Assembly: GCF_023022965.1 (NCBI RefSeq)
Contig: NZ_CP095462.1
Span: forward strand, 3,204,001-3,268,000
Direction of reading: 5' to 3'
DNA: 64,000 bases
Source: Ectobacillus sp. JY-23
GTDB taxonomy: Bacteria > Bacillota > Bacilli > Bacillales > Bacillaceae_G
In this document: positions 1 through 64,000 of the stretch, piece by piece
Position numbering within the stretch: the first letter of the stretch is position 1
How the letters are laid out: each line of letters opens with the position of its first letter
Notes under the pieces: generated by a model
What the model was told of the DNA's origin: nothing
Databases searched by the model: none
Seen by the model: only the letters and a program-made list of their open reading frames with translations
Program-made: the position numbers and the translations under genes

Positions 1-572
1 TGTCAATGGAAAGGCTAATCAAACATGCTATGGAGATGCAAGCGTATATTGATTATTTACATATACGAGAGCGTGATAAAGATGCACGGACAATTTATCA
101 AGGTGTGGAGGCACTAAAAAAAGCTGGCTTTCCTGTGTCCAAGATTGTTGTAAATGACAGGATAGATGTGGCTTTGTTAACAGGTGTTACGCGGGTGCAA
201 CTAGGTGAAACAGGTCTTCCTGTTCAGCAGATTAAGAAATCTTTTCCGTTCTTACACGTCGGTGCATCTGTTCACTCTCTTGACGGAGCAATCAAAGCTG
301 TAGAGGCAGGAGCAGACTCTCTTATATATGGACACATTTTTCCTACAGCGTCTAAGCCTGCTATACCGGCACGTGGCATGAAAGCATTGCAGAAGGTTGC
401 AGAAGCGATATCCATTCCACTTGTAGCGATTGGCGGTATTCAACCTGCTCACGTTCCCGATATTCTGCAGGCAGGTGCTTCTGGTGTCGCAGTTTTATCG
501 GGAATCTTATCAAATGAAAATCCTGTGAAACAAGCAATTTCTTATCGAAAGATGGTGAAGAGGGAAACATGA
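1..572 (+). CDS. tenI: Thiazole tautomerase TenI (5' end cut off)
   Basis: TenI aromatizes the thiazole phosphate made by ThiG, in cytosolic thiamine synthesis. The reading frame is open from the window edge. The first in-frame ATG, at position 6, falls where known TenI proteins already have about ten residues (before the HIRER strand motif), so the true start probably lies upstream. Family marks visible are HIRERD near residue 20, the VGASVHS segment, the GHIFPT loop and AIGGIQP near the C-terminus, all of a ThiE-like TIM barrel. ThiE itself would carry a different pyrophosphate-binding pattern, and the thiO-thiS-thiG-thiF neighbourhood favours TenI. The stop overlaps the thiO start by 4 bp, so translation is probably coupled. 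Confidence 0.9.
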   Translation, partial: SMERLIKHAMEMQAYIDYLHIRERDKDARTIYQGVEALKKAGFPVSKIVVNDRIDVALLTGVTRVQLGETGLPVQQIKKSFPFLHVGASVHSLDGAIKAVEAGADSLIYGHIFPTASKPAIPARGMKALQKVAEAISIPLVAIGGIQPAHVPDILQAGASGVAVLSGILSNENPVKQAISYRKMVKRET

Positions 573-1654
573 ACTACGATGTAATTATTATTGGCGGCGG
601 AGTAATAGGCTGTTCCATTGCGCATTATTTATCAGAAAGAGGAGCAAGTGTTGCAGTCGTGGAAAGACATACATTGGGTGCAGAAGCTTCTGGTGCAGCT
701 GCCGGTTTGCTCGGTGTGCAGGCAGAGTGGACTATGTATGATCCTTTATTTCAGGCGGCAAGAAAGAGTCGCAGTATGTTTCCTACTTTATCTGTTAGGC
801 TTCGTGACAAAACAGGTATTGATATTGGATATCAATCAAGTGGTATTTATCGTATTGCCTGCAACGAGCAGACAGCACAGCAATTACGAGAATCTGTCTC
901 GTGGCAGCAAAACCTTGGAGAACAGGCTGTTATTATGAACGGAGAACAGCTTCGTGCCAAAGAACCTGCAACATCTCCTTTGGTACATGAAGCGGCTTAT
1001 TATCCGGAAGATGGTCATGTGATTGCGCCTGAACTGACACGTGCCTTTGCTTATTCGGCAGTGGCTTCTGGTGCAACTATATATGAAGAAACAGAAGTGT
1101 TAGAAATTGAAAGAAACGGAAATACAGTAACAGGTGTCATTACATCAAGAGGACGTATATCTTGTGCACATGTTGTGGTTGCAGCTGGTTCATGGAGCAC
1201 ACCGTTTCTTCACATGCGACATGTTGGCACGTATCCGGTAAAAGGCGAAGTTTTATCTGTTACGTCCTATAAATCTATTTTAAGCGTGCCTATATTTGAG
1301 GAAGGCTTTTACATTGTTCCTAAGCGAGGCGGACGCTATATTATTGGGGCCACAGTAACAGAAGGTGTATACGATAAAACTGTAACAATGGGAGGAATAC
1401 AGTCTTTGATACAAAAAGCAGTTGCAATTCTTCCTGCCTTACAAGAGGCGAAATGGGAGCGGGCTTGGGCCGGTCTTAGACCGCAATCAAAGGCAGGAGC
1501 ACCTTATATGGGAAGGCATCCTGAGATAGAAGGTTTATATATGTGTACTGGTCATTATCGAAATGGGATTTTGTTAAGTCCATTGGCCGGTAGGTATATG
1601 GCTGATTTATTGGAAGGAAAGTCTGTACGTGAGGAGGGGTTTGTGTGTTATTGA
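569..1654 (+). CDS. thiO: Glycine oxidase ThiO
   Basis: A 361-residue FAD-dependent amine oxidase that turns glycine into the iminoglycine (dehydroglycine) needed by the thiazole synthase ThiG. An N-terminal dinucleotide-binding fold is visible as IIIGGGVIGCSIAHYL (about residues 6-21), followed by a DAO-family body and a C-terminal RPQSKAGAPYMG and GHYRNGILLSP region typical of ThiO. Length matches the family. The ATG overlaps the tenI stop (ATGA), and the end overlaps thiS by 10 bp, so this is part of one tightly packed operon. Assignment is secure from motif and context. Confidence 0.95.
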   Translation: MNYDVIIIGGGVIGCSIAHYLSERGASVAVVERHTLGAEASGAAAGLLGVQAEWTMYDPLFQAARKSRSMFPTLSVRLRDKTGIDIGYQSSGIYRIACNEQTAQQLRESVSWQQNLGEQAVIMNGEQLRAKEPATSPLVHEAAYYPEDGHVIAPELTRAFAYSAVASGATIYEETEVLEIERNGNTVTGVITSRGRISCAHVVVAAGSWSTPFLHMRHVGTYPVKGEVLSVTSYKSILSVPIFEEGFYIVPKRGGRYIIGATVTEGVYDKTVTMGGIQSLIQKAVAILPALQEAKWERAWAGLRPQSKAGAPYMGRHPEIEGLYMCTGHYRNGILLSPLAGRYMADLLEGKSVREEGFVCY

Positions 1655-1848
1655 AAATTAATGGGCAGAACGTAATGATACCTGAACATATTCGTACGGT
1701 TGAGCAATTGCTTGAACATTTAAATATTGCTCATAAGTTGCTTGTCGTCGAGAGGAATAAAAGTATATTGTCAAAGAATTCTTATTCGGAAACTGTATTG
1801 TTTAATGGAGATCAAATTGAGATTGTTACATTTGTGGGAGGCGGTTGA
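1645..1848 (+). CDS. thiS: Thiamine sulfur carrier protein ThiS
   Basis: A 67-residue ubiquitin-like carrier whose C-terminal glycine is adenylated by ThiF and converted to a thiocarboxylate that donates sulfur to the thiazole. The protein ends in FVGGG, which supplies the Gly-Gly tail required for activation. The likely start is GTG at 1645, eight bases after GAGGAGG inside the end of thiO. A TTG at 1651 would give a protein two residues shorter. The gene overlaps thiO by 10 bp and thiG by 4 bp (if thiG starts at the TTG). Confidence 0.95.
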
Positions 1849-2621
1849 AGATGTTAAAAATAGGAGAGTTTTCTTTTCAGTCCAGACTTTTATTAGGAAC
1901 AGGGAAGTTTCATGATTACGATGTACAAAAGCAGGCTGTTGCAGTATCGGAAGCAGAGATTTTAACGTTTGCGGTAAGACGCATGAATATTTTTGAGGCA
2001 CATCAGCCTGATCTATTAGATAAGCTTGATGTTACAAAGTATACATTACTTCCGAACACCGCCGGTGCCAAAACGGCGGAAGAAGCTGTACGAATTGCAA
2101 AACTGGCAAAAGCCTCAGGACTCTGTGATATGGTTAAGGTCGAGGTCATTGGCGATGATAAAACGCTTCTTCCGGATCCTTTTGAAACATTTGAGGCATG
2201 TCGTATATTGTTAGCGGAAGGCTTTACGGTACTTCCATATATCTCTGATGATGTGGTGCTTGCTAAGCGCTTGGAGGAATTAGGGGTTCATGCAGTTATG
2301 CCAGCGGCAGCTCCTATCGGCTCAGGACGTGGTATAGTTAATCCGTTGAATCTACGCTTCATTATCGAGCAAGCAAAGGTTCCTGTTATTGTGGATGCCG
2401 GAATCGGTAGTCCGGCAGATGCGGCTTTTGCAATGGAACTTGGTGCAGATGGTGTATTGCTTAATACAGCAGTATCCGGTGCTAATGACCCAATCATGAT
2501 GGCGCATGCAATGAAGCTTGCAGTAGAGGCGGGACGTATGGGATATGAAGCAGGTCGTATCCCGAAAAAGAGTTACGCTGCGGCAAGCAGTCCTCTGGAA
2601 GGGATGATTACCGGTGAATGA
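1845..2621 (+). CDS. thiG: Thiazole synthase ThiG
   Basis: ThiG condenses 1-deoxy-D-xylulose 5-phosphate, iminoglycine and ThiS thiocarboxylate into the thiazole phosphate. The 258-residue TIM barrel shows LLGTGKF near the N-terminus, the VKVEVIGD strand carrying the lysine that forms a Schiff base with the sugar, PAAAPIGSG, and the VDAGIGSP and ADGVLLNTA phosphate-binding segments. The TTG at 1845 overlaps the thiS stop. An ATG at 1851 is an equally possible start and would remove only two residues. It overlaps thiF by 8 bp. Confidence 0.95.
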
Positions 2622-3618
2622 TCGGTATGCAAGACAAGTTTCGTTTCAGCCAATTGGAAAAAACGGACAAAAAAAGTTAGCTGACAAACATGTTCTGATT
2701 ATCGGGGCAGGTGCCCTCGGTAGTATGGGTGCTGAAATGCTAGCCCGGGCAGGGGTAGGGTGCTTGACCATTGTGGATCGTGATTATGTGGATTGGAGCA
2801 ATTTGCAAAGACAGCTGTTGTACGATGAGGAAGATGTGAAAAAACACATACCAAAAGCGATTGCAGCCAAGAACAGGTTGGAGAAAATTAATGGAGACAT
2901 TCGTATTGAAGCATATGTAGAAGATGTTACACCATCGGTACTAGAGCGATTGCTATATAAGGTAGATGTTATATTAGATGCTACGGATAATTTTGAGACA
3001 CGTTTTATTATCAATGATGCCGCTCAAAAGCATCGGATACCTTGGGTTTACGGTGCTTGTATCGGCAGTCAAGGTATTACATATACATTTTTGCCAGGGG
3101 AGACTCCTTGTTTAACTTGCTTACTAGAAACAGTGCCTCTTGGAATGGGGACATGTGATACCATAGGCGTGATTTCACCAGCGGTATCCATGACGGTTTC
3201 TTATCAGGTTGCGGAAGCTTTGAAACTATTAACAAATCATGAAGTGCGTCATACACTGATAGCCTTCGATGTATGGACAAACGAGTATAGTGCAATTAAT
3301 GTGAGCACTTTGCAAAATAAAAATTGTCCGTCTTGCGGAGCAGAGGCACATTATCCGTATTTGCATGAAACGTTGTCACAAACAGCTGTGCTGTGCGGAA
3401 GAGATAGTGTCCAGATCCGCTTACATCAAGAGTTGCCGCTAGAGCAGTATAAACAACTTCTCGCTTATCGTGTTGAAGGGTTAATTATAAATGAGTATTT
3501 GCTTTCTTTCACGGCAGAAGAAAAAAAGTGCACTGCCTTTCGCGATGGGCGCGTATTTATACATGGAACAAAGAACATTGCTGAAGCGAAGAGCATGTAC
3601 CATAGATATTTCAGTTAA
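2614..3618 (+). CDS. thiF: ThiS adenylyltransferase ThiF
   Basis: An E1-like enzyme that adenylates the C-terminus of ThiS for sulfur transfer. The Rossmann nucleotide motif GAGALGS is at about residues 31-37, with a [13 protein letters not shown] segment, DATDNFETR, and two CxxC pairs (CLTC and CPSC) that bind structural zinc. The start is GTG inside the end of thiG. The C-terminal 90 residues extend past the usual MoeB/ThiF catalytic core, as in Bacillus ThiF. It is the last gene of the operon. No thiD follows, which differs from several B. cereus-type thi operons. Confidence 0.92.
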
Positions 3619-3676
3619 TCGGACAAATTACTTTCCTTTCCAGTTAAAGGGTTGTTATACTATTCGTAGAGCCGTT

Positions 3677-3712
3677 ACGATTGCGCCAAAGACAAGGCGC
3701 AGTCGTTTTTTC
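3677..3712 (+). terminator. Terminator of the thi operon
   Basis: An inverted repeat (ACGA.TGCGCC and GGCGCA.TCGT around an 8-base loop) is followed by TTTTTT. It lies 60 bases after the thiF stop and separates the thi operon from the patatin-like gene. Confidence 0.8.
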
Positions 3713-3742
3713 ATTAGTTCATATGGTGAAGGAGTTGAGTTT

Positions 3743-4594
3743 ATGGAACAGACGGGATTGGTATTAGAAGGCGGCGGTATGCGCGGTGTATATACAGCCG
3801 GTGTACTCGAGTTTTTTATGGATAAAAATATCTATTTTCCGTATGTAATTGGTGTTTCTGCAGGTGCTTGTAATGCTGCTTCCTATTTGGCAAGGCAAAA
3901 AGAGCGCAATCGCCGTGTAAATATCGGCTATATCGGACACCCGCAATATTTATCTTATAAAAACCTCTTTCGCAAAGGACAATTATTTGATATGGATTTC
4001 ATCTTTAATGAGATTCCGACCAAGCATGTGCCGTTCGATTTTGAAGCGTACCGCACAGGTATTGAACGTTTCGTGATTGGAACAACAGACGTCATGACGG
4101 GAAAACCCGCATATTTCGAAAAGGATGGAACAGAAGAGGAAATTATGCTGATGCTACGCGCATCGAGTTCATTACCTTTTATCGCACCGATTGTAGAATT
4201 GCGTGGGCAAAAGCTTCTTGATGGCGGTATTGCTGATCCAATCCCTGTTCGTAAAGCGCAGGCAGACGGTAACAAAAAGATTGTTCTAGTGCTAACAAGA
4301 AATGATGGCTATCAAAAGCAGAAATCTAAGTTTGGCTGGATTGCAAAGCGTTCGTACAAGCGCTATCCAGAGCTTGTTCGCGCAATGCTTGAACGCTATC
4401 AAGTTTACAACGAAACACTCGCATATATTCAAGAAGAAGAAAAGAAGGGAAATATCTTTATCATTCGTCCAACAGAACCGCTACAGGTTGATAGAATGGA
4501 GAAAGATGCAAAAAAACTAGCTGCACTGTATGACCAAGGCTATAAAGATGCGGATCGCTTATATGAAGATTTACTAGCTTTTCTTGAAAAATAA
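3743..4594 (+). CDS. Patatin-like phospholipase family protein
   Basis: A 283-residue cytosolic patatin-type hydrolase predicted to act on acyl lipids through a Ser-Asp dyad. The oxyanion motif GGGMRG is at about residue 10, the nucleophile elbow GVSAG at about residue 40, and the catalytic Asp sits in LDGGIADPIPV at about residue 160. The start is the ATG at 3743 with AAGGAGT eight bases before it. An open frame reaches further upstream to 3491, but that part overlaps thiF and the hairpin and has no patatin content. It resembles the YjjU-type branch of the family. The natural substrate cannot be read from sequence. Confidence 0.9.
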   Translation: MEQTGLVLEGGGMRGVYTAGVLEFFMDKNIYFPYVIGVSAGACNAASYLARQKERNRRVNIGYIGHPQYLSYKNLFRKGQLFDMDFIFNEIPTKHVPFDFEAYRTGIERFVIGTTDVMTGKPAYFEKDGTEEEIMLMLRASSSLPFIAPIVELRGQKLLDGGIADPIPVRKAQADGNKKIVLVLTRNDGYQKQKSKFGWIAKRSYKRYPELVRAMLERYQVYNETLAYIQEEEKKGNIFIIRPTEPLQVDRMEKDAKKLAALYDQGYKDADRLYEDLLAFLEK

Positions 4595-4757
4595 AGAGGC
4601 CGGGACATCACTGCATCATGTAACTCTAAAGTCGAAAGAATAGAGAATAACGAACACTCATAAAGGAAAAATCCGAACTAAATCGAATTCTGTGTAGAGA
4701 ATTCCGACTAATAGTTCGGATTTTTCTTTGGCTAAAACCTTTTGTCCCAGACTCTTT
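4593..4757. terminator. Nested palindrome, bidirectional terminator
   Basis: An inner perfect stem (AAAAATCCGAACTA at 4667 and TAGTTCGGATTTTT ending at 4725, with a further GAATTC pairing inside) is enclosed by an outer imperfect stem AAAGAGGCCGGGACA (4593-4607) and TGTCCCAGACTCTTT (4743-4757). The outer arms resemble the GGGACA-type terminators common in Bacilli. It sits between convergent genes and can serve both directions. Confidence 0.75.
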
Positions 4758-5745
4758 ATTTTTTGCTTGCGAAAGAAAACGCTAAGGCAGCGACTAAAAT
4801 GCTTCCTTTAATAATATCTTGTGCATAGTAGGGTACATTCATCATGGTCAAGCCGTTTAAAATAATACCGATTAAAACTGATCCAAGTAATGTCCCAATT
4901 ATATTTGGCTTTTTGGCTCCAAATATGGCGTAGCCAATATATGCAGCTGCTACTGCATCCATAAGCAATGGTCCACCAGCCGATACTTGCCCCGTTCCAA
5001 TTCGACTTGTAAGTACAATCCCACCGATAGATGCAAATAAACCACTGATGCCATATGCATAAAAACGATAGCGATTTGTTGGAATCCCAGCTAACCGTGC
5101 AGCTTCTCGATTGCTTCCTGTCATGTAAAACATGCGTCCATACGTTGTTTTCTCTAAAAATATATAAGTAATCACAGCTGCAAGTAACATGATAACAACC
5201 GGTACAGGAATACCGAGAACAGAACCTTGACCAATAAAGAGAAAGGAAGGAATAAAGCGTCCAGTGGCGCCTGTCATGCCTTCATATATAGAAGATCCTT
5301 TTGTGAGTGTTAATTGTAATCCGTTGATGATGTACATCACGCTGAGTGTTGCTAGTAAATCAGGTAGTTTAATGCGTACAACAAGAAAGGCGTTGAGCAG
5401 CCCAACGAGAAGCCCGCATAGCAATGGGATGAGGAGTGCTACCAGCAGCTCCTGTCGGTACAGCACAAGAGCTGCTGCACTTGTGACAGTAGCCAAGCTG
5501 GCAGTCGCACCAACAGACAGATCAAAGCCATCTACCACAAGGGTAAATGTAACACCAATTGCTAACAGTGTGACAATAGAGATAGAACGCAAAATATCAC
5601 TCACATTCTGATAAGTCAAAAACGATTCATTCATAAAAGCAAAAAAGGCTGTAACAGCAAGAATTATGCCGATTGTTCCAAATTTATAAAGACCTTGTTT
5701 CATAATAGGTTCTTTAGACAGTTTGGTTTGAATGGATACTGTCAA
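4756..5745 (-). CDS. ABC sugar importer permease, RbsC type
   Basis: A 329-residue inner-membrane permease of the ribose/xylose type importer family (BPD_transp_2), with about eight to ten hydrophobic segments. Recognisable family segments are LAIGVTFTLVVDGFDLSVG near residue 60, where FDLSVG is a hallmark, and GSNREAARLAGI near residue 210. The start is a TTG at 5745 preceded by GGAGGAG, inside the end of the ATPase gene (32-bp overlap). An ATG 45 bases later is an alternative. It is the third gene of an operon headed by a SAM riboswitch, which makes a sulfur-containing sugar a more plausible cargo than ribose. Confidence 0.88.
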   Translation of the reverse strand: MTVSIQTKLSKEPIMKQGLYKFGTIGIILAVTAFFAFMNESFLTYQNVSDILRSISIVTLLAIGVTFTLVVDGFDLSVGATASLATVTSAAALVLYRQELLVALLIPLLCGLLVGLLNAFLVVRIKLPDLLATLSVMYIINGLQLTLTKGSSIYEGMTGATGRFIPSFLFIGQGSVLGIPVPVVIMLLAAVITYIFLEKTTYGRMFYMTGSNREAARLAGIPTNRYRFYAYGISGLFASIGGIVLTSRIGTGQVSAGGPLLMDAVAAAYIGYAIFGAKKPNIIGTLLGSVLIGIILNGLTMMNVPYYAQDIIKGSILVAALAFSFASKK

Positions 5746-7177
5746 TGATTTCTCCTCCTTCTGCTAACCGTAGCAGTTCTGCTGCATCGGTCTCTCGCGG
5801 CAATACTTCGGTAATGATTTCACCTTTACACATGATAAGAATGCGATCAGCAATTTGCAGTGCTTCATCTTGTTCTGCAGTGAAATATAAAACACCAGCG
5901 CCTTTTTGCGTAGCATCTGAAATAAAGCGGAATACATCTTGTTTTGCTGCCATATCAATGCCTTTTGTAGGTTCATCTAAAATGAAAACCTTAGAGTGGA
6001 AACCAGCCCATTTTGCGATAGAAACTTTTTGTTGATTCCCTCCGCTTAAACGGCCAACTTGAAAATGTACGTTTCTTGGTTGAATATTGAATTGTTCACT
6101 TATCTTTAGGGCGTGTTCTTCTTCAGATTTTACATGCAAACGTCCTTTACGATGAAGTGACAAATGATTGCTGATACTTTCACTTACGAATAAACCTTGT
6201 TTGCGTCGTTCTTCTGGTACAAGTGCTATACCTGCACGAATAGCATCAGAGGGGTTACGGAAGCGTTGCTTCGTTCCATTGATAGTAACCTGAACGGGCT
6301 CACGGGCACCAAATAATGTTTCAGCTACATCAGATTTACCGCTGCCCAAAAGTCCATAGATGACTACGACCTCTCCTTTTTTGACGTGAAGTGCATGATG
6401 CTCGAATAGATTCTCCGCTGTTGTTAAATCCTTTTCCAAGCGTTTCGCGGGTTTTACCTCACCAGCTATTGCGGTAACAATATCTTTATCTGTCATAGTA
6501 GCAGGAGAAGCAGTACAAACTACCTGCCCATTACGCAGGAGTGTCATTTTATCTGCTAGCTGTCTAATTTCGGATAAACGATGCGATACAAGAAGAATAC
6601 CAACACCCTGTTTCTTCAATGAATGAATTAGCTCTAATAAATGTTGTGCTTCTTTTGGACCGAGAGCTGAGGTAGGTTCATCCAACAATAAAAATTGGAC
6701 ATCATCAGATAGTGCCCTGGCAATTAAAATGAGCTGCTTTTCATAAAGTGAACATTGTGAGATGGGTTGTTTGACATTCAGATTCAGTCCCACCCGTTTT
6801 AGTAAGCGCGCTGCTTCTTGTTCCTTTGCTTTTTTTGAAAAATAAATTCGCTTTTCGCGCACAATTTGATTCAGTAGTACGTTTTCCAGTACAGATAGCT
6901 CTGACATAAGAGCATAGTCTACTTCCTGTGCTACAAATGCAATACCTTTTTCATGCGCCTGTCTGGGTGATTGGAAGGAAACTTCTTTATTATCCAAATG
7001 GATAGCACCGGAAAGGGGCGAGAAATCGCCCGCTAGCATCCGTAAAATCGTGCTTTTCCCAGCGCCGTTCATACCAAGCAGAGTATGAATGGTTCCACGT
7101 TCAATCGTAAACGTAATATCTGTAACGACAGGCACGTTTGTATAACTGTGAGTAATGTGCCGTAATGCTAAACTCAT
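5714..7177 (-). CDS. ABC sugar importer ATPase with two nucleotide-binding domains, RbsA type
   Basis: A 487-residue double ATPase of the ribose/galactose importer family. Domain 1 has Walker A GMNGAGKST and Walker B LLLDEPTSAL. Domain 2 has a P-loop-like GLLGSGKSD, signature LSGGNQQKV and Walker B FILDEPTKGID. In domain 1 the signature region reads ISQCSLYEKQ, lacking LSGGxxQ, as is common for these degenerate half sites. The start is the ATG at 7177, overlapping the binding-protein stop (TAATG) with AAGGAGAAG before it. An upstream in-frame ATG at 7210 would overlap the neighbour by 34 bp and is less likely. Confidence 0.9.
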   Translation of the reverse strand: MSLALRHITHSYTNVPVVTDITFTIERGTIHTLLGMNGAGKSTILRMLAGDFSPLSGAIHLDNKEVSFQSPRQAHEKGIAFVAQEVDYALMSELSVLENVLLNQIVREKRIYFSKKAKEQEAARLLKRVGLNLNVKQPISQCSLYEKQLILIARALSDDVQFLLLDEPTSALGPKEAQHLLELIHSLKKQGVGILLVSHRLSEIRQLADKMTLLRNGQVVCTASPATMTDKDIVTAIAGEVKPAKRLEKDLTTAENLFEHHALHVKKGEVVVIYGLLGSGKSDVAETLFGAREPVQVTINGTKQRFRNPSDAIRAGIALVPEERRKQGLFVSESISNHLSLHRKGRLHVKSEEEHALKISEQFNIQPRNVHFQVGRLSGGNQQKVSIAKWAGFHSKVFILDEPTKGIDMAAKQDVFRFISDATQKGAGVLYFTAEQDEALQIADRILIMCKGEIITEVLPRETDAAELLRLAEGGEIIDSIHSNQTV

Positions 7178-8286
7178 TATTGCTTCTCCTTTTCCAGCTT
7201 GCTCATCCAAGGAGAATAAGCTGCTTGAGAAGCGCCCCAGCCCGGAATATGTTTTTCTAGGCCATCCATTGTCACACCCTCAGCAGGTAGCTGATTTTTC
7301 TTCACTAGGTATGGCTCTAAACTATATACTTCAGGTGTGTCTTCTCCAGCAGCCTTTTGATATAGAAAGCGAGCTTGAATTTTACCCACTTCGGCTGGAT
7401 CAGTTGCTGCTGTAGCTGTCCAAGGAGAATTCTCTTTTTGGATAAGCTGCAAGTCTTCATTGCTTAAGTCAATTCCATACACCTTAATATCGGTTCGGCC
7501 AGCCTGCTCCAGAGCTTTAACGGCACCTTTGGCGAATTCGTCCCACGTGGCAAAGATAGCATCAAGATCGCCTTTTTTTGGATATTTTTTCAGCAGTGCT
7601 TCTACTTGTGTCTGTGTGTCTAAAGCTGTATTGTTAGAAGCTGTTCCAAACCGTGCAACTTCTTTGATGTTCGGATAACGTTTATAAAATGCATCAATCA
7701 TTGTGCTGCGTCTTTCCATTGGAGCAAAACCGCCTACCCAAAGTACTGCGATTTCACCAGTCCCGTTCAAGTCTTCGGCTAATGTTTTTAGCGATTTCCA
7801 TGCTAAGCTGTAGTCATCTTGGTCAATGACAGTAACACCTGGTAAGCGCAAATCGTTATCAAATGCAACAACAGGAATGTTTGCAGCCAAAGCTTTTTCC
7901 ACACCGTTTTTCAAGGCCTCCGAGCGACCATGATCAATCAAGATACCGTCTACCTTAGCATTGATCGCTGTATCTAAGTTTGCAGCCATTTTGGCTAAGT
8001 CATTATCCGAGTTATATACCTGTACGGTACCACCGAATGCTTCTACTTGTTTTTTGACTCCTTCGATATATTGTGATGAAAAAGTACCAATTGACATTTG
8101 CATAATTAAAGCAATTTTTAACGGCTTTTGTACTTTGACAGGAATCTCTGTATTGGTAGGTACTGTCTCTTTCTGCTCTTGTTTGGTAGCAGTTTGTTTT
8201 TGCACTGTTGCGGCATTCTGCTCGTTTGTGCACGCTCCAAGTGCCAATACGGATGTAAGTAAGACTGCTTTTGTCCATTTTTTCAT
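7177..8286 (-). CDS. Sugar-binding lipoprotein of the SAM-riboswitch ABC importer
   Basis: A 369-residue periplasmic-binding-protein-like (Peripla_BP_4) lipoprotein. The signal peptide ends in LALGACTN, a lipobox whose Cys would be lipidated. A low-complexity Gln/Thr/Lys linker then leads to IALIMQMSIGTFSSQYIEGVKKQ, the usual start of ribose-type binding domains. It is the first gene of the binding protein-ATPase-permease operon and lies directly downstream of a SAM-I riboswitch and its terminator, so it should be expressed when SAM is low. Ribose-type importers under S-box control have been proposed to carry methylthioribose. That substrate is an inference here. Confidence 0.88.
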   Translation of the reverse strand: MKKWTKAVLLTSVLALGACTNEQNAATVQKQTATKQEQKETVPTNTEIPVKVQKPLKIALIMQMSIGTFSSQYIEGVKKQVEAFGGTVQVYNSDNDLAKMAANLDTAINAKVDGILIDHGRSEALKNGVEKALAANIPVVAFDNDLRLPGVTVIDQDDYSLAWKSLKTLAEDLNGTGEIAVLWVGGFAPMERRSTMIDAFYKRYPNIKEVARFGTASNNTALDTQTQVEALLKKYPKKGDLDAIFATWDEFAKGAVKALEQAGRTDIKVYGIDLSNEDLQLIQKENSPWTATAATDPAEVGKIQARFLYQKAAGEDTPEVYSLEPYLVKKNQLPAEGVTMDGLEKHIPGWGASQAAYSPWMSKLEKEKQ

Positions 8287-8325
8287 TTTTGTTTTCCTCC
8301 TGATTTATCAAGAACGGTGCAGACG

Positions 8326-8359
8326 CAAAAAGCCGCCTTTACACAAGAAAAGGCGGCGT
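8326..8359 (-). terminator. Riboswitch expression-platform terminator
   Basis: Read on the minus strand, GCCGCCTTTT and AAAGGCGGC form a stem followed by a T run (AAAAA at 8327-8331 on the plus strand). It lies between the SAM-I aptamer and the binding-protein start, as expected for SAM-dependent premature termination. Confidence 0.88.
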
Positions 8360-8372
8360 CGCTGATTGCTTT

Positions 8373-8482
8373 CAGCTCTTATCCCTCAGCACGTTATGCG
8401 CTGCAAGAATTAGCACCGTGCCCATAAATGGGTCGGTTGCCGGGCTTCGTAGGGCTTGTCCCTCCACCTGCTCTTGATAAGA
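8373..8482 (-). promoter_or_regulatory. SAM-I (S-box) riboswitch
   Basis: Read on the minus strand, the leader carries S-box landmarks in order: CTTATCAAGAG, then GGTGGAGGGA, then AAGCCCGGCAACC, then GGTGCTAATTCTTGCAG, then a closing GATAAGAG that pairs with the 5' end to form P1. The terminator follows within 15 bases. In the family, SAM binding stabilises P1 and allows the terminator, so the importer operon is on only when SAM is scarce. Confidence 0.95.
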
Positions 8483-8505
8483 AATTTGATATGAAACTGT
8501 TTTAA

Positions 8506-8534
8506 ATTATCTGTCTTTTCTTTTTATCTGTCAA
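8506..8534 (-). promoter_or_regulatory. Sigma-A promoter of the SAM-riboswitch operon
   Basis: On the minus strand TTGACA (8534-8529) and GATAAT (8511-8506) are separated by 17 bases. The predicted start point lies about 20 bases upstream of the aptamer. Confidence 0.8.
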
Positions 8535-8619
8535 TAGTTTTTTAGGATATAGTTCATTACGGTTACATGTAGCCCAGAAAAATTCGGATTTTATATAGCT
8601 ATTGGATAAAAGAAATAGT

Positions 8620-8645
8620 AAAAAGGCCGCAATGTGCGGCCTTTC
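8620..8645 (-). terminator. Terminator of the purine permease gene
   Basis: On the minus strand AAGGCCGCACATTGCGGCCTT forms a stem followed by TTT, immediately after the permease stop. Confidence 0.8.
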
Positions 8646-8647
8646 AA

Positions 8648-9949
8648 TTAGTGAGGTAAAAACACCAGTTGATACAAGAACAATACAGCGAACATATACA
8701 CTAGCGGATGTACTGCACGGAATTTTCCTTTTACAACCTTCATAAGTGGATAAGAGATAAAACCAAGAGCGATACCTGTTGCGATGCTAGATGTCAGCGG
8801 CATGCTAAGAATAACTAAGAACGCCGGGAATGCTTCATCAAATTCATTCCACTCAATATGACGAACAGCGCCCATCATTAAGCAGCCCACGATAATGAGT
8901 GATGGTGATGTAATCGCTGCAACGCCAGATACAGCACCAACTAGCGGACTGAATAAAGCGGCTACTGCAAAAAGAGCGGCAACAACAAGTGCAGTCAAAC
9001 CTGTACGTCCACCTGCAGCAACGCCAGCAGAGGACTCAATATATGCAGTTGTTGGGCTTGTACCGAACATAGCACCAACAGTTGTTGAAATAGAGTCGGA
9101 AATCATGGCACGTCCGCCGTTCGGCAACTTACCATTCTTTACAAGACCAGCTTGCTGTGCTACACCAAGAAGCGTACCAGTTGTATCAAACAATGTAACA
9201 AGTAAGAATGAAAACACAACGCCGTATAGCCCATATTGAATTACATCAGAAATGGCTGTGATTGGATTTGCAACAATAATACCCTCTGGTAATTGTGGCA
9301 GTGACATTACGCCTTTTGTAAAGGATAATTGCTTTGTGAAGTACGCGATAATACCTGTAATTAGCATTCCGATAAACAACGCGCCTCGAACGTTAAGGGA
9401 CATTAACATAATAGTTACTGCAAGACCCACCAATGCCAAAATAACAGGAGCGGAGTGTAAGTCTCCAAGGCCAACCAGATTGGAAGGATGCTTTGTAATA
9501 ATACCAGTTAAACGAAGACCAATAAAAGCTATGAACAAGCCAATACCAGCTGTAATTGCATGCTTTAAATTTTCAGGAATAGCTTCCATTAGTTTTGTAC
9601 GAAATTTTGTTAAAGACAATACAAGAAAAATCATACCAGTGACGAATACTGCAGAAAATGCAATTGCAAATGTTACCTCTTCATGCGCTTTTACAACAGA
9701 ATAAGCAAAGTAGGCATTTAATCCCATACCCGGTGCAATTGCAATTGGCATATTAGCAAAAAAAGCCATACATAGTGTACCGACAACTGCTGCAATTACT
9801 GTCGCTGTAAAACCTTGCTGAAACGGCACACCCGCATCCGCTAAAATAACGGGGTTTACGATAATGATATATGCCATTGTTAAAAAGGTTGTAAGACCTG
9901 CAATAATTTCTGTTTTTACAGATGATTTATGCTCTGATAAATTAAACAT
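8648..9949 (-). CDS. NCS2/AzgA-family purine permease
   Basis: A 433-residue polytopic proton-coupled nucleobase importer of the AzgA/PbuG/PbuO branch (guanine, hypoxanthine or adenine). Family segments visible are TFLTMAYIIIVNP near residue 20, IAPGMGLNAYFAYSVV near residue 70, GIGLFIAFIGL, FLLVTLFDTTGTLLG, and the TAYIESSAGVAAGGRTGLTA motif near residue 300. Length is typical. The 5' region carries no purine-riboswitch core, so control probably differs from the classical pbuG leader. The exact purine cannot be assigned from sequence. Confidence 0.9.
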   Translation of the reverse strand: MFNLSEHKSSVKTEIIAGLTTFLTMAYIIIVNPVILADAGVPFQQGFTATVIAAVVGTLCMAFFANMPIAIAPGMGLNAYFAYSVVKAHEEVTFAIAFSAVFVTGMIFLVLSLTKFRTKLMEAIPENLKHAITAGIGLFIAFIGLRLTGIITKHPSNLVGLGDLHSAPVILALVGLAVTIMLMSLNVRGALFIGMLITGIIAYFTKQLSFTKGVMSLPQLPEGIIVANPITAISDVIQYGLYGVVFSFLLVTLFDTTGTLLGVAQQAGLVKNGKLPNGGRAMISDSISTTVGAMFGTSPTTAYIESSAGVAAGGRTGLTALVVAALFAVAALFSPLVGAVSGVAAITSPSLIIVGCLMMGAVRHIEWNEFDEAFPAFLVILSMPLTSSIATGIALGFISYPLMKVVKGKFRAVHPLVYMFAVLFLYQLVFLPH

Positions 9950-10238
9950 ACTTGTAACCTTCCTTTTTTACGAATAATAATCACAACAGTTATATATATT
10001 ATTCGGTAATGTTTGATTTGGCAAGAGTTTTTTTGGAAAATCGAATGTTTTTTATTGTTTATATAGGTATCGTTAAGAAATTAATGGATTTTAGCGGTAG
10101 CATAGCTTCTTTTTGTTTGTGTATAACGTCTTCTTTACCTATTATGTACAATCCTTTTATATTTTGACTCCTTATGTACATTCTATATAAATGAGCAAAG
10201 CTTGTATAAGTTTACGTAATAGAAGGGAGTAAAGAACA
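9950..10238. other. Intergenic region between divergent genes
   Basis: This stretch is very AT-rich. I searched it for a guanine or adenine riboswitch core on the minus strand and found none. On the plus strand, TTGACT followed after about 16 bases by TATAAA, near 10164-10192, could be the promoter of the SDR gene. Confidence 0.4.
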
Positions 10239-11093
10239 ATGGCGAATAAGAAGCAGATTCAAGCACCGCAGCATCAACAAAAGCAACCAGGTATTGAATC
10301 TTTGATGAATCCCCTGCCGAAGTTTGATCAGGGGTATAAAGGTTCAGGGAAATTACAGGGAAAGTGTGCGTTGATTACAGGTGGAGATAGCGGTATTGGT
10401 CGAGCTGTGGCAGTAGCGTTTGCTAAAGAAGGAGCGCATGTTGCGATTGCTTATTTAGATGAGCATGAAGATGCAAATGAAACAAAGCGTATTGTGGAGA
10501 GTCAAGGTGTGAAATGTTTGTTGCTGGCAGGCGATTTAAGTGAGGAGACACAATGTAAAGATATAGTAGCACAAACAGTAGCGCAATTAGGTGGTCTTAA
10601 TGTGCTTGTAAATAACATTGCCCAGCACTATCCGTGTCAAAATTTGCTTGAACTTACTGCTGATCAATGGGAGAAAACCTTTAAAATTAACGTTTTTTCC
10701 TATTTTTGTACAACCAAAGCGGCCCTGCCGCACATGAAAGCAGGAGACACTATTATTAATACAACTTCTATTACTGCTTATGAGGGAAACGAACAGCTTT
10801 TGGATTATTCTTCTACAAAGGGAGCAATTGTTACATTTACAAAATCATTGGCAAAATCTCTTATGCAACAAGGAATTCGCGTGAATGGTGTTGCACCTGG
10901 TCCAATATGGACCCCACTTATTCCAGCGAGTTTTGACAGCAAAAAGGTGTCTGAATTTGGGAGCGATTCACCGATGGGACGGCCAGGTCAACCTTATGAG
11001 CTGGCACCAGCTTATGTATATTTGGCCTCAGCCGATTCTTCTTATGTATCGGGGCAGATGTTGCATGTCAACGGTGGGACCATTATTGGGTAA
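10239..11093 (+). CDS. SDR family oxidoreductase (YhdF/YhxC-like)
   Basis: A 284-residue NAD(P)-dependent classical short-chain dehydrogenase. The cofactor motif TGGDSGIGRA is at about residues 48-57, NNIAQ corresponds to the NNAG site, and the catalytic Ser/Tyr/Lys lie in TSITAYEG and YSSTKGA. The basic, Gln-rich N-terminal extension of about 40 residues before the Rossmann fold is typical of the Bacillus general-stress-related SDR group (YhdF, YhxC). RBS AAGGGAG precedes the ATG. The substrate is not known for this group. Confidence 0.88.
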   Translation: MANKKQIQAPQHQQKQPGIESLMNPLPKFDQGYKGSGKLQGKCALITGGDSGIGRAVAVAFAKEGAHVAIAYLDEHEDANETKRIVESQGVKCLLLAGDLSEETQCKDIVAQTVAQLGGLNVLVNNIAQHYPCQNLLELTADQWEKTFKINVFSYFCTTKAALPHMKAGDTIINTTSITAYEGNEQLLDYSSTKGAIVTFTKSLAKSLMQQGIRVNGVAPGPIWTPLIPASFDSKKVSEFGSDSPMGRPGQPYELAPAYVYLASADSSYVSGQMLHVNGGTIIG

Positions 11094-11100
11094 GCTAGGG

Positions 11101-11871
11101 ATGAAGAAGTTGAGGGTTCTATTCATATTGATTATGGTACTGCTTTTACCTATAGAAGTACGAGCGGCACTTCCAGATCATCTGATTTTAATTAACATTG
11201 AGACAAACCAACTATCGTATTTTGAGAACGGCAATTATATACGAACGTTTCCTGTTTCAACAGGTAAAAAGGAAACACCTACACCGGAAGGAAAATTTTT
11301 AATTGCTAATAAATATAAGAATAAGAAATATCACCGGAAGAAGATTGAAGGCGGTGCTTGGAACAACCCTCTTGGTACAAGGTGGATGGGACTTAATTAC
11401 AAAGAATATGGTATTCATGGTACCAATAAAGAACATTCTGTAGGCACATACGAATCAAATGGATGCATTCGCATGAATGATCGTAACATTCAATGGCTGT
11501 ATGATAGAGTGCCGCTACATACACGGGTAATCATTAAACGATTTTATATTTCGCCTGAAATGATGGCTCATACGATGGGGTATCGTGTAACGAGTTGGAG
11601 CGGAAAACAAGTACAATCTCATCAAATTGGGAGAATACGCTTGATAGATCGTACAATGTTATATTGGCGAGATTTAAACGGAACGTATTATCCAATCAAA
11701 CAGGTTATGCCAAATGAAACGTACGCAGTTTTCTCACATGATGGTGCTGGCACATATCATATTGGGAGTGGATTTTATATTATTGACAAAGTACAAGAAG
11801 ATAGTGTTTATGAGCAAATCCCAAACCATATTCTTGTTAATCAATATAAAAGAAAACAAGGCGTCCTGTGA
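11101..11871 (+). CDS. L,D-transpeptidase (YkuD family), secreted
   Basis: A 256-residue exported protein that cross-links or modifies peptidoglycan stem peptides. An N-terminal hydrophobic signal ends near VRAALPD. The YkuD domain follows directly with LILINIETNQLSYFENG, and the active site HGTNK plus SNGCIRM supplies the catalytic Cys. About 100 residues after the catalytic domain have no recognised fold. The start is ATG 11101, eight bases after the SDR stop. The upstream in-frame extension lies inside the SDR gene and has no signal sequence, so it was rejected. The gene may be co-transcribed with the SDR gene. Confidence 0.87.
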   Translation: MKKLRVLFILIMVLLLPIEVRAALPDHLILINIETNQLSYFENGNYIRTFPVSTGKKETPTPEGKFLIANKYKNKKYHRKKIEGGAWNNPLGTRWMGLNYKEYGIHGTNKEHSVGTYESNGCIRMNDRNIQWLYDRVPLHTRVIIKRFYISPEMMAHTMGYRVTSWSGKQVQSHQIGRIRLIDRTMLYWRDLNGTYYPIKQVMPNETYAVFSHDGAGTYHIGSGFYIIDKVQEDSVYEQIPNHILVNQYKRKQGVL

Positions 11872-11885
11872 CACCTTGTTTTTTT
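11853..11885. terminator. Terminator between convergent genes
   Basis: AAAACAAGG and CCTTGTTTTTTT form a stem overlapping the 3' end of the L,D-transpeptidase gene. The A run on the other arm may also stop the minus-strand thioredoxin transcript. Confidence 0.7.
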
Positions 11886-11903
11886 GCGAAGCTGATTTTT
11901 TTG

Positions 11904-12317
11904 TTATGGTCGATTTTTTTCAAACCACTGTTTAAATGTATCTTTTTCTTGTTCGCCTTCAATACGATCTACTTCTTGCCCATCTTTGAAATGGATTACA
12001 GTTGGTGTTCCGGTAATCTTATAGCTGTCCCAACCTGCTTGATATTTTTGAAGGTCAATCACTTTCATATCAATACCCATGTCTTTTGTCATCGGTACAA
12101 TTACCGGTGAGACACGTGCGCAATGCACGCAGGATGTTTGATAAAAATAAACAATTGAATCTTTTTTGTCTTTGACCAGCTTGTCCAATTCGTTTAATGA
12201 AACAGAATTTTGATAGTACTCAGCTTTGCTGTCAGATTTTTTCTCTTGTGTAGATACAAATGCAATGGCACCGAGTAAAACGACAAGAATTAGTGTAAAG
12301 ATAATCATTTTTTTCAT
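11904..12317 (-). CDS. Membrane-anchored thioredoxin-like protein, BdbC partner
   Basis: A 137-residue thiol-disulfide protein with one N-terminal transmembrane or signal segment (IIFTLILVVLLGAIAFV) and an extracytoplasmic thioredoxin fold. The active-site CVHC is at about residue 62, with a cis-proline segment TGTPTVIHF. The start is ATG 12317 with AAAAGGAGC before it, overlapping the bdbC stop by 4 bp. Longer upstream extensions are frame shadow. The overlap with the DsbB-like gene indicates that the two form a disulfide-forming pair, BdbC reoxidising this protein. Confidence 0.85.
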   Translation of the reverse strand: MKKMIIFTLILVVLLGAIAFVSTQEKKSDSKAEYYQNSVSLNELDKLVKDKKDSIVYFYQTSCVHCARVSPVIVPMTKDMGIDMKVIDLQKYQAGWDSYKITGTPTVIHFKDGQEVDRIEGEQEKDTFKQWFEKNRP

Positions 12318-12745
12318 GCTTTGAAAGCTCCTTTTCTTAGTATAAATCCACTGGTAACTGCAACAATGATAAAAGCGATAAGAGCTAGGAAGGGAATCGT
12401 GACAAAACCGAACCAATTAATGTAATCCCCCGTACAAGGAACACGACCGCAAGAGGCGCCAGCTTCTGATAAAGCAGGAATTTTTTGCAACGCATAATGA
12501 TACATGGAAAAACAAGCACCAATGGATGCAAGCGGCAGTGTATAAACGGCAATTTTATAATCTTTGCGAATTATAGCTATGCCGAGAAGTAAAATGAGCG
12601 GGTACATTAAAATGCGTTGATACCAGCATAGTGTACAAGGTTCATATTTCATAATCTCAGAAAAATATAAGCTCCCTAAAGTTGCCGTTAAAGAAGCAGC
12701 CCAAGCCGTGAACAGCGCATACTCTAATTTTTTTTCAGTCGTCAT
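12314..12745 (-). CDS. bdbC: Disulfide oxidoreductase BdbC (DsbB family)
   Basis: A 143-residue four-helix membrane protein that passes electrons from extracytoplasmic thiols to quinone. Paired cysteines are CTLC at about residues 37-40 and a second pair in ASCGRVPCTGD at about residue 100, both expected for BdbC/DsbB. Its stop overlaps the thioredoxin-like gene. Assignment rests on cysteine spacing, topology and partner gene. Confidence 0.9.
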   Translation of the reverse strand: MTTEKKLEYALFTAWAASLTATLGSLYFSEIMKYEPCTLCWYQRILMYPLILLLGIAIIRKDYKIAVYTLPLASIGACFSMYHYALQKIPALSEAGASCGRVPCTGDYINWFGFVTIPFLALIAFIIVAVTSGFILRKGAFKA

Positions 12746-12906
12746 GCAGGTTTCCCTCTTTTCTACTGTTACTAACTAAATTATAGTACGAGTCATTTCT
12801 TATGTAAAATGTATTTGCTGTGAATTTTGATAATAGAAATTATTTCCCTTGACTACTAGCATCGCGTAGAAAATGATATGATAATACACGAATGTTCTTT
12901 ACATAC

Positions 12907-12981
12907 AGTCAGAACAAATTTTATTTGCAGGATTAAATATAATTCTTGTCGAATTATTGCACAGGAAATAGCATTCTGACT
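12907..12981 (+). repeat. Inverted repeat in the pgcA leader
   Basis: AGTCAGAA (12907-12914) and TTCTGACT (12974-12981) are perfect inverted arms, 59 bases apart, about 30 bases before the pgcA start. The enclosed sequence is AT-rich, with a smaller GGATTAAATATAATTC near-palindrome. No known riboswitch consensus was recognised. It may be an operator pair or an RNA stem. Confidence 0.45.
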
Positions 12982-13012
12982 CAATAAGACTTCAAGGTGG
13001 GAGAGGATAAAC

Positions 13013-14737
13013 GTGAATTGGAAAACAACTTATGAACGCTGGGCAAACGCTCCGCAACTAGCTGAGGATGTAAAACAAGATTTAATTCGCGTCAGCGAAA
13101 ATGAAAAAGAATTAGAGGATTGCTTTTACAAAAATCTAGAATTTGGTACGGGCGGTATGCGCGGTGAAATTGGACCGGGAACCAACCGAATGAATATATA
13201 CACGGTACGTAAAGCATCAGAAGGGTTAGGACGTTTTATCGAGTCTTTTGGAGAAGAGGCAAAGCGTCGCGGCGTAGCAATTGCGTATGATTCTCGCCAT
13301 AAATCTCCGGAATTTGCGATGGAAGCTGCAAAAACTTTAGCTTCACGCGGTATTCAAACATATGTGTTTGAGGAGCTCCGCCCAACACCGCAGTTGTCCT
13401 TTGCACTACGTACGCTTGGCGCTTTTTCAGGAATTGTCGTAACAGCAAGTCATAATCCGCCTGAGTACAACGGCTATAAAGTATATGGTGAAGACGGAGG
13501 TCAATTGCCGCCAAAAGAAGCAGATATGGTGATTGATTATGTAAATGCTGTTGAGAATGAATTAGACCTTGCTGTGGAAGCCGAAGAAGTTTTAAAAGAA
13601 AAAGGACTCATTAAAATGATTGGCGAAGAGATGGATGAAAAGTATGTAGAAATGTTAAAAACAATTTCTGTTAACCCTGAACTTGCTGATGATGAACTGA
13701 AAATTGTATTTTCTCCATTACATGGAACAGCTAACAAGCCAGTACGTAAGGCTTTGGCTGCACTTGGCTACACCAATGTGACTGTAGTGGCCGAGCAGGA
13801 ATTACCTGATCCGAATTTTTCTACTGTTACATCACCAAATCCGGAAGAGCACGAGGCTTTTACTTTAGCGATTGAATACGGAACCAAAATTAATGCTGAT
13901 ATTCTTGTGGCAACAGATCCAGACGCAGATCGCTTAGGTGTAGCTGTTAAGAATACAAATGGTGAGTATATTGTGTTAACGGGAAATCAAACAGGGGCTA
14001 TTTTACTTGAGTACTTGCTTTCTCAGAAAAAAGCAAAAGGTATCTTACCTGCAAACGGTATTGTATTAAAAACCATTGTTACGTCAGAGATTGGGCGTGC
14101 TGTAGCTAGCGCTTATGGTTTACAAACTCTTGATACGTTAACAGGATTTAAATTTATTGGTGAAAAAATTAAGGAATATGAAACAACAGGTGAGTATACA
14201 TTCCAGTTCGGATATGAGGAAAGCTACGGTTATCTTATCGGAGATTTTGTACGCGATAAAGATGCAGTACAAGCAACGCTGTTTGCGATTGAAGCTGCAG
14301 CCTACTATAAAAAACGCGGCATGACTTTATATGAAGGATTGCTTGAAATTTTTGAGAAGTATGGTTTTTACCGTGAAGGTTTAAAATCCTTAACTTTAAA
14401 AGGAAAAGACGGTGCAGAGCAAATCGCAAACCTGCTGTCTTCTTTCCGTCAACAGCCGCCTGTTGAGTTTGCAGGACTTCGCGTTACAAAGGCGGAGGAC
14501 TATAAAACAAGTGTCAGCACAGATATCAATGGCGATACAGAAGAAATTCAATTGCCAAAATCAAATGTATTAAAATATTTCTTGGAAGATGGTTCATGGG
14601 TATGCTTACGCCCTTCTGGAACAGAACCGAAAGTGAAGTTTTACTTCGGTGTGAAAGGTACAAGCCTAGAAAACAGCGAGGTAAAGCTTGCGGACATTTC
14701 TGAATCATTCATGGAACAAGTAAATGCACGACTATAA
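13013..14737 (+). CDS. pgcA: Alpha-phosphoglucomutase PgcA
   Basis: A 574-residue cytosolic phosphohexomutase interconverting glucose 6-phosphate and glucose 1-phosphate. It supplies UDP-glucose for teichoic acid and glycolipid. FGTGGMRG near residue 45, the phosphoserine loop [13 protein letters not shown] near residue 145, the metal loop DPDADRLGV, the sugar-binding GYEESYGYL and the phosphate-binding RPSGTEPK near the C-terminus are all intact. The start is GTG 13013 after GGTGGGAGAGG. Length matches Bacillus PgcA. Confidence 0.95.
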
Positions 14738-14767
14738 AAAAAACAAGGCCAAGGCCTTGTTTTTTTA
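14736..14767. terminator. Bidirectional terminator between pgcA and LCP gene
   Basis: AAAAAACAAGGCC and GGCCTTGTTTTTT form a perfect stem with A and T runs on either side. It serves pgcA on plus and the LCP gene on minus, and the LCP stop lies within its T run. Confidence 0.88.
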
Positions 14768-15688
14768 TTTGGTCGGTTCGTTTACTGGCTTTGGCTCATC
14801 AATGATAAACTCCTTTAATGCAGACCTATTTTTAGCAAAATCCAGCTCCAGTACAGCACCTGCGTGTTTGTAGGTTTTATCCTGATAGCCAGCTTGTACA
14901 GGAATACGCATGGTTTGCACTTCGGCAATTGGATTAAGTAACATGCTTCCGCCGATTGATAAAATAGTTTGTGTACTCATGTCAGTTTCTACATATTTCA
15001 TTAACTCTTGTCCCATGCCAGGTAGTTTGAACATGCCATCTAACGAGCTTGCCTTATTAGCGAATTCATCTTTTAAGGCATTTAAAACTTGCTGCTGTCT
15101 TTGGACACGTCCGAAATCACTTTCTGCATCATGACGGAATCTGGCATAAGAGAGCAGTTCCCGCCCGTGCAAACGCTGACGACCAGGTGTCAGCTTCAAA
15201 CCCATATCATCAATAAGGCGCTGTGGGACATCCACCTCAATGCCTTCAGGTGCAACAGCATCCACAATTTTTACAAACCCTTCAAAATCAATCGTGACAT
15301 AGTGCTGTACGTCAATTCCGAAATTTTCCTTAATGGTTTGACGAAGCAATTCTGGGCCACCTAGATAATAGGCAGTATTAATTTTATTATAACCTTTCGC
15401 ATAAGAAGGAATTTTAACATAACTATCCCTCATAATAGACACCAGCTTTGCTTTTTGATGCTTCGGATCGTATTGTGCGACCATAATGGCATCAGAACGT
15501 GAGTGTTTTTCACCCCTAGAGTCGACACCGAGAACTAAGATATTGATGCGGCCATTTTCATCTTTTACGCCATAAAAAGGTGCATGCTTAACAGGAGTAT
15601 CACCGATTGGTTCTTGTTTTCCAGTGTTTCCTTGTGACTGACAACCAACTATACATATCGCTATAAGGAGAATGAATAATCGCTTCAA
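14765..15688 (-). CDS. LytR-CpsA-Psr family protein with a lipobox
   Basis: A 307-residue LCP-family phosphotransferase, the class that attaches teichoic acids or other glycopolymers to peptidoglycan. The LCP core shows NILVLGVDSRGEKHSRSDAIM, IMRDSYVKIP, INTAYYLGG, RLHGRELLSYARFRHDAESDFGRVQRQQQV, with the usual Asp and Arg residues. The N-terminus is MKRLFILLIAICIVGCQSQ. IVGC looks like a lipobox, so lipid anchoring may replace the usual transmembrane helix. The start is TTG 15688 with AGGATG before it. Being beside pgcA fits a cell-envelope polymer role. Confidence 0.9.
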   Translation of the reverse strand: MKRLFILLIAICIVGCQSQGNTGKQEPIGDTPVKHAPFYGVKDENGRINILVLGVDSRGEKHSRSDAIMVAQYDPKHQKAKLVSIMRDSYVKIPSYAKGYNKINTAYYLGGPELLRQTIKENFGIDVQHYVTIDFEGFVKIVDAVAPEGIEVDVPQRLIDDMGLKLTPGRQRLHGRELLSYARFRHDAESDFGRVQRQQQVLNALKDEFANKASSLDGMFKLPGMGQELMKYVETDMSTQTILSIGGSMLLNPIAEVQTMRIPVQAGYQDKTYKHAGAVLELDFAKNRSALKEFIIDEPKPVNEPTK

Positions 15689-15744
15689 ATTATCACATCC
15701 TAATACATTTACATTTAGTATGAGCCGTAGAAAGGAAAATATAC

Positions 15745-15771
15745 AAAAAAGGGATTCGCTATGCGAATCCC
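15745..15771 (-). terminator. Terminator of the yhdB-like gene
   Basis: On the minus strand GGGATTCGCATAGCGAATCCC forms a near-perfect stem followed by TTTTTT. Confidence 0.85.
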
Positions 15772-15778
15772 TACATGT

Positions 15779-16045
15779 TTACATTTGTACTTGTTCGTGC
15801 TGATATGCTTCGTACGCCTTTTGTGTTGCATGGTCGATATACTGAAACATAAGCTGCAGTTGCTTATCGACCTCGGCCAAATCTTTTGCATACTTATAAG
15901 CGTGCATAAAATGCTCTATTCGTTTTGAAAACACTTCATCTTTGGTTTGTACCATTAAAATGAGTAGTTGATCCCAATTGCAGCAGTACGTATAGTACAG
16001 CGCTTTGTCATAATCAGTGTAGCCCTCTGTCATCTGTATATTCAT
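15779..16045 (-). CDS. yhdB: YhdB-like small protein
   Basis: An 88-residue soluble, helical, cytosolic protein containing the YDKALYYTYCCNWDQLLILMVQT block and SKRIEHFMHAY, which I recognise as YhdB-family features. Its function is unknown. The start is ATG 16045, seven bases after GGAGGG. The GTG immediately before it is a less well-spaced alternative. The nearby spoVR gene parallels the B. subtilis neighbourhood of yhdB. Confidence 0.7.
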   Translation of the reverse strand: MNIQMTEGYTDYDKALYYTYCCNWDQLLILMVQTKDEVFSKRIEHFMHAYKYAKDLAEVDKQLQLMFQYIDHATQKAYEAYQHEQVQM

Positions 16046-16196
16046 CACAAGCCCTCCTTGCTTGAGGAGTTGAGATTAGTGTGTGACAATCAGAGAAAAT
16101 TAAGCCTGAAAGAATTTGTTAGCAAATTGTTATATAAAATGCCGAAAAAGTATGTTTAGATAGAAGTAAACAGAAATTACGATTGAGGTGTTTTCT

Positions 16197-16676
16197 TTGC
16201 AGTCAAGGCTAGAGCATTACATAGATGAGCGTGCTGTTCAAGTATGGCGTTTAACCGCCATTGTGATAAATGTTGTAATAGTTACCATATATGGCGCTGT
16301 TTTTCTTATATTTCCTTTGTTTCGCGATATGACAATGCTACATATAGGACTTGTGATTACCTTATTTATACATATATTATTCACAGTCTTTATCTTTCCA
16401 AGGCTACGTTGGCAACGATGGCGTTATGCGATTCAAACGCAAGAGATTGATTTGCAACATGGTGTGTTCATAACAAAAAAAACATTAGTGCCAATGATTC
16501 GCGTTCAGCATGTAGATGTACGCCAAGGGCCTTTTTTACGTAAGTACGGACTGGCTGCTGTAGAAATTACAACGGCTGCAACTACGCACGAAATTCCGGC
16601 CGTAGCGGTGGAAGAGGCAGAACGTCTTCGCAATCAACTATCGGCGCTAGCAAGGGTGGCGACAGAAGATGTATAA
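16197..16676 (+). CDS. ydbS: PH domain-containing membrane protein, YdbS-like
   Basis: A protein of about 159 residues with two N-terminal transmembrane helices and one bacterial PH (bPH2) domain. In B. subtilis the ydbS-ydbT pair affects resistance to a co-produced antimicrobial peptide, but the mechanism is unclear. The chosen start is TTG 16197, six bases after GAGGTG. A GTG at 16188 lies within that ribosome binding site. VFITKKTLVPMIRVQHVDVRQGPFLRKYGLA is the typical bPH2 strand region. It overlaps ydbT by 8 bp. Confidence 0.8.
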   Translation: MQSRLEHYIDERAVQVWRLTAIVINVVIVTIYGAVFLIFPLFRDMTMLHIGLVITLFIHILFTVFIFPRLRWQRWRYAIQTQEIDLQHGVFITKKTLVPMIRVQHVDVRQGPFLRKYGLAAVEITTAATTHEIPAVAVEEAERLRNQLSALARVATEDV

Positions 16677-18090
16677 AAAAAAGTTACATCCTATTGCAAT
16701 TGCATTTACCATATGTAAGTACACATGGAGTTTATTTCCGTTATGTACAATTGTTTTAGTAAACTTCAGCAAATCTTTTCCCTTTTCAACGTTTGTGAAT
16801 ACAATGGTACTAATCGGCTTGTTTTTAGTAGGAATTGCAATTTCTTCCTTCATAAGCTGGAAAACCTTCACGTATACGTTAGATAGGACAAGTCTCATTA
16901 TTGAACATGGTTTACTGTTTCGCAGTAAACGCTCTATTCCGATTGAGCGAATTCAATCGACAAACGAACAAGAAAACATATTGCATAGATGGTTTGGACT
17001 CGTGCAGCTGCAAATAGAGACCGCAGGAGGAGGGGGACCTGAACTTGTTTTAAAAGCGATTTCGAAAGAAGAGGCCAATCACTTACGAAGCATTTTTACG
17101 GTACACTCACATGCAACAGAGGAAGAGTTGTCTTCCTATATGCGTACTTTATCACCAACACATCTGTTACTGTATGCTATCACTTCAGGTACGGTAGGTA
17201 TTGTTCTTTCAGCTGTTGCTGGTTTGTATACAGAATTTGGTGATTATATCATCATTCCGCTCAAATTATCTGACTTATATACACATCAACCGTTATTTTA
17301 TGTAGGATTTTTACTGTTTTCTGTGTTTATTATGTGGATTATTGGTATTCTAATTGTATATCAAAAATATTATGATTTCCGACTGATTAGACAAGATGAA
17401 AACCTCATTATAACTCGAGGTCTATTCCACAAGCAGAAGATGATACTTCCGCTTGGGCGCATACAAGCGGTAAAAATTGAAGAGAATATTATAAGACAAT
17501 GCTTTGGATTTGCTTCGGTTCGTTTAATCAGCGCTGGTGCAGATGAGGGAGAGGACAGTAAAATCGTCAGCTTTCCGCTTGTAAAAATAAAGGAGCTACC
17601 TTTCTTATTCAAGCATTTCTTACCTGATTTTGAGATACAAACTGCATTGCAGCGCCTTCCGCAACGAGCACGTAGACGGTACATATTTCGTACGATACTT
17701 CCCGTTTTACTACTATCTATTACCGCCTATTTTCTTACATTTATAAAGTATATACTACCTGTTCTCTACTTACTTGGACTTTGGCTCGGTTATAGAAGAT
17801 ATAAAGATGCAGGCTGGATGATAACTAATCAGCAAATTATATTTCGTACTCGTTTCCTCGGACGTACGACTGTTATAATAAAGCGACATCGTATTCAATC
17901 GCTCACTGTTCAAAAAACAATGGTACAAGAACCAACTAGCTTATGCACCATAAAGGTATATGTAAAAGCAGGTGCTGCTTACAATACTTTTTCATTAGTG
18001 GATGTAGATGAAAGTACAGGTACATCTGTACGTAAATGGTATTCGTATAAAAAAGAACCTACTGTATTCTCTTATATGAAAAACGGATGA
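16669..18090 (+). CDS. ydbT: Membrane protein with several bPH2 domains, YdbT-like
   Basis: A 473-residue protein with repeated pairs of transmembrane helices, each followed by a bPH2 domain. The SIPIERIQSTNEQENILHR, ILPLGRIQAVKIEENIIRQ and IIKRHRIQSLTVQ segments mark three copies of the same strand motif. ATG 16669 lies inside the end of ydbS, so the two are translationally coupled. Expected role is at the membrane together with YdbS. The biochemical activity is unknown. Confidence 0.82.
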   Translation: MYKKKLHPIAIAFTICKYTWSLFPLCTIVLVNFSKSFPFSTFVNTMVLIGLFLVGIAISSFISWKTFTYTLDRTSLIIEHGLLFRSKRSIPIERIQSTNEQENILHRWFGLVQLQIETAGGGGPELVLKAISKEEANHLRSIFTVHSHATEEELSSYMRTLSPTHLLLYAITSGTVGIVLSAVAGLYTEFGDYIIIPLKLSDLYTHQPLFYVGFLLFSVFIMWIIGILIVYQKYYDFRLIRQDENLIITRGLFHKQKMILPLGRIQAVKIEENIIRQCFGFASVRLISAGADEGEDSKIVSFPLVKIKELPFLFKHFLPDFEIQTALQRLPQRARRRYIFRTILPVLLLSITAYFLTFIKYILPVLYLLGLWLGYRRYKDAGWMITNQQIIFRTRFLGRTTVIIKRHRIQSLTVQKTMVQEPTSLCTIKVYVKAGAAYNTFSLVDVDESTGTSVRKWYSYKKEPTVFSYMKNG

Positions 18091-18091
18091 C

Positions 18092-18115
18092 GGTTCCGCT
18101 AAGCGGACCTTTTTT
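18092..18115 (+). terminator. Terminator of ydbS-ydbT
   Basis: GGTTCCGCT and AGCGGACC form a stem followed by TTTTTT directly after the ydbT stop. Confidence 0.85.
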
Positions 18116-18259
18116 GTTTGACCGAAATAATAGTGAGAATAACCGAAAAGTGGCTGAATTCCTAGATAAAACAACAAATTAATCAGTCATGAACCCTCTT
18201 TCTCATGAAATGCTCGTTTGCTTCATACATTGAAGTAACGGAGAAAAGGGGGGAATGGT

Positions 18260-19675
18260 GTGAAAGCGGAAGATTATAAAGCACTGGAATATGCAATTGA
18301 TGAAATTACAGAAATTGCAGAAGGGTTTGGCTTGGACTTTTATCCTATGCGCTATGAAATTTGCCCTGCCGATATTATTTATACATTCGGCGCCTACGGC
18401 ATGCCAACACGCTTTTCACATTGGAGCTTTGGTAAGCAATTTCATAAAATGAAGCTGCATTATGATTTAGGATTAAGTAAAATTTACGAACTTGTAATTA
18501 ATTCAAATCCGTGCTACGCCTTTTTATTGGAAACAAACTCGCTCATTCAAAACAAACTTATCGTCGCACACGTGTTAGCGCACTGTGATTTCTTTAAAAA
18601 TAATGTGCGTTTTAGTAACACAAAGCGCGATATGGTTGAGAGTATGGCAGCAACAGCCGACCGCGTCAAGCATTATGAGCATGAACACGGCAAGCAGGAA
18701 GTGGAAAAATTTTTAGACGCAGTGCTTGCGATCCAAGAGCACATCGATCCGTCACTCATGCGTTCTAAGCTTGCTTGGACTCTTGAAGAGCTTGAAGAAG
18801 AGGAAGAAACAAAATCCTCAAGCCCATATGACGATTTATGGGACTTAGATCAGCGCAATAAAAAGAGAGATGAACCGAAAGTAAAACGAAAAAAGAAATT
18901 CCCACCGCAGCCTGAAAAGGATATCTTGCTCTTTATTGAACAATATGCACGAGACTTGGAGGACTGGCAGCGTGATATTCTCACAATGATGCGTGAGGAA
19001 ATGCTGTATTTCTGGCCGCAGCTGGAGACAAAAATCATGAACGAAGGCTGGGCGAGCTACTGGCATCAGCGCATTATCCGCGAAATGGATTTAACCTCAG
19101 ATGAAGCAGTCGAATTCGCAAAGTTAAACGCAGGTGTTGTTCAGCCATCGAAAACAAGTATCAATCCGTACTATTTGGGATTGAAAATCTTTGAGGATAT
19201 CGAAGAACGCTACAACAACCCAAGCGAGAAAATGAAGAAGGATGGAGTCAAACCAGGTTCAGGACGTGAACGGATGTTTGAGGCCAGGGAGATTGAATCT
19301 GACATTTCATTTCTGCGCAACTACCTCAACAAAGACCTTGTCATGCGTGAAGATATGTATCTCTTCCAGAAGCAAGGTAAGGATTATAAAATCGTTGATA
19401 AGTCGTGGGAGCATGTGCGCGATCAGCTCGTGAGCATGCGTGTAAACGGCGGATTTCCATACATTACTGTGAATGACGGCGATTATTTGAAAAATGGCGA
19501 GCTGTATTTGAAGCATTGGTTTGAGGGGATTGAACTGGATGTGAAGTATTTGGAGAAGGTCATTCCGTATGTGCAGCAGCTGTGGGGGCGTACGGTGCAT
19601 ATGGAGACGACGATTGAGAATAAGTCGGTGCTGTTTACGTTTGATGGGAAGATGTCGCATCGGAAGTATTTGTAG
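18260..19675 (+). CDS. spoVR: SpoVR family protein
   Basis: A 471-residue cytosolic protein of the SpoVR family, linked in B. subtilis to spore cortex formation. It has the N-terminal [27 protein letters not shown] block, FGMPTRF-like [27 protein letters not shown], and the C-terminal [19 protein letters not shown] region. The start is GTG 18260 after AAAGGGGGGAA. The 3' half is repeated in a decayed form 1.8 kb downstream, so this intact copy is the functional gene. Confidence 0.93.
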
Positions 19676-19681
19676 GAGGGG

Positions 19682-19709
19682 GCTGCCAAGGGGACTTGGC
19701 AGCTTTTGT
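19682..19709 (+). terminator. Terminator of spoVR
   Basis: GCTGCCAAG and CTTGGCAGC with a GGGA loop are followed by TTTTG. Confidence 0.85.
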
Positions 19710-19800
19710 TTTGGGGTTTTTATACAAAAGTGATATAAAACTACTGTACAATACAAGTTGTGTACATACAAATAATGGATACGAAAAAGGGGAGAAACGA

Positions 19801-20076
19801 GTGCGTATTCAAATTACACCAAAGCGGGTAGAGGCAACTGCGGACATGATTGTAAAAGCAAAGAATGAATAGCAAGCAATTACGAATAGATTGCAAACCT
19901 CTATTTTTCATTTACAGACAGCATGGATGGGGACAACACAACAAGCGTTCTTTTCGGACTTCTTTCAAGCAAAGCGAATAATGCATGACTGTGTTAAAAA
20001 CTTAAATGAAGTAGAATGGGAATTGAGGCAAATTGCCAAGAAATTTCGTGAAGCAGATGGAAAAAGCATTTGGTGA
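19801..20076 (+). pseudogene. WXG100-like secretion domain of a polymorphic toxin, broken
   Basis: GTG 19801 (after AAGGGGAG) opens VRIQITPKRVEATADMIV, a typical WXG100/ESAT-6-like first helix. An amber TAG at 19870 interrupts it. The same frame then continues with two-helix content including the W-x-G turn (AWMGTTQQAFF) and KKFREADG. It is followed by TGA at 20074. The downstream frame is offset by one base. Removing one A from the A5 run near 20062-20066 would join it to the following toxin frame (FREADGKAFGEYNSLEKIW). I therefore read this as the N-terminal, type VII-secretion part of one longer toxin gene with two lesions. Confidence 0.7.
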
Positions 20077-20995
20077 GTATAATTCGCTCGAAAAGATATG
20101 GGACGGTATCTGGAAAGGTTCTGGAAAAGTAGTAGGAGACGCTATTGAAGGGATAAAAAGTGAACTTCACGAGGCAAAGGATTTTCTAGAAAATCCTTTG
20201 GGAACATGGAATAATGCAAACCAAACTTTACATGATACCGTTGAAGATCCAATAGGAACGCTTGAGAATATGGCGGATTATTCTGTCGAAAAGTTAAAAG
20301 CAGTATGGAATGTTTTATCTGATTCATACATACGGGATGTTATATATGGGGATCTAGAAAGCCGTTCTGCATGGGTTACATATGATTTAACTACTTTGGG
20401 AACGGCATTGATTGGAACAAAAGGTGCAGGTATGATCCAGAATGGAATAAGTATGGCAGAAAAATTTCCACTTTCGTTACCCGAAATCAACAATAATTGT
20501 ATGCAACCCGCCTATAAGGGAGGTTCCTATCTTCAAAGTGAAGCAAAGGATACAGATTTATGGACTCAACATGATGCAAATGATGAAGGAATAAGTCATA
20601 ATGAGTCCATAAATATTGGGAACCAAGCGACAGAGAATCATTTTGTTTTTAGCATGAATGCTGATGAGGTGAAAGAAACTCTCACGAATATGATAAAAAA
20701 TGGTGAAATTCATATCAATGATTTAAAAACAATGATACCTGAAGGGGTTAAAAACAGTTTCATTCCATCTGATACAATAGCAGAAGGATTTAAATATAAA
20801 ATTGAAATTAGTGAGTCAAAGTTAGAAGTGAAAGGACATTCAATAGATTTAGAAGCAGCGGCTAAGTTTCCAGATTCTAACTCAGGTAATGGGTGGACTG
20901 GACAAATAAAAATAGGCAGAAAGTTATTAGGTGCGGATGGACAGTTTTATAGAAAACCAAATAATTTAACACATATATCAATAAACATGGAGTGA
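20033..20995 (+). CDS. Toxin C-terminal portion, polymorphic-toxin type 30-like
   Basis: An open frame of 320 codons from TTG 20033 (an in-frame ATG lies at 20057). It has a linker rich in Gly and Asp (EYNSLEKIWDGIWKGSGK), a middle pre-toxin-like region, and a C-terminal domain with ITFxP-like PEGVKNSFIPSDTIAEGFKYK, KGHSIDL, SNSGNGWTGQIKIG and a terminal LTHISINME. The last block resembles the Ntox30/type 30 toxin family by eye. No good ribosome binding site precedes it, so it probably was the C-terminal part of the WXG fusion and may now be poorly translated. The toxin domain itself shows no stop codon. The gene ends 5 bases before the next ATG. Confidence 0.6.
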   Translation: MPRNFVKQMEKAFGEYNSLEKIWDGIWKGSGKVVGDAIEGIKSELHEAKDFLENPLGTWNNANQTLHDTVEDPIGTLENMADYSVEKLKAVWNVLSDSYIRDVIYGDLESRSAWVTYDLTTLGTALIGTKGAGMIQNGISMAEKFPLSLPEINNNCMQPAYKGGSYLQSEAKDTDLWTQHDANDEGISHNESINIGNQATENHFVFSMNADEVKETLTNMIKNGEIHINDLKTMIPEGVKNSFIPSDTIAEGFKYKIEISESKLEVKGHSIDLEAAAKFPDSNSGNGWTGQIKIGRKLLGADGQFYRKPNNLTHISINME

Positions 20996-21000
20996 TTGCT

Positions 21001-21408
21001 ATGTTAGATAAGTTGAGTCAATTGCCTGATAAGGTATCGGCAGAGGAATTAAAAGAGCTCTTTAACTCTTTCTTAGATTACATAGAGAAGGAAGAACAAC
21101 AAGATGCAATGGGAATTTCTGAGGTTTTATTGGAATTAGCTGATAAGCAATGGCATACTTACAAAATTTTAGATGAAGTAACTAAGAACAGAATTGAGAA
21201 ATGGATTTTTCAAAATTGGAATACAAGTTCTGCTGATTTAGTAGATGTCATCCTTTCAATAATTGGCTATTTAGGACTTGAAGAGAATTACAAAATGGTT
21301 AAACAAGAATTGGATAAGTCTATACAACCTGAGGTTCGTAAAATGATAATGGATGCCATAGAGGAATACGGTGAGAGTGTATCTGACCCATACTCAGGAA
21401 TGAAATAA
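21001..21408 (+). CDS. Candidate immunity protein for the adjacent toxin
   Basis: A 135-residue acidic, all-helical cytosolic protein (MLDKLSQLPDKVSAEELKEL onward) with no signal peptide. It has no family I can name. Its position directly after a polymorphic-toxin C-terminus, 5 bases from the toxin stop, together with its size and acidity, fit a cognate immunity protein. The start is ATG 21001 with GGAGTG before it. The frame is intact although the toxin gene is broken, as expected if immunity is still useful against relatives. Confidence 0.55.
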   Translation: MLDKLSQLPDKVSAEELKELFNSFLDYIEKEEQQDAMGISEVLLELADKQWHTYKILDEVTKNRIEKWIFQNWNTSSADLVDVILSIIGYLGLEENYKMVKQELDKSIQPEVRKMIMDAIEEYGESVSDPYSGMK

Positions 21409-21473
21409 CATTTATCAACAGGGCTAGCGTTATGATATAGGTAAGAAGGTTTAGAAAAAGCACCTTTGCGGAA

Positions 21474-21999
21474 CGAAGATGGGGCGAGCTACTGACATCA
21501 GCGCATTATCCGTGAAATGGATTTGACATCCGATGAAGCAATTGAATTTGCTAAACTCAACGCAGGTGTTGTCCAGCCAGGTTCAGGACGTGAACGGATG
21601 TTTGAAGCGCGTGAAATTGACTCGGATATCTCCTTTTTGCTGAACAAAGACCTTGTTATGCGTGAGGATGTGTATCTGTTCCAAAAACAGGGTAAGGATT
21701 ATAAAATTGTGGATAAATCATGGGAAAAAGTGCGCGATCAGCTCGTAAGCATGCTTGTAAATGGCGGCTTTCCATACATCACTGTCAATGACGGCGATTA
21801 TTTGAAAAACGGCGAGCTGTATTTAAAGCATTGGTTTGAGGGAATTGAGCTTGACGTGAAGTATTTGGAGAAGGTCATTCCGTATATGCAGCAGCTGTGG
21901 GGGCGTACGGTGCATATGGAGACAGTGATTGAGAATAAATCGGTGCTGTTTACGTTTGACGGGAAGATGTCGCATCGGAAGTATTTGTATAGCTGCTGA
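21474..21999 (+). pseudogene. Decayed second copy of the spoVR 3' end
   Basis: This stretch matches the 3' part of spoVR from about 19035 to the stop. A TGG-to-TGA change near the 5' end (WASYW becomes WASY-stop), an in-frame loss of 36 residues (after NAGVVQP) and an in-frame loss of 3 residues (FLRNYLN becomes FLLN) are visible. Many synonymous differences show that it is a diverged copy, not a recent tandem duplication. It lacks the N-terminal two thirds. Its longest internal open frame starts near 21517. Confidence 0.88.
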
Positions 22000-22019
22000 G
22001 GATTCAGCAGCTTTTTTGT
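21991..22019 (+). terminator. Terminator after the spoVR fragment
   Basis: AGCTGCTGA and TCAGCAGCT with a GGAT loop are followed by TTTTTT. It occupies the same place as the terminator after the intact spoVR. Confidence 0.85.
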
Positions 22020-22190
22020 TAGGAACTTTAACTATCGTGTAACGCATATATGGATTGTTTTATAAAATACTTTCTTTGAGAGAGTAGTTTGTATGACTAA
22101 CTTTTCATATTGATAACTTATGTAAATCTTATATATATGAATATACAAAATTTTGAAGGGTATCCAGCGTTCTACTTGAGATGCTTAAGA

Positions 22191-22832
22191 TTATTTATTG
22201 AACTTCTCCGGAAACTGCTTCACAACTCCTGCAGAGATAGTATCTGCCATTAAGATTATATGTGAGACCCCTTCATCAATCGCAATAATTCTTGCCTTCC
22301 AATCTTTTGCTAAGCTTGCAGATAGGTCATTTGTTACCAACTTTAGATGCATATACAGCAATTTTTTTAGATTTTCATTTTTCAAGTAAGGATTGGTACC
22401 GCTAAGGAACGCCGCTATATCATCAGCATTTCTATACCACTCTTTGCTTAGCTGATTCACCAAGGGTTTCTTTCCTGTTTTAGCCGCATCTACAATCTTG
22501 CCGGCAATAACAATGTGTTCCTTAAGCAAATTGGTCAGTTTGTTTCCAGCGTTCTCCCCGTATACAGGTTTTATAGCATTACCAATATCCTCTTGATTTT
22601 TCAGTAGCCTTGTTAACACCTGCTTTTGGTCTTCTGCTTCTGCTGTTGCACTTGTAATATAATTACTTGTCCATAATACATGATCAATCCAAAGTCTCCT
22701 GAATTCATTTTTGAATCTTACCTCAGATTGGCTAATAGAATGCTCTTGTGTTTCAGCGAAGGCACTAATTGACCCGGCCAGCACGTTTAGTGGAAATAAC
22801 AAAATAATCCCTATTAATAATAGTTTCTTCAT
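22191..22832 (-). CDS. Exported helical protein of unknown function
   Basis: A 213-residue protein with a clear signal peptide (KKLLLIGIILLFPLNVLAGSISAFA) and no lipobox. The mature part is helical: FKNEFRRLWIDHVLWTSNYI, LLKNQEDIGNAIKPVYGENAGNKLTNLLKEHI and KEWYRNADDIAAFLSGTNPYL. These blocks recur in a Bacillaceae/Clostridium family of secreted proteins of unknown role. I do not recognise a catalytic motif. It stands alone between the spoVR fragment and the subtilase gene. Confidence 0.7.
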   Translation of the reverse strand: MKKLLLIGIILLFPLNVLAGSISAFAETQEHSISQSEVRFKNEFRRLWIDHVLWTSNYITSATAEAEDQKQVLTRLLKNQEDIGNAIKPVYGENAGNKLTNLLKEHIVIAGKIVDAAKTGKKPLVNQLSKEWYRNADDIAAFLSGTNPYLKNENLKKLLYMHLKLVTNDLSASLAKDWKARIIAIDEGVSHIILMADTISAGVVKQFPEKFNK

Positions 22833-23248
22833 AAATGGCTCCTTTCAAATTAAACAAATATCGCTCTTATTATTTGTATATGGGATTTGTTTATTCTCTA
22901 AATGTTACTTTCTAATGTTCATTAATATTAACTTAATTCTCGAGTACCATAATGTATCAATAGTACGTAACTAGCTTCTTGTATGTTTTGAGTTGAAAAG
23001 TTTTTAATTCACTATAGAATAAAAGCAAAGCTCGAATGGTGGAATAAAAACCACAATTTGAATTGGATTTGTCTGATAACAACTAATAATTGAAGAGAAA
23101 TGCAATTGTTGTCGTGATACATAATTGGATCAAAGTATTCATAATATGAAATTTGTGTGTGTAATCAATGAACTTATTTTTGCATTGATTACTTACATCT
23201 CGCTATATTAACTAACATATTTATTATAGTATTTTAGCTCCACGCAAA
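22833..23248. other. AT-rich gene-free stretch
   Basis: About 490 bases (to 23326) separate two minus-strand genes. I see only the hairpin at 23249 and AT-rich sequence. No open frame with a ribosome binding site was found. Confidence 0.5.
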
Positions 23249-23275
23249 AGGCTCCACGACTAGTGGAGCCTTTTT
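23249..23275. terminator. Terminator of the subtilase gene
   Basis: AAAAGGCTCCAC and GTGGAGCCTTTTT flank a 5-base loop, and the T runs allow use in both directions. A related GGCTCCAC/GTGGAGCC hairpin recurs at 38267-38307 beside the second dockerin remnant. Confidence 0.8.
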
Positions 23276-23326
23276 GGATAGGCTGGTAGAACTTCACGAT
23301 ATCCGATAGTGACGTTTTCGAATAAA

Positions 23327-26300
23327 TTATTTTATGCTTTCCAATTCTTTTTTAATTGTTTCTAATGTTTTATTTTTATATTTTGCTTTTGGTTTTGGGG
23401 CATTAGAAAGGGTTGGATTTTGTAACGTATAATTTTTCTCAATAAATACAAAGTCATTCATATCAACCGTGCCATCAAAATTGATATCCGCCTCTCGATG
23501 ATTGGTTCCCCAGTATGTTTGCATATATACTGCATCCATGATATCAATGACTTGATCTCCATTGACGTCTCCCGCTATCATCACTGAATTACCTTTGATA
23601 TCATTTTGGCCGCGGATCACATTACCTACTTGTTTAAATACTGTGAATGGTCTGGTGTATTTAAAATGTCCCGGCACATGCATGTGGTACATAAATTCCT
23701 TATTCGTTACAGGCAATTGGATGAATAATCTTGGATACAAGCCTGCTCCATTATTGTACAATGCAAAATTTCCATCATATTTATTGTTAAAAATATCGGT
23801 AGCATATCCGGTTGCCCCTACTTTTTTATAATCGGATGTATACGGGACTCCTTCGGCAAGAGCTGGGATTCCTACGTATGAAAATGCTGGATTAACATAG
23901 GATTCAACAGATACGCTAGGAATAGAAACTTCTTCCTTTTTTATATTCGTATAATAAGAAGTAAGATTTTGTAATTCCAGCACACTCTCATAATATTGTT
24001 CATTCTTTATTTTTACTTTTACATCTGCAATTGGAGTTGTACCTGTAATGCCATTCGGGTCATCTACAGCTACATGAATCGTATGTTTTTTTGATGCCCC
24101 ATTATTTTCCACTTCTTTATGTTCCAATTGCACACTGGCTTTCTTCTGTAATTCCGGATGGACAGTTATACTTTCTATTTCGAAGTAGTCGCTTAAATAA
24201 TCAAAAGTGAATGTTTGATCATGTAATGCATTAGCGTTATTCATTTTTAATGTATAAGTGACTGTTTCACCCATTGTCGGATGAATTTTATCAGGGGTTG
24301 CATCTACATATTGCGTGCCTTTCTTTACAAAATATGTTGCATGTGCCTTCGGATAATCTACCGCGCTTGATATACCAACTCCAAAGAAACGAACTGGGAG
24401 AATCGGAATGGTAGCATCGATTGGCATATTGGCTGTGAATGTTCCATCTGAATTAAGAGGAACATTTCCATTTGGTGCATAGTTAGAATTGTTAACGTAT
24501 TGCGTGGGTTGTGGAACGGCTTTATTGTAATAAAACACAACTTTATTTGAAGCTTGGTCCATATTGAAGCCGTAGCTCTTTATCGCATCAATATTGTTTT
24601 CATAGATTGAACCAGAAACCAGAACCGATTTTTGCCCTTCTTCATACTCATATACCCCGTGTGGAAGTGAGGTGATTTTGAATTCCGGCGCCGAATGATC
24701 TACAAATATATATGTGTCTGCAGAAAATGTGTTTCCTTGATCGTCTGTGGCGATCGCCCTTAATTTATAGTTTCCGTGTTTAGTTAACTCTGAGGCATCA
24801 GCGAATTGAGATGCCAAGTATTCAGGGGTAGCAGAAAATGGTTTATTTTGATCCCCCTTGAAGGGAGTATAAAACCCTACATTTAACACGAGTTTATTTT
24901 CATTTGGAATGACAGATCGACCATCTACAACCCCGGCATGTCCCACAATTTTGTTTGTTTCAGGATCCAAATATAAAAAATCGATTCGTTTTATATGTCC
25001 TTTCACTTGGTAATTCATGATAAAAGCATTATTTATAAATGGATTTACATCTGAATAGGAAACTGGAGCAAAAGCGCGACTGGATACAATTTCGAAATTC
25101 TCGAATTTGTTTTCTTCATAAGTTACGCCAAACGGTACTTGGTACGTTTCAGATGGATTGTTTTTGTTTGTATAGATCACGTATCCTTCATAGGTGCCTT
25201 TTTCTGCTGTTTTTGGAATGAAAAGAGAAATGGGTACTTTTCTGCTGCTATTTCCTTTTATGATAATAGAATCACTGTATAGAACCTTAACGCCGTTTTG
25301 TGCTGCATCCTTTGATTCCCGCAATCCCGTTTGGAATTGTACTTTCACATCAAAGATTTTATCTTTTTTGCCATTGTTGCTAAGTGTTACGGAGCGCGTA
25401 TCCTTAATATCTTTACCTGTGTAAACAAGTCGCCCGAAGCCGAGAGCACCTGTATCTTCGTTGATGATTGTTGCTTCTCCGTTTTCAATCATAGGCGTTT
25501 TGTCATTTATCGAGATTTCCATATTGGAATGAATAGCTTCATAAGGATCTACACGTCCCGCACCCTGTTCAAATACGCTATATGGCTTGCTTAACGGATC
25601 TGCTGTATTCATTAGAATGGTTTTGATTTCAGATGGCTGCAATTTAGGGTTTGCTTCAAGCAGAAGCGCAGAAATACCGGAAATAACCGGAGCTGCCATA
25701 GATGTACCAGACAAACGTTTATACGCATAGTCGTAATTGTCACCTTTATCACCGTTCACGACATCAGACGGAACGGTAGACAACATAGCGACCCCAGGTG
25801 CCGTCACTTCCGGCTTTATGTCATAGCTTGAGCGAGATGGTCCACGGGAGCTAAATGTCGCCAATGTATCGCCTTGTGTTTTTACTTCTGCCATTTCACC
25901 AAATGTAAAGTTGATTTGACCAGCTTCCACCTTTTCTTTCAATGCCAATCCATCTGCGTTGCTTAAGGAAAATGTTGGAATGTAAGTTTGGCCTTCAGCC
26001 AAATAAGCGGGAATATGTCCTTCAGCTGCATTGTCATTAAATAAAAGCACCGCTGCAGCGCCCTTTTCTTTTGCTGTTTTGATTTTATCAGCAAGTGCGA
26101 TGTTCTTCCCGCGGCTAATCAGAGCGATTTTACCTTTTACATCTTTTCCTGTAAAGTCGGCTGTAGCACCCATTCCTGCATATACAAGCGGAAGAGTCGT
26201 ACCTTTTAGTGTTTTAATATCGTCTCCAAATCCAAGTGCCAATAGACGTAAGTCTACGGACAATGTATCCAATGATCCTTTTGAGCTTAGTGCTGTCATA

Positions 26301-27577
26301 GGCACGTCGCTTGCCCCTACTGTGAGGGCCAATGCTGCAGCACCTGGTCTGCCCAGTGTATACATTCTATCTCCGCTATTTCCCGCGGATACAACTGCTG
26401 TAACCCCATGCAGTACCGCATTGTTAACAGCTATGCTTAACGGATCCATGGAATCATTTATAGCTGCTCCCAACGACATGTTGATAAGATCCATGCCATC
26501 CTCTACAGCTTTATCAATAGCGGCAATAATTCCGGTAGTTGGTCCAGATCCGTATGGGCCTAGTACCCGGTAGGCATATAAATCAGCATCCGGCGCAATA
26601 CCTTTTGTTGCGTATTTACTATTATTTGTTCCTTGACCAGCAATTGTACCTGAAACGTGTGTACCATGTTCTGTATAATAGGTGGTACCATTTGAGGTTT
26701 TTTCTGGTCTTCCTGATTTTTTCCAATCCTCATATGTGGTTTCCATTGGATCGGCATCATTATCGATAAAGTCATATCCACCCTTAAAAGCTGCTTTTAA
26801 ATCTGGATGGTTATAGTCGATTCCTGTATCTAAAACTCCAATTTTAATGCCTTTTCCTGTATGTCCTTCCGCGTGGAGCTTGTCCACTTGTAAGTGAGAT
26901 CGTTCATCAGCCATACCGATACCCATGTGTTCTGCTGCAATATCATTCGCTTGTACGGGTGGCTCTACTTTTACTTCTGTATCACTATATATTGCTTTAA
27001 CTGCTTCTAATTGTAATAGTTTTTCCACTTGGTCTGCTGGAAGTTTCATAGAAACACCATTGAAAGCGGTTTTAAAAGTGCGTTTTACTTTATATGTAGC
27101 TCCCTTTTTTCCACCTTTTTCTGAAAATACTTTTGCTAAATCCTTTTTAAATGTAGCATGAGCGTTATCCACCTGTTTTTTTTCTTCTGCTTCAGATACA
27201 ATCTTTCCTTTTATCGCTGCTTCTAGGACAGCCACCTTGGACGGACGTTGCTTAAATTCAACAATAACAGAAATTTCTTCTGTGCTATTTAGGTCGATCT
27301 CCGGTGCTAGGTGCAAACCTGTCTGATTAATAGATTGTAATTTTACAAGAGCTTCTTTTTGTTCGGGAGACAGATTATTTAGTAGTTGTTCATTAGATGC
27401 AAAGCCTTGTTTAGTATCTGTAATTGAGCTTTGTACGAAATTGTTAAATAGAACGTTTGGCGTTGTCGTAGCAGCATGAACTTTAGAAGGTGCAGCAAAA
27501 TATGGAGTAGATAGACTGCTCGAAATTAATCCTACACCTAACGCAATGGTTGTAGCTTTTTTTAACTTCTTCTTCAT
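23327..27577 (-). CDS. Large secreted subtilase with PA insert and C-terminal dockerin
   Basis: A 1416-residue extracellular serine protease of the Vpr-like S8 group. Order: signal peptide (1-35), inhibitor I9 propeptide (about 100-205), catalytic domain with Asp250 in GVLDTGIDYNHPD, His304 in HGTHVSGT and Ser626 in SGTSMAAP, a protease-associated insert (about 455-560), then Fn3-like and beta-sandwich domains. A cohesin-like or invasin-like segment near 1120 (GETVTYTLKMNNA) precedes the C-terminal dockerin type I pair (AGDVNGDQVIDIMDAVYM and ADINFDGTVDMNDFVFI, about 1335-1395), whose DxNxD calcium loops are intact. B. subtilis Vpr is about 800 residues and has no dockerin. No cohesin scaffold gene is in the window. 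Confidence 0.92.
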   Translation of the reverse strand: MKKKLKKATTIALGVGLISSSLSTPYFAAPSKVHAATTTPNVLFNNFVQSSITDTKQGFASNEQLLNNLSPEQKEALVKLQSINQTGLHLAPEIDLNSTEEISVIVEFKQRPSKVAVLEAAIKGKIVSEAEEKKQVDNAHATFKKDLAKVFSEKGGKKGATYKVKRTFKTAFNGVSMKLPADQVEKLLQLEAVKAIYSDTEVKVEPPVQANDIAAEHMGIGMADERSHLQVDKLHAEGHTGKGIKIGVLDTGIDYNHPDLKAAFKGGYDFIDNDADPMETTYEDWKKSGRPEKTSNGTTYYTEHGTHVSGTIAGQGTNNSKYATKGIAPDADLYAYRVLGPYGSGPTTGIIAAIDKAVEDGMDLINMSLGAAINDSMDPLSIAVNNAVLHGVTAVVSAGNSGDRMYTLGRPGAAALALTVGASDVPMTALSSKGSLDTLSVDLRLLALGFGDDIKTLKGTTLPLVYAGMGATADFTGKDVKGKIALISRGKNIALADKIKTAKEKGAAAVLLFNDNAAEGHIPAYLAEGQTYIPTFSLSNADGLALKEKVEAGQINFTFGEMAEVKTQGDTLATFSSRGPSRSSYDIKPEVTAPGVAMLSTVPSDVVNGDKGDNYDYAYKRLSGTSMAAPVISGISALLLEANPKLQPSEIKTILMNTADPLSKPYSVFEQGAGRVDPYEAIHSNMEISINDKTPMIENGEATIINEDTGALGFGRLVYTGKDIKDTRSVTLSNNGKKDKIFDVKVQFQTGLRESKDAAQNGVKVLYSDSIIIKGNSSRKVPISLFIPKTAEKGTYEGYVIYTNKNNPSETYQVPFGVTYEENKFENFEIVSSRAFAPVSYSDVNPFINNAFIMNYQVKGHIKRIDFLYLDPETNKIVGHAGVVDGRSVIPNENKLVLNVGFYTPFKGDQNKPFSATPEYLASQFADASELTKHGNYKLRAIATDDQGNTFSADTYIFVDHSAPEFKITSLPHGVYEYEEGQKSVLVSGSIYENNIDAIKSYGFNMDQASNKVVFYYNKAVPQPTQYVNNSNYAPNGNVPLNSDGTFTANMPIDATIPILPVRFFGVGISSAVDYPKAHATYFVKKGTQYVDATPDKIHPTMGETVTYTLKMNNANALHDQTFTFDYLSDYFEIESITVHPELQKKASVQLEHKEVENNGASKKHTIHVAVDDPNGITGTTPIADVKVKIKNEQYYESVLELQNLTSYYTNIKKEEVSIPSVSVESYVNPAFSYVGIPALAEGVPYTSDYKKVGATGYATDIFNNKYDGNFALYNNGAGLYPRLFIQLPVTNKEFMYHMHVPGHFKYTRPFTVFKQVGNVIRGQNDIKGNSVMIAGDVNGDQVIDIMDAVYMQTYWGTNHREADINFDGTVDMNDFVFIEKNYTLQNPTLSNAPKPKAKYKNKTLETIKKELESIK

Positions 27578-28402
27578 CCTTGGTTTTCTCCCCTAATTAA
27601 AAGATTTTAATAAGTATGAGCAAAATTTAATAGAAAATGTAATTAGAAAACCTTTAGTAGAAAGGGTTTCACTTTTAATCTTGCTCATTTCCTATTCTTA
27701 AAAGCCGCATATATTTATATTATTTTAATTTTCTAACATTAATCAATTGGGCAAATTATAGGGTCTAAGATCTTGAAACTTGAATGTCATTTAGCAAATT
27801 TCGACACTATTCCTCATAAATATCTTTAATCATTGAGTAAAATACACCCTCTAAATTTTTAGTATTTGAACTTCATTAATCGAGTTCCAACATAATTCTC
27901 CATAAATATTTTTAAAGAATTACCCCATTTTTTATAGGTTTATCAAAAAATTTATGATTAGTAGGAATAAATGAATAATATTTTACTTGGTACAGTTATA
28001 TTTTTGTTAAAATTTTTAAAGTAGTAAGAGGAAATATGGATAGGATACACTTAGTTGGACAGAATTCCTATAGATTCAATTCATAAATGAATAAAGAAAA
28101 AGGCCTCTGACAACCCAGAGGTCTTTCGTATGTGTCTTCAGTTTCAGTTCGCAGGTATACATCTCGTTGCTGATGTGGTTCGGATTGTCTTGCACAAGCA
28201 ACTCTAACACGTGTGACTGAGTGTGCATGAATCAGGGCAGTTGTTTAGGATCCTGTTATGTATGGGGCTTTAGTTTGGTTTATGCGGGATGGTGGATGGA
28301 TATGTTAGTTGGTTTTAGTTTCTGTTCAGAAAGCGACTGGGAAGATATAGACAATTGCAATTTAATGAAACTGTCCAACTCAGTGTGGCCTATCCAACAA
28401 TA
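27578..28402. other. AT-rich region with degenerate IS-like ends
   Basis: No supported gene. A hairpin AAGGCCTCTG/CAGAGGTCTT lies near 28103-28127. The stretch AAACTGTCCAACTCAGTGTGG near 28366 resembles AAACTGTCTAGTTTGGTGTTG near 29399, which is the tail of an IS3-type remnant. This suggests that the region is old insertion-sequence debris. Confidence 0.45.
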
Positions 28403-28857
28403 TTGCAGGGTACCTGATCTCAGATTTCCCGTCTCTCATGATCCGCAAGACGTTCTTGCGGGACACCTAACCCCAGATTTACTCTCTCTTGTGGTCTGCG
28501 AGACGTTCTTGCGGGACACCTAACTCCAGATTTACTCTCTCTTGTGGTCTGCGAGACGTTCTTGCGGGGCACCTAACCCCAGATTTACTCTCTCTTGTGG
28601 TCTGCGAGACGTTCTTGCGGGGCACCTAACCCCAGATTTACTCTCTCTTGTGGTCTGCGAGACGTTCTTGCGGGGCACCTAACCCCAGATTTACTCTCTC
28701 TTGTGGTCTGCGAGACGTTCTTGCGGGACACCTAACTCCAGATTTACTCTCTCTTGTGGTCTGCGAGACGTTCTTGCGGGGCACCTAACCCCAGATTTAC
28801 TCTCTCTCATGGTCCGCGAGACGTTCTTGCGGGGCACCTAGCTCTGGGTTCAGCCTT
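28403..28857 (+). repeat. Tandem repeat array, 53-bp unit, about 8.5 copies
   Basis: The core GACGTTCTTGCGGG begins at 28449, 28502, 28555, 28608, 28661, 28714, 28767 and 28820, an exact 53-base period. A more diverged partial unit precedes it from about 28403. The internal copies are nearly identical, and the outer copies vary. Each unit carries a small hairpin: GCAAGA-CGT-TCTTGC is perfect in the first copy and has one G-T wobble (GCGAGA) in the others. The period is not a multiple of three, so the array cannot encode a protein repeat. It has no unique spacers, so it is not CRISPR. Confidence 0.93.
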
Positions 28858-28967
28858 CTAGTTGTTTTGTGCAATGAAAAAGTGCAGAGTTATGCAGTAT
28901 ATTAAAATCATTTTGTTGATTAAATATTCATTTGTGGTCGCTGAGGGTGGGCTTGACATGGAGCCTC

Positions 28968-29042
28968 TACAGGCATGATCCTCCTGCCAAGAATCCAGCC
29001 ATTAAAGGGATTGGCAGAACCGACACAAGTCTATCATGCCTG
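28968..29042. repeat. Long imperfect palindrome
   Basis: Outer arms GGCATGAT (near 28972) and ATCATGCC (near 29033) enclose inner arms CTGCCAAGAATCC and GGATTGGCAG, giving a bulged stem-loop of about 75 bases. No gene adjoins it. It may be a MITE-like remnant or a structured RNA. I recognise no family. Confidence 0.55.
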
Positions 29043-29209
29043 CCACTCCACGTAAAGCCCTGGTGCATACCAATGAATAGGAATTCTGCAACATTCTGCA
29101 CTTTTATTCTGCAATAAACACTTCTAGTGGTTCGCTCCTAGCGTTATACCTGTATTAAGAATAAAACTCATATTTGTTCAAAGGTTGCTAAGTCAGCTTC
29201 CTGCTTAAG

Positions 29210-29410
29210 ACATTCCTGCTGAATTTATTTACGTTTATGCCATCTTTAACCGTGAAATCATCGGTTACAGCGTAGGTGCACAAAAGGACGCAGACTTGGA
29301 GAGAGTTACGAGATTATGTTCATTAGTTTAATTATATTAGAATTTATGAAACATGAGACTATATGAGCCCTACGGAATACAAGAGGACGCACCTTGATAA
29401 AACTGTCTAG
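29210..29410 (+). pseudogene. IS3-family transposase remnant
   Basis: The plus-strand frame FIYVYAIFNREIIGYSVG (from about 29221) matches the core of an rve integrase domain of IS3/IS150-type OrfB. Further on, SPTEYKRTHLDKTV-stop (29366-29410) matches the usual OrfB C-terminus. Everything between and before is lost or frameshifted. It marks an old insertion. Confidence 0.7.
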
Positions 29411-29714
29411 TTTGGTGTTGCCAATCCAATATTTTAGGTGAACAAGTCAAGGAGTTAATATTAGAAATCGTTGTAGGAAATTTAATGGGAGAGATCGTTC
29501 TAATGTTAGTCTAGTTGAGACAGCTTGCTGTCCTTTAATAGGGGTAGGCAAGCTGCTTTTGTGCCTAATATATTTTTTTAGAGTGTACATAAGTAACTTA
29601 GAATTGCGACATATAAACTAATCTCTGAAGAGGTGATCAAATGTATAGATGCTGTCGGTAATTATTAAAATGCTTTGCCATTGTGGGATGGAAAATTAAC
29701 TGACTTATATAGAG

Positions 29715-29858
29715 CTACTTTTGTATCAAACGAAATTTCTCATTGTGATCGACTTGCGTAATTGTATCATTATGAATGGTAATAGTTATGGAGCCAAAAT
29801 TAATTTTTTTCAACAGCGAAAAAATATATAGCAATTTTTCTTCATCAAGCTTTGCCAC
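29715..29858 (-). CDS. Small YezD-like protein (DUF2292)
   Basis: A 47-residue protein beginning VAKLDEEKLLYIFSLLKKI, then FGSITITIHNDTITQVDHNEKFRL. The pattern (helix, then GSIxItIHnGxItQIe and a basic tail) is that of the DUF2292/YezD family, often found near sulfur metabolism genes. The start is GTG 29858, eight bases after GGGAGG. It is 38 bases downstream of the FbpA-like gene and probably in the same transcript. The function of the family is unknown. Confidence 0.7.
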   Translation of the reverse strand: MAKLDEEKLLYIFSLLKKINFGSITITIHNDTITQVDHNEKFRLIQK

Positions 29859-29896
29859 TGTTTATTCCTCCCTTAGTTCAAGTGTCTTCCTAACGC

Positions 29897-30067
29897 TTAA
29901 GGCTTCATTTTCTTAATAAATCTATACTCTTTTTCAAGTTCGCTGATTGTCCACTCAAACAGATGCTTGGAATCTTTTTTATACACACCTGAAGCAATTA
30001 ATTTTTCAATTAACTGCTGCTTTTTTTGATTAATGGCATCGCGAAGAACATTACCCAGCAGAAACAC
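29897..30067 (-). CDS. FbpA-like small basic protein
   Basis: A basic protein of about 54-56 residues containing NVLRDAINQKKQQLIEKLIASGVYKK, then LFEWTISELEKEYR. This is the pattern of the Fur-regulated basic protein FbpA family, which in B. subtilis helps the FsrA small RNA in the iron-sparing response. No ATG opens this frame. The candidates are GTG at 30067, which overlaps GGAGG, or CTG at 30061, which is five bases after GGAGG. No clear Fur box was seen upstream. Confidence 0.68.
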   Translation of the reverse strand: MFLLGNVLRDAINQKKQQLIEKLIASGVYKKDSKHLFEWTISELEKEYRFIKKMKP

Positions 30068-30138
30068 CTCCATTATTTAATTAATCATATAGGTATAATG
30101 TGAATTAAAAACATGAAAGCAATAAAAACAAGAATACG

Positions 30139-30909
30139 TTACAATATTTTTATTTCTCGCCCATTCATCTGGAATTTTTTGATAAATGTGCAGCACTTTT
30201 CTGCAACAAATTCTTTGTCAAAATCCATAGATGCAACATGATAGGAGTTATATAATGTTACAGTCTCTTTTAGCGGAGATTGAACTTGATTCATAATATA
30301 ATCGCTGTTAGCAGGAGGAACTACATGATCTTCTTTTGATTTAAAAACTAACAGCGGACATGTTATATTTGCGAGCCGTGCACGGGTGTCTTCCATGAGC
30401 CCTAACACCTGGTGTATTGCTTTGATCGGTGCTTTTGCATAAGTGATTTCAAACACACTCTTATCTTTGATATCAGGTGCTCCTTCTTCAATAAAGCGCG
30501 GTTTGTGTATAGAATTAAACGCGTCCATTCCAGGAATGCTCGTCATCGCGGCATTGATTAAAATGACGCCTGCAATGGATGGATGTTTACTGGTGAGGTG
30601 AAGAGCCAGCGTGCCACCCATAGATTGGCCAATTACAAAAATCTTGTTGCAATGCTCACGTAAAAGCTGATAGCCGTCTTCAAGACTGTTGAGCCAATCA
30701 TGATATGTGTATGCTTCCATATCTTCATAATGAGTCCCATGTCCCTTTAGTCTTGGAGCATACACCGTATAGCCTTGTGCTGCAATACATTTCCCTAAAA
30801 ATGCAACGCTTTGTGGCGTCCCAACAAAACCATGTGAGATCAATACACCGATATGATTTCCTTTAAAGAAGAATGGGTGAGCACCTTGTAGGACTGAATA
30901 TGCCCTCAT
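30139..30909 (-). CDS. Alpha/beta hydrolase, carboxylesterase or monoacylglycerol lipase type
   Basis: A 256-residue cytosolic esterase of the Est30/YvaK-like group. ISHGFVGTPQSV forms the oxyanion region. The nucleophile is in GQSMGG (about residue 95), the acid in SKEDHVVP, and the base in NSYHVASMD, completing the triad. Length is typical. The start is ATG 30909 with AAAGGAG before it. The 5' leader carries a hairpin (30938-30969). The natural substrate is unknown. Confidence 0.88.
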   Translation of the reverse strand: MRAYSVLQGAHPFFFKGNHIGVLISHGFVGTPQSVAFLGKCIAAQGYTVYAPRLKGHGTHYEDMEAYTYHDWLNSLEDGYQLLREHCNKIFVIGQSMGGTLALHLTSKHPSIAGVILINAAMTSIPGMDAFNSIHKPRFIEEGAPDIKDKSVFEITYAKAPIKAIHQVLGLMEDTRARLANITCPLLVFKSKEDHVVPPANSDYIMNQVQSPLKETVTLYNSYHVASMDFDKEFVAEKCCTFIKKFQMNGREIKIL

Positions 30910-30937
30910 AGTCAGACTCCTTTCGTTAAAATAGAAT

Positions 30938-30970
30938 AAGGCACCTATCTTAGAAAGATTAGGTGCCTTT
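30938..30970. terminator. Hairpin in the esterase leader
   Basis: AAGGCACCTA and TAGGTGCCTT form a 10-bp stem, 29 bases upstream of the esterase start. The following T run is weak on either strand. It could be an attenuator or a terminator for a short upstream transcript. Confidence 0.45.
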
Positions 30971-31135
30971 GGTTGACCAATCGGCTTTACTATTAAATTA
31001 ATATCATCTTAAACAAATTATTCCAATAAGTAAAGTACGAATTTGTGGTTTTTTTAATGCAAATTGTTAATCTGTATGGATGAAGGGAGAACATTATCGT
31101 AAAGAAAAATTTACAATCTCAATTTAAAAACCTAG

Positions 31136-31164
31136 TTGACAGATGGGTAAAGTGTGTTTATGAT
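31136..31164 (+). promoter_or_regulatory. ssuB: Sigma-A promoter of the ssu operon
   Basis: TTGACA (31136-31141) and TATGAT (31159-31164) are separated by 17 bases. The predicted transcript would start near 31171, about 225 bases before the first gene, leaving room for both leader hairpins. Confidence 0.85.
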
Positions 31165-31196
31165 GAACCGTAATAGAATTTTATTTTCAAGATGAA

Positions 31197-31250
31197 GGCT
31201 GATCAGACAGACTGAAAGCCCCGGTTCTCTAAAAAAGAGCTGGGGCTTTT
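31197..31250 (+). promoter_or_regulatory. ssu leader element 1: small hairpin overlapping a terminator
   Basis: GGCT (31197-31200), GAT, CAG, loop ACAGA, CTG, AA, AGCC (31217-31220) fold as a two-part hairpin. AGCC is also the first part of the terminator stem AGCCCCGGTTCT (from 31217), which pairs with AGAGCTGGGGCT before TTTTTT. The two folds exclude each other. The same layout recurs 77 bases downstream with different pairing bases. Confidence 0.65.
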
Positions 31251-31273
31251 TTATTTAAACAGAATAGGCAAAT

Positions 31274-31326
31274 GACCGATTGGGCATACCGAAGGTCCTC
31301 AACTATTACAGTTAAGGGCCTTTTTG
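31274..31326 (+). promoter_or_regulatory. ssu leader element 2: covarying copy of element 1
   Basis: GACC (31274-31277), GAT, TGG, loop GCATA, CCG, AA, GGTC (31294-31297) repeat the architecture of element 1. Both paired arms changed in a compensatory way, while GAT, the CA and final A of the loop, and AA are kept. GGTC also starts the second terminator, AAGGTCCTCAAC with GTTAAGGGCCTT and TTTTT. Confidence 0.65.
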
Positions 31327-31394
31327 CGTACCTATAGGATGTGCTTTTTCTGAACATGCAGTCTTACAAAGCTAGTTTGAGGAGGGAAAGGGGA

Positions 31395-32162
31395 ATGAGC
31401 GTTTTTATCCAATCACTGCATAAGACTTTTGTAAAGTCACAACAAAGAACGCAGGTTTTAGAAAATATCAACCTGCATGTAAAGCAAGGGGAATTTGTGA
31501 CTGTTATTGGTCCAAGCGGATGTGGAAAAAGTACTTTATTGAAGTTAATTGCCGGTTTGGATCGAGAATATGAGGGAGAAATTGCTATTCATAATGAGCA
31601 GGTTACAGGGCCGAGTATCAAACAAGGCTTCATTTTTCAAGAGCATCGACTGTTTCCCTGGCTTACAGTAGAAAAAAATATTGCAGCGGATTTATCGCTT
31701 AAGGATGCGAAGGTACGTCGTAGGGTCGATGAACTAATTGAAATTGTGAGGTTAAAAGGCTTTGAGAGAGCATATCCGAAAGAATTGTCAGGAGGGATGT
31801 CCCAGCGGGTTGCAATTGCAAGAGCGTTACTGCGAGATCCAGAGGTCTTATTGCTAGATGAGCCGTTTGGTGCGCTAGATGCCTTCACAAGGACACATTT
31901 ACAAGATGTATTGTTAGATATTTGGAAGCAGAAGCAAACGACGATGATTCTTGTTACACATGATTTAGATGAGTCTATTTATCTGGCAAATCGCGTCGTT
32001 ATTATGAGTGCAAGGCCAGGACAAGTGAGTAATATGATTTCTATAGATTTGCCATATCCTCGTAAAAAAGCAAGTGCAGCGTTTCAGGAGTTTAGGAAAA
32101 AGGTACTAAATGAATTTGAAAAAACAGAAGAACTTCAATTCATTGAAGGCTCGGGCATTTAA
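31395..32162 (+). CDS. ssuB: Alkanesulfonate ABC importer ATPase SsuB
   Basis: A 255-residue ATPase of the nitrate/sulfonate/taurine importer family. Walker [11 protein letters not shown]-loop FQEHRLFPW, signature [15 protein letters not shown], Walker [12 protein letters not shown] and the switch His in VTHDLDES are intact. The start is ATG 31395 with GGAGGGAAAGGGG before it. The open frame extends 18 codons further upstream but lacks a ribosome binding site. First gene of ssuB-ssuA-ssuC-ssuD, the B. subtilis order. Confidence 0.92.
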
Positions 32163-32177
32163 GGGAGGATGGAGAAA

Positions 32178-33191
32178 ATGAAAAGAAAATCTTGGGGTTT
32201 TATCGTTGCATTGGCAACTAGCATGATGGTGGGGATAGGAGGGTGCGACTCAAAAGTAACAACAGTGGATGAGAAGCAAGAACAGAAAGAAGCTGTGACG
32301 GTTCATATAGGCATTCAACAAAGTTTAGGTCCCTTGTTAATTGCCAAAGAAAAGGGATGGTTCGAGGAAGAGTTTGAAAAGGTAGGTGCCAAGGTACAGT
32401 GGACTGTATTTCAAAGTGGTCCACCGCACTTTGAAGCACTAGCAGCAGATCGTCTGGACTTTGGAGTAGTAGGAAATTCTCCTGTTGTTGCAGGGCAGGC
32501 TGCCGGTATTTCGTTTAAAGAAATTGCCGTAGCTAGCGATGGATTAAAAGGAAATGCAATTCTGGTTGCAAAAGACAGCCCCATCCAAAAGCTGGAGGAC
32601 TTAAAGGGCAAAAAAGTTGCAGTAGCAAAAGGAAGCAGTGGCTTTAATTTACTATATCGTGCCATTGATAAGGCTGGTTTGAAGCCGGAGGATGTGAAGA
32701 TTATCCAACTGCAGCCTGATGAAGCACAGCCCGCATTCGAATCAGGAGCAGTAGATGCTTGGGCGATCTGGGAGCCGTTTGTTTCTGTGCAAACCTTAAA
32801 AAAAGAGGCGAGAGTCTTGGCTAACGGTCAATCACTGAATGTCTATTCGCCAAATTTTATTATCACTCGTACAAAATTCTCCGAAAAGCATCCGGAACTA
32901 GTTGTACATTTTCTGAAGGTGTATGAAAAAGCACGTCTATTCGAAAAAGAAAATCGTGAAGAAGCGATTACGCTGTACGCGAATGTAAAAAAAATTGATA
33001 AGGACATTGTGAGTCGGGTGCTTGAAAACAACCAATCTTTCAATCTGCCGATTACACAAGAAATCATAAAAGCCCAGCAAGACACAGCTAACTTTCAATA
33101 TGAACTGAAGGCAATCAATAAAAAAATAGATACAGAAAAGGTAGTCGACAATTCGTATATTACAAAAGCGCTGCAAGCAGAAAAAAAGTGA
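32178..33191 (+). CDS. ssuA: Sulfonate-binding lipoprotein SsuA
   Basis: A 337-residue solute-binding lipoprotein of the NMT1/SsuA family. The signal peptide ends in VGIGGCDSK, a lipobox. The binding domain contains IGIQQSLGPLLIAKEKGWFEEEF, FGVVGNSPVVAGQAAG, KGKKVAVAKGSSGFNLLYRA and AVDAWAIWEPF, all characteristic of aliphatic sulfonate binding proteins. The start is ATG 32178, 9 bases after GGAGG. The ATG at 32169 is too close to that site. It is likely co-transcribed with ssuB (15-base gap). Confidence 0.92.
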   Translation: MKRKSWGFIVALATSMMVGIGGCDSKVTTVDEKQEQKEAVTVHIGIQQSLGPLLIAKEKGWFEEEFEKVGAKVQWTVFQSGPPHFEALAADRLDFGVVGNSPVVAGQAAGISFKEIAVASDGLKGNAILVAKDSPIQKLEDLKGKKVAVAKGSSGFNLLYRAIDKAGLKPEDVKIIQLQPDEAQPAFESGAVDAWAIWEPFVSVQTLKKEARVLANGQSLNVYSPNFIITRTKFSEKHPELVVHFLKVYEKARLFEKENREEAITLYANVKKIDKDIVSRVLENNQSFNLPITQEIIKAQQDTANFQYELKAINKKIDTEKVVDNSYITKALQAEKK

Positions 33192-33202
33192 GGTGATAGG
33201 AG

Positions 33203-34057
33203 ATGAGCAAGGTTGCTGTTCCTTCTGTTAATCATGATAGACACTTTCCAAAAAAGATAGCTATTAGAAACTTAAAAGTGAGGACATCTATTTTAGTAGC
33301 TACACGAGGTTTAATTTTACCTTTGCTACTTATCCTTGTATGGCAACTGGCTGGCACATTTGCTGGTATATCCAACACGGTTCTGCCGACACCAATAGAT
33401 ATCGTAAAATCTTTTCAAGCTTTGTTGCTGTCCGGAGAGCTATGGATTCATCTGAAAATCAGTGTTACCCGTGCATTAAGTGGCTTTCTCCTTGGAGCCA
33501 GCTTAGGCCTACTGCTCGGGACATTAACAGGGCTCTCCCGTACGACAGAGCAGGTTGCTGATCCCTCGTTACAAATGTTGAGAACAGTTCCGCATTTGGC
33601 GTTGGCTCCCTTATTTATTTTATGGTTTGGGTTGGGAGAACTCTCAAAGGTGCTTCTTATTGCGCTGGGAGCCTTTTTTCCTCTATATGTTAATACACTG
33701 CTCGGTATTCGGGGCGTGGATAAAAAGCTTTTTGAGGTAACGCGCATTCTCGAGTTCAGCCGCTTGAAGCAGGTGACGAAGCTCATTTTGCCCGCATCTC
33801 TTCCCAATATTCTGCTTGGGGTAAGGCTTTCGCTTGGTTCAGCTTGGCTCGGTCTCGTCGTTTCTGAGCTCATGGGGGCAAGTGAAGGGATTGGATATCT
33901 AATCATGGATGCACGGCAATTTACTCGTACAGATGTTGTGTTTGTGGGGATTATCATCTTTGCTCTTGGCGGAAAGCTTGCAGATTCCTTTGTTCGCATA
34001 TTGGAGTCAAAGCTGCTCAAATGGCGTGACAGCTATCAAGGGAAGAGCATCGACTAA
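33203..34057 (+). CDS. ssuC: Sulfonate ABC importer permease SsuC
   Basis: A 284-residue permease of the BPD_transp_1 type with about six membrane helices. [11 protein letters not shown], the [21 protein letters not shown] segment, and the coupling-helix motif [26 protein letters not shown] are diagnostic of the SsuC/TauC family. The ribosome binding site AGGTGATAGGAG precedes the ATG. It is 11 bases from ssuA. Confidence 0.93.
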
Positions 34058-34089
34058 ATAAAAATATATGTAAAGTGAGGAGTGGGAAA

Positions 34090-35211
34090 ATGGAAATATT
34101 ATGGTTTATTCCGACTCATGGAGATAGCCGCTATTTAGGAACAACAAAGGGAGGACGACTGGCTGACTTCTCGTATTTCCGTCAAGTTGCACAAGCAGCA
34201 GATCGTCTTGGTTATACAGGTGTATTGATTCCGACAGGAAGATCGTGTGAAGATCCTTGGACACTGGCTTCTTCACTTGCTGCTGTTACAGAGCGGTTAA
34301 AGTTTTTAATTGCTGTCCGTCCTGGCATTATGTCGCCATCTGTTGCAGCGAGGATGGCATCCACAGTGGACCGCGTTTCTAATGGCCGTCTGTTAATAAA
34401 TGTAGTAGCAGGAGGAGACCCGGTCGAGTTAGCAGGAGATGGGTTGTTTCTTACACATGATGAGCGTTATGAAATCACAGATGAATTCTTAACAATTTGG
34501 CGTAAATTGCTGGAAGGTAAAGAGGTCGACTTTACCGGAAAGCATGTAAATATAAAAGGAGGCAAGTTGTTGTTTCCTTCTGTACAGCAGCCCTATCCAC
34601 CTATTTATTTTGGTGGCTCCTCCCCAGCAGGGCAGGCTGTGGCTGCAAAGCATACGGATGTATATTTAACATGGGGAGAGCCCCCGGCTCAGGTGGAAGA
34701 GAAGCTGAACGAAGTGCGCCGTCTTGCGAAACAGGAGGGAAGATCGGTGCGATTTGGAATTCGCTTGCATGTCATTGTACGCGAGACTGAGGAAGAAGCA
34801 TGGCAGGCAGCTGACCGCTTAATTCAATATTTGGATGATGATACAATTGCTGCTGCGCAGCGTACGTTGGCGCGACAGGATTCTGTTGGGCAACAAAGGA
34901 TGCTTGGTCTGCATAAAGGAGGCAGGGAAGCTCTGACCATTAGTCCAAATCTTTGGGCTGGGGTGGGACTCGTTCGTGGCGGCGCTGGAACGGCACTTGT
35001 TGGAAATCCTCAACAAGTCGCAGAACGAATAAAGGAATATAGAGATTTGGGTATTGATACATTTGTCTTATCCGGTTATCCGCATCTGGAAGAAGCCTAT
35101 CAATTTGCAGAGCTCGTATTTCCGCTTTTACCGCTGAAGCATACAGCCAATGGTAATCACCCTGTCGGCGAAATGATTGCCAATCAATATGCACCCGAAG
35201 TTGCAAAATAG
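34090..35211 (+). CDS. ssuD: FMNH2-dependent alkanesulfonate monooxygenase SsuD
   Basis: A 373-residue luciferase-like flavin monooxygenase that releases sulfite from alkanesulfonates. [14 protein letters not shown] near the N-terminus, [52 protein letters not shown] and the [10 protein letters not shown] segment match SsuD. The start is ATG 34090 with GTGAGGAG before it. A GTG 15 bases earlier overlaps that site. Last gene of the operon. The reductase that supplies FMNH2 is not an immediate neighbour, although the nitroreductase-like gene at 35745 is close. Confidence 0.94.
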
Positions 35212-35330
35212 TGTATCAAACTAGAGATGCATGGAGCACGTGAAGATGAAAATAGCCATTTCTTCATAAAAAGGACCTATCCATCGAGAATGCTTCTAAT
35301 GAGGAGAAACGAATAAAAAAGTGTTTAGGA

Positions 35331-35371
35331 AAGAGGCTTTTCATTTAATGTATATGAAAAGCTTCTTTATC
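35331..35371 (+). terminator. Terminator of the ssu operon
   Basis: AAGAGGCTTTTCAT and ATGAAAAGCTTCTT form a 14-bp stem with one mismatch, followed by TAT. The T run is weak, so some read-through into the DUF2325 gene is possible. Confidence 0.6.
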
Positions 35372-35415
35372 CTTTAAGGTTTACTTGGATTTTAGATTTT
35401 TAAGGAGGGTTAGAT

Positions 35416-35712
35416 GTGAAATCCATGCTGATTGTAGGTGGAGATAACCTAGGTGGAATCACTAAGAAACTACAGCAACAAGGATTTGAGGAAGTCATTC
35501 ATGTTAACGGACGAAAAGCAAAAATGGTTCAAGTGGATATACCTAAAAAAGTCGATATTATATTGGTTCTTACTGATTACATTAACCACAATCTTTCGAG
35601 TGTGATTAAGAAAAAGGCAAGAGAGCAATCAATTCCCATCTGTTTCGCAAGACGTTCTTGGTGTTCCATGATGAAGGAAGTAGAAAAACAAGGTCTTATT
35701 TGTTGCAAATAA
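35416..35712 (+). CDS. DUF2325 family protein
   Basis: A 98-residue cytosolic protein with the Rossmann-like MLIVGGDNLGGITKKL start, GFEEVIHVNGRK, and VDIILVLTDYINHNLSS, then ICFARRSWCSM. This matches DUF2325, a small Firmicutes family of unknown function often near sulfur, iron or redox genes. The start is GTG 35416 after AAGGAGGG. The ssu operon upstream fits the family's frequent sulfur context. Confidence 0.8.
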   Translation: MKSMLIVGGDNLGGITKKLQQQGFEEVIHVNGRKAKMVQVDIPKKVDIILVLTDYINHNLSSVIKKKAREQSIPICFARRSWCSMMKEVEKQGLICCK

Positions 35713-35744
35713 AGAGTAATAACATCTTATGGAGGATGATCGGT

Positions 35745-36368
35745 ATGAATTCAATAATAAATCCCACTAAACAAGTGCAACCGGAGGTACAGAATTTACG
35801 TAAAGAAGAACACCCTGTTAGCCCAGTTTTCTTAAATCGATGGTCTCCGCGCTCTTATTCGGATAAAGCTGTTTCTGATGAAGCGCTATATAGCATATTA
35901 GAGGCAGCACGCTGGGCTCCCTCTGCGTTCAATGATCAACCGTGGAGGTTTATTATTGCAAAAACAGAAAAGCAATTAAAGATTTTTCATGAATTCTTAC
36001 ACCCGTTCAATCGTGCATGGGCGGAAAGCGCACCGATATTGCTCCTTATTGCATCAAGTAAAAAAAGGGATACGGGCGACTTAAACTCAGCGCATGCATT
36101 TGATACAGGAACATCCTGGGGGTATTTAGCAATTCAGGCTACGATATTAGGATTAAGCACACATGCAATTGGAGGGTTTGATAAAGAAAAGGCTCGTCGT
36201 TTGTTGGGCATTTCTGATGAATATGAGCTTCATGTGGTCGTCACAGTTGGCTATCGTGGAGAGAAAGATACACTTGTACAAAGCCTGCAAGAGCGTGAAC
36301 ACCCAAGCATACGAAGGCCGCTGCATGAAAGTATTTTGAATTGCAGCAGTGAAGGATATACAGAATAA
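35745..36368 (+). CDS. Nitroreductase family protein
   Basis: A 207-residue FMN-dependent oxidoreductase of the nitroreductase fold. RWSPRSYSDKAV, EAARWAPSAFNDQPWRFIIA and SWGYLAIQATILGLSTHAIGGFD are the standard FMN-binding blocks. The start is ATG 35745 nine bases after GGAGG. The upstream in-frame extension overlaps DUF2325. It may supply reduced flavin to SsuD, but that is inference from position only. Confidence 0.87.
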   Translation: MNSIINPTKQVQPEVQNLRKEEHPVSPVFLNRWSPRSYSDKAVSDEALYSILEAARWAPSAFNDQPWRFIIAKTEKQLKIFHEFLHPFNRAWAESAPILLLIASSKKRDTGDLNSAHAFDTGTSWGYLAIQATILGLSTHAIGGFDKEKARRLLGISDEYELHVVVTVGYRGEKDTLVQSLQEREHPSIRRPLHESILNCSSEGYTE

Positions 36369-36383
36369 GAGAGTATGAAGTGA

Positions 36384-36420
36384 CAAAAGAGCTAGCTCAC
36401 AGTGATTTAGCTCTTTTTTT
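36384..36420 (+). terminator. Terminator after the nitroreductase gene
   Basis: AAAAGAGCTAGCTCAC and GTGATTTAGCTCTTTTTTT form a stem followed by a seven-base T run. Confidence 0.85.
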
Positions 36421-36492
36421 ATGGTAAAAGTTTAAAGTAGAATTAAGTGCACCAAACAGTATGTGTCACCCTAGAACATTTTCACATGTTTA

Positions 36493-36822
36493 TTACTTTG
36501 AGGTTGAAACAAGATATCGACGCCGGCAGACACTTAGTACGATACCGAATAAAAAGGCATTGAACATAGCAGGTAGAAAACCATAGCTGACAAACGGTAA
36601 TGTAATACCGATTAACGGAAGCATTCCCATTATCATGCCGATATTATATAGATATTGAACGGCAAACAGTGCAAGAACGCCAACTAGTAGCTGTTTGCCG
36701 AAGTTTTCTTTTATTTGCCGCAGTATTGTAAGCATTCGTAGTAACAGTAGGATAAGAACGATAATTAGAAATCCCATTACGATCCAGCCATAATAATGAG
36801 CGATATTAACTAAAATTAACTC
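36493..36822 (-). pseudogene. C-terminal fragment of an FtsW/RodA/SpoVE-type protein
   Basis: On the minus strand from 36822 the frame reads ELILVNIAHYYGWIVMGF, then LLRMLTILRQIKENFGKQLLVG, LYNIGMIMGMLPLIGITLPFVSYG and LSVCRRRYL, the conserved final helices of SEDS glycosyltransferases, including the PxxGITLPFVSYG signature. The N-terminal 250 or so residues are missing. It directly abuts the ECF sigma fragment, so a deletion joined them. Confidence 0.8.
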
Positions 36823-37025
36823 TCCAACTTGGCCTTTCCATTATATTGATGCAGCTTTTGATAGCATTTGATAAAGATCTCCTGTGTTAAATCCTCTGCA
36901 AGATCCCGATTTTGTGTGTATGAATACACCAATTCCAGTAAGGCTTGTCCATATAAATCCATTGCCTGACTAATAATAGTTTCATAGTTATCGGACATGT
37001 GTATATCTATTATAATTTCCTCCAT
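36816..37025 (-). pseudogene. N-terminal fragment of an ECF sigma factor
   Basis: 69 codons with sigma region 2 content: LVYSYTQNRDLAEDLTQEIFIKCYQKLHQYNGKAKLES, then a stop. In intact ECF factors this is followed by a Trp-containing region and region 4, which are absent. The break lies exactly where the FtsW-type fragment begins in another frame. B. cereus-type genomes keep an ECF sigma, anti-sigma and FtsW-like operon, so an internal deletion is likely. Confidence 0.8.
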
Positions 37026-37056
37026 TTTTAAGCCCCTTTCTATATACTTAGACGAT

Positions 37057-37194
37057 TCACAAGGGTAATTGGTTTCTTTGAGGCGACAGAAATTTCCTAT
37101 CTTTTGGCTTTGTTAAAGTTCGTTGTACGGGCGTTTGCTGTTCACGAGTGGTCAGGTAGTAAGCCTGCACGCCCTTTTCACTCCCGTCAACAAG
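37057..37194 (-). other. Open minus-strand frame with hairpin, unassigned
   Basis: 45 codons read LVDGSEKGVQAYYLTTREQQ, then TPVQRTLTKPKDRKFLSPQ, then a stop, with no ATG and no ribosome binding site. The same DNA forms a hairpin (GGGCGT at 37129 and ACGCCC at 37168, with CAGG/CCTG inside). I have a vague memory of similar peptides in Bacillus annotations but cannot confirm it. The rest of 37026-37372 shows nothing recognisable. Confidence 0.35.
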
Positions 37195-37372
37195 TGTAAA
37201 TGATCAACATTATGCTTTAACACAGCCTATCTTTTACATGAGATGTATCTTATTTTCCAAGCAACATCAAATTTTGAACGCAGTATCATATTATCATCAA
37301 AGCTTTTCCATATACTATTCAGTTCATCTATGATACTTTACAAGTAGAAAAACACTGCAGAAGGAGACTTGT

Positions 37373-38257
37373 ATGGATACAATTACGCACACATTATTTG
37401 GTCTCGGTCTGTATGGGACGATCCGTAAGGACCATATGACTAAACACGAAAAACGCGCCTATTTGTTTACTGCAATTGGCGCAAGTCAAATTCCAGACAT
37501 TGATGTCATTTCTCAGCTTTGGGATACACAGGGGCTGTATCAAATGTGGCATCGCGGCATTACGCATTCCGTTTTTCTCATGCCGCTTTGGGCACTGCTG
37601 TTTTATGCGCTTAGCATTCTTTTATTTCGTGTCAAAAGTCAGCGTCTCTTTTGGTTAGCTTTACTCGCTGTATTCATTCATAGCACCAGCGATTTATTTA
37701 ATGCTTGGGGGACTGGCTATTTTGAACCATTTTCTCAGGTGCGTGTGACGTTTGGGACAATTCCAATTGTGGACGTTGTGTTCTGGGGAATTTTGCTGAT
37801 TGCCTATCTCATTGCGAGAAAAAGAAAGAATGCCGCGCCTGTTATTTACCGCTGGGCATTTGCTGGTATAGCTTTTCATGTGCTTGTACAGTCTGCACAA
37901 GGGTATATCCTGTATGAAAAGTATACTGAACGTTACGAGCAGGTAGCTTTGTCTGCTAGCTTTATACCTTGGCACTATACAGTGATTGGAAAAAATGGAG
38001 CGAATGTAGATCTAATTGATGATAGCTTACTAAGTGCGTCACATGTGCAAGCTACGCTCATTTCTAAAGAAGATGCAGATTTAAACAGGCTGTTCCGAAC
38101 TGTACCAGAAGCAAAAACATTATACGAATGGGCGCCGTTTGTTGTTATTGTGGATGACGAACGTCAATTGGGTATTTATGATCCCCGATTTTATCGAAAC
38201 GGTCAATCGTTTTTGTTTGAGTATATGGAGAAGAACGGAAAAGTTAAGAAACAATAG
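37373..38257 (+). CDS. yfhP: YfhP-like membrane-bound metal-dependent hydrolase
   Basis: A 294-residue integral membrane protein of the YdjM/YfhP (DUF457) family. The N-terminal MDTITHTLFGLGLYG, with the family's conserved His, GASQIPDIDVIS and MWHRGITHSVF carry the putative metal-binding Asp and His residues. About five hydrophobic segments follow. B. subtilis YfhP regulates the yfhQ-fabL genes. That role is not testable here. RBS AAGGAGA precedes ATG 37373. Confidence 0.85.
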   Translation: MDTITHTLFGLGLYGTIRKDHMTKHEKRAYLFTAIGASQIPDIDVISQLWDTQGLYQMWHRGITHSVFLMPLWALLFYALSILLFRVKSQRLFWLALLAVFIHSTSDLFNAWGTGYFEPFSQVRVTFGTIPIVDVVFWGILLIAYLIARKRKNAAPVIYRWAFAGIAFHVLVQSAQGYILYEKYTERYEQVALSASFIPWHYTVIGKNGANVDLIDDSLLSASHVQATLISKEDADLNRLFRTVPEAKTLYEWAPFVVIVDDERQLGIYDPRFYRNGQSFLFEYMEKNGKVKKQ

Positions 38258-38266
38258 GTTCAGCCC

Positions 38267-38307
38267 CACAGGTAAAGGCTCCACAAGCAGTGGAGCCTTT
38301 ACCTGTG
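38267..38307. terminator. Perfect 18-bp palindrome terminator
   Basis: CACAGGTAAAGGCTCCAC (38267-38284) and GTGGAGCCTTTACCTGTG (38290-38307) pair perfectly around AAGCA. The inner half resembles the hairpin after the subtilase gene. It can stop yfhP on plus and the remnant on minus. Confidence 0.75.
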
Positions 38308-38318
38308 TTGATAGAACG

Positions 38319-38396
38319 TCAATATGTCGCATTAAGAAGTGTTGGATTTTGTAGGCCATAGTTTTTTCAATAAATTATGAAATAATTCATATCCAC
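38319..38396 (-). pseudogene. Dockerin fragment of a lost second protease
   Basis: Reading minus from 38396, VDMNYFIIY-stop-KNYGLQNPTLLNATY-stop aligns with VDMNDFVFIEKNYTLQNPTLSNAP at the end of the intact subtilase. DNA identity is also visible (GTTGGATTTTGTA, TCAATAAAT, ATTCATATC). Only the last 24 or so residues remain, with one nonsense codon. Confidence 0.82.
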
Positions 38397-38401
38397 GTAG
38401 A

Positions 38402-38590
38402 TTAACGATTTTGAACAGGCTTGGTTAAGCAGATACAATCATAATCTGATGGACTCAATTCATTGGCGGTATCGTTAGATGAGATTACAAGAGTCTGATT
38501 ATCAGATACACCAAGGGAAAGCTCGTTTGCATATGTTATCGGTCCTGTGCCTGCCGCCTCTAGAGTCAATGTTCCGCAAAGCGTAGCTGA
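38402..38590 (-). pseudogene. 3' remnant of an exported-protein gene
   Basis: An uninterrupted minus-strand stretch of about 60 codons (CGTLTLEAAG, ITYANELSLGVSDNQTLVIS, ELSPSDYDCICLTKP, then stop) lacks a start codon and ribosome binding site. Composition resembles a beta-rich secreted protein. It directly abuts the dockerin fragment. I do not recognise the family. Confidence 0.35.
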
Positions 38591-38807
38591 TAGTTTCTAA
38601 GATGTCAATTATAACACTCATTTTTTCTGAATATACTTAATAATCAACGTTATGAAATTATAACTACATTTAGCCAAATGTTAATATGGTTATTGACTTT
38701 TAAAGTAATTTATAAGAATGTTGTCTCTTCATACCTACAAAAGGAAATACCTTCTCGATGAAGAAGATATATATTCGGTAAAGAATACCGAAGTGGGGGG
38801 AAGGAGC

Positions 38808-40736
38808 ATGAAGAATAATTCCGCAAGAAGCTGGAAAAAAGCAGCATGTACCACTATACTCTCTGTATTGTCTATCACGTTTACCGGTTTGCCAAATGTG
38901 TCCGCAGAAGGCTACGGAGTAAAGTCCGCTTTAAAAGAGAATATATATGCAGCGGAAGCTAGAATGTTTTCGGTAAGCGGCAAGGGAGATGTGGTTCAAT
39001 ACAGAAATGCCGAGCGCAGAGGATTCACCTTCAGTCCATACGAGCCTACTGGTTTGTATGCTAAACCGAATGAAGTAATTACCATCAATGTATCGGGTAC
39101 ACAAAGCATTCAGGCCTATATCGGAACGTTTTCTTACGATGCTTCATGGCGAGAGGATTCTAAGATTAAATCCTTTACTTTAACTCCAGGCACAAATACG
39201 ATTCAATCGTCTACAGGAGGCATGATTTACTTTTATAATAAACAAACTGGTGGCACCATCCAGACATCGATCACCTCAGGTGGAACGCCTACTCCGTACT
39301 TTATACTAGGAACGCATACCAAGCAGGATTTGATTAATATGCTAAATCAATATCCGAACGCACATGCGGTTGAGTTGAAAGGGGAGCGCGTGTTGATTAC
39401 GGCAAGTCCCGCACGCGTGAGCAAATATTTGCTTGGCTCCAATACAGATCCAGCCCAGCTGTTGCAGAAGCTAGATGAAGCTATCCGGGTGCAGGACAAG
39501 CTTTCTGGGTTATCGGAAGCGCAGGTGGATAAGCACTATATTCATTATGTGGAGGATAATCATTCGTTGGATTACTATATGTACGCCTTCACCAGTCGAA
39601 CTGCGTATGTGGAAAACGCCATTCAACATGTGTTGGATCTCACGAAATTTACGACAGACGGCTGGGGGCCTTGGCATGAGACAGGGCATATGCGACAGCA
39701 AGAGCCATGGAAGTTCTACAATATGGGTGAGGTACAGGTGAATATTTATAGCTTGGCGGTGCAAAAAGCATTCGGTCAGCCCTCTCGTCTTGAAAGAGAA
39801 GGAGTGTATACAAAAGCCTTCCAATATTTCGAACAGTCTACGAGAAACTATGATGAAATAAGTGATTTATTTGTCAAAGTTGTAATGCTGTGGCAATTGC
39901 ATTTGGCATATGGAGAAGGATTTTATCCGGCACTTCATCAACTGTATAGAGACATGCCGTCCGCTGAGCTACCGCAAACTGATGAAGCGAAAAAGCAGTT
40001 GTTTATGATTACAGCTTCCAAGGCCGCTAAGCAAAATCTAATTCCGTTTTTTGAAAAATGGGGACTCCGTCCAAGTAGCGACACAATCCAAAAGGTGCAA
40101 GCGTTAGGGTACCCAAGCTTGACAGCGGAAATTTGGAAAAGCACAGATTCCAATCCGATTAAAGTTGTTGATACAACAGCCCCTACGGCTCCTTCCCAAT
40201 TGCAGGCAAGTTCCGTTACGGATCAAAGTGTCACATTGACATGGACAAAATCCACAGATAATGTTGCTGTTACAGAATATGTAATTTCACAAGGAAACGT
40301 GGAGGTGGGGAGAGTTAGCGGATCGATGAACAGCTTTACCAAGACAGCCTTGCAACCCAACACATCTTACACATATACAGTAAAAGCAGTAGATGGCGCA
40401 GGGAATATTTCAAGTTTAAGCAATACAGTAAGCGTCATCACAAAAGGTACTAGCAGCAGCGCCGAGCCATGGGATCCGGCAAAAGTATATGTGCAGGGAA
40501 TGAGAGTACAATATAATGGGATGGAATATGAAGCACTATGGTGGACGCAAGGTATTACACCGGACACATTGAACGGGTGGAAACTAGTAAGCTCAGGTAT
40601 GTTAACAGAATGGAATGCGGCTATGGCATATACAGGTGGTAATGTTGTGTTGTATCAAGGTGTGAAATATAAAGCGAAATGGTGGACGAAAGGCGAGATT
40701 CCGGGGCAGGCCGCCGTGTGGGAGCGGATAGAATAG
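38808..40736 (+). CDS. Secreted M60-like (enhancin) metallopeptidase with FN3 and chitin-binding modules
   Basis: A 642-residue exported protein. Signal peptide ends near VSAEG. The M60/enhancin-type domain has the zinc motif HETGH (residues 290-294, in GPWHETGHMRQQ) after a lectin-like beta domain with PNEVITINVSG. An FN3 domain (about 455-545, APTAPSQLQASSVTDQSVTLTW) follows. Two chitin-binding type 3 (CBM5/12) repeats, PWDPAKVYVQGMRVQYNG and EWNAAMAYTGGNVVLYQG, end the protein. M60 enzymes cleave O-glycosylated glycoproteins such as mucins, and chitin-binding modules suggest peritrophic matrix or fungal surfaces. The start is ATG 38808 after GGGGGAAGGAGC. Confidence 0.9.
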   Translation: MKNNSARSWKKAACTTILSVLSITFTGLPNVSAEGYGVKSALKENIYAAEARMFSVSGKGDVVQYRNAERRGFTFSPYEPTGLYAKPNEVITINVSGTQSIQAYIGTFSYDASWREDSKIKSFTLTPGTNTIQSSTGGMIYFYNKQTGGTIQTSITSGGTPTPYFILGTHTKQDLINMLNQYPNAHAVELKGERVLITASPARVSKYLLGSNTDPAQLLQKLDEAIRVQDKLSGLSEAQVDKHYIHYVEDNHSLDYYMYAFTSRTAYVENAIQHVLDLTKFTTDGWGPWHETGHMRQQEPWKFYNMGEVQVNIYSLAVQKAFGQPSRLEREGVYTKAFQYFEQSTRNYDEISDLFVKVVMLWQLHLAYGEGFYPALHQLYRDMPSAELPQTDEAKKQLFMITASKAAKQNLIPFFEKWGLRPSSDTIQKVQALGYPSLTAEIWKSTDSNPIKVVDTTAPTAPSQLQASSVTDQSVTLTWTKSTDNVAVTEYVISQGNVEVGRVSGSMNSFTKTALQPNTSYTYTVKAVDGAGNISSLSNTVSVITKGTSSSAEPWDPAKVYVQGMRVQYNGMEYEALWWTQGITPDTLNGWKLVSSGMLTEWNAAMAYTGGNVVLYQGVKYKAKWWTKGEIPGQAAVWERIE

Positions 40737-40842
40737 AAGAATATAAAAAGAACTAATCTAGTTTCCTATCTAGTATGAGAGAGTTTGTTATAAGAATTTG
40801 ATAAGGATCACTTATTTCCAAAATCTTTAATGAGGGATCGTG

Positions 40843-41160
40843 ATGAGCGATAAATTAACGTTATTTAAGGTGAAATATAGAAATGGACAAACCTGCGAGA
40901 AGGTGGAGGTCGTAACGATCATCATTGATGGTGTGTTTCAGCAAGTGTTCAATCAAACTCTTGCGGATTCACAAAACCACAGTTCATATGAAGAAGTGCT
41001 GCGAGACGCCATTATGCTCGGAACAAATGAACTTGTCAAAGCGTTGAAGCGAATGTTCGGGGAGGGTTGCCTGTATAGGGTGACTCTTTTTATTTGTCAT
41101 CTTACGATGGTTAGGTGGAAAAATTTTAAATTTACTCCATATATAGTTTATAAAAAATAA
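40843..41160 (+). CDS. Hypothetical protein
   Basis: A 105-residue frame that starts ATG 40843, right after GTG 40840, with a weak GAGGG before it. The first 60 residues (MSDKLTLFKVKYRNGQTCE and DSQNHSSYEEVLRDAIMLG) look like real, mixed alpha/beta sequence. The last 35 are hydrophobic-aromatic and less convincing. No family recognised. It could be truncated by a frameshift near 41060. Confidence 0.45.
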   Translation: MSDKLTLFKVKYRNGQTCEKVEVVTIIIDGVFQQVFNQTLADSQNHSSYEEVLRDAIMLGTNELVKALKRMFGEGCLYRVTLFICHLTMVRWKNFKFTPYIVYKK

Positions 41161-41272
41161 TTTATGACCCCCCTAAAATTAAAGCATCATACGAATTAAT
41201 ATAGTGACGAATTGTATAGGAACTGTCTAAAATTATATTTTTCTATACAAGGTAGTAGAAAGGGAGAGACCG

Positions 41273-41491
41273 TTGAAGGAATTTACGATTTGCTATACGT
41301 TGGAAAATGATATTAAAACAGAGAAAATTATAACAGGTCATGAGGTTAATAGAAGAGAAATTATGAAGAGAATATTGTACCGAATAAGGAACCAGGAATG
41401 GTTTGTTGTGAAGAATGGTGAGGGCACACAGAAAATTGATGTGCGTGTGGTGCGTTATATACGTGTTGTAGATGAAAAAATACTTGCTTAA
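41273..41491 (+). CDS. Small hypothetical protein upstream of the PBP gene
   Basis: A basic 72-residue frame (MKEFTICYTLENDIKTEKI onward). TTG 41273 follows GGGAGAG. No motif or signal is seen. It ends 47 bases before the PBP start and may share its transcript. Unknown function. Confidence 0.5.
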   Translation: MKEFTICYTLENDIKTEKIITGHEVNRREIMKRILYRIRNQEWFVVKNGEGTQKIDVRVVRYIRVVDEKILA

Positions 41492-41538
41492 GAGATTGCA
41501 GTTTCAATCTGTAAGGAGTTATACATAGGAGAGAAAGT

Positions 41539-43761
41539 ATGACGGAATTATATCGTTCTCGAACAGAACGAAATCAAAAGGACAACAATACAAAGACTGC
41601 TTATCGGTCTCGTGAGGAGAGAAAGCAGGCTAGGAAAAAAACATCAGATAGTAAAAAGCCCATTGATAAAAAGTCTCCACTTAAATGGATTTTGTTGATT
41701 TGCTTGTTGCTGGGGGTGGGCTCTATAGGCGCGGGTATAGCCGTTTTCTTCTCATTCATTAAAGAGGCCCCGCCTATTGATGCAGCAAAACTGAAAGATC
41801 CGTTGTCAACCAAGTTTTACGATAAGGATGGTAATTTTATTTACGAATACGGTAAAGAAAGGCGCACGAAAATAACATATGAACAAGTTCCAAAGATATT
41901 GGAGGACGCATTTATTGCGACAGAGGATGCCCGCTTTTATCAACATCATGGTGTGGACGTAAAGCGCACAATGAAAGCGATTTTTGAAAATGTGACGGGA
42001 GACTTCGGGGCGCAGGGAGGAAGTACCATTACCCAGCAAGTTATTAAAAACTCGTTTTTAACGTCCGAAAAAACCTTAAAGCGTAAAGTTCAGGAGTGGT
42101 ACTTGGCGTATCAGCTGGAAAAGAAATATACAAAGCATGAAATTCTGACTATATATCTAAACAAAATCAATCTTGGAAACCGTTCTTACGGGGTGGCCGC
42201 GGCAGCCAAAAGCTACTATGGAATCGAAGTTGAGAATTTAGAAAAATTGACACTTTCTCAGGCCGCCATGCTGGCGGGTCTCTCACAAAGTCCGAACAAT
42301 TATGATCCTTCAAAGCAGGAAAACAAAGAGGCAGCAAAACAGCGCCGTGACCTCGTGTTATTATTGATGCAAAGACATGGATATATCACGGAGAAGCAGA
42401 TGAAGAAAGCGAGGCAGGTTGCTGTAACGGAGGGTATCGTTCCTAAAGCCAGCCAGCAAGGCATGCCGTACGAAGCGTTTTTAGATGCGGCTACAAATGA
42501 AGTTGAGGTGGTATTGAAGGATATAGATATCAGTACTGATGGATTGCAAATCTATACGACTTTAGATCCAAAAGCACAGACATATGCAGAGAACATATTG
42601 GATTCCTCAAATGTTGTACATTATCCGAATGAACGCTTCCAAGCGGCGTTCGCATTCATTGATTCAAAAACAAGCGAGGTACGTGCGATAGGGAGTGGAC
42701 GTGGGGAATACAAAGCAACATTTCGAGGAAACAATTTCGCGATTCAGCTTAAACGTCAGCCTGGTTCAACGTTTAAGCCTATTTTCGATTATGGCCCGGC
42801 TATTGAACATTTGAAGTGGTCCACATATCATCAGCTTGTTGATGAGCCCTATCAATATTCGAACGGGGAACCAATTCACAATGCTTATACAGCGTATAAA
42901 GGCACTATATCTATAAGAGATGCGTTAGTAGAGTCCCGTAACATTCCTGCTTTAAAGACATTACAGGCCGTTGGTCTCAATAAATCAAAAGAATTTGCAC
43001 AATCACTCGGTCTAACATTTGCTAATAACCAAGTATATGAGTCTTACGCAATTGGGAGTAATGAAGTGTCCCCATTAGAAATGGCAGGAGCGTACGGCGC
43101 ATTCGCTAACGAGGGAGTATACACTAAGCCCCATTTTGTTACGAAAGTCGTGCTGCAAAATGGCAAGGAGAAGAGCTTTAAGTCAGAGGCTAAGCGGGTT
43201 ATGCATGACTATACAGCTTATATGATTACTGATATGATGCGTGGTGTCGTCAATGCTTCAAATGGAACGGGATTAGCTGCGAATGTGCCTGGTTTAGATG
43301 TAGCTGGGAAAACAGGAACCACTAACTTTGATGAGAAGACAAGTAGCAAATTTGGTTATCCATCTGAGGCTACGAATGACAGTTGGTTTACAGGCTATAC
43401 ACCGCAGTATACAATGGCTGTGTGGACGGGATATGTCGCGAATGGAGAAAATAATTATCAGCTCGGGGATACGACCAAAATTTCGCATGTCATTTTTAAA
43501 GCAATGATGCAAACCTTTGGGACAGACACGACTAGATTCGAACAACCAAGCAGCGTATACAACATGAATAACGAGTTATATATTAAAGGTGAACAGCCAG
43601 ACAATGTACCGCCTGTTGCACCACCGCCTCCTGCTCCAGCAGCAGTTGCTCCTCCTGCTCCACCTCAACCACAAACGCATGGAATACAGGGAAATGGTCA
43701 CAGAAAAGGGGATGGCGGACAGAAAGCAAAGAAGGGAAAAGGCAAGAACAAGCACGGATAA
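41539..43761 (+). CDS. Class A penicillin-binding protein (PBP1A type)
   Basis: A 740-residue bifunctional peptidoglycan synthase. A basic cytosolic tail, one transmembrane helix (about 49-72), then a GT51 domain with the catalytic Glu129 in ATEDARFYQHHG and GGSTITQQVIKN. The transpeptidase domain has PGSTFKP (Ser410-x-x-Lys413), SRN (466-468) and KTG (591-593), all intact. It ends in a Pro/Ala and Lys/Gly-rich tail of about 60 residues. The start is ATG 41539 after GGAGAG. Specific paralogue (PonA, PbpF and others) not assigned. Confidence 0.92.
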   Translation: MTELYRSRTERNQKDNNTKTAYRSREERKQARKKTSDSKKPIDKKSPLKWILLICLLLGVGSIGAGIAVFFSFIKEAPPIDAAKLKDPLSTKFYDKDGNFIYEYGKERRTKITYEQVPKILEDAFIATEDARFYQHHGVDVKRTMKAIFENVTGDFGAQGGSTITQQVIKNSFLTSEKTLKRKVQEWYLAYQLEKKYTKHEILTIYLNKINLGNRSYGVAAAAKSYYGIEVENLEKLTLSQAAMLAGLSQSPNNYDPSKQENKEAAKQRRDLVLLLMQRHGYITEKQMKKARQVAVTEGIVPKASQQGMPYEAFLDAATNEVEVVLKDIDISTDGLQIYTTLDPKAQTYAENILDSSNVVHYPNERFQAAFAFIDSKTSEVRAIGSGRGEYKATFRGNNFAIQLKRQPGSTFKPIFDYGPAIEHLKWSTYHQLVDEPYQYSNGEPIHNAYTAYKGTISIRDALVESRNIPALKTLQAVGLNKSKEFAQSLGLTFANNQVYESYAIGSNEVSPLEMAGAYGAFANEGVYTKPHFVTKVVLQNGKEKSFKSEAKRVMHDYTAYMITDMMRGVVNASNGTGLAANVPGLDVAGKTGTTNFDEKTSSKFGYPSEATNDSWFTGYTPQYTMAVWTGYVANGENNYQLGDTTKISHVIFKAMMQTFGTDTTRFEQPSSVYNMNNELYIKGEQPDNVPPVAPPPPAPAAVAPPAPPQPQTHGIQGNGHRKGDGGQKAKKGKGKNKHG

Positions 43762-44016
43762 AATAGGCAAGGATGAAACTCTATCATGGAGTGTATATGG
43801 ATGATTATGTACCAGAAATGATTAGAGTTATGACGTATCTGTAAGAAAAGGAATATAATAGTACACTTTTTATATAATTGATATAAAAGGTAGAATATAC
43901 AAATGCCTACTTTTGTTTAGCTATTGCCTAAGTTAATATGTAGATTTATGTTAAATAGCACTTCTACTATAGCCTCGAATATAATATGGTAATACGAGTT
44001 AAGGAAGTGATATTAT

Positions 44017-44454
44017 ATGTCACGTTTTTTAGATGCTAGAACATCTAGTAATATAACTACTTTTCGAACTATAACGAATGAATTTTTTGAAGCGAACACA
44101 CCTACGTTAGCCGGACAAGTTGGTTTAAATATTGATCCATCTACATCAGGTATTATTCGTGTCCAATTGAACGGGATGATAGGAATTAACATCCCAGTTA
44201 ATATTCCTGAATTTGTTAGTGTTACGCTTACTGTAGTAAGAGGAGGTTCTTTGGGTTCACCAGTTATTTTTAGATCACAAGAGCAGTACCAGATCATCGA
44301 AACTGGATACCATACTGTCTCCTTTTCTACTGCGGATTATAATGTGCCTCCTCCAGGAAACGGTGTATTGGCTTACACTTTGTTTGTAACGGTCTCTGAG
44401 AATGTAGCTAGGGTTGGTCCTGAAAACCTAAATGCGAGTGCCTATACAGATTAA
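44017..44454 (+). CDS. Exosporium/spore surface protein-like, unassigned
   Basis: A 145-residue protein without a signal peptide, very rich in Thr, Ser, Asn and Val, predicted beta. It starts MSRFLDARTSSNITTF and ends RVGPENLNASAYTD. I associate this pattern with small proteins labelled exosporium protein C in Bacillus genomes, but only from memory. A well-placed AAGGAAG precedes ATG 44017. Other possible: a phage or capsule decoration protein. Confidence 0.55.
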   Translation: MSRFLDARTSSNITTFRTITNEFFEANTPTLAGQVGLNIDPSTSGIIRVQLNGMIGINIPVNIPEFVSVTLTVVRGGSLGSPVIFRSQEQYQIIETGYHTVSFSTADYNVPPPGNGVLAYTLFVTVSENVARVGPENLNASAYTD

Positions 44455-44729
44455 ATTTCAGCACTGTAAAGCTATGATTAATAAAGTGAACCACAGTACC
44501 CGTGATATAGATATTTTGAGCACTGCTAACTCATATGGCAGTGCTTTTATAATGGAGATGTTTCAAATGAACGATATGGCAGGAGAAGTTCTGCTTAAAT
44601 AGGTTATAAAAGTTTTACGTCTAGCATGTGCAATTTTAATCCAGTGTTTAAAAAGTGTATATGATAGTTCATGCTTCGGAAAAGTAAGTACAAGCATAAT
44701 ACATAGCTACATGAATAAGGAGGTTTTAT

Positions 44730-45740
44730 ATGAAACGTATCATTAAAAGAATGACGCTGGGGGTTATAAGCATTGTATTGATTATTGTTGGAGTTTTTAT
44801 CTTTTCTCCTCGACCAATAACATGGATTGTAAAGCAATCATTCGTTGGAGGCAATGAGGTTGCGGCTGCAGATTTTGATGAGGCAAAACAAAAGACGACT
44901 ATGGAGGCAGATATTAATTATGGCCCTAAGTTTCCAAACAGCACACTCGATATTATTCATTATAAGGGTGACAAACAAAATATACCGACCATCTTCTGGA
45001 TTCATGGCGGGGCGTTTGTTGGAGGCGATAAGGCAGATGTTTTAAAGTACGCCACTTATATCGCAAGTAATGGCTTTAATGTGGTAAATATTAATTATGG
45101 ACTGGCTCCTAATGTATCGTATCCTGTGCCGCTTCAACAGATTGATCAAGCGTATCGATTCATTAAAAAGAATGCTAAACAATATGGCCTGGATATAAGC
45201 AATATTTACGTTGCTGGAGATTCAGCAGGGGCGCAATTGGCCGCGCAATTTACTAGTATCCAAATGAATGAAGGGTTTTCTGATAGTGCAAAAATAGGAA
45301 GAAGTATTCCACCTGAGACGATTCGTGGCGTCATTTTGCTATGTGGTCCCTATGATTTACAAGAAGTCGCGACGATGTCTCCTAGTGCGTTTAAGCGTTT
45401 TCTGTTTAAGCGAATCGGCTGGTCCTACTTCGGAAAATACAATTGGGAAGGTAAACAAGCAACGCTAGAAGCCTCGCTGTTAAAAAATGTTCCTAAGGCA
45501 TTTGTGCCAACCTTTATCACAGATGGAAATACAGCTTCCTTTGAAGCACAAGGAAAACGATTTGCCAAACTTTTAGAAAAACGTACTACAGTTACACAGG
45601 TTTTCTATGATACATCTAAAGGTACATATGGTCACGAATATCAATTTCAGATGAATTTAGATGCTGCACAAAATACTTTTAAGGAATTACTGAAATTTTT
45701 AGAAGAAACAAAGAGCAGCGCTGCAACGAAACAATCTTAG
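44730..45740 (+). CDS. Membrane-anchored alpha/beta hydrolase of the HSL type
   Basis: A 336-residue esterase with an N-terminal transmembrane or signal segment (LGVISIVLIIVGVFIFSP). The oxyanion HGG is in WIHGGAFVGG, the nucleophile in AGDSAGAQLAAQ, and the His in YGHEYQF near the C-terminus. It belongs to the hormone-sensitive lipase/acetyl-esterase group. RBS AAGGAGG precedes ATG 44730. Substrate unknown. Confidence 0.85.
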   Translation: MKRIIKRMTLGVISIVLIIVGVFIFSPRPITWIVKQSFVGGNEVAAADFDEAKQKTTMEADINYGPKFPNSTLDIIHYKGDKQNIPTIFWIHGGAFVGGDKADVLKYATYIASNGFNVVNINYGLAPNVSYPVPLQQIDQAYRFIKKNAKQYGLDISNIYVAGDSAGAQLAAQFTSIQMNEGFSDSAKIGRSIPPETIRGVILLCGPYDLQEVATMSPSAFKRFLFKRIGWSYFGKYNWEGKQATLEASLLKNVPKAFVPTFITDGNTASFEAQGKRFAKLLEKRTTVTQVFYDTSKGTYGHEYQFQMNLDAAQNTFKELLKFLEETKSSAATKQS

Positions 45741-46035
45741 GTTGTAAAAAAGAATAGTCCTAGGAATCGTGATTTGTCGGTGGTTTTCTTTTGTTAATTT
45801 TAATATGGATGTATATGATAATATCTTCAAGCAATGAGTTAGCTGTATGAGATGGAGATCACGGAGATGACTCAGGTATGTATGTGGGAGTATTTCATCC
45901 TTCTCGTCATCCATTCGTCATCGGAACCTATCTTTTGCAGGTCTTGGCATAGGTTCTTCAATTTTATATTACCTACCCTATTTCTAAGTCTTTGTGAAAG
46001 ATCTATTGTTAAGAGAGCGCCTCGCTAGGGCAATG

Positions 46036-46072
46036 AAAGAAGATTGCAGTTGATAGAGAAATCTTCTTTTTG
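46036..46072 (+). terminator. Terminator upstream of the mannanase gene
   Basis: AAAGAAGATT and AATCTTCTTT form a stem followed by TTTGTTTG. Confidence 0.65.
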
Positions 46073-46239
46073 TTTGTGAAAAATCTGCTTCTTCATATAT
46101 TACCGAGCATTACTTACTGAGAAAGAAAGAGTGATAAAACTATTTATATAATAGCTAATTAGGCTGAAAATTCAAAAAATAATACTATAAAAACAAAAAC
46201 GAGACCAATTTTTTTTGCTTCAAACCTAAGTACAATTAA

Positions 46240-46254
46240 TGTAAAGCGTTTTCA
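46240..46254 (+). promoter_or_regulatory. cre-like site, probable CcpA control of the mannanase
   Basis: TGTAAAGCGTTTTCA contains AAAGCGTTTTCA, the 3' 12 bases of the B. subtilis cre consensus TGAAAGCGTTTTCA, with the outer bases altered. It lies immediately before the AGGAGG of the GH26 gene, where a CcpA roadblock could act. Not tested. Confidence 0.55.
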
Positions 46255-46267
46255 TTAGGAGGTAAAT

Positions 46268-49200
46268 ATGAAGAAGAACGGAAAGTTAGTAACCACAATT
46301 GTCGCATCTTCAGTAATCTTGGCTTCAGTATCACCTGTTTATGCACAATCCCCCATATCTACAAAGGCTACTGCTACAACTTTGAAGAAATCCACAACAG
46401 GCAATGGAATAAAACGAGTAGAAAATCTAGTGGATGCACGTGCTACGAATAAAACAAAGTCATTATTTGCCTACCTTGATGATATTAGAGGAAAGCACGT
46501 TTTATTTGGTCATCAGCATGCTACAGATGAAGGATTTACTTTGACTGGTTCCAATGAAATAGAATCGGAAGTAAAAAATTCCGTAGGTGACTTCCCTGCG
46601 GTATTTGGTTGGGATACGTTAAGTTTAGAAGGGAAAGAAAAACCGGGCGTTGCCAATGATCTTGAGCAGAGTAGGATAAACTTGGCGAAATCTATGAAAG
46701 AAGCGCATGAACTTGGCGGGATCGTTTCATTAAGTACGCATTTTCCAAATTTTGTAACAGGGGGTAACTTTAACGATACAAGCGGTTCTGTCGTTGAACA
46801 TATTTTGCCTGGTGGAGATAAAAATGATGAGTTTAATGCGTTTCTTGACAATATCGCTATGTTTGCAAATAACTTGAAAGATGATAGAGGAGATCTCATT
46901 CCTGTCCTATTTCGTCCGTTTCATGAACAAAACGGGGGCTGGTTCTGGTGGGGAGCAAAAACAACAACCGTCAGTCAGTACGTGGAGATTTATCGATATA
47001 CAGTAGAGTATTTACGGGATAAAAAGGGTGTCCACAATTTCCTGTATGTCTTTTCACCAAATGGAACCTTTGGCGGTAGCGAAGAAAGTTATTTGATGAC
47101 ATATCCAGGAGATGAGTACGTTGATGTACTGGGAATGGATCAATATGATAACCAGTCCAATCCGGGTTCAACTCAGTTTCTGAACAACTTGGTCAGTGAC
47201 CTTGGCATGATTGCGAGGCTTGCCGATACAAAAGGAAAGATTGCAACGTTTTCAGAGTTTGGTTATAGTCCGCAGGGGATGAAAACTACAGGTAATGGTG
47301 ATTTAGAATGGTTTACCAAAGTTATGAATGCCATTAAGGCTGATCCCGACGCGAAACGTATTTCTTATATGCAAACATGGGCAAATTTTGGATTAAACGG
47401 CAACTTGTTCGTACCGTATAAAAATGCGCCAAACGGTCTTGGCGATCATGAACTTCTTGCTGATTTTATCAAGTATTACAACGATCCGTACACGTCGTTT
47501 TTGAATGAAGTGAGTGGTGTGTACAAATACAAGGTGAAAGCGGCCAAGGAACAGCCGTTTATGCACGTTGCTTCTCCGACGGCTGGTGCGACTGTGAACA
47601 CAAACACGACAAAGATTCGTGCTAGAGTTCTACATAATAAACCGACGAAAGTCGTGTACATTGTGGAGGGCACGGAAAAAGAAGTACCAATGAAGCTTGA
47701 TGCAGACGGCTATTACTCAGAAGATTGGTCTCCTGATGCCGTTTTTAACGGAAAGTCTGTACAAATCACCGTCAAATCTTATGGTAAGAATCACTCTGTG
47801 CAGGAACAAACCATAAAGGTGTTTGTCAAGGTTCCTGAAATTTTAACGAAGCAGTACACCTTTGATACAAATATCGAAGGAATCCAGAATAATGGCACGT
47901 ATCCGGATTCTATTCTTACTTCGTTTGAGCATGCTTCACTGAACGGAGATGGGAAGCTAAAGATTAATGTAATCGGCTTGAAAGCTACAGATACCTGGCA
48001 AGAGTTAAAGGTAGAGTTACCAAACATTACACAAAGCGTCGATTTGGAACATGTAAATAGAGTCAGGTTTGATTTGCTGATTCCAGCTTTCGCAAATAGT
48101 AACAACACGAATGCTAGCTTACGAGGAGTAGCGATGCTGCCGCCAGATTGGGATACGAAATACGGCATGACAACGACGGAAGTAAAACTGACCGACCTTG
48201 CTCCTGTCATAATCGACGGAATGAATTATCTCAAATATCAGGCTTCCATTAATTTAAATAACCCTGTCAAAACAGTTGAAGCGACTAGCCTTGCACTTTC
48301 AGTCGTAGGAAACGGCTTACAATTGGACGGAGCGATGTTTATGGACAATATCCAATTACTAAACACATTTACTGAGGCACCGAAAGATCCTGCTGTTGTA
48401 GACGATTTTGAATCTTATCAAGATGACGATGCTGCATTACGTACGAAATGGGTGCATGCTGGGGGAGATACGACAGCAGTGTCTTTAAATAGAGACCATG
48501 AAAGTGGCGGCTCTTACGCTTTAAAGTTCGATTATACACTCGCGGGCTCAGGCTATGCAGGTATTACCAAATCTCTTGGGGGAGTAGATTGGTCTAATTT
48601 CAATAAGTTGAAATTTTGGCTTGTGCCGGATGGGAAAAATCAGAAGATGGTTGTTCAAATCCGTGTTGACGGTGTTTCGTATGAAGCGTACCCATCTCTC
48701 GCTTCAACAGAAGCTGGGTGGGTAGAGCTTCATTTCAATGAGTTTACGGTCGCGCCGTGGGACAGTGCGAATATCGGAAAAACATTAAATAAAACAAATC
48801 TCAAAAATGTGCAAGACTTTGCTGTTTACGTTAATTCCGTAAACGGGGCTGCTTTGAGTAGTTCATTGTACCTAGATGATATAAAAGCAATTAACGATGG
48901 AACAGGCGGCGTTCCAAATGGTGGAACTGGACCGGGAAGCACACCAGAGAAAGCTGGCACACTGTACGATTTCGAGGGTGACGTGCAAGGGTGGAATGTG
49001 GAGCAAAATCAGGCTAATGCAACAATTCCAGTTGTCACTGCAGATGTTGCTGCCAAAGGTGTATATTCCCTTGCCTCAAGCTTTGATTTAACAAAGGCTG
49101 GAGGCTTTGAATTGGCGAAGGTGCAGGCAGCCGATTTGTCTGCTGTTGATACAGTGAGTGTAAAGGTCAAGTTGTCCGCGGGTCAAGCCAACGCACGTCT

Positions 49201-49408
49201 TTACGTAAAAGTAGGTGTAAACTGGAGCTGGTACGACAGCGGAACGGTTTCCATTGACTCCACCGGTTTTAAAACGCTGACACTTCCATTGAGCGCTGGA
49301 TGGGGATTAGAGGCTGTAAAAGCAATTGGTGTAAAAATTGAACCAACGGGTGGAACAGGTACTGCGAATGTCTATGTTGATGATGTTGCATTATCAGTCA
49401 CTAAGTAG
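46268..49408 (+). CDS. Modular secreted GH26 beta-mannanase
   Basis: A 1046-residue exported glycanase. Signal peptide ends near VYAQS. The GH26 catalytic domain (about 50-445) has the acid/base Glu220 in RPFHEQNGGWFWWG and the nucleophile Glu330 in ATFSEFG. Then comes an Ig-like linker (about 455-530), a CBM27-like mannan-binding module (YTFDTNIEGIQNNGTY, about 535-720), a CBM11-like module (VDDFESYQDDDAALRTKW, about 725-885), and a C-terminal galactose-binding-like domain (LYDFEGDVQGWNVEQ, about 900-1046). RBS TAGGAGG precedes ATG 46268. Confidence 0.93.
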   Translation: MKKNGKLVTTIVASSVILASVSPVYAQSPISTKATATTLKKSTTGNGIKRVENLVDARATNKTKSLFAYLDDIRGKHVLFGHQHATDEGFTLTGSNEIESEVKNSVGDFPAVFGWDTLSLEGKEKPGVANDLEQSRINLAKSMKEAHELGGIVSLSTHFPNFVTGGNFNDTSGSVVEHILPGGDKNDEFNAFLDNIAMFANNLKDDRGDLIPVLFRPFHEQNGGWFWWGAKTTTVSQYVEIYRYTVEYLRDKKGVHNFLYVFSPNGTFGGSEESYLMTYPGDEYVDVLGMDQYDNQSNPGSTQFLNNLVSDLGMIARLADTKGKIATFSEFGYSPQGMKTTGNGDLEWFTKVMNAIKADPDAKRISYMQTWANFGLNGNLFVPYKNAPNGLGDHELLADFIKYYNDPYTSFLNEVSGVYKYKVKAAKEQPFMHVASPTAGATVNTNTTKIRARVLHNKPTKVVYIVEGTEKEVPMKLDADGYYSEDWSPDAVFNGKSVQITVKSYGKNHSVQEQTIKVFVKVPEILTKQYTFDTNIEGIQNNGTYPDSILTSFEHASLNGDGKLKINVIGLKATDTWQELKVELPNITQSVDLEHVNRVRFDLLIPAFANSNNTNASLRGVAMLPPDWDTKYGMTTTEVKLTDLAPVIIDGMNYLKYQASINLNNPVKTVEATSLALSVVGNGLQLDGAMFMDNIQLLNTFTEAPKDPAVVDDFESYQDDDAALRTKWVHAGGDTTAVSLNRDHESGGSYALKFDYTLAGSGYAGITKSLGGVDWSNFNKLKFWLVPDGKNQKMVVQIRVDGVSYEAYPSLASTEAGWVELHFNEFTVAPWDSANIGKTLNKTNLKNVQDFAVYVNSVNGAALSSSLYLDDIKAINDGTGGVPNGGTGPGSTPEKAGTLYDFEGDVQGWNVEQNQANATIPVVTADVAAKGVYSLASSFDLTKAGGFELAKVQAADLSAVDTVSVKVKLSAGQANARLYVKVGVNWSWYDSGTVSIDSTGFKTLTLPLSAGWGLEAVKAIGVKIEPTGGTGTANVYVDDVALSVTK

Positions 49409-49491
49409 AGAGTCTTTCATTATAGAACGAGAAAGCCCTACCTTGGTTTGGAAAAATTCATTAAAATAAGCAACTATGAGCACAGGATGCT

Positions 49492-49528
49492 AAAAGAGAG
49501 AGGTTCGACGTTTGAATCTCTCTTTTTC
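49492..49528 (+). terminator. Terminator between the two mannanase genes
   Basis: AAAAGAGAGAGGTTC and GAATCTCTCTTTTT form a stem followed by a T run, so the two GH26 genes are probably separate transcripts with some read-through. Confidence 0.75.
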
Positions 49529-49626
49529 AGATATGTAAATAGCTAAACATGATGTATGTTAAAGCATCTTTAGATGTGAAAGAAGGTAGTAAAATGCTTT
49601 AAAATTTGATTAGAGGGAGAAAGCTC

Positions 49627-51159
49627 ATGAACAAATCAATCTTTAGCATATTAGTGGTTATCCTGCTGTTTTCTATTATACCTTCCGTATCTGCTCATAC
49701 TGTTTCACCGGTGAATTCTAATTCAACGCAAACTACAAAAGATATATACAATTGGTTAAGCCATTTACCAAATCGATCAAACAACCGTATTCTTTCCGGT
49801 GCATTTGGTGGTTATAGCAATGTAACATTTTCAATGTCTGAAGCAAATAACATAAAGAACGCAACTAATGTCCTTCCCGGAATGTATGCCTGTGATTACG
49901 CTAGAGGATGGGATACAGCGACAAATATAACGGATTTAATTGATTACAGCTGTAATGCAGATTTAAAGGCATACTGGAACAATGGAGGGATGATTCAAAT
50001 TAGTTTACATCTACCGAACCCAGTAAATACAAATGGTGGGGGACTCAAAACAGCTATTACGAACGCCCAATATGCAGACATTATCAATGATTCAACTGCT
50101 TCTGGCCAACGCTGGAATGCGCTATTGTCCAAAGTAGCAGATGGGCTACAAGATTTAGAAAACAGCGGCGTGACTGTTTTGTTCCGACCTCTTCATGAAA
50201 TGAATGGGGAATGGTTCTGGTGGGGAGCATCTTCATATGATAGTAATGATAATAGCAGGTTCAATAACTACATCAATTTATATCGTGATATGTACAATTA
50301 CTTCACAAATGTAAGAAAGTTAGATAACCTATTGTGGGTTTATTCAGCTGATGCCAATCGTAACTATAAGACAGCTTACTATCCAGGCGATCGCTACGTG
50401 GATATAGTAGGTTTAGATGCTTATGTAGATAACCCTAATCTAATTAATGGTTACAATGAAATGCTTACATTGGGTAAGCCATTTGCTTTTGCAGAAGTTG
50501 GACCGCAAACAACAGGAGTGGGCTTCAATTATACAGATTTTATAAATGCTATTAAATCTAAGTATCAAGAGTCCATCTACTTTCTTGCTTGGAATGATGC
50601 ATGGAGCCCATTGAACAATCAAGGTATAGGTAATTTGTATAATGATTTGTGGACGACAAATCAAAATGAAATATGGAATGGAAGCAGTCTTTCTTCAATT
50701 ACAGATGCCCCAACTTTATTCGATTTTGAAACGAGTGTGCAGGGTTGGACTGGTGCAAATATATCAGGGGGACCTTGGGCAGTATCTGATTGGTCTGTAA
50801 ACGGAAGCAAATCTCTTAAAGCAGACGTAATATTAACTAATGTATCTTCTTATGCCCTGAAGAACACTACGGGATTAAATTTATCAGCAAAAACAACTCT
50901 TAGAGCTAGGGTTAAGCATGCTTCATGGGGGAATGTTGGAAATGGCATGACGGCAAAGCTCTATATCAAAACAGGTTCAACTTGGACTTGGTATGATGGT
51001 GGCAGTGTAGGGATAAACGCAATAACACCAACTACACTTGCTTTAAATTTGAATGGAGTTACAAATATTCATGATATTAGGGAAATAGGAATTGAATTTT
51101 ATACTTTTCAAGGAAGTGCTGATTCAGCAGTGTTTGTTGATTATATTACAAGTAATTAA
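49627..51159 (+). CDS. Second secreted GH26 beta-mannanase
   Basis: A 510-residue exported glycanase. Signal peptide ends near SVSAH. The GH26 domain (about 30-345) has acid/base Glu191 in RPLHEMNGEWFWWG and nucleophile Glu290 in FAEVGPQ. A C-terminal domain of about 150 residues (LFDFETSVQGWTGAN) is homologous to the C-terminal domain of the neighbouring mannanase. The start is ATG 49627 with GAGGGAGAAAGCTC before it. The in-frame TTG 21 bases earlier lacks a site. It is half the size of its neighbour and diverged, so it is not a recent duplicate. Confidence 0.92.
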   Translation: MNKSIFSILVVILLFSIIPSVSAHTVSPVNSNSTQTTKDIYNWLSHLPNRSNNRILSGAFGGYSNVTFSMSEANNIKNATNVLPGMYACDYARGWDTATNITDLIDYSCNADLKAYWNNGGMIQISLHLPNPVNTNGGGLKTAITNAQYADIINDSTASGQRWNALLSKVADGLQDLENSGVTVLFRPLHEMNGEWFWWGASSYDSNDNSRFNNYINLYRDMYNYFTNVRKLDNLLWVYSADANRNYKTAYYPGDRYVDIVGLDAYVDNPNLINGYNEMLTLGKPFAFAEVGPQTTGVGFNYTDFINAIKSKYQESIYFLAWNDAWSPLNNQGIGNLYNDLWTTNQNEIWNGSSLSSITDAPTLFDFETSVQGWTGANISGGPWAVSDWSVNGSKSLKADVILTNVSSYALKNTTGLNLSAKTTLRARVKHASWGNVGNGMTAKLYIKTGSTWTWYDGGSVGINAITPTTLALNLNGVTNIHDIREIGIEFYTFQGSADSAVFVDYITSN

Positions 51160-51220
51160 ACGAAGATATTCATCCAGAGATTTTCACAATAAGTAAGAAA
51201 ATTTAGATTACACAAAATGA

Positions 51221-51249
51221 TTGACGTTAGCATCAAAACTCATTATGAT
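51221..51249 (+). promoter_or_regulatory. Sigma-A promoter of the Mn riboswitch operon
   Basis: TTGACG (51221-51226) and TATGAT (51244-51249) are separated by 17 bases, about 24 bases before the aptamer. Confidence 0.75.
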
Positions 51250-51272
51250 AGTAACATATGAATTGAATACCC

Positions 51273-51369
51273 TTAAAGGGGAGTAGCTTTAACAGCAAAG
51301 TCGTCATTTCAGAGATGCGTCATCTCTCGGCTTTGTTGGCGACCTTCGAGTTGTTAGCGAGACCTTTAC
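51273..51369 (+). promoter_or_regulatory. yybP-ykoY (manganese) riboswitch
   Basis: TTAAAGGGGAGTAGCTTTAA starts the aptamer. It is followed by GGCTTTGTTGGCGACCTTCG and closed by AGCGAGACCTTTA, which pairs with the 5' end. This is the classic yybP-ykoY outline, with a variable hairpin CAGAGATG/CATCTCTC inside. The downstream genes for a DUF1232, DedA and TerC protein fit, since TerC-type proteins (B. subtilis YkoY/YceF) export manganese and are under this riboswitch in B. subtilis. Confidence 0.93.
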
Positions 51370-51435
51370 CATCTGATAAGGCGGTAAAGGTCTGTATATT
51401 TTAGGACCTGTGCCCGTTGCCAGGTCCTTTTTGTT
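51360..51435 (+). terminator. Mn riboswitch expression platform
   Basis: AGACCTTTACC and GGTAAAGGTCT can pair at 51360-51391, and AGGACCTG/CAGGTCCT at 51403-51429 plus TTTTT is the terminator. AGGTC at 51387 can also pair with GACCT at 51405, an alternative antiterminator. The pairs exclude each other. Confidence 0.75.
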
Positions 51436-51463
51436 ATTTTCTTGTTTGTCAGGGGGAACGATA

Positions 51464-51736
51464 ATGAGAAAGCTATGGAAAAGGTTTCGCTTTATTTTCA
51501 ACATTCGCAAATTTATTCCGTTTTTAAAGGATTTTTTTGTATCCAAGGAAGTTCCAACGTCAAAAAAGCTAATTTCTGTCGGGTTGCTTGGTTTGTATAT
51601 GGTGTTGCCACTGGATTTAATTCCTGATTTTCTTGTGTTTTTCGGCATTCTCGACGATGTGACGGTGTTTATGTTTGTGCTGCAATATATTGTTAAGATG
51701 GCGCCACCGTCGATGCGTGAGAGATACGATATGTAA
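51464..51736 (+). CDS. DUF1232 (YkvA-like) small membrane protein
   Basis: A 90-residue protein with a basic N-terminus and one or two hydrophobic segments, containing the DUF1232 signature YMVLPLDLIPDF followed by FGILDDVTVF. The start is ATG 51464 after AGGGGG. An in-frame extension upstream lies in the riboswitch. The family is of unknown function, and here the gene is first under the Mn riboswitch. Confidence 0.82.
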   Translation: MRKLWKRFRFIFNIRKFIPFLKDFFVSKEVPTSKKLISVGLLGLYMVLPLDLIPDFLVFFGILDDVTVFMFVLQYIVKMAPPSMRERYDM

Positions 51737-51749
51737 TTGAGGTGAGGTA

Positions 51750-52352
51750 GTGGAACAATTAATATTGTCTTTTATTGAATTTTTAAAACAGTTTTCCTAT
51801 GCGGGTGTAGTCCTTGCATTGACATTTGAATTTGTGCCAGCTGAGCTTGTGTTGCCACTTGTGGGTTATTGGGTCTATCAAGGTGATATGAACTTTATTG
51901 GCGCTATTATTGCCGGTACGATTGGTGGAACTACCGGGCCACTTACGCTGTACGCACTTGGTTATTATGGTGGTCGTCCACTCATAAAAAAATACGGCAA
52001 GTACTTTTTCATTAAAGAAAAAGAAATGGAAAAAGCAGAAGCCTTCTTTGAAAAGCATGGCCCGGCGGTCGCGTTCTTGGGTCGATTCGTACCAGGTATT
52101 CGTACATTGATATCGATTCCTTGCGGTGTTGCTAAAATGAATATATGGCAGTTTTCCATTTATACATTTTTAGCTATGTTGCCTGTTACAGCATTGTATA
52201 TTTATTTAGGTATGAAGCTTGGGGAACATTGGAAAATGGCAGGGGAAGTAGCAAAAGAGTACTTATTACCAGTTGGTATTATTATTATCGGTATCGTACT
52301 TATTATGTCAGTACGTCGGTATATTAAGGCAAAAAAAGCTCAGGAATTTTAA
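51750..52352 (+). CDS. DedA family membrane protein
   Basis: A 200-residue polytopic membrane protein of the DedA/SNARE-associated family, linked to lipid (undecaprenyl phosphate or other) flipping. FEFVPAELVLPLVGYWVYQG, GGTTGPLTLYALGYYGGRPL, FLGRFVPGIRTLISIPCGVAKM are the conserved DedA segments, including the Glu and the GRFVPGxRT motif. The start is GTG 51750 after GAGGTGAGG. It is likely co-transcribed with the YkvA-like and TerC genes. Confidence 0.9.
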   Translation: MEQLILSFIEFLKQFSYAGVVLALTFEFVPAELVLPLVGYWVYQGDMNFIGAIIAGTIGGTTGPLTLYALGYYGGRPLIKKYGKYFFIKEKEMEKAEAFFEKHGPAVAFLGRFVPGIRTLISIPCGVAKMNIWQFSIYTFLAMLPVTALYIYLGMKLGEHWKMAGEVAKEYLLPVGIIIIGIVLIMSVRRYIKAKKAQEF

Positions 52353-52442
52353 CATATTCCTTTTAGATATAACATTTGGAAAAAAAGAACGGCGATAATC
52401 TAAAGCCGATTCGCAAAAATTATGTACAAGGGGGGATTACAC

Positions 52443-53144
52443 ATGGAGCTGTTTTCTGCAGAGTTTTTTACAGCATTGCTGTCCATTATTATCATTGATT
52501 TAGTTTTAGCGGGAGATAATGCCATTGTAATCGGTCTTGCGGCAAGAAACCTACCAAAAGACCAACAAAAGAAAGTAATTATTTGGGGTACTGTCGGTGC
52601 AATTGTAATCCGGGCAGTTGCTACGTTAGCAGTCGTATGGTTATTGAAAATTCCAGGCTTATTGCTTGTCGGTGGTATCTTACTTGTTTGGATTGCGTAT
52701 AAATTGCTTGTCGATGAAAAGGAACACAATGTACAATCTGGTGGTAGCATGTGGGCTGCCATTCGCACCATCATTATTGCGGATGCTTTAATGGGTCTCG
52801 ATAACGTACTAGCGGTTGCTGGTGCTGCACACGGTAGCTTCTTGTTAGTCGTACTTGGCTTGCTTATCTCTATCCCAATTGTTGTATGGGGTAGTACGAT
52901 TATCTTGAAATTCGTTGATCGATACCCAATTATCATTACGTTTGGTGCTGCTGTGCTGGCATGGACAGCTACTAAAATGATTGTAAAAGAGCCATTTGTA
53001 GCACCATACTTTGCAAATCCGGTTGTAAAATATGGATTTGAAATTATCATTGTTGCTGCAGTAGTGATTCTGGGAACAATGAAAAAGAAAAAACAAGCAG
53101 CTCATCATGAAGAACAACCAATTCAGAAACAACATTCTAGTTAA
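52443..53144 (+). CDS. TerC family protein, probable manganese exporter
   Basis: A 233-residue protein with seven or so membrane helices. The TerC fold has two acidic membrane motifs: DLVLAGDNAIVIGLA at about residues 20-34 and IIADALMGLDNVLAVAG at about 115-131. Both contain Asp-Asn pairs probably involved in metal passage. B. subtilis relatives YkoY and YceF are manganese exporters under the same type of riboswitch, which matches the leader here. ATG 52443 follows AAGGGGGG. Confidence 0.9.
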   Translation: MELFSAEFFTALLSIIIIDLVLAGDNAIVIGLAARNLPKDQQKKVIIWGTVGAIVIRAVATLAVVWLLKIPGLLLVGGILLVWIAYKLLVDEKEHNVQSGGSMWAAIRTIIIADALMGLDNVLAVAGAAHGSFLLVVLGLLISIPIVVWGSTIILKFVDRYPIIITFGAAVLAWTATKMIVKEPFVAPYFANPVVKYGFEIIIVAAVVILGTMKKKKQAAHHEEQPIQKQHSS

Positions 53145-53172
53145 AAAGCCGCGTTTGCGGCTTTTTCTTATA
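53145..53172 (+). terminator. Terminator of the TerC gene
   Basis: AAAAAGCCGC and GCGGCTTTTT form a stem with a T run directly after the stop. Confidence 0.85.
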
Positions 53173-53481
53173 CGTATCAAGTTGAAACTACACTATCTGT
53201 AAGCTGTGTCTTTTTTAACAGTAAAGTTTAAGGGGCTTTCACAAGCATATAAACCGCAAGGAAAGTAAAGGTATTATTAGGTATATACAGTCTTGGCTGG
53301 CACAGGAGCTTGTTAAACAATGTCTACACCCAAGCATCGTTCGTTTTGCTCTCCTGCCGAAAAAGAACATCATTTTATACTTGTACTTATATAGTTTTTG
53401 TTCGTTTCTCATATAAAACAGATTTGTATGTAATACATTATGTAGTACAATGCAAGGAGAGGATATATAAGGAGGATTAAT
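53173..53481. other. Intergenic region before murR
   Basis: About 310 bases. Near the 3' end TTGTATG and TACAAT (about 53422-53452) may be a promoter for murR. No other feature was recognised. Confidence 0.35.
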
Positions 53482-54339
53482 TTGAAACATTTAACAATTC
53501 TATCTAAGATTGAAAATTATATGGATCGTTTTTCACCAGCTGAAAAAAAGATAGCCGTTTACATATTGGAAAATGCAGAAATTGTACCAAACTTAACAAC
53601 AAAAGACATCTCAGCAAATACGGGATCGAGTGAAGCTAGTGTAGTTCGTTTTTGTAAAACCATTGGTATTGGAAGTTTTAAGTCCTTTAAGTTGGCATTG
53701 GTTCGAGATTTAACGGTAGCTGAATTCAATATTAACGACTTTTCGATCACAGAAACAAAGGACGAGCCATTTGAGTTATTTAATAAGGTAACCTATGTCA
53801 ATAAAGCAGCCGTTGAAGCAACTTTAACGACAGTGGATAAAAAAGAGTTGGATAAAGCTGTATCTGCCATGTTACAAGCAGAAAAGTTATTGTTTTATGC
53901 AGTCGGCGGTTCATCCGTTTCAGCAATAGATGCGTCCTATAAATTCACCAAGCTGGGTTATACCTCTTTAACTTCCTTAGATTTTCACACTATGCTACCA
54001 TTAGCTGCCAACTTAAATCCGGGTGATGTATTAGTTGTGATTTCTACTTCGGGTAGAACAAAAGATATACTAGAAGTGACCAGATTTGCAAAGAAAAGAG
54101 GCGCAACGGTTCTTGCTATTACTAAACTAGATCCATCTTCTCCGTTATATAAAGAAGCGGATATTAAATTGTGCACACCTGATGTTGAACAAGATCATCG
54201 CATTGGGAGTATTGCTTCCCGCATGACGCAACTTAATATTATCGATACGCTATACCTGGCAATGTTTCATCGTATTGGCAAAAATGTGCTGGATAAATTT
54301 GTGGAGACAAGAGAAGAGGTCGTGCGATTGCGTAGATAA
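53482..54339 (+). CDS. murR: MurR/RpiR family transcriptional regulator
   Basis: A 285-residue repressor with an N-terminal HTH_6 domain (SPAEKKIAVYILENAEIVPNLTTKDI, NTGSSEASVVRFCKTIG) and a C-terminal SIS domain binding a sugar phosphate (LLFYAVGGSSVSAIDASYKF, DVLVVISTSGRTKDILEV). TTG 53482 follows AAGGAGG. The neighbours murQ-murP make MurNAc 6-phosphate the likely effector. Confidence 0.9.
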   Translation: MKHLTILSKIENYMDRFSPAEKKIAVYILENAEIVPNLTTKDISANTGSSEASVVRFCKTIGIGSFKSFKLALVRDLTVAEFNINDFSITETKDEPFELFNKVTYVNKAAVEATLTTVDKKELDKAVSAMLQAEKLLFYAVGGSSVSAIDASYKFTKLGYTSLTSLDFHTMLPLAANLNPGDVLVVISTSGRTKDILEVTRFAKKRGATVLAITKLDPSSPLYKEADIKLCTPDVEQDHRIGSIASRMTQLNIIDTLYLAMFHRIGKNVLDKFVETREEVVRLRR

Positions 54340-54342
54340 AAA

Positions 54343-54366
54343 GATGGGCTATCCCATCTTTTTTGT
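54343..54366 (+). terminator. Terminator of murR
   Basis: AAAGATGGG and CCCATCTTTTTT form a stem followed by a T run. Confidence 0.85.
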
Positions 54367-54420
54367 TTGTGAACATTAGATGAACTATTTATGAAAGCGC
54401 ATTATTTTTTCAGAAAAGCA

Positions 54421-54471
54421 TTGACATTAAATTTCATTATAGTACAATCTATTCATGAAATAAAATTTCAT
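54421..54471 (+). promoter_or_regulatory. murQ: Promoter and MurR-type operator of murQ
   Basis: TTGACA (54421-54426) and TACAAT (54443-54448) are 16 bases apart. A perfect palindrome, ATGAAATAAAATTTCAT (54455-54471), lies just downstream of the -10 region, and a further ATTTCAT half-site (54431-54437) sits in the spacer. The most probable ligand is MurR, inferred from position. Confidence 0.75.
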
Positions 54472-54486
54472 TGAAGAGGTGAGCTT

Positions 54487-55371
54487 ATGTTAGAACATTT
54501 ATCCACTGAGCGCAGAAACGAAAAGACTGCGCATTTAGATCAAATGACAACACTCGAAATTTTAAATACAATGAATGCTGAGGATCAAACAGTACCTGTA
54601 TCGGTTGCGAATGAAATAGGTCATATTGCCAAAATTATAGAAAATGTAATCGCTTCCTTTAAAAAGGGTGGCCGACTTATTTATATCGGCGCTGGTACAA
54701 GCGGACGTTTAGGAATTTTGGATGCAGTAGAATGTCCGCCAACATTCGGTACGGATAAGGAAATGGTGCAAGGCCTTATTGCTGGTGGTCTAGAAGCATT
54801 TACTGTTGCTGTTGAGGGTGCTGAAGATAGCAAAGAATTTGCTGTAGAAGACCTAAAAGCAATTTCTTTAAATGAAAACGATACAGTAATTGGAATTGCG
54901 GCGAGTGGACGCACACCTTATGTTATCGGCGGGTTAGAATATGCCAAATCTGTTGGTGCAAGCACAGGAAGTATTGCGTGTAACAAGAACGCTGAAATCA
55001 GCAAGTATGCAGATGTAAATATTGAGGTTGAAACAGGGGCTGAAATCCTAACAGGATCTACTCGCTTAAAGGCTGGTACAGCGCAAAAGCTTGTTTTGAA
55101 TATGATTTCAACTGCATCTATGATTGGAATTGGGAAGGTGTACAAAAACTTGATGGTTGATGTCCAGTCGACAAACATTAAGCTTGTTGAGCGTTCGAAG
55201 CGAATTATTATGGAAGCAACAGGAGCAGACTATGAAACTGCACAGACGCATTACGAGCAAGCAGAACGTAATGTTAAAGCGGCAATTGTTATGATTTTAT
55301 TACAATGTACGTATGAAGAAGCGCTCTTAAAGTTAAAAGATGCAGACGGTTTCGTTCGAAAAACCTTTTAG
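54487..55371 (+). CDS. murQ: N-acetylmuramic acid 6-phosphate etherase MurQ
   Basis: A 294-residue cytosolic lyase that cleaves the lactyl ether of MurNAc 6-phosphate to GlcNAc 6-phosphate and lactate. It has the SIS-domain sugar phosphate site (IYIGAGTSGRLGILDAVECPPTFG), FAVEDLKAISLNENDTVIGIAASGRTPYV and the C-terminal GADYETAQTHYEQAERNVKAAIVM. Length is standard. ATG 54487 follows GAAGAGGTGAG. Confidence 0.95.
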   Translation: MLEHLSTERRNEKTAHLDQMTTLEILNTMNAEDQTVPVSVANEIGHIAKIIENVIASFKKGGRLIYIGAGTSGRLGILDAVECPPTFGTDKEMVQGLIAGGLEAFTVAVEGAEDSKEFAVEDLKAISLNENDTVIGIAASGRTPYVIGGLEYAKSVGASTGSIACNKNAEISKYADVNIEVETGAEILTGSTRLKAGTAQKLVLNMISTASMIGIGKVYKNLMVDVQSTNIKLVERSKRIIMEATGADYETAQTHYEQAERNVKAAIVMILLQCTYEEALLKLKDADGFVRKTF

Positions 55372-55390
55372 ATAGAAAAGAGGGAGAACT

Positions 55391-56758
55391 ATGAAGAAAG
55401 AACAAAAAATGGCACAGGATATTGCGGCGCAGCTTGGTGGAATAAGCAATATTCGTAGTGTAGCCCATTGTATGACACGATTGCGCATGACACTTAAAGA
55501 TGATGTGAAAGCAGATCTTGTTGCGTTAAAAAAAGTCGACGGTGTTATGGGGGTCATTGAAGATGATACACTTCAAGTCGTTGTAGGTCCGGGAACTGTC
55601 AACAAGGTTGCAGCAGAGCTATCGCAAATGACAGGTCTTGGAATTGGAGAAGTAGCACAAGACACTTCAACTGAAGACGCTGTTGCAGATAAGAAAGCAG
55701 AGCTGAAGAAAAAAAATAATACACCATTTAAAAATTTACTGCGAAAACTCGGTAATATCTTTATCCCGCTAATTCCAGGTCTTGTAGCATCCGGTATTAT
55801 TAATGGTATCGCAAACTTCGCCAAAAACGCTGGTGCAGATCCGAATGCAACTTGGCTACAAATTCTTCTTTTAATTGGTGGAGGGATCTTTGCATACCTA
55901 GGAATTTTGGTTGGTATTAATACTGCAAAAGAGTTTGGTGGTACACAGGTGCTAGGTGCTGTTGCGGGTATTCTTGTTATTAACCCTGCCCTTGCGACAG
56001 TAACTCTTTTTGGTGAGCCACTCGTACCAGGGAGGGGCGGATTATTTGCAGTCATTTTCGCTGCTTGGTTAATGACAGTCATTGAGAAACAAGTTCGTAA
56101 AGTGATACCAAGTGCTGTTGATATTATCTTTACATCATTAATTACAGTTCTAATTGTAGGCTTGCTGACAATTTTAGCAATTCAACCTGCAGCTGGTATT
56201 TTGTCTGATGGAATCACAGAAGGTATCAAAGTAGTTCTTGATATTGGAGGCGCATTTGCTGGTGCTGTTCTGGCTGGTACATTCTTGCCGCTTGTTATGG
56301 TCGGTTTACATCATGGTTTAACACCGATTCATATGGAGTTTATCAATAAAATTCAAGTAACGCCAATTCTGCCAATTCTTGCGATGGCAGGTGCGGGGCA
56401 AGTTGGTGCAGCCATTGCCATTTTCGCAAAAACAAAGAACAAAAAGCTGCGCAATATCATTAAAGGTGCACTACCAGTTGGATTTTTAGGGATTGGTGAA
56501 CCTTTGTTGTACGGGGTAACACTTCCTCTTGGAAGACCATTCATTACAGCTTGTCTGGGTGCTGCTTGTGGCGGTGCGTTTCAAGCAGTTATGAAAACAG
56601 CATCTTTAGGAATCGGTGTATCTGGGCTATCGTTAGTGCCACTAATCGCGGATAATAAATATGTATTTTATATCATTGGTATTGTAATTGCTTATACGTT
56701 CGGTTTTATCTTTACGTATTTGTTTGGATTCAAGGACGAAATGGCGGACAATCTTTAA
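55391..56758 (+). CDS. murP: PTS MurNAc-specific EIIBC MurP
   Basis: A 455-residue PTS transporter that imports and phosphorylates N-acetylmuramic acid (or the disaccharide MurNAc-GlcNAc). The EIIB domain has the phosphorylated Cys in AHCMTRLRMTL (about residue 28), then a linker, then the EIIC membrane domain with about ten helices and GEPLLYGVTLPLGRPF. It has no EIIA domain and needs an external EIIA. RBS AGAGGGAG precedes ATG 55391, 19 bases after murQ. Confidence 0.9.
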   Translation: MKKEQKMAQDIAAQLGGISNIRSVAHCMTRLRMTLKDDVKADLVALKKVDGVMGVIEDDTLQVVVGPGTVNKVAAELSQMTGLGIGEVAQDTSTEDAVADKKAELKKKNNTPFKNLLRKLGNIFIPLIPGLVASGIINGIANFAKNAGADPNATWLQILLLIGGGIFAYLGILVGINTAKEFGGTQVLGAVAGILVINPALATVTLFGEPLVPGRGGLFAVIFAAWLMTVIEKQVRKVIPSAVDIIFTSLITVLIVGLLTILAIQPAAGILSDGITEGIKVVLDIGGAFAGAVLAGTFLPLVMVGLHHGLTPIHMEFINKIQVTPILPILAMAGAGQVGAAIAIFAKTKNKKLRNIIKGALPVGFLGIGEPLLYGVTLPLGRPFITACLGAACGGAFQAVMKTASLGIGVSGLSLVPLIADNKYVFYIIGIVIAYTFGFIFTYLFGFKDEMADNL

Positions 56759-56761
56759 TAT

Positions 56762-56793
56762 AAAAGGAGAGAGGGCGTCCCTTTCTCCTTTTC
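56762..56793 (+). terminator. Terminator after murP
   Basis: AAAAGGAGAGAGGG and CCCTTTCTCCTTTT form a stem, so mupG may have partly independent expression. Confidence 0.7.
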
Positions 56794-56928
56794 TTATAGG
56801 TTTTATATAGGGGGCTCGGTATTCACTTTCCCTGACTGTTCAGGAAAAGTGAACATTCATAATAGAAAGAAACAACGAACTTTAACAGAGCCTTTGTTTT
56901 ATACATTGGTAAGGAAGGTGCGTATACG

Positions 56929-57999
56929 ATGCTTGGAATTTCAGTTTATCTATCAAATGAAAATAAAGAGAAAAACGAACAGTGGATTGCAAAAGCAAAG
57001 TCATATGGATTTCAGCATATCTTTACATCGCTTCATATCCCGGAAGACGACCCTAGTACGTACAAGGAACTACTAATGCATCTCGGTAAGCAAGCATTAC
57101 AGCATGATATGGAATTAATGGCAGATGTTTCGCCAAAATCTCTTTCTTACTTGGGGTTGGATTATCAAACTGTTACAGAGCTAAAGAATTGGGGCGTAGC
57201 AGGTTTGCGTGTTGATTACGGGCTAGAGGCGAAGGAAGTTGCACAGCTTTCACACAGTATGAAAATCGCGCTTAATGCCAGTACTGTGACAGAAGGTTTT
57301 TTACAGGAATTGCTTCACTTTGATTTGCATGTAGCGAATGTAGAAGCATGGCATAATTTTTATCCAAGACCGGAGACCGGCTTAGATAAACGTTACGTTG
57401 AAGAAAAAAATCGCTGGTTTCACTCGTTTGGCATTACTACGATGGCTTTTATCCCAGGAGAAGAACCACGCGGTCCCATTTTTCAAGGATTGCCAACGGT
57501 AGAAGAACATCGTTATATGCGTACACTAGAAGCATATTTATCCTTGAAGCGGTATGGAACAGATAAAGTGTTGATTGGGGATATTTGTGCAAGTGATACT
57601 AGTATGGGGGAATTGGCTCAAGCTGAGTATGGTGTGATTCCGCTAAGATGTGAATCAATTCATGGAACAGCAGAAGATTTAAAACGAGTAGAAGGGATTC
57701 ATACCAACCGGTTAGATCCAGCTCGTGATGTTATTCGTTCTGTTGAATCACGTTCTTATGCTATGCAAGGGGTAAGTGTTATGCCGCAGCAAACGATTGA
57801 ACGCTCTATCGGCAGCATCACTATAGATAACGAGCGGTACGGACGATACAGTGGGGAGCTGCAAATTACAATAACTGATTTATGTGCGGATGAAAAAGTA
57901 AATGTTATTGGACGCATTTGTCGAGAAGATATTCCTCTTTTATCATATATTGGAGCCGGTCAGCGCTTTTTGTTACAAGTTAAAACAGAATTAAAATAA
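56929..57999 (+). CDS. mupG: 6-phospho-N-acetylmuramidase MupG (DUF871)
   Basis: A 356-residue cytosolic glycosidase of the DUF871/MupG type that hydrolyses MurNAc 6-phosphate-GlcNAc, the disaccharide taken in by MurP. It has an N-terminal TIM-barrel (LGISVYLSNEN, FQHIFTSLHIPEDD, LMADVSPKSL, GLRVDYGL, WHNFYPRPETGLD, FIPGEEPRGPIFQGLPTVEEHR) and a C-terminal small beta domain (ITITDLCADEKVNVIGRI). All are typical. The start is ATG 56929 with AAGGAAGGT before it. It completes the cell-wall recycling set. Confidence 0.93.
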   Translation: MLGISVYLSNENKEKNEQWIAKAKSYGFQHIFTSLHIPEDDPSTYKELLMHLGKQALQHDMELMADVSPKSLSYLGLDYQTVTELKNWGVAGLRVDYGLEAKEVAQLSHSMKIALNASTVTEGFLQELLHFDLHVANVEAWHNFYPRPETGLDKRYVEEKNRWFHSFGITTMAFIPGEEPRGPIFQGLPTVEEHRYMRTLEAYLSLKRYGTDKVLIGDICASDTSMGELAQAEYGVIPLRCESIHGTAEDLKRVEGIHTNRLDPARDVIRSVESRSYAMQGVSVMPQQTIERSIGSITIDNERYGRYSGELQITITDLCADEKVNVIGRICREDIPLLSYIGAGQRFLLQVKTELK

Positions 58000-58032
58000 G
58001 AAAAAACGCCTAAAGCAGGCGTTTTTTCTTAT
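58000..58032 (+). terminator. Terminator of mupG
   Basis: AAGAAAAAACGCCT and AGGCGTTTTTTCTT form a perfect stem with a T run. Confidence 0.88.
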
Positions 58033-58256
58033 TGGTTGTGTTAAAGCCTACTGTTGCGAATTAGCTAAAACTCCTGTGTGAAAATCAATAATGAAATTGA
58101 ACAGAGCCTTCATATAAAAGTTCTCCTAACTTTGCTTAACAAGACTTTGTTATCATAATAGAATTACGCTTTTCTAAAAAGTAATTCTCATACTATATAC
58201 TTTGTAGTAACATATACATAGATATTAGAACCTGGTTTTAATAGGAGGGTTTATAA

Positions 58257-59108
58257 ATGGGTAAAATTGCATGGGTTACAGACAGCACAACATATATGAC
58301 ACAAGTCTTAAAAGAGCATCCGGATGTTTATGTTGTACCCCTTAGTGTTATTTTTGGAGAAGAAATATATGAGGATGGTATTACCATCACACAAGAAGAG
58401 ATTTATGAACAAATGCGAAGCGGCAAAACGGCGACAACGTCACAGCCTCCTGTTGGTGTTTTTGCAGCATTATTTGAAGATTTGAAGACGCGATATGAAG
58501 AAGTAATTTTACTGCATGTGTCAGATAAATTAAGTGGCACTTTATCATCAAGCGTGCAGGCCGCGGATATGACGGGCATTACTTACCATGTAATTGACAG
58601 TAAAGTATTAACAATGGGTATTACATTTTTATTAGAAGAAGGCCTACATTTACAGCAACAAGGAAAAAGCATAGAGGAAATTATTGCAAGGCTACATGCC
58701 ATTATTCCAACACTTGAAAATTATATTTTAATTGGCAACCTACAGCAGCTTCATCGTGGTGGACGGCTTACAAATGCGCAATTTGTACTTGGAACACTTT
58801 TAAACATCAAGCCCATTCTGCAAATTAAAGAGGGACTCATACAAGTATATGAAAAGGTTCGCTCGGAGAAAAAAGCTGTGAAGCTGGTTATGGAGCAATG
58901 TAAAACTGCTATAACAGCGCATGATGTACGTAAAGTGGCAATTATTCATGGTAATCGTCCGGAAGATGCGATTACGTGGAAAGAGGAGTTACTGCGCGTA
59001 AAGCCTGATCTGCATGTAGAAATTGTACCGCTCACATCCGTGTTAAGTGTACATGCGGGAGAAGGAACAATCGCAGCAATGTGGTATAACACAGCATTAG
59101 AAGGATGA
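58257..59108 (+). CDS. DegV family fatty acid-binding protein
   Basis: A 283-residue cytosolic protein of the DegV/FakB family that binds a fatty acid for FakA kinase. VTDSTTYMTQ near the N-terminus, TSQPPVGVF, LHVSDKLSGTLSSSVQAA and the C-terminal HAGEGTIAAMWY match the family. ATG 58257 follows AGGAGGG. Confidence 0.9.
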   Translation: MGKIAWVTDSTTYMTQVLKEHPDVYVVPLSVIFGEEIYEDGITITQEEIYEQMRSGKTATTSQPPVGVFAALFEDLKTRYEEVILLHVSDKLSGTLSSSVQAADMTGITYHVIDSKVLTMGITFLLEEGLHLQQQGKSIEEIIARLHAIIPTLENYILIGNLQQLHRGGRLTNAQFVLGTLLNIKPILQIKEGLIQVYEKVRSEKKAVKLVMEQCKTAITAHDVRKVAIIHGNRPEDAITWKEELLRVKPDLHVEIVPLTSVLSVHAGEGTIAAMWYNTALEG

Positions 59109-59131
59109 TAAGCTAAAAGCGAGGAAAGTAT

Positions 59132-59566
59132 ATGAAGATAGATATAGTACTAGAGGAGCATGAGAAATTTACAACTTTTTTAACCGCTAGAATTAGAGAA
59201 TTTAATAATCAGCATTCTATTTATCATCGTGAAGCACGTAAAGAAGGTGCCAAACAACCAATTCATATTATTATTTCCAATGAGAATGAAGAATGGGTTG
59301 GTGGAATTACTGGAGAGGTCTACTGGAATTGGGCTGAAATTAATAAGTTTTGGTTTACAGAAGAATACCGTGGTCAGGGGTTGGGGACTGCTTTACTTGC
59401 TCAGTTTGAAAAGATTTCCGCTGAAAAAGGGGCTGAAAAAATATTACTGACCACGTTCGAGTTTCAAGCCCGTTCTTTCTACGAATCAAAAGGTTTCAAA
59501 GTAGTAGGAGAAATCAAAGATTATCCGCCAGGCAGTAGCTATTATACAATGGTAAAAGATTTATGA
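59132..59566 (+). CDS. GNAT family N-acetyltransferase
   Basis: A 144-residue acetyl-CoA-dependent transferase. The motif A region WFTEEYRGQGLGTALLAQFE carries the RGQGLG pyrophosphate-binding loop. GAEKILLTTFEFQARSFYESKGF provides motif B. Substrate unknown. It is 23 bases after the degV gene and may be co-transcribed. Confidence 0.88.
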   Translation: MKIDIVLEEHEKFTTFLTARIREFNNQHSIYHREARKEGAKQPIHIIISNENEEWVGGITGEVYWNWAEINKFWFTEEYRGQGLGTALLAQFEKISAEKGAEKILLTTFEFQARSFYESKGFKVVGEIKDYPPGSSYYTMVKDL

Positions 59567-59601
59567 AAGATGCCCTCGGTAAATCCGGAGGGCATCTTTC
59601 A
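59567..59601 (+). terminator. Terminator of degV-GNAT
   Basis: AAAGATGCCCTC and GAGGGCATCTTTC form a 12-bp stem followed by ATTTC. Confidence 0.8.
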
Positions 59602-59816
59602 TTTCTCTTATGGGTATATGACTTATTTATACACAAGTAAAACATTAAAAAAGTTTTTTTATAAGTTTATCTTTTTTTAAGAATTTATTTAGAAGGAGTT
59701 TAAACTTACAATTTACTATAAGTTTAGGTTGAGATAACAAGCTTCACATATCAAAGTAGTACAAGCAGTGAGAAGAGGAGTTGAGAGATGAAAAGGAAGG
59801 AGAAGGAAGCACAAAT

Positions 59817-60509
59817 ATGAAAATTTTGGTGTTTTCATTGCTTATATCAGCTGTAGTAATAGGGTGCAATAGGGAAGGTGGGCAAATGAAGTATGAAGCT
59901 AACACGGCAGTAGCTACTGATGAACGCTTGATTGAAGCAGTGAAAGCTGGAGAAAAAAAGGTAGTGAAAGAACTACTTAAAGAAGGTGTCAATATTAATG
60001 CACGGGACTATAAAGGCCAAACTGCTATTATGATTGCCACGTACAACAATGATGTTGCAACTGCAAAGCTTCTAATTGATGCAGGAGCAGACGTCAATAT
60101 ACAGGATGATATGCAAAACAATCCCTTTTTGTATGCAGGAGCAGAAGGATATATTGATATTCTGAAGCTGACAATTATGGCCGGAGCCAACCCACGCATT
60201 ACAAACAGATATGGAGGAACAGCCTTAATTCCGGCTGCAGAGCATGGATACGTAGAGGTAGTTCGGGAGCTATTGACCTACACGGATATAGATGTCAATC
60301 ATATTAATCATCTAGGCTGGACTGCTCTACTAGAGGCAATTATTTTGAATGATGGAGGTACAAATCAGCAACAAACGATACAGTTGCTCATAGAGCACGG
60401 AGCAGATGTAAATATAGCAGATAAACATAATGTCACTCCGTTGCAGCATGCGCGCGGAAAAGGTTTTAAAGAAATTGAACGTATTTTATTGCAAGCAGGA
60501 GCAAGATAA
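59817..60509 (+). CDS. Ankyrin repeat lipoprotein
   Basis: A 230-residue lipoprotein. The signal peptide LLISAVVIGCNRE has a lipobox. Five or six ankyrin repeats follow: DERLIEAVKAGEKKVVKELLKEG, GQTAIMIATYNNDVATAKLLIDAGADVN, NPFLYAGAEGYIDILKLTI and so on to a C-terminal ADKHNVTPLQHARGKG. Ankyrin proteins bind partners, and none is known here. ATG 59817 follows AAGGAGAAGGAAG. The adjacent DUF4822 gene is 24 bases away and probably the same transcript. Confidence 0.88.
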   Translation: MKILVFSLLISAVVIGCNREGGQMKYEANTAVATDERLIEAVKAGEKKVVKELLKEGVNINARDYKGQTAIMIATYNNDVATAKLLIDAGADVNIQDDMQNNPFLYAGAEGYIDILKLTIMAGANPRITNRYGGTALIPAAEHGYVEVVRELLTYTDIDVNHINHLGWTALLEAIILNDGGTNQQQTIQLLIEHGADVNIADKHNVTPLQHARGKGFKEIERILLQAGAR

Positions 60510-60533
60510 AATAACCAAGAGGAGATTATACAG

Positions 60534-61496
60534 ATGAAAAAACAAGCAAAGAAATTGTCGGCATTATTACTGGGCTTTACATTAGTGGCAACAGGCTGCA
60601 GTGCGAATGTGCAAGCCAATAAAAGTGAAAAGAAACAGGAGCAAGCTGTAGGACAAGAGAAAAAGCAACAAAAGTTAAGCAAGGGACAAGAAATGGCCAA
60701 AATTCTTGGCAGCACAAACTGGCAAGGTACAAAGGTTTACGATAAAAACAAAAACGATTTAACAAAAGAAAATGCAAATTTCATTGGTTTGGCAAAATAT
60801 GAGGAAGAAACAGGCAGATATGAATTTTTTGATAAAGAAACAAAACAAAGCCGTGGTGATAAAGGAACTTTCTTTATCAGTAACGATGGGAAGGTCAGAG
60901 TATTAATTTCAGAATCAATGAAGTATCAAGCGGTTGTGGAACTAACGGAATTAAATAAAGACCTCTTTACGTATAAACGCATGGGTAAAGACGCTAAGGG
61001 CAATGATGTTGAAGTGTTTGTTGAGCATGTTCCGTATAAAGAAACAGAGCTTGCCTTTACCGACGCAGATAAAACTTTGAACACTTCTACAGGGGATATT
61101 GTGACAGACATGGACGGAGATGAAATCTTATCCAACACGCTTTGGAAAGGTACTGTAGCATTAGACGAAAATGGAAATGATGTATCTAGCTACAATACCA
61201 ATTATCTAGGACTTGCAAAATACGATTATAAAACAAATAAATACGAATTCTTTGATGCTAAAACAGGTGAAAGCCGCGGTGATTACGGTTACTACGATGT
61301 GTTGCACGGCAATAAAATCAGAGCCCATGTTTCACAAGGTACTAATAAATATGGCGCGGTGCTTGAGCTTACTGAGTTGAATGAAAACCAATTCACATAT
61401 AAAAGAAATGGTAAAGATAAAGATGGTAAGGATATCATCATTACGGTTGAACATGTGCCTTATAATGGTGAGTTTAAACTAAGATTTACACAATAA
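60534..61496 (+). CDS. DUF4822 lipoprotein with two internal repeats
   Basis: A 320-residue secreted lipoprotein (lipobox LVATGCSAN). After a Lys/Gln-rich linker, two copies of about 130 residues follow: the first ILGSTNWQGTKVYDKNKN, LAKYEEETGRYEFFDKETKQ, FTYKRMGKDAKGNDVEV, and the second ILSNTLWKGTVALDENGN, LAKYDYKTNKYEFFDAKTGE, FTYKRNGKDKDGKDIII. The repeat unit is DUF4822. Function unknown. RBS AGAGGAG precedes ATG 60534. It follows the ankyrin lipoprotein. Confidence 0.82.
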   Translation: MKKQAKKLSALLLGFTLVATGCSANVQANKSEKKQEQAVGQEKKQQKLSKGQEMAKILGSTNWQGTKVYDKNKNDLTKENANFIGLAKYEEETGRYEFFDKETKQSRGDKGTFFISNDGKVRVLISESMKYQAVVELTELNKDLFTYKRMGKDAKGNDVEVFVEHVPYKETELAFTDADKTLNTSTGDIVTDMDGDEILSNTLWKGTVALDENGNDVSSYNTNYLGLAKYDYKTNKYEFFDAKTGESRGDYGYYDVLHGNKIRAHVSQGTNKYGAVLELTELNENQFTYKRNGKDKDGKDIIITVEHVPYNGEFKLRFTQ

Positions 61497-61515
61497 GTAA
61501 GCAGGACTTTATGTA

Positions 61516-61560
61516 AAGCAGAAGGGTTGTCCGTCACTCTGGAACAACCCCTCTGCTTTT
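61516..61560. terminator. Terminator between convergent genes
   Basis: AAAGCAGAAGGGTTGT and ACAACCCCTCTGCTTTT form a stem usable in both directions between the DUF4822 and ArsB-like genes. Confidence 0.8.
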
Positions 61561-61577
61561 GTCAGTAAAGAAGCAAA

Positions 61578-62858
61578 TTAGATTAGGAGCCTTACATATA
61601 GACCAATCAATGTCACAAATAAAACTGGTACCGTTAGAGCAAAACCAACTTTAAAATAGTAGCCCCATGTGATACGAATATCTTTTTGTGCTAGAACATG
61701 TAACCACAGCAAGGTGGCTAGAGAGCCGATTGGTGTGATTTTTGGTCCAAGGTCCGAACCGATGACATTTGCGTAAATTAATCCTTCTCGTATGGTTTCT
61801 GTTGTGTTTACATCAGCAATCGCCAAAGCATTAATCATAACAGTCGGCAAATTATTCATTACGGAGGAAAGTATAGCAGCTAAAAATCCCATAGATGTGA
61901 TGGATACAAGCAAACCGTACTGCGTTGCATGTCCAATCATATCTGCGAGCAGACCAGTAAGACCTACATTGCGCAGTCCGTAAACAACTACATACATGCC
62001 GATAGAGAAAAAGACAATGGTCCATGGGGCATTCCACATAATTTGTCCTGTATTCAAGCGTTTACGAGATAACAGTAAGAAACAAATAGCCACAATACCG
62101 GCAATCAAGGATACAGGCATGTGAAGGAGCTCACTGATGACATAACCTGTTAATAAGACAATCAGTATGATCCAGGACCATCGAAACAACCAGCGGTCTT
62201 TAATAGCATCTGCCGGCTTTTTGACAATCAAGGCATTATACGCTTTGGGGATGTCTTTGCGATAAAACAAATACAATACCAGCAAGCTCCCTGCTAAAGC
62301 AAATAGGTTTGGCAGAAGCATGACAGAGGTGTATGCTGTAAAGGGGATGCCAAAATAATCAGCAGAAACAATGTTCACCAGATTGCTGATAATAAAAGGT
62401 AAAGACGTTGTATCAGCAATAAAGCCGCTTGCCATTACAAAGGGTAAAACCATGCGATAATCCAGCTTGAGTGCACGAACCATCGCTAAAACAATTGGTG
62501 TCAAAATTAGCGCTGCACCGTCATTAGCGAATAGAGCGGAAACGAGTGCGCCAAGAAGTGTAATAAAAATGAACAAGCGTACTCCATGCCCTTTCGCAAG
62601 ATGAGCCATGTGAAGTGCACACCATTCAAAAAAGCCAATTTCGTCAAGAATTAAAGAGATGACAATCAACGCAACAAAGGTCAGTGTAGCATTCCAAACA
62701 ATGCTGGTAACAGCGAATACATCCTGTACGCTTACAATGCCGCAGAGAAGTGCAGCTATTGCACCACCGCAAGCCGGCCAGCCGATAGAAAGTCCACGCG
62801 GCTGCCAAATAACCAGTACAAGTGTAAAAAGAAAAATAAGAACAGCAACAACAGCCAC
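61578..62858 (-). CDS. ArsB/NhaD-type permease
   Basis: A 426-residue polytopic membrane protein of the ArsB-like ion transporter family. The GTG at 62858 follows AAGGAGG seven bases upstream. The frame extends 69 codons farther upstream, but that part overlaps promoter DNA and was rejected. [63 protein letters not shown] and [20 protein letters not shown] are ArsB family blocks. No arsR or arsC is adjacent, so arsenite specificity is not supported beyond homology. Confidence 0.85.
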
Positions 62859-62956
62859 TGTAAGTCCTCCTTGATGTAAAAAGATAATCTTCATAACTGA
62901 AAAATTATACAATGTATATAAAACAACGTAAATATAAAAGAAATGTGAAAAAACAA

Positions 62957-62986
62957 TTGACAGAAAAGTCCGTTTAATAATACAAT
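62957..62986 (+). promoter_or_regulatory. Sigma-A promoter of the bmr-type leader
   Basis: TTGACA (62957-62962) and TACAAT (62981-62986) are 18 bases apart, 38 bases before the first leader start codon. Confidence 0.75.
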
Positions 62987-63024
62987 TAACCATGTGAAAA
63001 AAATGGAAAAGGAGGTTACGTGTT

Positions 63025-63096
63025 ATGATTGCAAAAGTAAGCATGAACAAAAATGGTATGAACAATCATATAGTACACGTAACCGTGAATAGCTAA
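63025..63096 (+). CDS. Leader peptide 1 of the bmr-type operon
   Basis: A 23-residue frame ([23 protein letters not shown]) with a strong AAGGAGG six to eight bases upstream, just 80 bases before a terminator at 63176. The peptide is rich in Asn, Met and Val and has no known domain. In B. subtilis the bmrC-bmrD genes are preceded by the translated leader bmrB, which controls transcription attenuation in response to ribosome-targeting drugs. This frame fits that role. The sequence is not conserved in a way I can verify. Confidence 0.6.
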
Positions 63097-63175
63097 ATCA
63101 CTTGACTTTTTGTTTTACACTTGTAAGTGATAGCGCGCGTTTCGTGTATCGAATCGAGCGCTTTTATGCTTTTTT

Positions 63176-63218
63176 AGGCATATCGTCAAAGCGACGGTAT
63201 GCCTTTTTTTGTTTTTTT
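63176..63218 (+). terminator. Attenuator terminator in the bmr-type leader
   Basis: AGGCATA-TCGTC and GACGG-TATGCCT pair around AAAGC, followed by TTTTTTT. An upstream hairpin AGCGC/GCGCT (about 63132-63162) lies between it and the leader peptide stop and could help form alternatives. Confidence 0.75.
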
Positions 63219-63341
63219 AATCCAACTTTTAGGTTGAAATGAAGTCCCCCACTCACTGCATCTAAGTGGTTGGCTTCACTTTTCTTAGATTGCAATCGTT
63301 TTTGCGATTTCAATATATAAAAAATGAAAAAGGAGAGATGT

Positions 63342-63398
63342 ATGATGGTTTTACAACAAAAATTAGTATTAAGCGGAGATTCTTTGGATAGCGGCTAG
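63342..63398 (+). CDS. Leader peptide 2 of the bmr-type operon
   Basis: An 18-residue frame (MMVLQQKLVLSGDSLDSG) with AGGAGAG six to seven bases upstream, ending 35 bases before the ABC transporter start. It lies after the terminator, so it could act by translational coupling or by a second control step. A hairpin near 63240-63276 (GAAGT.CCCCCACT and AGTGGTTGGCTTC) separates it from the first terminator. Confidence 0.5.
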   Translation: MMVLQQKLVLSGDSLDSG

Positions 63399-63433
63399 TT
63401 TTATCAACATTGAGATGAAAGGAGAAGATATGT

Positions 63434-64000
63434 ATGTTTTCAGTCTTACAAAAATTAATGTGGTTTTTCAAAGAAAATTGGAGGCGTTATGGTATTGCGA
63501 TTGCTTTGTTGTTCGTGGTGAACATTGTAGAGATGGTGCCTCCAAAGGTGATTGGTATGGTCATTGACCAAATTAAGGTAGGGTCGTTAACGAGCAAGGA
63601 TATTTGGTGGTATGTTGGTATTTTCGGGGGAGTGACTGTGTCATCATATATCATGTCTTACTTTTGGCAGTACAATCTATTCGGCGGCGCATTTTTACTT
63701 GAGAAAATTATGCGCGGCAAATTGATGGGACACCTGTTAAAAATGACCCCTACTTTTTACCAAAAAAATCGTACTGGTGATCTGATGGCGCGAGCCACAA
63801 ATGATTTAAAAGCAATCTCTATGACGGCAGGTTTTGGTATTTTAACATTGGTGGATTCTAGTATGTTCATGTTAACAATCTTATTTATGATGGGCGTGAC
63901 AATTAGCTGGGAGTTGACGCTAGCGGCTATCTTGCCGCTTCCTATCATGGCACTTGCTATGAACGTATATGGCAAGCGACTGCATGAACGTTTCACTGTC
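63434..64000 (+). CDS. bmrC: ABC multidrug exporter subunit, BmrC-like (3' end beyond window)
   Basis: The first 189 residues of a type IV ABC half transporter. The membrane domain has WFFKENWRRYGIAIALLFVVNIVEMVPPKVIG, MRGKLMGHLLKMTPTFYQKNRTGDLMARATNDL and FGILTLVDSSMFMLTILFMM, matching the BmrC/YheI and LmrC type. The nucleotide-binding domain is outside the window. ATG 63434 follows AAAGGAGAAG. A partner half transporter gene (bmrD) is expected just beyond the edge. Confidence 0.85.
   Translation, partial: MFSVLQKLMWFFKENWRRYGIAIALLFVVNIVEMVPPKVIGMVIDQIKVGSLTSKDIWWYVGIFGGVTVSSYIMSYFWQYNLFGGAFLLEKIMRGKLMGHLLKMTPTFYQKNRTGDLMARATNDLKAISMTAGFGILTLVDSSMFMLTILFMMGVTISWELTLAAILPLPIMALAMNVYGKRLHERFTV

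What the first reader, a model, noticed from the sequence alone, without database searches (positions are those of the whole stretch)
31171..31330. Tandem covarying hairpin-terminator units in the alkanesulfonate operon leader
Two units, 77 bases apart, share one architecture: N4-GAT-N3-RCAKA-N3-AA-N4, each followed by a terminator whose 5' arm is the last N4. The paired bases differ in both units but pairing is kept (GGCT/AGCC against GACC/GGTC, CAG/CTG against TGG/CCG). The unpaired bases GAT, CA, A and AA stay the same. Compensatory change with conserved unpaired bases is the signature of a selected RNA fold, and the overlap with two successive terminators suggests a tandem attenuator. I do not recognise a named riboswitch. 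A ligand linked to sulfur, such as a sulfonate, sulfite, cysteine or its precursor, would fit the operon, but this is inference.
Basis: partly seen in the sequence, partly recalled or inferred. Interest (0 to 1): 0.72.

Follow-up and report, generated by a model that had tools for sequence, protein, structure and literature searches.

The report
Sulfur-gene RNA switch tied to YezD
A tiny RNA hairpin that competes with a stop signal sits before many sulfur-uptake genes in Bacillus-like bacteria, and in the genomes searched it goes almost always with YezD, a small protein of unknown function that is probably its partner.

Summary
Two hairpins in the ssu leader (31197-31220, 31274-31297) each overlap an intrinsic terminator. 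A third copy lies about 200 bases away on the other strand (30962-30988), before est-fbpA-yezD. The refined motif is a 3-4 bp outer stem, an asymmetric 5'-GA/3'-A internal loop, a 4 bp covarying inner stem and a variable 4-5 nt loop, its 3' arm shared with a terminator. No Rfam family reached its cut-off at the element.

The motif precedes ssu, cysH-sat, sulfate-binding, TauE/SafE, ssuD, ssuE and yezD genes, among others. In 397 genomes, 100 of 103 with a strong hit carry YezD (DUF2292), against 88 of 294 others. With a broader model, among genomes lacking first-model hits, 26 of 26 sampled YezD-positive ones had the motif and 0 of 25 YezD-negative ones did. YezD is sometimes unlinked to any copy found.

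Best explanation: the hairpin is an antiterminator that YezD binds and stabilises, probably when sulfur is short. Covariation, terminator overlap and co-inheritance are shown here; YezD-RNA binding, the sign of the effect and the signal are inferred. A metabolite riboswitch is less likely. Literature searches covered only an open-licence library.

The parts
31136..31164 (+). Predicted promoter of the ssu operon (TTGACA, 17 nt, TATGAT)
   Evidence: consensus match, 11 of 12; not above the chance count for the region
31197..31220 (+). Unit 1: antiterminator hairpin, 4 bp outer stem, GA/A internal loop, 4 bp inner stem (U-A, C-G, A-U, G-C), loop ACAGA
   Evidence: R2 match 31195-31222
31214..31254 (+). 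Terminator 1; its 5' arm contains the 3' outer arm of unit 1
   Evidence: -23.8 kcal/mol
31274..31297 (+). Unit 2: antiterminator hairpin of the same design, loop GCATA
   Evidence: R2 match 31272-31299
31291..31326 (+). Terminator 2; its 5' arm contains the 3' outer arm of unit 2
   Evidence: -15.0 kcal/mol
31395..32162 (+). ssuB, ABC transporter ATPase
   Evidence: PF00005
32169..33191 (+). ssuA, substrate-binding protein (NMT1-like)
   Evidence: PF09084, PF13379
33203..34057 (+). ssuC, permease
   Evidence: PF00528
34075..35211 (+). ssuD-like luciferase-family monooxygenase
   Evidence: PF00296
30962..30988 (-). Unit 3: element in the leader of the divergent operon est-fbpA-yezD
   Evidence: E 1.3e-6
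30938..30969 (-). Terminator 3, 5' arm shared with unit 3; short U tract (CCTTATT), so it failed my 9-pair automatic rule
   Evidence: -18.0 kcal/mol; L050 in the list below 9
30139..30909 (-). est, alpha/beta hydrolase (carboxylesterase-like)
   Evidence: PF12146
29897..30073 (-). FbpA-like small basic protein, 58 aa
   Evidence: PF13076, 2e-19
29715..29858 (-). yezD (DUF2292), 47 aa, GTG start: proposed RNA-binding antiterminator
   Evidence: PF10055, 2.5e-14

Best explanation
Each unit is a protein-dependent antiterminator. RNA polymerase transcribes the 24-nt hairpin first. If nothing holds it, its 3' arm is taken into the stronger terminator that follows and transcription stops. When the small protein YezD (DUF2292) is present and active, probably under sulfur limitation, it binds the hairpin at the GA/A internal loop, the terminator cannot form and the sulfur operon is read. 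Two units in series, as in the ssu leader here, give two gates. yezD often lies under its own element (element-yezD) or just before one (yezD-element-cysH), giving positive feedback or feed-forward. Shown by computation: the motif, its covariation, its overlap with terminators, the sulfur regulon, and the close co-inheritance with YezD including unlinked cases. Inferred: direct YezD binding, the sign of the effect, and the signal.
For: Covariation: in 51 non-redundant elements 5 of 7 pairs change on both sides, score 0.608 against 0.315 in shuffles (0 of 500) and at most 0.22 when slid (rows had been chosen for pairing). Pairing test not conditioned on pairing. Terminator overlap: 105 of 112 hits against 5.1% at random. 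YezD co-occurrence: 100 of 103 strong-element genomes against 88 of 294 others; inside ATP-sulfurylase-positive genomes 99 of 102 against 85 of 222 (the element also goes with ATP sulfurylase itself, 102 of 103 against 222 of 294, a weaker link); by genus 41 of 42 against 27 of 93, genera counted by hand. YezD-positive genomes without first-model hits were sampled with model R2: 26 of 26 have the element, while 0 of 25 YezD-negative, equally R1-negative genomes do; in 6 of the 26 the hit equals a row of the model's alignment. Outside the order, the 2 genomes with hits, of 148 others searched, both have YezD. A search by YezD protein alone gave 39 named loci; 31 have an element 100-300 nt upstream of yezD on the same strand and 38 have an R2 hit within 6 kb. 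In G119, G224 and G266 the element is before cysH and yezD is on another contig, and the B. subtilis-sized genome G427 has yezD about 170 kb from its two elements, so YezD is not merely a regulon member. FbpA, a co-operonic candidate, is less tied: 45 of 56 against 89 of 173, while YezD in the same genomes is 55 of 56 against 46 of 173. In B. subtilis yezD is listed with ssuABCD and yitJ in a set of 68 genes in which the authors found sulfur metabolism enriched (PMC3862929, passages).
Against: No binding or termination data. YezD is not strongly basic (pI 6.7 to 9.2). No convincing solved relative was found and structure prediction failed and was then switched off, so an RNA-binding fold could not be tested. 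G348 has a clear element with terminator and no DUF2292 was detected; G311 also scored without YezD and its hits were not inspected; G215's hit has no terminator and looks like chance. L231 (Halalkalibacterium) has YezD without an element within 6 kb, and G434 has weak DUF2292 matches without one found. Of four plasmid yezD regions examined, two have the element just after yezD; the other two, near-identical Priestia plasmids, have only an opposite-strand match without terminator. Genomes are related by descent, so the p-values overstate the evidence.
Confidence: 0.72

Rival explanations
1. The hairpin is the aptamer of a very small riboswitch that reads a sulfur metabolite (cysteine, O-acetylserine, sulfide or a sulfonate) without a protein; YezD is just a co-regulated gene.
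For: Strong sulfur regulon, conserved unpaired GA/A, and attenuator architecture like known riboswitches. G348 has an element and no detected YezD.
Against: Only three conserved unpaired bases in a 21-24 nt hairpin with a variable loop. A riboswitch needs no partner, yet the element is rare without YezD, also where yezD itself has no element found near it (G119, G224, G266, G427).
Confidence: 0.1
2. Another factor binds the hairpin (an FbpA/FbpB-like small protein, or a broadly conserved protein) and YezD acts upstream, for example as the sulfur sensor or as its cofactor.
For: An FbpA-like ORF lies between element and yezD in the window and one just below the Pfam cut-off in the B. pumilus group (L226, 20.9 of 22 bits). 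FbpB-like ORFs follow the element in Bacillus. A review says Fbp proteins are suggested RNA chaperones and that there is no evidence for FbpB binding RNA (PMC7430163 passages). The window's FbpA is more basic than YezD (pI 9.5).
Against: FbpA is missing in 11 of 56 strong-element genomes of the 229-genome subset and present in 89 of 173 without. In the Neobacillus loci printed I saw no FbpA ORF between element and yezD (by eye).
Confidence: 0.13
3. The hairpins are chance by-products of strong terminators that merely separate genes, with no regulation.
For: Terminators are common and short hairpins arise by chance.
Against: Covariation and the loop-class controls; strong hits in 42 genera (hand count); 26 of 26 against 0 of 25.
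Confidence: 0.02

Closest known systems
BglG/SacY/LicT/GlcT antiterminators and their RAT hairpins
   Same: Short hairpin whose 3' part overlaps a terminator, held by an RNA-binding protein to allow read-through (mechanism described in PMC7430163 passages and PMC8934654 introduction).
   Different: RAT is about 29 nt with two internal loops (recalled); here one GA/A loop in 21-24 nt. YezD is a protein of roughly 47-60 aa matching only DUF2292 in Pfam, and the genes are for sulfur, not sugar.
ANTAR proteins (NasR, EutV, AmiR) and dual hexaloop motifs
   Same: Tandem hairpins, one overlapping the terminator stem (PMC8934654 introduction).
   Different: ANTAR needs hexaloops with A1 and G4; here loops are 4-5 nt and variable, and 0 of 166 elements with a 4-nt loop fit A1/G4 even if the last inner pair is opened; the 45 with 5-nt loops were not counted. 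Each terminator has one hairpin and single units are common.
Termination control of the B. subtilis ssu operon (van der Ploeg and others 2001, recalled by title only, paper not held)
   Same: Same operon, two levels of control.
   Different: I could not read it; in the papers I opened I found no RNA motif, wide regulon or YezD link.
S-box (SAM) riboswitch
   Same: Attenuator of sulfur genes in such bacteria; one lies in this window at 8376-8483.
   Different: The S-box model has 108 positions and binds SAM (recalled); no match over the element here.
CymR repressor
   Same: Controls ssu and other cysteine-related genes in B. subtilis (PMC2743287 passages).
   Different: DNA-level control; the element would act after initiation. 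CymR-like boxes upstream of several elements were seen by eye only, against a recalled consensus.

Membership tests
BglG/LicT-type RAT antiterminator | Hairpin overlapping an intrinsic terminator | tested here: met
   105 of 112 hits
BglG/LicT-type RAT antiterminator | RAT sequence and two internal loops (recalled definition) | tested here: not met
   one GA/A loop
BglG/LicT-type RAT antiterminator | Cognate protein with RNA-binding domain and two PRDs | tested here: not met
   the tied protein is DUF2292, 47 aa in the window
ANTAR dual hexaloop | Hexaloops with A at 1 and G at 4 | tested here: not met
   0 of 166 elements with a 4-nt loop; 45 with 5-nt loops not counted
ANTAR dual hexaloop | Two hairpins per terminator | tested here: not met
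   one hairpin per terminator in the window and at the sites printed
Known Rfam family, including SAM riboswitches and T-box | Score at or above the family's gathering cut-off | tested here: not met
   no match over the element in the window or in 9 relatives; best sub-threshold NsiR1, 28.7 of 39 bits
Metabolite riboswitch (works like) | Ligand binds RNA without protein | not testable with these tools
   needs in-line probing; co-inheritance with YezD argues against
Protein-dependent antitermination (works like) | Protein binds the antiterminator and raises read-through | not testable with these tools
   inferred
YezD / DUF2292 family | PF10055 match over the curated cut-off | tested here: met
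   window 29715-29858, 53 bits against 22

The most novel reading that the evidence does not exclude
YezD (DUF2292), a protein family of unknown function, is the founding member of a new class of very small RNA-binding antiterminators. With its GA/A hairpin it forms a global sulfur-assimilation regulon across Bacillales and beyond, B. subtilis included. In Neobacillus and Priestia a Cys-rich leader peptide ahead of yezD may supply the cysteine signal.
Probability: 0.65. Interest if true: 0.9.

Novelty: new variant of a known kind. Interest (0 to 1): 0.84.

Why it matters
It gives a testable function to a widespread small protein of unknown function and supplies a specific RNA element and partner for termination-level control of sulfur genes. 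It links ssu, cysH-sat, sulfate uptake and TauE/SafE transport into one RNA regulon in many genera. The first test can be done in B. subtilis 168. If true, a protein of about 50 residues acting as a sequence-specific antiterminator would be unusually small and useful for engineering.

Tried and rejected
Small-molecule riboswitch: kept as a rival, less likely for the reasons above. ANTAR and RAT membership: tested and not met. FbpA as main partner: weaker association. R1 hit before atpD in the own genome (L052) and the G215 hit (L147): no terminator, treated as chance. Priestia plasmid matches (L304, L305): opposite strand, no terminator, not counted for the reading. Weak R1 hits (E 0.01 to 0.5) show no link to YezD (21 of 36) and were not used. 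Rfam NsiR1 resemblance: below cut-off. PDB hits for YezD: designed or repeat proteins matched over short stretches, treated as artefacts.

Rows dropped: one search examined 117 R1-hit loci; one (L115) gave no recognisable unit and four were duplicates, leaving 112. For the alignment of model R2 I dropped L082 before printing, one T-A row by eye and five of six rows without the usual outer C-G pair (L183 was kept), and left out one printed C-G row by oversight. In one search the own genome's unit 2 was not listed under the stricter filters, although one search finds it.

Limits: genome collections are samples. Genus counts, the E 0.01 split and the genome lists were copied by hand from printed lists; which 229 genomes held was inferred from the handle numbers. 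Many loci were fetched by the RNA model itself, so the regulon tally (135 proteins of 167 elements in loci L009-L231) is not unbiased, and clusters are named from one representative each; L193-L231 and the plasmid regions were fetched by YezD protein. Of the 12 plasmid hits (11 distinct records) 4 regions were examined. Of 67 YezD-positive, R1-negative genomes 26 were given, chosen by hand at intervals; the 25 YezD-negative ones were chosen by hand from R1-negative, ATP-sulfurylase-positive genomes. Of 39 YezD loci 31 were put into the alignment for structure prediction.

Full report
1. What is there. The ssu leader runs from a promoter-like site (31136-31164) to the ssuB start at 31395. It holds two hairpins of one design at 31197 and 31274, each running into a terminator. 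No Rfam family reaches its cut-off there or at the elements of nine relatives. The operon codes for an ABC ATPase, an NMT1/SsuA-type binding protein, a permease and a luciferase-like monooxygenase, so the alkanesulfonate label is reasonable.

2. Relatives. Leaders of the orthologous operon in related genomes carry the same hairpin and terminator with other sequences, mostly RGCYGAUCGG-N4-CCGAARGC; six of the leaders that I printed had no GAT/AA unit, one of which (L023) has the C-G class described below. A first covariance model R1 from 16 sequences found 8 sites in the own genome, of which L052 before atpD has no terminator by eye. It gave hits at E up to 0.5 in 139 of 397 genomes of the order, up to 10 per genome. 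The other own-genome sites precede ssu (two), est-fbpA-yezD, an FMN-reductase-like gene (by eye) followed by a luciferase-family monooxygenase, a TauE/SafE-type gene, an alkanesulfonate monooxygenase and a sulfate-binding protein. R2 adds the cysH leader and a PALP-family, threonine-synthase-like gene.

3. The motif refined. Energy folding and variants show that the T of GAT pairs with the first A of AA. Re-scanning with a two-base/one-base internal loop, GA/A accounts for 214 of 500 sites with matching stems and terminator, the next class 19 (many loci had been fetched by the model). The closing pair is U-A in 182, C-G in 29 and U-G in 3 (the last look like chance). In 51 non-redundant elements 5 of 7 pairs change on both sides. 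In loci fetched only by YezD protein the GAT/AA class holds 47 of 394 structured sites out of 1024 possible classes, next 8, and the test not conditioned on pairing gives 33 of 129 against 4 of 708.

4. Attenuation. Of 112 distinct R1 sites not selected for it, 105 share their 3' arm with a terminator of at least 9 pairs, against 287 of 5600 random positions. Of the 7 below that mark, two are own-genome sites with visible terminators but short U tracts (L048 and L050, the latter being the window's third element), two look like chance (L052, L147) and three were not examined further (L117, L120, L144). Antiterminators are -8.1 to -9.6 kcal/mol, terminators -15.0 to -24.8, so the default should be termination and a factor must hold the hairpin.

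5. The partner. The window's third element precedes est, an FbpA-like protein and a 47-aa DUF2292 protein, YezD. DUF2292 is in 188 of the same 397 genomes. Of 103 genomes with a strong element (E up to 0.01), 100 have it, against 88 of 294; within ATP-sulfurylase-positive genomes 99 of 102 against 85 of 222. YezD-positive genomes that lacked an R1 hit turned out to have the C-G class, often as yezD, then the element within tens of bases, then cysH (PAPS reductase by Pfam in the own genome and G119). Model R2 found the element in 26 of 26 such genomes tested and in 0 of 25 YezD-negative, R1-negative ones. In 6 of the 26 the hit equals a training row. Of 25 units checked, 22 overlap a terminator of at least 9 pairs and three have 7 or 8; the 26th, G266, has 12. 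By the printed coordinates, 20 of the 26 lie within 200 nt downstream of the yezD match, 3 within 3-5 kb, and 3 on a different contig; in those 3 the element precedes a cysH- and sat-like gene pair (Pfam for G119 only). The two genomes outside the order with R1 hits also have YezD, and a third genome of their family without the element has none. Of five further genomes of the phylum given, two have DUF2292: G446, with a C-G class element near it, and G434, weakly and without one found. Named examples: Priestia, Neobacillus, Peribacillus, Metabacillus, Alkalicoccobacillus and the B. pumilus group. On a Cytobacillus spongiae plasmid the order is YezD, element, phosphoadenylyl-sulfate reductase, phosphate transporter, sat, cysC; on a Niallia plasmid the element follows TauE/SafE and YezD. 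Two near-identical Priestia plasmid regions have only an opposite-strand match without terminator.

6. B. subtilis. G427 is one contig of 4,215,606 bases, the length I recall for strain 168. It has elements at 959,236-959,262 before an FbpB-family ORF and at 961,292-961,318 before an SsuB-like ABC ATPase, and one YezD at 787,745 with no element in the 3 kb around it. Papers (passages only): ssuBACD-ygaN belongs to the CymR regulon (PMC2743287); yezD stands with ssuABCD and yitJ in a table of 68 genes, and the text notes enrichment of sulfur metabolism (PMC3862929); yezD is listed as unknown, and its deletion did not reduce survival in deep starvation (PMC6385201); listed as unknown also in PMC10714963.

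7. Regulon. Among 135 downstream proteins from all loci, clusters named from one representative each are SsuB/MetN-type ATPases 29, sulfate-binding proteins 26, TauE/SafE 20, YezD 8, SsuE 6, SsuA-like 6, SsuD 5, threonine synthase 4, FbpB-like 3, LysR 3, Rrf2 (CymR-like, below the CymR cut-off) 3, and single cases such as an ATPase with NIL domain and a homocysteine methyltransferase/MTHFR; some clusters and singletons have no clear sulfur link.

8. Mechanism and doubts. Co-inheritance in trans, autoregulatory placement and geometry point to YezD holding the antiterminator. It remains possible that YezD acts through another protein or that a metabolite binds the RNA. Exceptions are G348 (element, no YezD detected), G311 (not inspected), L231 and G434 (YezD, no element found). 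YezD is not strongly basic and its structure could not be predicted.

9. Novelty. Searches of the open-licence library for YezD, DUF2292, ssuB leaders, antiterminators with sulfur, and RNA motifs with cysH listed no paper that I could see describing this element or giving YezD a function; only eight of the listed papers were opened, in passages or sections. Most subscription papers are not held, so prior description cannot be excluded; the 2001 work on ssu termination, recalled by title, is the most likely place.

Noticed in passing
L193-L219 (Neobacillus, Priestia and relatives), about 105-160 nt upstream of yezD: A short conserved ORF between element and yezD codes for M-x-(F/Y)-P-I-S-K-C-S-P-H-C-C or a Cys-containing variant in 20 of 28 loci scanned, with changes at third codon positions: possibly a cysteine-sensing leader peptide.
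   Followed up: partly
window 8376-8483 (-): SAM riboswitch (S-box), 88.7 bits.
   Followed up: no
window 28448-28840: Tandem array of a 53-base unit, 7.4 copies, 97% matches.
   Followed up: no
window 29897-30073 (-); L104, L298: FbpA- and FbpB-family small proteins, known from iron regulation in B. subtilis, sit inside this sulfur RNA regulon.
   Followed up: partly
L297 position 416 (G000:C1 about 3641310): A C-G class element precedes a PALP-family, threonine-synthase-like gene in the own genome; a threonine synthase cluster also follows elements in L127, L133, L136 and L139.
   Followed up: partly
L105 (G348:C6): Clear element with terminator before an NADPH-FMN reductase in a genome where no DUF2292 was detected.
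   Followed up: partly
window 35416-36368: A DUF2325 protein and a nitroreductase follow the ssu operon on the same strand.
   Followed up: no
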